Part shown: positions 1 through 19,060 of the stretch, in pieces
Layout: the number at the start of each line of letters is the position of its first letter
How positions within the stretch are numbered: the first letter of the stretch is position 1
Origin: Eubacterium sp.
GTDB lineage: Bacteria; Bacillota; Clostridia; Lachnospirales; Lachnospiraceae
Reading direction: 5' to 3'
DNA length: 19,060 nucleotides
NCBI GenBank assembly: GCA_020844525.1
Contig: JAJGAH010000005.1
Span: 1 to 19,060, forward strand
Translations under genes and position numbers: made by a program
Notes under the pieces: generated by a model
What the model saw: only the letters and a program-made list of their open reading frames with translations
What the model was told of the DNA's origin: nothing
The model's database searches: none

Positions 1-1
1 A

Positions 2-369
2 GTCATCAGCTTCATGATCAGTTCCCATGCGGTTTCAGCCCAGATTACGATTGGAGCCAATTCTAGGTTTTACCACCATGGTTTGGGATGTACTGCTCTT
101 CAGACAGTTCACATTGGAAATAACTGCATCATATTTCAGAATGTGACTTTCGGTAATGCGATAAAAGATGTTAGCGGAAAGCTGTCTGACAATTCAGGGG
201 GGGGCACTGCTCAGTTGGCGATAACGTCATGATCGGAGCAGGAGCTGTAATTCTCGGAAATGTCAGAATAGGAAATAACGTTTCAGTCGGAGCAAATGCG
301 GTAGTGACTCACGATATTCCGAATGACTGCGTAGCCGTAGGAATACCGGCAAGATGGCATAAGAAATAA
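2..369 (+). pseudogene. Hexapeptide-repeat acetyltransferase, 5'-truncated by window and frameshifted
   Basis: This is the C-terminal part of a left-handed beta-helix acyltransferase of the serine acetyltransferase/WcaF-like type, which would O-acetylate a sugar or a sugar precursor. The first frame reads from the window edge and shows hexapeptide turns such as IGANSRF and IGNNCIIFQNVTFG. It runs out of frame at an eight-G tract at 197-204 and would stop at 232. From about 202 a second frame continues the fold (VGDNVMIGAGAVILG, VRIGNNVSVGANAVV) and ends with the typical tail VAVGIPARW before TAA at 367-369. One extra G, or two fewer, restores a single frame. The true start lies upstream. The break could be a real mutation, a phase-variable G tract or a sequencing error, and the sequence alone cannot decide. 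It lies just upstream of, and probably in one operon with, the epimerase at 380. Confidence 0.7.
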
Positions 370-379
370 GGAGACATTC

Positions 380-1330
380 ATGGAAAACATTATGATCACG
401 GGCGGTGCAGGATTCATTGCCTCACACCTTGGCGCAAGACTTCTTTCTGAAGGAAACAGAGTGGTCGCGGTTGATAATTTCACACTTGGTTCTTGCGAGC
501 ATGTGCAGAAGAACCTGCAGAACCCGAACTTTATGCTGATCGAGCAGGACGCTTCAGATGTGGACGCTCTGGAGAGGATTATCAAGGCTGAGAAGATTGA
601 CCGTATCTATCATCTTGCAGCGAATTCTGATATTCAGAAGTCTGCAAAAGATCCTGGAATCGATCATGTAAACACCTTTGAGACCACTTATGCAGTTCTC
701 GAAGCCATGAGACGGACAGGAGTCAAGAAGCTGTTCTTCTCATCAACATCCGCAGTTTATGGGGAAAAGCCTGACGAGCAGCTGAAGGAGACAACTGGCG
801 GTCTGGCTCCGATCTCCTACTACGGTGGCGCAAAGCTGGCCTCTGAAGCATTTATCTCTTCCTATTCTTATATGAATAATTTCGAGGTCCTGATCTTCCG
901 TTTCCCGAATGTGATCGGGCCGAATCTAACTCATGGCGTCATCTTTGATTTCATCAGAAAACTGAAGAAGAATCCTCATGAGCTTGAGATTCTGGGTGAT
1001 GGCACTCAGTGCAAGCCTTATCTCTATGTGCTGGATCTAGTAGAAGCTATCGATGAGTTCTCACACAAGGAGCGCAAGGGTGTCGAGATCTTCAACATCG
1101 GTGTTGAGGACGCAACAACTGTCAAAGAAATCGCTGACATGGTTTGTGAGCGGATGGGTCTGACAGGTGTTGAGTATAAGTTCACTGGCGGCAATGTCGG
1201 CTGGAAGGGTGATGTTCCTCGTTTTCAGTATGACCTTTCAAAGATTCATGCTACAGGATGGAGACCTGCTCACAGCAGCAACAGCTCAGTGAAGGCAACT
1301 CTGGACAGCGTCAACTTAGAAGAGATCTGA
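380..1330 (+). CDS. NAD-dependent epimerase/dehydratase (extended SDR)
   Basis: A 316-aa nucleotide-sugar epimerase/dehydratase. The N-terminal Rossmann motif is GGAGFIASH (about residues 8-16), with the acidic residue of VAVDNF closing strand 2. The catalytic Tyr-Lys pair is in SYYGGAK, with SSTSAVYG just before it supplying the Ser/Thr. The C-terminal GWKGDVPRFQYDLSK segment resembles members found in heptose clusters. Length is normal for the family. TAAGGAG lies just before the ATG. It is followed after 8 bases by the heptose nucleotidyltransferase, so it may modify a GDP-heptose. It could instead be a GalE-like UDP-hexose 4-epimerase feeding the UDP-galactopyranose mutase downstream. The enzyme class is secure; the substrate is inferred from context only. 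Confidence 0.85.
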   Translation: MENIMITGGAGFIASHLGARLLSEGNRVVAVDNFTLGSCEHVQKNLQNPNFMLIEQDASDVDALERIIKAEKIDRIYHLAANSDIQKSAKDPGIDHVNTFETTYAVLEAMRRTGVKKLFFSSTSAVYGEKPDEQLKETTGGLAPISYYGGAKLASEAFISSYSYMNNFEVLIFRFPNVIGPNLTHGVIFDFIRKLKKNPHELEILGDGTQCKPYLYVLDLVEAIDEFSHKERKGVEIFNIGVEDATTVKEIADMVCERMGLTGVEYKFTGGNVGWKGDVPRFQYDLSKIHATGWRPAHSSNSSVKATLDSVNLEEI

Positions 1331-1338
1331 GGTGCATG

Positions 1339-2640
1339 ATGCAGGCTGTAATAATGGCCGGAGGTAAGGGCACAAGACTTGCCTCTGTCACAAAGAATAT
1401 TCCAAAACCAATGGTGCCACTCTGCGGGAAGCCACTTCTCGTTCATCAGATAGAGAACCTTAGGGCGAACGGCATCACCAACATCATTATTATCGTCGGA
1501 TACCTTGGAGATGTGATCAAAGATTACTTCTCTGATGGATCATCATATGGAGTAAATATCTCCTATTTTACGGAAGAAGAACCACTCGGAACTGCTGGAG
1601 CGCTAAGGCTAATACAGGATCGTCTAGAAGACAATTTTGTATTGGTATTCGGAGACCTTTACATCAACATCGATTTTCAAAGATTCTGGAATTACCACAT
1701 TGCAAAAGGTGCAGCAGTAACGCTCTTTGCACATCCAAATTCTCATCCGCAGGACAGTGACATTCTGGTCACGAACGATGAGATGCAGGTGTCGGAGTGG
1801 AGTAAGAAGAACACAAAGAGAATTGGCAATTATCCGAATCTTGTAAATGCAGGGCTGTATGTAGTTTCAAAGACTTCATTAAAAGCTCTACCGGATCAAA
1901 AGAAGATTGATTTCGAGAAAGATTTCATTTTGAAGCTGATACCGGACAGAACGGTGTATGCATACCACTCATCGGAATATGTGAAGGATATCGGGACACC
2001 TGAGAGACTAACACAGGTCGAGCAGGACTATGAAAACTGTATCCCAGAGAGCCGAAACCTGCATCATAAGCAGAAGGCGATCTTCCTAGATCGAGATGGC
2101 ACGATTAACAGGTACATCGGGTTCCTTAGGAGAGTAGAAGAAATGGAACTCGAGGAAGGTGCTGCTGAAGCGATAAAGATGATCAATTCTTCAGAATACC
2201 TTGCCATCGTGATTACCAATCAGCCTGTAATCGCAAGAGGAGAGGTAACGTTCGATGGCTTAAGGCAAATCCACAATCGGATGGAGACTCTTCTCGGTGA
2301 GAAGGGGGCTTACATCGATGGATTGTATTTCTGCCCCCACCACCCGGATAAAGGCTTTGAGGGTGAAGTGCCGGAGTTAAAGATCGACTGTAATTGCAGG
2401 AAACCGAAAACAGGGCTTATTAAGAAAGCAGTCGAGGATTTCAACATTGATCTAAGTCAGTGCTGGATGATAGGTGATACCGGAATGGACGTACAGACCG
2501 GCATCAACGCAAGGATTCATACAGCGCTATTAGATACAGGAGAGTCAGATAAGTTCAAAAAGTATCAGGCGGTACCGGATATAAGGAGTGCGAACTTGTT
2601 TGAAGCTGTAAACACGATTTTATTTGGAAAGGACCACTGA
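1339..2640 (+). CDS. Fused heptose-1-phosphate guanylyltransferase (HddC-like) and GmhB-like HAD phosphatase
   Basis: A 433-aa two-domain protein. Residues 1 to about 235 form a sugar-phosphate nucleotidyltransferase (MAGGKGTRL, PKPMVPLCGKP, EEEPLGTAGAL, FGDLYINID), which would make GDP-D-glycero-alpha-D-manno-heptose. Residues about 245-433 form a HAD phosphatase of the GmhB type: FLDRDGT with D251 and D253, VITNQ, and GDTGMDV. It also has the Cys/His cluster of zinc-binding GmhB proteins (CPHHPDKG, then CNCRKPK). It would remove the 7-phosphate from heptose 1,7-bisphosphate. GAGG at 1329-1332 is best spaced for the ATG at 1339; the adjacent ATG at 1336 is possible. Two non-adjacent steps of one pathway are joined in one chain. 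The matching isomerase follows three bases after the stop. Enzyme families are clear; the GDP and heptose specificity is inferred from the combination. Confidence 0.85.
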   Translation: MQAVIMAGGKGTRLASVTKNIPKPMVPLCGKPLLVHQIENLRANGITNIIIIVGYLGDVIKDYFSDGSSYGVNISYFTEEEPLGTAGALRLIQDRLEDNFVLVFGDLYINIDFQRFWNYHIAKGAAVTLFAHPNSHPQDSDILVTNDEMQVSEWSKKNTKRIGNYPNLVNAGLYVVSKTSLKALPDQKKIDFEKDFILKLIPDRTVYAYHSSEYVKDIGTPERLTQVEQDYENCIPESRNLHHKQKAIFLDRDGTINRYIGFLRRVEEMELEEGAAEAIKMINSSEYLAIVITNQPVIARGEVTFDGLRQIHNRMETLLGEKGAYIDGLYFCPHHPDKGFEGEVPELKIDCNCRKPKTGLIKKAVEDFNIDLSQCWMIGDTGMDVQTGINARIHTALLDTGESDKFKKYQAVPDIRSANLFEAVNTILFGKDH

Positions 2641-2643
2641 GAA

Positions 2644-3216
2644 ATGTTTAAGGAAGAAATTATCAAGTATTACGACAGAGAAATTGATGCCATTAAGGCG
2701 ATGGACTTCGACGAGATTGATGCGGCTGTAGCTGCCATCAAGGATGCATATGAGCGAGAAGCTACTATTTATGTGTTTGGTAATGGTGGTAGTGCAGCAA
2801 CAGCATCTCATATGGCGGGAGATTTCAACAAGGGGATCAGCGAAGGCCATGATAAGAAGTTCAATCTAGTGTGCCTCTCGGACAATGTACCAACTTTGAT
2901 GGCAATTGCGAACGATATTTCTTATGAAGAAGTCTTCTCTTATCAGCTCAAGGGTCACTTAAAGCCGACGGATCTTGTAATTGCTATTTCAGGCAGCGGA
3001 AATTCCAAGAATGTAATCAAAGCTGTTGAGTATGCAAAAGAAGTAGGAACTAAGGTCGTTGGCATCTCCGGATATCACGGTGGGAAGCTGAAGGAACTGG
3101 CAGATTATCAGATGCATGTGAGTATCGATGATATGCAGATCTCTGAAGATGTGCATATGACTTTCGACCACATGATGTACAGAGTGCTAAGAGATGCACT
3201 TGAGAACAATGATTAA
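2644..3216 (+). CDS. gmhA: Phosphoheptose isomerase (SIS domain, GmhA-like)
   Basis: A 190-aa SIS-domain isomerase expected to convert sedoheptulose 7-phosphate into D-glycero-D-manno-heptose 7-phosphate, the first heptose step. The phosphate-binding loop is FGNGGSAATASHMAGD (about residues 45-60), and the second SIS signature ISGSGNSKNV is near residues 117-126. The C-terminal EDVHMTFDHMMYR segment carries the acidic and histidine residues typical of GmhA. Length is normal for the family. The start is three bases after the stop of the nucleotidyltransferase/phosphatase gene, so the two are surely co-transcribed. The end overlaps the next gene by 8 bases. In a Gram-positive-type locus this serves a capsule or S-layer glycan heptose rather than lipopolysaccharide. 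No kinase (HddA) is visible in the window. Confidence 0.9.
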   Translation: MFKEEIIKYYDREIDAIKAMDFDEIDAAVAAIKDAYEREATIYVFGNGGSAATASHMAGDFNKGISEGHDKKFNLVCLSDNVPTLMAIANDISYEEVFSYQLKGHLKPTDLVIAISGSGNSKNVIKAVEYAKEVGTKVVGISGYHGGKLKELADYQMHVSIDDMQISEDVHMTFDHMMYRVLRDALENND

Positions 3217-4069
3217 TGCAATCGTAACGCTGTACAATCCAGATGATTCAGTAGTGGACCATGTGAAGGAATTTGCTGCTCAAGCGGACAGGGTGATTCT
3301 TTGCGACAACAGTGCAAATGATCATTCTGAGATGTTCGCGGACATACCTTCCGTAGTGTACACAACGGAGCACAAGAACCTGGGGCTGTCTGGCGCCTTC
3401 AATAGAGTTTTGAAGAATGAGAAGTATGGATGGTCGGACGATGACTATTTAATTTTCTTCGATCAGGACTCATCGATAAAAGAGAACCACATACAGCCAC
3501 TTATTAATGATTTTGAGAGCCTGGAGAAGAATGGTCATAAGGTGGGATGCCTCGGCCCTGTCTTTTTCAACACCAGCAAGAATGCGATAGAAGAGCCGAA
3601 ACTCAAGAAGGATATCTCATCCAATATTTATCAGGTTAACAATACGATCACCTCCTCACTTCTTACGAGGTATCAGATAATGAAGAGAGTTGGGGATTTT
3701 AACGATGAGGTGTTCCTAGATTTTGTTGACTGGGATCTCTGCTGGCGGATGGGTGCTCATGGCTATGGTGTATTCATGACAAAATCCGTTGTTCTGGGCC
3801 ATTCCGTTGGATCTGGAGAAAAGAAAGTAGGGCCTATCAGTCTGAGAGTAGGTGCCCCCATCCGTGAATATTACCAGACAAGAGATGCACTTTTTTTGAT
3901 GAGAAAACCTTATGTCCCGACCAAGATGAAAATCCGTTTATGGGCAAATGTGTATGTCCGTCCTACAGTTCATAAGAGGTTTATGGATGACTGGGATGTA
4001 AGAAAGCATTACATTGAACGAGGCAGAGAAGATTATCAGAAACACATCAAAGGTGAATACAATGCGTAA
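3209..4069 (+). CDS. Family 2 glycosyltransferase, rhamnosyltransferase-like
   Basis: A 286-aa GT-A fold glycosyltransferase. It opens with INAIVTLYNPDDSVVDHV, the first Rossmann strand of family 2 transferases. It carries LIFFDQDSS, the nucleotide-sugar/metal motif in the form seen in the bacterial rhamnosyltransferase (WbbL/RfbN-like) group. The later segment VFLDFVDWDLCWRMGAHGYG holds the acidic residues of the acceptor site. There is no long hydrophobic anchor, so it should act at the cytoplasmic membrane face, adding a sugar to the lipid-linked repeat unit. I take the ATG at 3209, which overlaps the gmhA end by 8 bases; an in-frame ATG at 3194 would overlap more. Donor sugar is unknown; dTDP-rhamnose is suggested by family resemblance only. 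Confidence 0.85.
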   Translation: MINAIVTLYNPDDSVVDHVKEFAAQADRVILCDNSANDHSEMFADIPSVVYTTEHKNLGLSGAFNRVLKNEKYGWSDDDYLIFFDQDSSIKENHIQPLINDFESLEKNGHKVGCLGPVFFNTSKNAIEEPKLKKDISSNIYQVNNTITSSLLTRYQIMKRVGDFNDEVFLDFVDWDLCWRMGAHGYGVFMTKSVVLGHSVGSGEKKVGPISLRVGAPIREYYQTRDALFLMRKPYVPTKMKIRLWANVYVRPTVHKRFMDDWDVRKHYIERGREDYQKHIKGEYNA

Positions 4070-4109
4070 CGGATATTCGACACACTATTCTATAGGATGA
4101 TTTTGCGTA

Positions 4110-5201
4110 ATGGGAATATATATTATCATTGCAATAGTCTGTATATTACTTTCACTGACTATTGAACATACAGCAAGTACAAAGAGTAAGAATATCCTTC
4201 TCTTTTTAATATTTTTAATCCTTTTTGTATTCAGTGCAACTCGAGTGAATATTGGTACTGATTACATAGGTGAAAAGAATAATTTTGATGCAATAAATGG
4301 CGGCTGGGCTGGCAATCTTTTTAGAAATGAGTTTATATACTATGCTTTTTGCTTAATATTAGGGAAAATAAGCAACGGCTTCAGGATATATATAGCCTTG
4401 ATGTCTTTTCTAAGCCTATTTCCTGTATATTCATTACTTAGAAAAAATATTGATAACGGAATCACATATTCTATTGCTATTATTGTTGGAAATTATTATT
4501 TGATATCGTTTTCACTTGTGCGTCAATTCGCAGCAATTAGCATAGCACTATTAGGCACATATTATTTCCTCCACGATAAGAAGAAAATAGGATTCTTTTT
4601 ATTGTTGATGCCAATATTCATTCATAGTTCTGTGCTTTTCTATTTCGTTGTGTTTTTCTTTGTATATTGGATACAAAGGTATGTAAATGCACAAAACCAG
4701 TCTGTTTTTTATTTAATGTTTTCAATTGTTCTAATTGTATTGAGTCCGATAATATTTAGACTAATTGTTATCCTAGGTAACAACATAACATACGTTAGAT
4801 ATTATCTTTCATCAGCACTTATTACAAAAACAGAGATTGGTAGCGGATTAGGAATTGCTTCACGCTTTATTTCTTATTTTCTATTGTTTTGGATAATCAA
4901 TTATTCAGAGTATAAATCCGACTATCGCACAATAGCAAATATGCTGTTGCTAGTATTATGTGCAATTGATGCATTGTCGGTTCAGTACAATGCATTCTTA
5001 AGAGCTCGATACGTTTTCTTCTATCTCGCTATGTTTTATTTTCCGACTTATGTCAGCCTAGAAAAAACAAAAACAATCCATGCAGTTAGTTTGAGTAATG
5101 TTTTTGCGATTGCCATCATGCTGCTCAACCTAGTTCAGTTGCCTTCATCTGCTTCAATGTGGGGAAATCTTCCGTATCAATCTTGGTTACTACCGTTTTG
5201 A
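4110..5201 (+). CDS. EpsG-family oligosaccharide repeat-unit polymerase (Wzy-like)
   Basis: A 363-aa integral membrane protein with about ten hydrophobic segments from the first residues (IYIIIAIVCILLSL) to the end. After the second segment it carries FSATRVNIGTDYIGEKNNF, matching the R..iG.DY....F signature of EpsG-type proteins, which link lipid-carried repeat units outside the membrane. Length is normal. The gene is visibly more AT-rich than its neighbours, as is common for polymerase genes, which exchange between strains. The ribosome binding site is weak (TAGGA at 4093-4097, spaced far from the ATG). A 40-base spacer separates it from the preceding transferase. Its place next to a Wzx flippase supports a Wzx/Wzy route. 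Confidence 0.8.
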   Translation: MGIYIIIAIVCILLSLTIEHTASTKSKNILLFLIFLILFVFSATRVNIGTDYIGEKNNFDAINGGWAGNLFRNEFIYYAFCLILGKISNGFRIYIALMSFLSLFPVYSLLRKNIDNGITYSIAIIVGNYYLISFSLVRQFAAISIALLGTYYFLHDKKKIGFFLLLMPIFIHSSVLFYFVVFFFVYWIQRYVNAQNQSVFYLMFSIVLIVLSPIIFRLIVILGNNITYVRYYLSSALITKTEIGSGLGIASRFISYFLLFWIINYSEYKSDYRTIANMLLLVLCAIDALSVQYNAFLRARYVFFYLAMFYFPTYVSLEKTKTIHAVSLSNVFAIAIMLLNLVQLPSSASMWGNLPYQSWLLPF

Positions 5202-5220
5202 CTTTTTATGAGGTTCGAAA

Positions 5221-6198
5221 ATGATTTATGTAATGGCTCCATACGCAACGGTGTCAGGAGGACCAGAACTACTCCAACAGCTGTGCTATGTATTAAATAA
5301 TAATAATATAAAATCAAAGATCTGTTATTATTCGTCATGGATGTTACGGGAACAGGGAGAAGATTCAAAGAAAAGATACGCTATCTATGATAACCCGTCT
5401 GAAATGAAGGTTGAAGACACACCAGACAATATTGTAGTCATCCCTGAAACAGCTACTTATTTATTAAGAAAATTTCACAAGGCAAAAAAAGTATTATGGT
5501 GGCTGAGTGTCGATTTCTTTTACAACAAAAAAAGATGGAAGGACAATGTCACCACTGTTTTTGGCTTGCTGGATGGAAATGTATTTGATAAGAGTTTATA
5601 TCATTTATGCCAATGTAAATATGCCCAGGATTTTTTGATTTCAAAAGGAATTAGTAAGGATCGAACTTTCTTCCTTTCAGATTATCTTAACGACGAATTT
5701 ATCCAGAATGCAAAACTGGAGAATCAAGTAGCAAAGGAAAATGTCGTTATATATAATCCTAAGAAGGGATATGAATATACAGAGCAATTAATCAATGCCG
5801 CTCCGGATATCAAGTGGATACCAATCCAGGGCATGACTCCTAATCAGGTCAGAGAGCTGATGCAGAAGAGCAAGCTATACATTGATTTCGGTAATCATCC
5901 AGGGAAGGACAGAATGCCACGGGAAGCAGCTATCTCAGGGTGCTGTATTGTCACCGGTAAGAGAGGTGCAGCGGCAAATGATGTGGATGTTCCAATACCT
6001 AGTAAGTATAAAATAGATGAGAAGAGTAGTGATTTTGTGCCGAAATCAATCGAATTGATTAGATACATCTTGGTCAATTACGAAGAGGTTAAGCCTGATT
6101 TTGATAGCTATCGTCAGATTATTAGAGGCGAAGAAAAACAGTTCGAGATGGACGCTGTGAATTCATTCAACTATTTCATTAATAAAGCAGACAATTGA
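5221..6198 (+). CDS. Glycosyltransferase (GT-B-like) of the polysaccharide cluster
   Basis: A 325-aa probable glycosyltransferase. The N-terminus (APYATVSGGPELLQQLCYVL) fits the glycine-rich acceptor loop of GT-B enzymes. The C-terminal half has YNPKKGYEYTEQLI, then IQGMTPNQVRELMQKSKLYI, then DFGNHPGKDRMPREAAISGC, which resembles the donor-binding EAA..GC region of GT4-like enzymes. No membrane segment is seen. GAGG at 5210-5213 sets the ATG. The gene sits between polymerase and flippase, so it should help build the repeat unit in the cytoplasm. Because the cluster encodes UDP-galactopyranose mutase, this could be the galactofuranosyltransferase, but nothing in the sequence proves that. Confidence 0.75.
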   Translation: MIYVMAPYATVSGGPELLQQLCYVLNNNNIKSKICYYSSWMLREQGEDSKKRYAIYDNPSEMKVEDTPDNIVVIPETATYLLRKFHKAKKVLWWLSVDFFYNKKRWKDNVTTVFGLLDGNVFDKSLYHLCQCKYAQDFLISKGISKDRTFFLSDYLNDEFIQNAKLENQVAKENVVIYNPKKGYEYTEQLINAAPDIKWIPIQGMTPNQVRELMQKSKLYIDFGNHPGKDRMPREAAISGCCIVTGKRGAAANDVDVPIPSKYKIDEKSSDFVPKSIELIRYILVNYEEVKPDFDSYRQIIRGEEKQFEMDAVNSFNYFINKADN

Positions 6199-6215
6199 AC
6201 TGCTGGAGGTTATTG

Positions 6216-7679
6216 ATGGAGAATAAAATACATTCAGTCAAATATAATTTCATCATGAATTTTATTTTGACTGCATCAAGTTTTTTATTTCCTCTTATTA
6301 CATTCCCATATGTTTCGAGAGTCCTTTTAGCCGAAGGAAACGGTAAAGTAGCATTTGCTATTTCTGTTGCCAATTATTTTATGATGGTTGCCTCACTTGG
6401 TATACCAACATACGGTGTAAGAGCCTGTGCAAAGGTCAGGGATAATAAAGAGGAGCTTTCAAAAACTGCCCAAGAGATTCTGCTGATCAATCTTGTCGCG
6501 ACTATTCTTGTGACGGCAACATACATTGTTTGCATTTTCGTTGTCCCCAAGTTTGCACAAGATAAACGGCTGTTTCTTATTTGTGGCGTAAACATTGTCC
6601 TCAATATGTTCGGCGCCAACTGGATTTACCAGGCACTTGAGCAGTACGATTACATCACAGCAAGATCCATCTTTTTTAAGGCGATTTCTGTAGTTTTGAT
6701 GTTTGCATTTGTTCGCCAGCAGTCTGATTATCGTGTGTATGCTGCGATAACGGTGCTTTCATCGGTTGGTTCAAATGTGATGAACTTCGTGCGTCTGAGA
6801 AAGATCATCACATTTCATAGGTTTGAGCATTATGAGATCAAGAAGCACCTGAAGCCTATCTTCATTCTGTTTGCCCAAAGCGTTACGGTATCGATTTACA
6901 CGAATCTCGACACTGTGATGCTCGGTTTTATGAAGACTGATAGAGATGTTGGACTATATAATGCCGCAGTAAAGATCAAGAACGTGTTGCTTTCAGTTGT
7001 GTCATCCCTTGGTAGCGTACTCCTTCCTCGTATGTCATACTATGTAAAGCAAGGCTCGAAGGATAAGTTTATCGGTCTGATGGCAAAGGCACTGAATGCA
7101 GTACTTTTCATGGGTATGCCCCTTGTAGCCTATTTTGTCTTTGAATCAAGGGATGCAATCCTGTTCTTAGCAGGGGAAGACTATCTTGGCGCAATTGCAG
7201 CGATGCAGATCATTACTTTTGCTATAATTCCGAATGGCCTGACTGGCGTTCTTGGTGTTCAGGTTTTGACCCCGCTTGATAAGGAAAGATATGTTTTGTA
7301 TTCAGTAATTGTTGGCGCAGTATCAGATTTCGTTCTAAATATTATCATGATCCCTTTGTGGGGAGCTGCTGGAGCTGCACTGGCAACCACGATCGCGGAG
7401 TTCCTTGTACTGATAGCTCAGCTGATATTTGCAAAGCAATATGTAGCAGAAGTGCGAAAAGTTATTCATGTCTTTAAATACCTAATTTTTGCGCTGATTG
7501 CATTAGTACCGACGGTATTGGTAAGTAGGGTGAATATCGGCAGTTCATTTGTACGGCTTGTAGTAACAGCACTTGTGTATTTCATCGTTTATGGTATCGC
7601 TCTGATAATCAATAAGGATGAAATGATGTACAGGGTACTGGACAACAAGGTGACAGGCAGATTCATAAGGAGACAATAA
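6216..7679 (+). CDS. Wzx-type polysaccharide flippase (MOP/RfbX family)
   Basis: A 487-aa polytopic membrane protein with 12-14 hydrophobic segments, starting with NFIMNFILTASSFLFPLITF and the typical PYVSRVL. This N-terminal pattern is that of O-antigen/capsule flippases of the polysaccharide transport family, which move undecaprenyl-linked repeat units across the membrane. YTNLDTVMLGFM in the middle is the conserved region of segment 7. I start at the ATG at 6216 because GGAGG at 6205-6209 is ideally placed; an upstream in-frame TTG at 6195 overlaps the preceding gene and lacks a site. The stop abuts the next start codon, showing translational coupling to the mutase. Confidence 0.9.
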   Translation: MENKIHSVKYNFIMNFILTASSFLFPLITFPYVSRVLLAEGNGKVAFAISVANYFMMVASLGIPTYGVRACAKVRDNKEELSKTAQEILLINLVATILVTATYIVCIFVVPKFAQDKRLFLICGVNIVLNMFGANWIYQALEQYDYITARSIFFKAISVVLMFAFVRQQSDYRVYAAITVLSSVGSNVMNFVRLRKIITFHRFEHYEIKKHLKPIFILFAQSVTVSIYTNLDTVMLGFMKTDRDVGLYNAAVKIKNVLLSVVSSLGSVLLPRMSYYVKQGSKDKFIGLMAKALNAVLFMGMPLVAYFVFESRDAILFLAGEDYLGAIAAMQIITFAIIPNGLTGVLGVQVLTPLDKERYVLYSVIVGAVSDFVLNIIMIPLWGAAGAALATTIAEFLVLIAQLIFAKQYVAEVRKVIHVFKYLIFALIALVPTVLVSRVNIGSSFVRLVVTALVYFIVYGIALIINKDEMMYRVLDNKVTGRFIRRQ

Positions 7680-8798
7680 ATGCATTACGATTATCTAATA
7701 GTAGGCGCAGGCCTTTACGGAGCGGTCTTTGCTCATGAAGCTCGCCTTCATAACAAATCAGTTCTTGTAATTGACAAACGGACTAATATCGCAGGAAACG
7801 TATACACTGAAAAGATTGAGGGCATCAACGTACACAAGTACGGTGCTCATATCTTCCATACAAACAATACGGAAGTCTGGAATTATATCCAGCAGTTTGC
7901 TACCTTCAACCGCTTTACAAATTCACCGGTAGCGAATTATCATGGTGAACTCTATTCTCTGCCTTTCAATATGTACACCTTCAATAAGATGTGGGGTGTA
8001 GTGACTCCGGAAGAAGCCGCTGCAAAAATCGAAGAGCAGAGGAGAGAAGCCGGCATCACTGAACCGAAGAATCTGGAAGAGCAGGCCATCTCTCTGGTTG
8101 GAACCGATATCTATGAGAAGCTGATCAAAGGCTATACGGAAAAGCAGTGGGGCAGACCATGTACAGAACTCCCTGCGTTTATTATCAAGCGTCTTCCGGT
8201 ACGCCTGACATTTGATAACAACTATTTCAATGCTTTGTATCAGGGCATCCCAGTTGGCGGATACACGAAGATGGTTGCGAACATGCTGGATGGCATCCAG
8301 GTCGAGTTAAATCAAGACTACTTTGCTGATCGTGAGAAATGGAATGGTCTTGCTGACAAGGTCGTCTACACCGGACCAATTGACGCATACTTCGACTACA
8401 AGCTCGGTACCCTGGAATACAGATCTGTCCGCTTCGAGACTGAAGTTCTGGACAAGCCGAACTTCCAAGGCAATGCTGCTGTAAACTATACTGACAGAGA
8501 GACTCCTTGGACGCGGATTATTGAACATAAGTGGTTCGAGTTTGGCAAGGATGAGAATGGCAATGATCTGCCGAAGACGGTCATCAGCCGTGAGTACAGC
8601 TCTGAATGGAAGCCAGGCGACGAGCCATATTATCCTGTGAATGATAAGAAGAATGGAGATCTTTATCAGGAGTACAAAAAGCTCGGTGATGCAGAGGAGA
8701 AGGTAATCTTCGGTGGTAGGCTTGGCGAGTACAAGTACTATGACATGGATCAGGTCATCGCTGCTGCACTGAAGAAGGCAAATGAAGAACTAAGGTAA
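7680..8798 (+). CDS. glf: UDP-galactopyranose mutase
   Basis: A 372-aa FAD-dependent enzyme converting UDP-galactopyranose into UDP-galactofuranose. The N-terminal dinucleotide-binding motif is YLIVGAGLYGAVFAHEA. KYGAHIFHTN and the following LYSLPFNMYTF region are hallmark Glf segments. GYTEKQWGRP holds the conserved lysine and tryptophan of the active-site region, and the C-terminal FGGRLGEYKYYDMDQVI is the FAD-binding end of the family. Length matches bacterial Glf. The ATG directly follows the flippase stop, with AAGGAGA upstream. Its presence implies that the polymer contains galactofuranose. Confidence 0.95.
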   Translation: MHYDYLIVGAGLYGAVFAHEARLHNKSVLVIDKRTNIAGNVYTEKIEGINVHKYGAHIFHTNNTEVWNYIQQFATFNRFTNSPVANYHGELYSLPFNMYTFNKMWGVVTPEEAAAKIEEQRREAGITEPKNLEEQAISLVGTDIYEKLIKGYTEKQWGRPCTELPAFIIKRLPVRLTFDNNYFNALYQGIPVGGYTKMVANMLDGIQVELNQDYFADREKWNGLADKVVYTGPIDAYFDYKLGTLEYRSVRFETEVLDKPNFQGNAAVNYTDRETPWTRIIEHKWFEFGKDENGNDLPKTVISREYSSEWKPGDEPYYPVNDKKNGDLYQEYKKLGDAEEKVIFGGRLGEYKYYDMDQVIAAALKKANEELR

Positions 8799-8802
8799 TA
8801 AT

Positions 8803-9276
8803 GTGCTCAGATACGCAGTCTTCTTGATATTTATTATCGTGGGCTTCCTGCTCAGCCAACACCGTAAGCTCTACCCAATAGTCGCTGTAGTTTACGGAAT
8901 TGCACTTTTTTATTACACCTTCTTGTCCCGGATGGAGCTGGCAACGACGACAGAAGCAGTGGTAGCGACATCAACTCCAGTTCAGCAACACTGGTGGGTA
9001 AACGCAGCCTATGAAATCTTCCGTATGAAGACGAGCAGCTACAGGGAAGCCTTTATCCTGAACATCATGCTGTTTGTGCCGATGGGATATTTGGTACATA
9101 CCAAGCATACGTGTCGGACGATCCTGATCTGCTCAGCTGTATCGATATGTATCGAGATTCTGCAGGAAGTAACTGGTTTCGGAATGTTCGACTGGAATGA
9201 CTGGATCGCAAATAGCATCGGGGCGGTGATCGGAGTTGTCATGGTCCGGATGTATAGATCCAGCAAGGCTGGATGA
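8803..9276 (+). CDS. VanZ-like membrane protein
   Basis: A 157-aa membrane protein with about five hydrophobic segments (YAVFLIFIIVGFLL, YPIVAVVYGIALFYYTFL, NIMLFVPMGYLV, ILICSAVSICIEIL, ANSIGAVIGVVMV). NIMLFVPMG followed by EILQEVTGFGMFDWNDWIANSIG matches the VanZ-like family pattern, in which an NxxxFxPxG element and an EilQ..tgrG.fD..D...N..G element recur. The best-known member contributes to low-level teicoplanin resistance, but most are of unknown function, and several lie at the ends of surface polysaccharide clusters. It starts with GTG at 8803 after AAGG at 8792-8795; an ATG at 8801 is in another frame. It appears to be the last gene of the polysaccharide operon, but no clear terminator follows. 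Confidence 0.8.
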   Translation: MLRYAVFLIFIIVGFLLSQHRKLYPIVAVVYGIALFYYTFLSRMELATTTEAVVATSTPVQQHWWVNAAYEIFRMKTSSYREAFILNIMLFVPMGYLVHTKHTCRTILICSAVSICIEILQEVTGFGMFDWNDWIANSIGAVIGVVMVRMYRSSKAG

Positions 9277-9292
9277 ACTGGCATACCCTCAT

Positions 9293-9334
9293 CCCCCTCG
9301 GCACTGCGGCAGGTTCCGCACCCGGGGGCGGGGG
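9293..9334 (+). other. GC-rich hairpin-prone spacer after the polysaccharide operon
   Basis: A C5 run at 9293-9297 faces a G5 run at 9330-9334, and between them GCGG (9306-9309) pairs with CCGC (9316-9319) around a six-base loop. No T tract follows, so this is not a standard terminator. It contrasts sharply in composition with the flanks and could mark a junction. Confidence 0.35.
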
Positions 9335-9337
9335 TCT

Positions 9338-9363
9338 ACAAGTGTGACTTGTAATGTGTGACT
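9338..9363 (+). repeat. Small inverted repeat with an overlapping direct repeat
   Basis: ACAAG (9338-9342) and CTTGT (9348-9352) form a 5-base inverted repeat around TGTGA. GTGTGACT occurs twice, at 9342-9349 and 9356-9363. The block lies between the polysaccharide operon and the next gene and might be an operator or a recombination edge; neither is proven. Confidence 0.4.
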
Positions 9364-9411
9364 AGAAACAAACAGATAGAAAGGATACAACATGAAAGGA
9401 AGAACATCGGC

Positions 9412-9861
9412 ATGAAAGAAAACGACGGACGCAGGAGAGAGAAGAAGAATCCCAGTGCTGAGTTCATAGACCAGATCTGCTCTCTGTATGATGATGTCTA
9501 TGATGATCGGGAAGAGGACAGTAGCATCGGTGGGGAGGACTGGGCTCCGGGTCAGAAGGCTCTGCATACCTCCCTTGTTGCTTTCCAGAAAGAACTGGAA
9601 GAAGGGTATGGCATAAAACTCTCCACATCAAAGATCCGGAAGATCCTGATCACCGGCGGATGCTGGACTACGGAACGGAGCAGGGAGGTCTGCGCATTAT
9701 ATGAGAAGTATGGATCGGTGGCTAAGGTCGCCAAGGTGCTCGGTCTGTCAGAAACGCTTGTGAAGACTTATCTTCCCTACGGTAAGGTGGTTTATGATCT
9801 CGAGGAAAAGTCCGGCAACGCAAAGCGGGTCGAGCGCTGGAGAGAGAAGCATAAGAACTAA
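9412..9861 (+). CDS. Helix-turn-helix-like protein of a mobile-element-associated family, unknown function
   Basis: A 149-aa protein in a compositional break between the polysaccharide locus and the phage-like region. It is rich in charged residues. After an acidic N-terminal part (SLYDDVYDDREED) comes WAPGQKALHTSLVAFQKEL, then a helix-rich segment KIRKILITGGCWTTERS. A probable helix-turn-helix follows (SVAKVAKVLGLSETLVKTYL, about residues 102-121), then YGKVVYDLEEKSGNAKRVERW. From memory, this layout recurs in Clostridia conjugative elements and prophages as an unnamed protein. DNA binding is likely, but the role is unknown. I start at the ATG at 9412 because AAAGGAAG precedes it at 9394-9401; an upstream in-frame GTG at 9358 lies inside the direct repeat and has no clear site. 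A strong terminator follows. Confidence 0.75.
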   Translation: MKENDGRRREKKNPSAEFIDQICSLYDDVYDDREEDSSIGGEDWAPGQKALHTSLVAFQKELEEGYGIKLSTSKIRKILITGGCWTTERSREVCALYEKYGSVAKVAKVLGLSETLVKTYLPYGKVVYDLEEKSGNAKRVERWREKHKN

Positions 9862-9878
9862 CACACATAGAAATCAAC

Positions 9879-9931
9879 ACCCCGGAGTGGTTTTCAGGAC
9901 TTTCCTGATTACTGCTCCGGGGTATTTTTTT
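9879..9931 (+). terminator. Rho-independent terminator
   Basis: ACCCCGGAG (9879-9887) pairs with CTCCGGGGT (9915-9923), and a seven-T run follows at 9925-9931. The loop carries a second hairpin, TCAGGA (9894-9899) with TCCTGA (9903-9908). It ends the helix-turn-helix gene transcript. The reverse strand lacks a T run past the stem, so it should not stop the operon coming from the other side. Confidence 0.9.
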
Positions 9932-9939
9932 ACCCTCAC

Positions 9940-9957
9940 GGTTAGATTTAACTAACC
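9940..9957 (-). repeat. Short inverted repeat just past the AAA ATPase gene
   Basis: GGTTAG (9940-9945) and CTAACC (9952-9957) form a six-base stem with a six-base AT loop, immediately downstream of the - strand stop codon. No T run follows on the - strand, so it is at best a weak 3'-end element for the three-gene operon. Confidence 0.45.
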
Positions 9958-9961
9958 CAGA

Positions 9962-12244
9962 TTATACCGCCCGACTCTTCATCATTTCGTAATGCTCATC
10001 CTGACCGAGAGAGTAGAAGATGTCCTTGAATACTTCCCGGTATACGTCCGGCTTTACAGCAGAGGCATCGTAGTACAGGCTGTCATTAAATCCGGCAGAA
10101 TTTGTATCAAGACAGCTGACCATGGCAACTGCCAGATCATATCTGCCTGTGTTATCTGAGCCATCATCGTTTTTCTCGACAAAGGACTCTTTGTGTTCGT
10201 CGATCAGCTTCCTGAGACTGCGTTTTCCGCTGACCTGCAGGAAGTAGTATTCGAGGATGCGTCTCGCTGCGTTCATGGCGATCATGGAATCGTCAGTCGT
10301 CAGGAACTCTTTCCACAGAGCATCATACTCATTCTTGACTGGTGTCGTGTTCACTTCTGTAGGTGGGGTGGTCGGGATTGTTTCTACGCAAGGATAAATG
10401 TCAGATTGATTCCCGGCACCTTTCTTCAACTGGAAGAAGGATACACATTCATACTTGTCCTGCCAGCTGTATGTGATCTCACGGAAGAAATACGGATTGT
10501 GCGTCAGGCAGAAGAACTGTTTGATGTAGTCATCACGATTTCCGTCCTCGGAAAGATCATAATTGTTGTAGCAGATGCTGATCAGGTTCCGGACCAGAGA
10601 GGCAACGAGGTAGAGGGTGCCACTGTCCATGGAAGATACCGGGTCATCGATCACGACGATCTTGTGATGCTTGATCCCATCATCGGACTGGCTCTTCACG
10701 ACGGTCTGATAGTAATAGAGGAATGCGATGAAGTTCCTCTCACCTTCACTCAGATCCTTTGCAATCGTCTTATTCCCGGACCCGTCATCTCTTACAAGCT
10801 GATACACATACTGTGTACCTGGCTTCTCGACCATTTCAAATCCCTGAAAACCTGCGCTCTTCAGAAGAGCATTGATTGCATCTTTGGCAACTGTGGTGTT
10901 GACCGTCTGCTGATTCAGCTCTTTGATCTTTTCCGTGTATTCCTGATCCTGCTGCGCCAGCTCTTTCTGTCTTGTTTCAATTCCAGTCTGTACCTTCTTC
11001 AGTTCTTCCATGCCCGCACTGTAACCGGCGAAGATAGTCTGGCACTGAAAAGCCATTTTCTCCCAGACAGCCTGATTGCATGCCTGCTTCTTTTTCGGGT
11101 TTGAAAGCATGTCGTTATATTTCCGGATCTCGGCATTGATCTTCTCGATGGTGTCATTGACTTGCTGCAGCGCATCCAGAAGATCTTGATTGTCGATTGT
11201 TGTGGGCGTTGCCGGAGCAGCGATCTTTGCCTTGATGGCATCGAGATTACGGTGTGCTTTCTCCATGAACAGATCAACACGGCTCTTGTATTCATCGGCA
11301 AGCGGACCGGTGAAGCCGGTATTGTGCTGAAGGGTCAAGGCTGCATTGTTCAGCTGTCCTCTGTAGTTCTCGCACATTCTGCTGAGAGCAGCAACTGCCT
11401 GCTCGTACCGCTTGTCGAATACAGCGGCCAGATCTTCTTCAAAATGATGACGGTCCAAGGGCTGTCCGCAGTAGGGGCAGACGTCACCAGCCGCTTCCTG
11501 ATACTTATCATGGCCATCACGGACCCAGTCGCTGTTTCCCAGTCTTTTCAGGAGGGAAGCATAAGGAGTGTCACTGACACTGACAATGCTGCTGCCGAGG
11601 AGGTTATCGATGTCGTCCCCAAACTGCAGATGGGCAGGCTTATATTCCGGCATGGCTGTACCAGATTCCTGATAAGCTGTCTTGTAGAGCTGATCAAGTT
11701 CAGCAATATCATGGTCAACAGCCTGCGTCTTCTGAAGCTGCAGGAAGAACTTCTTCGTGTCATTCTTGTAACCAGCCTGGGTATCCGGATACTTGGCTTT
11801 TCTGAGTTCTGTTGTTTCTTTCCAGACGTCCGCGATAGCTTTCTTTTCACGGTCGGTCTGTTCACCCTTATTCTTTTCCAGGTCCTGCGCCGCATGTTCC
11901 ATCTTCGGCTGCAGTTTCTTCTGGGCGGCAGTGGTGTCGTCGATCTCTTTCTTCTTTTCTGCATTCGTCTTGGTCAGCGTGAAGACACCCGGAATGTTGC
12001 CATAGCTCTGCACATTTTCCCGGATGTAATCCTCGTTGTACACCATGATGACCGCATCGTCCTTGGGCTGCTTGAACTCAAGACCGGGGTAGTCCTTCTG
12101 GTCCATCAGTCTGCTGATCGTGGATTTTCCGGTACCATTCGTGCCGTAGATAAAATTCACCAGCGTCGGGTTAAAGCTCTTGTTTGTGAATATCGGACTG
12201 TTCAGCGTGACTTTTGTAATTTCAGTCTGAATTTTCTTCTGCAT
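9962..12244 (-). CDS. AAA_13-type ATPase, RloC/PrrC-like putative anticodon nuclease
   Basis: A 760-aa ABC/SMC-type ATPase. Walker A is YGTNGTGKST (residues 33-42), the ABC signature is LSEGERNFIAF (about 497-507), and Walker B with D-loop is IVVIDDPVSSMD (about 528-539). Long charged helical stretches (about 90-180 and 330-450) look like coiled coil. A single CPYCGQPL near residue 254 resembles the zinc-hook CxxC of RloC. The C-terminal region has MNAARRILEYYF with R661-x3-E665, the same spacing as the Arg-x3-Glu of the PrrC catalytic triad, and ends in EHYEMM. RloC/PrrC enzymes cut tRNA anticodons during phage infection; this role is inferred for the present protein. AGGAGG overlaps the upstream gene's stop, eight bases away. 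The third catalytic residue, a histidine, is not certain: H684 and H751 are candidates. No restriction-modification genes accompany it here. Confidence 0.8.
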   Translation of the reverse strand: MQKKIQTEITKVTLNSPIFTNKSFNPTLVNFIYGTNGTGKSTISRLMDQKDYPGLEFKQPKDDAVIMVYNEDYIRENVQSYGNIPGVFTLTKTNAEKKKEIDDTTAAQKKLQPKMEHAAQDLEKNKGEQTDREKKAIADVWKETTELRKAKYPDTQAGYKNDTKKFFLQLQKTQAVDHDIAELDQLYKTAYQESGTAMPEYKPAHLQFGDDIDNLLGSSIVSVSDTPYASLLKRLGNSDWVRDGHDKYQEAAGDVCPYCGQPLDRHHFEEDLAAVFDKRYEQAVAALSRMCENYRGQLNNAALTLQHNTGFTGPLADEYKSRVDLFMEKAHRNLDAIKAKIAAPATPTTIDNQDLLDALQQVNDTIEKINAEIRKYNDMLSNPKKKQACNQAVWEKMAFQCQTIFAGYSAGMEELKKVQTGIETRQKELAQQDQEYTEKIKELNQQTVNTTVAKDAINALLKSAGFQGFEMVEKPGTQYVYQLVRDDGSGNKTIAKDLSEGERNFIAFLYYYQTVVKSQSDDGIKHHKIVVIDDPVSSMDSGTLYLVASLVRNLISICYNNYDLSEDGNRDDYIKQFFCLTHNPYFFREITYSWQDKYECVSFFQLKKGAGNQSDIYPCVETIPTTPPTEVNTTPVKNEYDALWKEFLTTDDSMIAMNAARRILEYYFLQVSGKRSLRKLIDEHKESFVEKNDDGSDNTGRYDLAVAMVSCLDTNSAGFNDSLYYDASAVKPDVYREVFKDIFYSLGQDEHYEMMKSRAV

Positions 12245-12252
12245 AATACCTC

Positions 12253-12897
12253 CTAACGAATCTCATAATTCCGATCCTTCAGTACGCTGAGAAGGTCGAT
12301 TTTCTTTATTGCCCAGTGCTCATCATCCAGTTCATTCCGCAGAGATGAAGTTGCCAATCCGAATAATTCCGCATTCTGATTCAGCAGGTTCTGAGGAATA
12401 GCCGGAGCGTAATATCCGAACTTGAACTTGATGACCGAGCCATGGACGGTGATCTTGCTGAGTTTTCCTGCCACACATACCCAGTTCTCACTGCATCTTG
12501 AAAAGTCATCGTTCCGGATGGTGAACAGGCAGGGCATGCTTAAAATCTCTGCGATGATGTCTGCCGTCATCGGGCGGAAGTGATCTGCGTTATGTGTGTA
12601 CCGGGTCAGGGCATCAGAACGGGAAATGGAGAAAGAACCGTCCCTATATGTCTCGTCTTCAATTACAAACAGGTTGTAGTAATCCCTGCGCAGCTGGCCG
12701 ATCTCTATCGGATCGTTTGATGGCACAGGTACGGGAGAGGAGAAGAGACCGGCGTTTTGCAATAAGGGTAACAGGGTCTGAAGATCTGTTCCACCAATAT
12801 TGACATTGAGGCTCTGTATACTTCCCGCTGCGATCCCACTTCCACTGGCGCTGATCGAAATATCTCTGACATTCCGGGTATCAATTTCATCCGGCAT
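12253..12897 (-). CDS. Unknown 214-aa protein with N-terminal amyloid-like motif
   Basis: I do not recognise a named family. After a short polar start (MPDEIDTRN), residues 11-35 carry a glycine-rich beta-prone motif with core GSGIAAGSIQSLNVNIG. The upstream gene has nearly the same motif at its C-terminus. A helix-like TDLQTLLPLLQNAGLF and a short Pro/Ser linker lead to a globular domain from about residue 60 (QLRRDYYNLFVIEDETYRDG, then ALTRYTHNADHFRPMT). The end is rich in beta strand (ENWVCVAGKLSKI, VIKFKFGYYAP). No membrane segment or nuclease motif is evident. The ATG at 12897 overlaps the upstream stop by one base (TAATG), with GGGGGA about ten bases upstream. A longer frame from 12942 would overlap the upstream gene and is less likely. 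It is probably an adaptor or effector linked to the AAA ATPase; this is inference. Confidence 0.8.
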   Translation of the reverse strand: MPDEIDTRNVRDISISASGSGIAAGSIQSLNVNIGGTDLQTLLPLLQNAGLFSSPVPVPSNDPIEIGQLRRDYYNLFVIEDETYRDGSFSISRSDALTRYTHNADHFRPMTADIIAEILSMPCLFTIRNDDFSRCSENWVCVAGKLSKITVHGSVIKFKFGYYAPAIPQNLLNQNAELFGLATSSLRNELDDEHWAIKKIDLLSVLKDRNYEIR

Positions 12898-13769
12898 TAT
12901 TTCTTGTCCCCCATATTGACGGTAAGCTCCCCGATATTCCATGCGGCAATACCAGAACCATTGTTAACGATGGATATATTCTGAGTGGTCCCCGACTTCT
13001 CTTCCTTCTTGCGCGGATCTTCATCCACGATTTCAGCTTCAACATACTCTGCGTCTGCATGCTCTTCACTTTCGGCTGCAGTATCGCTGTTCCGGCTTCC
13101 GGTCTTGTCATAGTTGTACACGTCGGTCACGACAGTCCACGGATTCAGAACACCGGGACGTACATCCCATGGACGCTGTGTCTCGTGTTCAAAATAGTGC
13201 TCGAACATGTCCGGCCAGATAGAATCGTCACGTTCCTTCCTATTAATAATAAGGAAGTGCCAGACTCCAAGAAGCAGAGCTTCAAGACATACAGATGACT
13301 GCTTCAGGAGATCATCCCTGCTGATCGGTGTTCCATCTTCCCTGCAATAAAATTGTGCGCCTTCCAGAGAGCTGTCATCGTGGATAATCCGCAATAACGC
13401 CTGTGCCAGCCATATACGGGCTTCATCTGAATCCTTCAGACAGCTGACAACGTTGTCATGTATACGTTTCAGTTCGTTTCCGTACTGTTTCCTGACCCGC
13501 CGGTCAAAGGATGCGATCAGATAATCATCATCAATCTTGAAGAAGACAGTGCTCTTCGGAAGATCACCTTTCAGATAGTCTGAGCAGAAGTCAGATGCTG
13601 GGAATGGCGCATCCGCATCGATGAAAGAGCTCAGCCCCCAGAAGATATCTTTTCCACTAACTCTGTCTTTTATTCCTTTCTTATGTTCACGTGGACTTGC
13701 GCCATTGGATTTGACATGAAGAAGCAGCCCGTAAAAGAAACTGCCACACAAATACGGTGCATTCTCCAT
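12897..13769 (-). CDS. Unknown 290-aa protein with C-terminal amyloid-like motif
   Basis: First gene of the - strand operon; I do not recognise a characterised family. Residues 1 to about 215 look globular and mostly helical (SFFYGLLLHVKSNG, WGLSSFIDADAPFPASDF, FKIDDDYLIASFDRRVRKQY, ARIWLAQALLRII, LEALLLGVWHFLIINRKERD, then a Trp/Pro-rich stretch). Residues about 220-262 are an acidic, low-complexity linker with many Glu, Asp and Ala. Residues 263-287 form a glycine-rich beta-prone motif with core GSGIAAWNIGELTVNMG, three residues before the end. Domain, disordered linker and terminal motif is the layout of proteins that signal by templated amyloid contact, and the next gene begins with the same motif. 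AAGGGG seven bases upstream fixes the start. No enzymatic residues can be assigned; it could be a sensor or a cell-killing effector. Confidence 0.8.
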   Translation of the reverse strand: MENAPYLCGSFFYGLLLHVKSNGASPREHKKGIKDRVSGKDIFWGLSSFIDADAPFPASDFCSDYLKGDLPKSTVFFKIDDDYLIASFDRRVRKQYGNELKRIHDNVVSCLKDSDEARIWLAQALLRIIHDDSSLEGAQFYCREDGTPISRDDLLKQSSVCLEALLLGVWHFLIINRKERDDSIWPDMFEHYFEHETQRPWDVRPGVLNPWTVVTDVYNYDKTGSRNSDTAAESEEHADAEYVEAEIVDEDPRKKEEKSGTTQNISIVNNGSGIAAWNIGELTVNMGDKK

Positions 13770-13794
13770 AGAATTTCCCCTTTCATTAAAACTT

Positions 13795-13827
13795 CCAACT
13801 GAACCAACTCAACCAACTGAACCAACG
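13795..13827 (-). repeat. Tandem 9-base repeat in the leader of the three-gene operon
   Basis: About 3.7 copies of a 9-base unit, CCAACTGAA/CCAACTCAA on the + strand, end 25 bases before the start codon of the 290-aa gene. They fall in its 5' untranslated leader. A - strand frame across them would read Ser-Trp-Phe repeats, but it starts upstream of the likely promoter and is probably not a gene. Confidence 0.8.
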
Positions 13828-13933
13828 ATTGAGGTCTTCGAAACCAACCATAGGGTCGTAAGTGAAGGTAAAGGAAACGGAGCCTTGAGGACTATCAGAT
13901 ATGACCATGGATTTCGTGCTTTGATTGATTTCC

Positions 13934-13942
13934 ATTATACCA
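13934..13942 (-). promoter_or_regulatory. Extended -10 element, likely promoter of the three-gene operon
   Basis: On the - strand this reads TGGTATAAT, a perfect TGnTATAAT extended -10 box. The matching -35 position (13957-13962, GATGTG) is weak, as is allowed for extended -10 promoters. Transcription would start near 13927 and give a leader of about 155 bases before the 290-aa gene. The remaining part of the spacer 13770-13990 holds the tandem repeat and, near 13978-13985, the + strand ribosome binding site of the phage-like genes. I could not identify a convincing + strand promoter. Confidence 0.6.
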
Positions 13943-13990
13943 TATCGGGTCCTCCCCACATCGGGAAATACCACCTGAAAGGAGGACACC

Positions 13991-14089
13991 ATGAAGATCG
14001 TTCATATCGGGGTGCATCACATCAGAGATCCCGGCACATCAGCTGCTTCCGGCAATATCCACAGGCAGAAACATACACCAGAAAAATGA
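13991..14089 (+). CDS. 32-aa micro-ORF at the head of the phage-like early genes
   Basis: A short frame from ATG at 13991 to TGA at 14087-14089 preceded by a near-perfect ribosome binding site, AAAGGAGG at 13978-13985. The peptide is basic and histidine-rich (begins MKIVHIGVHHIRDPG) and matches nothing I recognise. It lies 14 bases before the DUF3846 gene. It could be a real small phage protein, a leader peptide, or a remnant with a surviving translation signal. The strong site is the main argument for translation. Confidence 0.5.
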   Translation: MKIVHIGVHHIRDPGTSAASGNIHRQKHTPEK

Positions 14090-14103
14090 AAGGACAGAAT
14101 CTT

Positions 14104-14475
14104 ATGAAGAACAAGACTTATAAGGTCATCATCGCAATGCCGTTCGAGAAGGCAGAAGTGTATCAGATTCCAGCATCCACGGACGTTCTGGCAAAGCTCG
14201 TCGGCGGGATCATGGAGTTCACCAATCCGATCACGGACGATGTCACCGTCATCACCAATGACAACAGCATCGCTCTCGGAATGGAACCGAACCGGGTCAT
14301 CAGGGACGAGGACGGATATCCCGTCGATGTCTACTGCGGACCTATGGTCATCATCGGAGAAACGGAAGACGGGGAGCTTCGGTCCCTGACAGAATCTGAG
14401 ATCATCCTGAATCTCATGGCTTACGGTGAGCCTGACTTCAAGAAGGATGACGATGAAGGAGAAGCAGAATCTTAA
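14104..14475 (+). CDS. DUF3846-family phage protein
   Basis: A 123-aa protein matching the DUF3846 pattern seen in phage and plasmid early regions: an N-terminal strand (YKVIIAMPFEKAEVYQI), then KLVGGIMEFTNP, then a turn with VITNDNSIALGMEPNRVI, and finally CGPMVIIGETEDGEL. The function of this family is unknown. I start at the ATG at 14104 because AAAGGA precedes it by about nine bases; a longer frame from 13885 reads through the promoter region and the micro-ORF in another frame and is unlikely. The acidic C-terminus (DDDEGEAES) overlaps the next gene by 23 bases. Confidence 0.75.
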   Translation: MKNKTYKVIIAMPFEKAEVYQIPASTDVLAKLVGGIMEFTNPITDDVTVITNDNSIALGMEPNRVIRDEDGYPVDVYCGPMVIIGETEDGELRSLTESEIILNLMAYGEPDFKKDDDEGEAES

Positions 14476-15082
14476 CTACAACGTGATCGCGTCCGGGTCA
14501 TCCGGCAACGCGGTCAGGATCGGCAGCATCATGGTCGACTGCGGCGTGGGATTCACGGAGATGAAGGAAGACCTGTATCAGGTTGACACCCTTCTTATCA
14601 CCCACGCACACAGCGACCACGTGAAGCCGATAACACTGGAGAGCATCAGGAGAGAGTTCCCGCGAATCCGAGTATTCGGAAACAGCGATGTTGCTTACCG
14701 GTATGACGTAGACAAGGTGGTCGGGACCATGCCGTTCGACCTGCCGAAGGGGAGACACATCATTCCCTTTGACGGCAGCCACGACATCCCCGTCACCGGC
14801 TACATCATCCAGCAGGACGGGCTGAACATCCTGTACATGACGGACAGCAACACGGTGGAAATGCCGGTGGATATCCCGCTCGACTACATCTTCCTTGAGA
14901 GCAACTACGACGAGAGGAAGCTGGCTGAGATCGGGAAGCGGTACGCGAAAGGGTCCTATGATCCGATCGCAAACGCACACAGACACCTGTCAACGCAGAA
15001 GTGCAGGGAATTCTACTACGTGCACCGGCGCGACAGGGACTCACAGCTGATCGAACTCCACAAGAGCAGCAGGTTTTATTGA
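14453..15082 (+). CDS. Metallo-beta-lactamase fold hydrolase, YycJ-like phage protein
   Basis: A 209-aa metallo-beta-lactamase fold protein. The start (NVIASGSSGNAVRI, then IMVDCG) is the form seen in YycJ/WalJ-type members. Metal ligands are visible as THAHSDH (H51, H53, D55, H56), then H110, D131 in YMTDSN, and a final H178 in RHLS. The set of ligands is complete, so the enzyme should be active. YycJ-like proteins have been linked to DNA exonuclease activity, and phage copies lie in replication modules as here; the substrate in this case is unknown. AGAAGGA just before the ATG at 14453 supports this start; ATG at 14447 is inside that site. It overlaps the DUF3846 gene by 23 bases, indicating coupled translation. 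Confidence 0.85.
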   Translation: MKEKQNLNYNVIASGSSGNAVRIGSIMVDCGVGFTEMKEDLYQVDTLLITHAHSDHVKPITLESIRREFPRIRVFGNSDVAYRYDVDKVVGTMPFDLPKGRHIIPFDGSHDIPVTGYIIQQDGLNILYMTDSNTVEMPVDIPLDYIFLESNYDERKLAEIGKRYAKGSYDPIANAHRHLSTQKCREFYYVHRRDRDSQLIELHKSSRFY

Positions 15083-15092
15083 GGGGCAGGCA

Positions 15093-15132
15093 GTCGGATC
15101 AATATCGCCGGTACGGCGAAAGGGCATCCGAC
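15093..15132 (+). other. Two-stem hairpin in the spacer before the DUF1351 gene
   Basis: GTCGGAT (15093-15099) pairs perfectly with ATCCGAC (15126-15132), enclosing a second stem CGCCG (15106-15110) with CGGCG (15114-15118) around a three-base loop. No T run follows. The ribosome binding site of the next gene comes about 20 bases later, so it may be an mRNA processing or translation-control element. Confidence 0.6.
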
Positions 15133-15164
15133 AGCAATCCCCACACAGATGAAAGGAAATCGAT

Positions 15165-15929
15165 ATGGAAGACGTAATGATTCGGGACGAACAGACTCCC
15201 GACGTACAGTACCAGGTCGCCAAGGTTACCTTCGATTCCTTCCCGGAGTACAAGGACAAGTGCCTTCTGATTGCTGAGCATATCAGGAATACAGAAGTCA
15301 CGGAAGATAATCTCCCGGAAGTGAAGAAGGAGCTGGCAGCGGCAAGGAAGATCACAGATGCGCTGAACAGCCGGAAGGTCCAGATCAAGAAGATCATCCT
15401 GACGGACTACACAGCATTCGAGAGCCAGGTCAAGGAGCTGAAGGGCATCATTGACGAGGCCGACGGAGAGCTTCGCGGCAAGGCCAATGCTCTGGAGGAA
15501 CAGGCCCGGGACCAGAAGAAGGAAGAGATCCGGCAGGTGTTCCTGAAGCGCATCGGCCAGTACACCATCGGAACCTTGATCCCGGACGCATTCGACCGCT
15601 GGTGGCATGAAGATCTGGCGAACAAGAGCAAGTCCATGAAGGCCGTGGAAGCAGACATGGTCGACTGGCTGGAAGGAACCGAGAAGGACATCGCCACCCT
15701 GAAGGGCATGGACAAGGAGATCCTCGTTGAGTACCTGGACTCCATGGATCTTGCAGCAGCGATCCAGACGGTCAATGCCAGAAACGCCAGACGGCATGCA
15801 GTGGAAGCTGCACCGGACGACACAGTACCTGAGGAGCAGGTCGCGGTGTTCCGTGTGTACGGACAGAAGGATATCGCACTCGCGGAGATGCTCCTGAAAG
15901 ATAACAACATCAATTTCAGAAAGGAATAA
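15165..15929 (+). CDS. DUF1351-family phage protein
   Basis: A 254-aa protein matching the DUF1351 family common in Firmicute phages close to recombination or replication genes. The central part (about residues 40-125) is strongly charged and helical, with the family's LPEVKKELAAARKITDALNS and RKVQIKKIILTDYTAFE segments followed by a probable coiled coil. The C-terminal part (FRVYGQKDIALAEMLLKDNNI) looks like a separate small alpha-beta unit. No catalytic motif is seen. In other phages such proteins neighbour single-strand annealing or polymerase genes; the exact job is unknown. AAAGGA lies nine bases before the ATG. Confidence 0.75.
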   Translation: MEDVMIRDEQTPDVQYQVAKVTFDSFPEYKDKCLLIAEHIRNTEVTEDNLPEVKKELAAARKITDALNSRKVQIKKIILTDYTAFESQVKELKGIIDEADGELRGKANALEEQARDQKKEEIRQVFLKRIGQYTIGTLIPDAFDRWWHEDLANKSKSMKAVEADMVDWLEGTEKDIATLKGMDKEILVEYLDSMDLAAAIQTVNARNARRHAVEAAPDDTVPEEQVAVFRVYGQKDIALAEMLLKDNNINFRKE

Positions 15930-15934
15930 GGATT

Positions 15935-16561
15935 ATGGAAAAGAGAGAGAATCTTGAGCTTGTGAATGTGGCGTTTGAGAACAACGGGCAGAAGGCTGTT
16001 CTCACATTCCTGGATAAGGAACGCGCCGAGGTAAGAACCGTGAATTTCAATCGTCAGGTGTACCGCGACAACAAGTACGTCGCTGACGATACCAAGGCGG
16101 AGAAGGTCGACACATGGTGCCGTGACATCTTCGGATGCGAATTCACCGAGCTGCCGTCCTGCGTCGGCAAGAAGTACACGGTTTACGAATACGACGACTT
16201 CAACAGCCTGTTCGAGGTGCAGATCATCACGAAGTTCACCAAGGACCAGGTCGGCCAGATTTACCAGACTGCCATCGACGAAGTCGTGCTCGATGATTAC
16301 TTCATCAAGATCCATTACACCATCGATGGCAAGACCTACGAATCCAAGCAGACCTTCGGAACGTATCTGCAGGATATGAAGCAGTGGTTCGTGGACCCGC
16401 TGAAGAAGGAAAAGGAATTCGCGAAGTTCGAGAACAAGTATCACGTCAAGGTCGAGGATCGTGACCAGCTCGTCGGCCATCCGATCATGGTCGAGGTCAA
16501 ACCGGCATTCGGAGACCATTACTGGGGCGACATCAAGAAGTTCCCGGCTCGTAAGAAGTAA
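15935..16561 (+). CDS. Phage protein of unknown function between DUF1351 and DNA polymerase
   Basis: A 208-aa protein I cannot name. It begins with alternating strands (LELVNVAFENNGQKAVLTFL, then VRTVNFNRQVY) and is rich in charged and aromatic residues, with no membrane segment or enzyme motif. Two parts look well ordered: EYDDFNSLFEVQIITKFTKD and KIHYTIDGKTYESKQTFGTY. The basic tail ends in PARKK. The beta-rich start, aromatic content and position just before a DNA polymerase would suit a single-strand DNA-binding accessory protein, but this is a guess from context. It starts five bases after the DUF1351 stop with AAGGA as its site. Confidence 0.7.
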   Translation: MEKRENLELVNVAFENNGQKAVLTFLDKERAEVRTVNFNRQVYRDNKYVADDTKAEKVDTWCRDIFGCEFTELPSCVGKKYTVYEYDDFNSLFEVQIITKFTKDQVGQIYQTAIDEVVLDDYFIKIHYTIDGKTYESKQTFGTYLQDMKQWFVDPLKKEKEFAKFENKYHVKVEDRDQLVGHPIMVEVKPAFGDHYWGDIKKFPARKK

Positions 16562-16576
16562 GGGAGGCCGGGCACG

Positions 16577-18370
16577 ATGAAGACAAAGCTTTTCTACGAT
16601 ATGGAAGTATTCAAAAGTGACACCCTCATCGTGTTCAAGAATCCCGATGGCAGTATCGCGGGAGTCTTCTGGAACAACCGCGATCGTAAGACACAGGAAG
16701 AGCCCTCAGGTTTTGAGGGCATTCCTGATCTTATCAAGGACAAGATCCTAATCGGCTACAACAATTTTCACTACGACGACTGCATCCTCTCCCTCACGAT
16801 GAATCAGGCGACGTCGATGCAGTACGTTATCAAGGCCAACAACGACAAGATTATCGCCGGTGATGGCTTTGCCGGGAAGGTCAGTCCTGACATCGATTCT
16901 CTGGACACAATGCAGCAGATCGACGTGTCACATCCTAGCCTGAAACAGATCGAAGCGAACATGGGACGCTCCATCGTGGAGTCCAAGATTGACTTCAACA
17001 TTGACCGTCCGCTGACAGATGAAGAGCGCAAAGAGACCGAGTTCTACTGCGGCAATGACGTCAGCGCTGCCATTGAGGTCTATAAGCTCCGTGAATACGG
17101 ATACTTCGAGACCAAGAAGCAGCTGATCGAAATGCTGCCGGAAGAACAGAGGGAGAAGGCGAAGAAATGGAACACCACAACCATTGCCGCAACGATCCTG
17201 ACAGGCGGGAAAGCAACCGTCTGGTGGGGGCCGGAGATGGTGCGGAAGCTCCTCGGAAAGTACTGGCGGAATGTGCCCGGTATCCCGGATGAGGTCTGGG
17301 ATATGTGGGAAGAACTCACGGCATCTCCTGAAGCCACGATGGGAAAAGGCAAGTCAAAGAAGATCAAGGCATTCGGATGCGACGTTGTTCTGGGTCTTGG
17401 CGGACTGCACGGAGCACCGTCGAAACCGCTCAGGGTCGGAAAGTGCAGACATAAGGATGTGAAATCCATGTATCCGTCAGCCATCTGCCACCTGAGAGCT
17501 CTCGGGGATGCGACTCCTGTATATGACCAGATTCGGCAGGAACGTATCCGCATCAAGCATTCGGACCCGCTGAAGGCAGCAGCACTGAAGCTGATCTTGA
17601 ACAGCGTGTATGGTCTGTTCAAGAACCAGTATTCCACTCTTTGCAATCCGCTGGCATCATCGATCGTCTGTATCTACGGCATGATCAGCCTGTTCTCCCT
17701 CTGCCGGGAACTGGATGCAGCAGGGTACCGGATCATCAACATCAACACGGATGGCGTCGTTTACGAGGACAGACCTGAACTCAACGGCAGGGATGATGAG
17801 ATCTGCAGCGAATGGGAGAAGACCTTCGACGGATTCCAGCTGGAGACAGATGAGTTCGATCAGTGGATTCAGAAAGATGTGAACAACTACATCGCTGTCG
17901 ACGGCGACAACATCACGGTCAAGGGCGGCGAGGTCAACAAGTATCTGGAGAATAAGTACTTCTCCAACAACAATGCCCGGATCATCCAGATTGCTCTGGT
18001 CGACAAGCTCGTGTATGGCACCCCGGTCCTGACAACGCTCATGGATCACATCGACGACCACATCCTCTGGCAGTACGTGCTGAAGGCAGGGTCTACGTTT
18101 CAGGGAGTATGTGACAGCAACGGGGATCTGCAGAACAAGGTCAACAGAGTCTTTGCGGCAACAGAATCCTGCGATTACACCCGGCTGTACAAACTCCGGG
18201 CAGACGGCGGCAAGGTGAATTTCCCGGATGCGCCGGACAGGATGTTTCTCTGGAACGAGGACGTGAATGACATTCCGGATGACCAGTTCCGAAAGATCAT
18301 CGACATCGAGCATTACTACACGATGGTCAATGAGAAACTCAAGGGCTGGCCGCAGGACGTGTATGGATAA
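16577..18370 (+). CDS. Compact family B DNA polymerase with 3'-5' exonuclease
   Basis: A 597-aa phage replicative polymerase. The exonuclease motifs are YDMEV (Exo I, D8 and E10), YNNFHYDD (Exo II, with D67) and FYCGNDVSA (Exo III, Y157 and D161). The polymerase motifs are DVKSMYPS (motif A, D294), KLILNSVYG (motif B, K338, N342, Y345) and INTDGVV (motif C, D392). All catalytic residues appear present, so it should be active in replication and proofreading. Motif C reads NTDG instead of the usual DTDS form. Only 44 residues separate D294 from K338, so there is no room for the insertions that mark protein-primed members. A primase gene follows, so RNA- or DNA-primed synthesis is likely. GGGAGG at 16562-16567 precedes the ATG. 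Confidence 0.85.
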   Translation: MKTKLFYDMEVFKSDTLIVFKNPDGSIAGVFWNNRDRKTQEEPSGFEGIPDLIKDKILIGYNNFHYDDCILSLTMNQATSMQYVIKANNDKIIAGDGFAGKVSPDIDSLDTMQQIDVSHPSLKQIEANMGRSIVESKIDFNIDRPLTDEERKETEFYCGNDVSAAIEVYKLREYGYFETKKQLIEMLPEEQREKAKKWNTTTIAATILTGGKATVWWGPEMVRKLLGKYWRNVPGIPDEVWDMWEELTASPEATMGKGKSKKIKAFGCDVVLGLGGLHGAPSKPLRVGKCRHKDVKSMYPSAICHLRALGDATPVYDQIRQERIRIKHSDPLKAAALKLILNSVYGLFKNQYSTLCNPLASSIVCIYGMISLFSLCRELDAAGYRIININTDGVVYEDRPELNGRDDEICSEWEKTFDGFQLETDEFDQWIQKDVNNYIAVDGDNITVKGGEVNKYLENKYFSNNNARIIQIALVDKLVYGTPVLTTLMDHIDDHILWQYVLKAGSTFQGVCDSNGDLQNKVNRVFAATESCDYTRLYKLRADGGKVNFPDAPDRMFLWNEDVNDIPDDQFRKIIDIEHYYTMVNEKLKGWPQDVYG

Positions 18371-18377
18371 GGCACAA

Positions 18378-18436
18378 GGGTATGACAGCACCATATCTGC
18401 CACGATCGGTGGCTGGTGTGGTGCAAGACCATACCC
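18378..18436 (+). other. Nested three-stem hairpin after the polymerase gene
   Basis: GGGTATG (18378-18384) pairs with CATACCC (18430-18436). Inside it GCACCA (18388-18393) pairs with TGGTGC (18419-18424), and inside that GCCAC (18399-18403) pairs with GTGGC (18409-18413) around a five-base loop. Nesting of three perfect stems separated by small internal loops is unlikely by chance. No T run follows, so it is not a simple terminator. It is followed by the block TGAAACAGGAGGAAA. Confidence 0.7.
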
Positions 18437-18440
18437 GATT

Positions 18441-18530
18441 TGAAACAGGAGGAAAGGCATACAGCAGCATAGGTGCATCCACGGAACGTGGACCTGCTGC
18501 CGTGTCTGACCTCCATGAAACAGGAGGAAA
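18441..18530 (+). repeat. Duplicated 15-base ribosome-binding-site block
   Basis: TGAAACAGGAGGAAA occurs at 18441-18455 and again at 18516-18530. The second copy serves the primase ATG at 18533. The first copy has no ATG at the right distance; the nearest possible start is a GTG far downstream, so it looks like an orphan copy left by a duplication or by loss of a small gene. Confidence 0.85.
18464..18500 (+). other. Second hairpin upstream of the primase gene
   Basis: TCCACG (18478-18483) pairs with CGTGGA (18487-18492) around GAA. The stem extends, with small bulges on the left arm, through GG (18472-18473) with CC (18493-18494) and GCAGCA (18464-18469) with TGCTGC (18495-18500). It lies between the two copies of the 15-base ribosome-binding-site block. 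Confidence 0.65.
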
Positions 18531-18532
18531 CC

Positions 18533-19060
18533 ATGTTTATCGAATATAAGGACGGTGAGAAACACACCGGCAAGATCGACAGGGCCGAACTCTCCGAGAA
18601 CATTACAACCTTCAACAGCTGCGGCGAACTGATCGCAGACAACGAGGTGGTGATCGACATCGACCATCTCCCGAAGGAATCCATCAAGGCTATGATACAG
18701 GAATTCGGTATCAAAACCCAGGTGGTCTGGACGGAGAGAGGTGCACATCTCTGGTTTAAGAAGCCGGTATGGTTTACCCGGCGTCATGACGGAGTATGCA
18801 AACTGGGCTTCGAGATCGAGCAGCACACGATGCAGTCTAACCCCGGTGGGATGACGGTCCGCAGAAATGGCGTGACAAGGGATATCGACAATATCGGACT
18901 CCGCGCCTATATGCCGGACATCTTCCAGGTCGGGACCAAGAAGAAGCCCTATCAGAATCTGACCGGTATGGACGACGGCGACGGCAGGAACAAGGCGCTG
19001 TTTGCGCAGCGGAAGGCCCTGAACAACTGTCAGGACTGGGAGAAGATGCTGGGCTTCATC
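18533..19060 (+). CDS. Phage DNA primase (archaeo-eukaryotic primase type), 3'-truncated by window
   Basis: The first 176 residues of an open frame that continues beyond the window. VVIDIDHLP (D42, D44) fits the hhhDhD metal-binding motif of archaeo-eukaryotic-type primases and prim-pols. WTERGAHLWFKKP (H72) fits the following s-x-H motif. Near the end of the visible part, DGDGRNKALF matches the segment after the catalytic core in phage primase/helicase proteins. It should make primers, or act as a primase-polymerase, for the polymerase encoded just upstream; a helicase domain may follow outside the window. AGGAGG at 18523-18528 is ideally placed for the ATG. Family assignment rests on these motifs only. 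Confidence 0.75.
   Translation, partial: MFIEYKDGEKHTGKIDRAELSENITTFNSCGELIADNEVVIDIDHLPKESIKAMIQEFGIKTQVVWTERGAHLWFKKPVWFTRRHDGVCKLGFEIEQHTMQSNPGGMTVRRNGVTRDIDNIGLRAYMPDIFQVGTKKKPYQNLTGMDDGDGRNKALFAQRKALNNCQDWEKMLGFI

Follow-up and report, generated by a model that had tools for sequence, protein, structure and literature searches.

Bacterial amyloid signaling sequences (BASS), known from NLR/Bell pairs, are described chiefly in filamentous actinobacteria and cyanobacteria, and their effectors carry the motif at the C terminus, according to the account in PMC7889193. The core of the RHIM and fungal PP motifs is given in PMC7885112 as G-(I,V)-Q-(I,V)-G. Clade 14 of the bNACHT proteins is described in PMC12169576 as having no readily discernible effector domains. 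For RloC, PMC2610378 describes the triad Arg-X3-Glu-X36-52-His, in which a Ser often precedes the His. Here we describe a three-gene locus, A-B-C, in a window of 19,060 nucleotides (the whole stretch of DNA that we analyzed). From sequence comparison, we consider it moderately probable that A-B-C, which is carried on a prophage, operates in the manner of bacterial amyloid signaling but without an NLR.

The three genes lie on the minus strand. Gene A (13769-12897) encodes a 290-amino-acid protein made up of a mostly α-helical globular domain (residues ~1 to 222; 13104..13769), an acidic linker, enriched in D+E across the family and predicted from pLDDT to be disordered (residues ~223 to 262; 12984..13103), and a C-terminal matched motif (residues 264 to 288; 12906..12980) with the core GSGIAAWNIGELTVNMG (residues 271 to 287; 12959-12909). 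The AlphaFold2 model of A was mostly confident to about residue 222, and pLDDT was below 50 for most of residues 225 to 290. Comparison of the globular model with the PDB gave no clear match, and a Pfam scan found no match in A of the window. Gene B (12897-12253; 214 amino acids) overlaps gene A, the stop of A and the start of B sharing TAATG, with the ATG of B at 12897. The listed open reading frame for B has 229 amino acids and begins too early, since the B homologues that reach the N terminus begin with MPDEIDT, the distant P0032 excepted. B carries its matched motif at the N terminus (residues 12 to 36; 12790..12864; core GSGIAAGSIQSLNVNIG, residues 19 to 35, 12843-12793), followed by a globular α/β domain (residues 63 to 214; 12256..12711) whose model weakly resembles the PUA/EVE/YTH modified-base readers. 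Gene C (12244-9962) encodes a 760-amino-acid AAA_13 zinc-hook ABC ATPase, the PADLOC candidate PDC-S06. The A-B-C region lies within a prophage, marked by phage genes that run away from A on the plus strand (14426..18370) and that match PHROGs for a metal-dependent hydrolase, two proteins of unknown function, and a DNA polymerase. Positions 1-9276 of the window hold sugar-nucleotide and surface polysaccharide genes, the last of them VanZ-like; by eye, we named a flippase (6195-7679) and a UDP-galactopyranose mutase-like protein (7680-8798).

The initial annotation, made from the sequence of the window, had proposed that the C terminus of A and the N terminus of B share a motif. The local alignment spans 25 columns, 14 of them identical, as it had claimed, and none of 200 shuffles of the B head matched the score. 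The DNA of the two copies has diverged as described there, with the same codon used at 3 of the 14 identical residues, and the first copy does follow an acidic linker (27% D+E in the linker stretch versus 13.5% in the globular parts). When we searched the window's own genome, an assembly of 2.53 Mb (384 contigs; 69% complete), with 32 residues of the A tail, the B head was the only other match at an E value of ≤1 (E = 0.024). Relative to the globular parts, the motif is enriched in N (3.0-fold), Q (2.2-fold), and G (1.5-fold), which supports a make-up like that of amyloid signaling motifs. The RHIM/PP core is not present in the motif of the window, which reads GSGIAAWNIG in A and GSGIAAGSIQ in B and has no central Gln. 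A second, diverged A-B-C cassette with its own distinct motif pair is found in the same genome (L008:2368-6245, contig C3). The A tail of the window scored 61 on its own B head and 27 on that of the paralogue; the paralogous A tail scored 78 on its own B head and 41 on that of the window. These scores suggest that the two motif pairs are partially orthogonal within one genome. Adjoining the second cassette is a 331-amino-acid open reading frame (L008:552-1547, plus strand) with an SGHG motif, which we take to be a caspase-like sign.

Among the homologues of A (13 rows) and B (19 rows), the motif was kept, or was a variant in distant rows, wherever the relevant end was present. We gathered distant loci through the globular parts or through whole-length patterns and searches, never through the motif alone. 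From 161 sources, some of which repeat one contig, we obtained 124 adjacent A-B pairs, 75 of them distinct; the same sources held 2 open reading frames with both domains and 34 A frames without B, fragments included. Loci from one later collection fall outside the 161-source count. Removing L031, whose B lacks the N terminus, and pairs more than 80% identical in both globular parts left 53 nonredundant pairs.

Across these 53 pairs, the mean within-locus score of A tail against B head was 58.7, versus 32.4 for permuted partners (standard deviation, 1.5; maximum, 38.4 in 20,000 permutations). We found that in 44 of the 53 the score was reached by none of 200 head shuffles and that the true partner was top ranked in 22 and among the top two in 32. 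We obtained a z below 2 in L007, L014, L036, and L131 and a z between 2 and 3 in L029, L030, and L052. Despite the within-locus matching, the motif varies widely from locus to locus, as seen in L002/L008 (A tail GNGTIIGTLNAG, B head GNGTLIGSLNAQ), L051 (GSGDIYSDIGTLNI and GSGDIYSNIGTINQ), L092 (EQKAEKIYYIDHVDN and QQKAEKLYNIKHVEN), and L129 (QSGDGRQFGYIGEY and QSGGEGKQFGYVQNY). Tail-tail and head-head distances remained correlated after both globular distances were regressed out (partial Mantel r, 0.62; reached in 0 of 9,999 permutations, with a maximum of 0.15). A z of at least 5 was found in 41 of the 53 true pairs versus 4 of 53 swapped partners. The same threshold was reached in none of the 53 comparisons of A tail with B tail, none of the 53 of A head with B head, and none of the 37 of B tail with C head, and in 1 of 37 of A tail with C head; in the ends compared, the rest of A and B shows no similarity, in line with the initial annotation. 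Six of 688 other adjacent pairs also reached it, 4 of them being an A with an NLR-type motif (described below) and the next protein (L072, L125, L133, and L126, the last of which nearly duplicates L072; the next protein in L133 is a short open reading frame outside the domain scan). Taken together, these sequence comparisons establish the A tail and B head as a locus-specific homotypic motif under joint selection. In L014, a phage locus, the protein in the A position (4240-4824; 194 amino acids) has a motif-like tail that matches weakly (z, 1.6), and a phmmer comparison of its N-terminal part (140 amino acids) with the other 52 A domains gave no match.

Gene conversion, or a signal at the DNA or RNA level, could keep two such stretches alike, and both copies fall within 200 bases. 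The codons contradict this. At 606 identical residues in the 53 pairs, the same codon was used at 282, versus 261.3 expected from the codon usage of the same genes, so the level is about random, as it is in the window. This indicates that there was no recent gene conversion and that the likeness is old and acts at the protein level. We therefore ruled out gene conversion as the cause, and we regard this explanation as the least probable of those considered here.

A and B, or A and another partner, also occur in one chain. On two viral contigs, A and B are fused (L005:4753-6495 and L006:4759-6459); an additional domain lies between the two and by eye resembles the pre-NACHT stretch of the L072 NLR. 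Fourteen further open reading frames join A to a larger partner, of which we examined 12, excluding two near copies. We tested the stretch after A (residues 206 to 300, or 206 to 425 in the A-B fusions). None of the 14 fused junctions (12 A-fused and 2 A-B) contained a recognizable motif; the best score was 36, and shuffles equaled the scores in at least 8 of 100 cases each, although a wholly different kind of motif would escape this test. As a positive control, all 53 real tails scored at least 43 on another tail. By this comparison, the motif accompanies A and a partner made as separate proteins and cannot be recognized in the fusions. The initial annotation had named as evidence against its reading homologues that keep the globular domains and lack the motif in both partners. 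We found this clearly only in the fusions; among separate pairs, 4 of 53 were no better than z 2. That motif loss is clearly seen only where the partners are fused supports a reading akin to amyloid signaling.

The fusions also bear on whether the shared segment is a functionless, drifting relic of an old duplication or of a split fusion. The A and B genes are adjacent and overlap in 52 of the 75 distinct pairs, and two A-B fusions exist, which would suit such an origin. However, the fusions lack the motif instead of carrying one, synonymous sites are randomized while the residues match, and the pair covaries beyond phylogeny. We disfavor the relic explanation, which we consider very improbable.

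We found no NLR domain or NACHT in A, B, or C of the window by domain scan, in agreement with the initial annotation. A link to NLRs is nonetheless real, since in relatives the A domain is fused to, or motif paired with, NACHT proteins. Eight of the 12 A-fused proteins were scanned; 6 carry NACHT and 4 of these also carry SNaCT14, while those of L145 and L146 gave no match in the scan. In L148, a NACHT fusion, SNaCT14 lies in a separate open reading frame directly after. Counting A partners and fusions together, 7 of 9 scanned NACHT proteins carry SNaCT14, the other two being that of L148 and that of L065, in which none was found. In five loci (L070, L072, L123, L125, and L133; their near copies L126 and L124 are outside this count), a separate A has a wholly different tail, VNNYGTVQNQKFISIETMNGDI or close to it. 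The N terminus of the next protein matches this tail, with 0 or 1 of 500 shuffles reaching the score, and the three next proteins that were scanned (L070, L072, and L125) are NACHT-SNaCT14 proteins. The third protein carries the NLR-type motif as well in both loci compared, L070 and L072, and in L072 it is a DUF6650 protein. Because a separate A is matched to a NACHT NLR neighbor, A is NLR linked and is placed in NLR immunity. As judged from gene order and motif placement, the five-locus layout corresponds to that of BASS, A being the putative effector-side partner. By the same comparison, B of the window occupies the place of the NLR in these relatives.

Matching and covariation would fit any homotypic contact, polymeric or otherwise. 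The two ends could instead be a nonamyloid dock, with strands that complete one small β-sheet or β-solenoid in an ordinary A-B heterodimer, much as assembly-line enzymes dock through their ends. Against this, the ends of a docking pair are usually required to be complementary rather than near identical. The enrichment in N, Q, and G, the G-V-Q-I-G core in two relatives, and the fact that three proteins share one motif at two NLR loci fit templated stacking better. That core, the one of RHIM and fungal PP, occurs in the A homologues P0011 and P0012, and IQIG occurs in L029 and L030; a loose pattern, xQ[IVLC][GA], is present at both ends in 11 of the 53 pairs. Ses_B (PF17046), an amyloid-linked fungal (death-pathway) family, matched the motif of P0011 (18.3 bits at residues 273 to 286) and P0012 (17.7 bits at residues 271 to 286), both below the curated threshold of 23.2. 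Of the 59 A rows, the remaining 57 had no Ses_B match at an E value of 0.01, and no other Pfam family matched in any row. We consider docking unlikely and prefer an assembly of the amyloid-signaling type.

The initial annotation had called the product of gene C RloC/PrrC-like. The ATPase and zinc hook bear this out, but the RloC triad is incomplete in the window, where C has a CPYC hook and R661-X3-E665, followed by His at X18 and X85 only. We assembled 58 distinct full-length relatives of C, the one in the window included, and located the R-X3-E region in 57. All 57 have a CP[YF]C hook, and the Glu of this region is present in 38. Arg and Glu occur together in 37, 18 of which also have some His at X36-52, so part of the C family could keep an RloC-type triad. 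Some His at X36-52 is present in 38 of the 57, and Ser-His at RloC spacing is present in 1. Near the C terminus, 54 of 57 have QH[YF]; the window reads DEHYEMM near residues 748 to 755. This nearly invariant Q-H-[YF] is a possible replacement for the catalytic His of RloC.

A C-type ATPase follows B in 62 of the 75 distinct pairs and is absent in 9; in the other 4, the contig ends too early to judge. In 5 of the 9 pairs without C, we found a protein of 1,076 to 1,077 amino acids whose beginning resembles that of the helicase protein next to L125, an A-NLR locus. In L005, the A-B fusion precedes a DruA-like protein, and a Paraburkholderia plasmid (L015:4917-6068) encodes a CAP12/PCTIR TIR domain joined to a B-like domain; beside this fusion we noted no A-like open reading frame, and by eye it has no N-terminal motif. 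A-B is thus a module that sits beside several kinds of defense genes. In some phage loci (L011, 5599-5811, and L013, 5499-5693), a small protein that is absent from the window lies between B and C; that of L011 is an HTH_17 protein, and such proteins are annotated as excisionase or VrlI-like.

The TIR effector fused to a B-like domain, and the position of A-B upstream of varied defense-type genes, would also suit the same assembly with the roles reversed, in which A would be the sensor and B, possibly together with C, the executor. Against this, A lies N-terminal to NACHT in the fusions, which is the effector place in STAND proteins as presented in PMC12169576, and the motif of A is C-terminal, as on the BASS effectors described in PMC7889193. 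We consider reversed roles unlikely, though slightly less so than docking.

According to the model that we prefer, the A tail and B head would coassemble in register as a cross-β structure of the amyloid-signaling type. B, in the place of the NLR, would nucleate or recruit A, which appears to sit at the effector position, with a C-terminal motif when separate and N-terminal to NACHT when fused. The PUA/EVE/YTH-like domain of B might read a nucleic acid feature of infection, and C, as a Rad50/RloC-like ATPase, might supply energy-dependent sensing or a nuclease-type response. A private motif for each locus would separate parallel modules in one cell. We infer that homotypic assembly of the A tail and B head is very likely and that a cross-β form of it is fairly probable. 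That B triggers A is an evenly balanced proposition, and that B senses a nucleic acid feature is a tentative suggestion. A role for A-B-C in defense against phage is likely, given the prophage location, PDC-S06, and the kinship with NLRs.

We also put forward, with confidence a little short of even, a broader proposal. Unicellular Clostridia, together with the temperate phages of these bacteria, may hold a large class of amyloid-type modules. In these, B, resembling a modified-base reader, would replace the NLR, and a private cross-β code would couple sensor to effector without cross talk; A may also be the effector that has been missing for some bacterial NLRs of clade 14. This would carry amyloid-type immune signaling beyond the NLR pairs of multicellular bacteria, into a module that has no NLR and is borne by a prophage. 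It would also offer dozens of natural motif pairs for asking where the specificity of a short homotypic code comes from, and it makes A a candidate effector for the NACHT/SNaCT14 proteins, a group described without a discernible one.

Compared with described systems, B has a predicted fold that is weakly like that of the PUA-superfamily readers (EVE, YTH, and the McrB N-terminal domain). C shares with RloC and PrrC the AAA_13 ABC ATPase, the CPYC zinc hook, and R-X3-E but differs from RloC in having no His at the RloC spacing in the window. The A-linked relatives share NACHT and SNaCT14 with bNACHT clade 14, which, judging from its name, Pfam SNaCT14 probably represents; these NLRs either have an A domain at the N terminus or are linked to an A protein through the motif, whereas the window has no NLR. 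The module would work most like BASS, and the hallmark of BASS that the initial annotation had recognized, matching motifs at facing ends of neighboring gene products, is there; the motif pair is homotypic, is kept by selection, comes after an acidic linker in A, and has a fitting composition. BASS pairs join an NLR with NACHT or NB-ARC to an effector with a Bell, CHAT, or TIR domain. The module differs in that the partner in the window is B, followed by a zinc-hook ATPase, rather than an NLR; that A, which had no Pfam match in the window, is not recognized as Bell; and that the A-B genome loci come mainly from Clostridia-type Bacillota, although two Prevotella MAG contigs and one Desulfobulbaceae locus are among the exceptions. 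Like BASS, it has a short N/Q/G-rich homotypic motif at the C terminus of one product and the N terminus of the next, its motifs are many and unlike one another, and its A domain pairs in this same way with NACHT NLRs in relatives.
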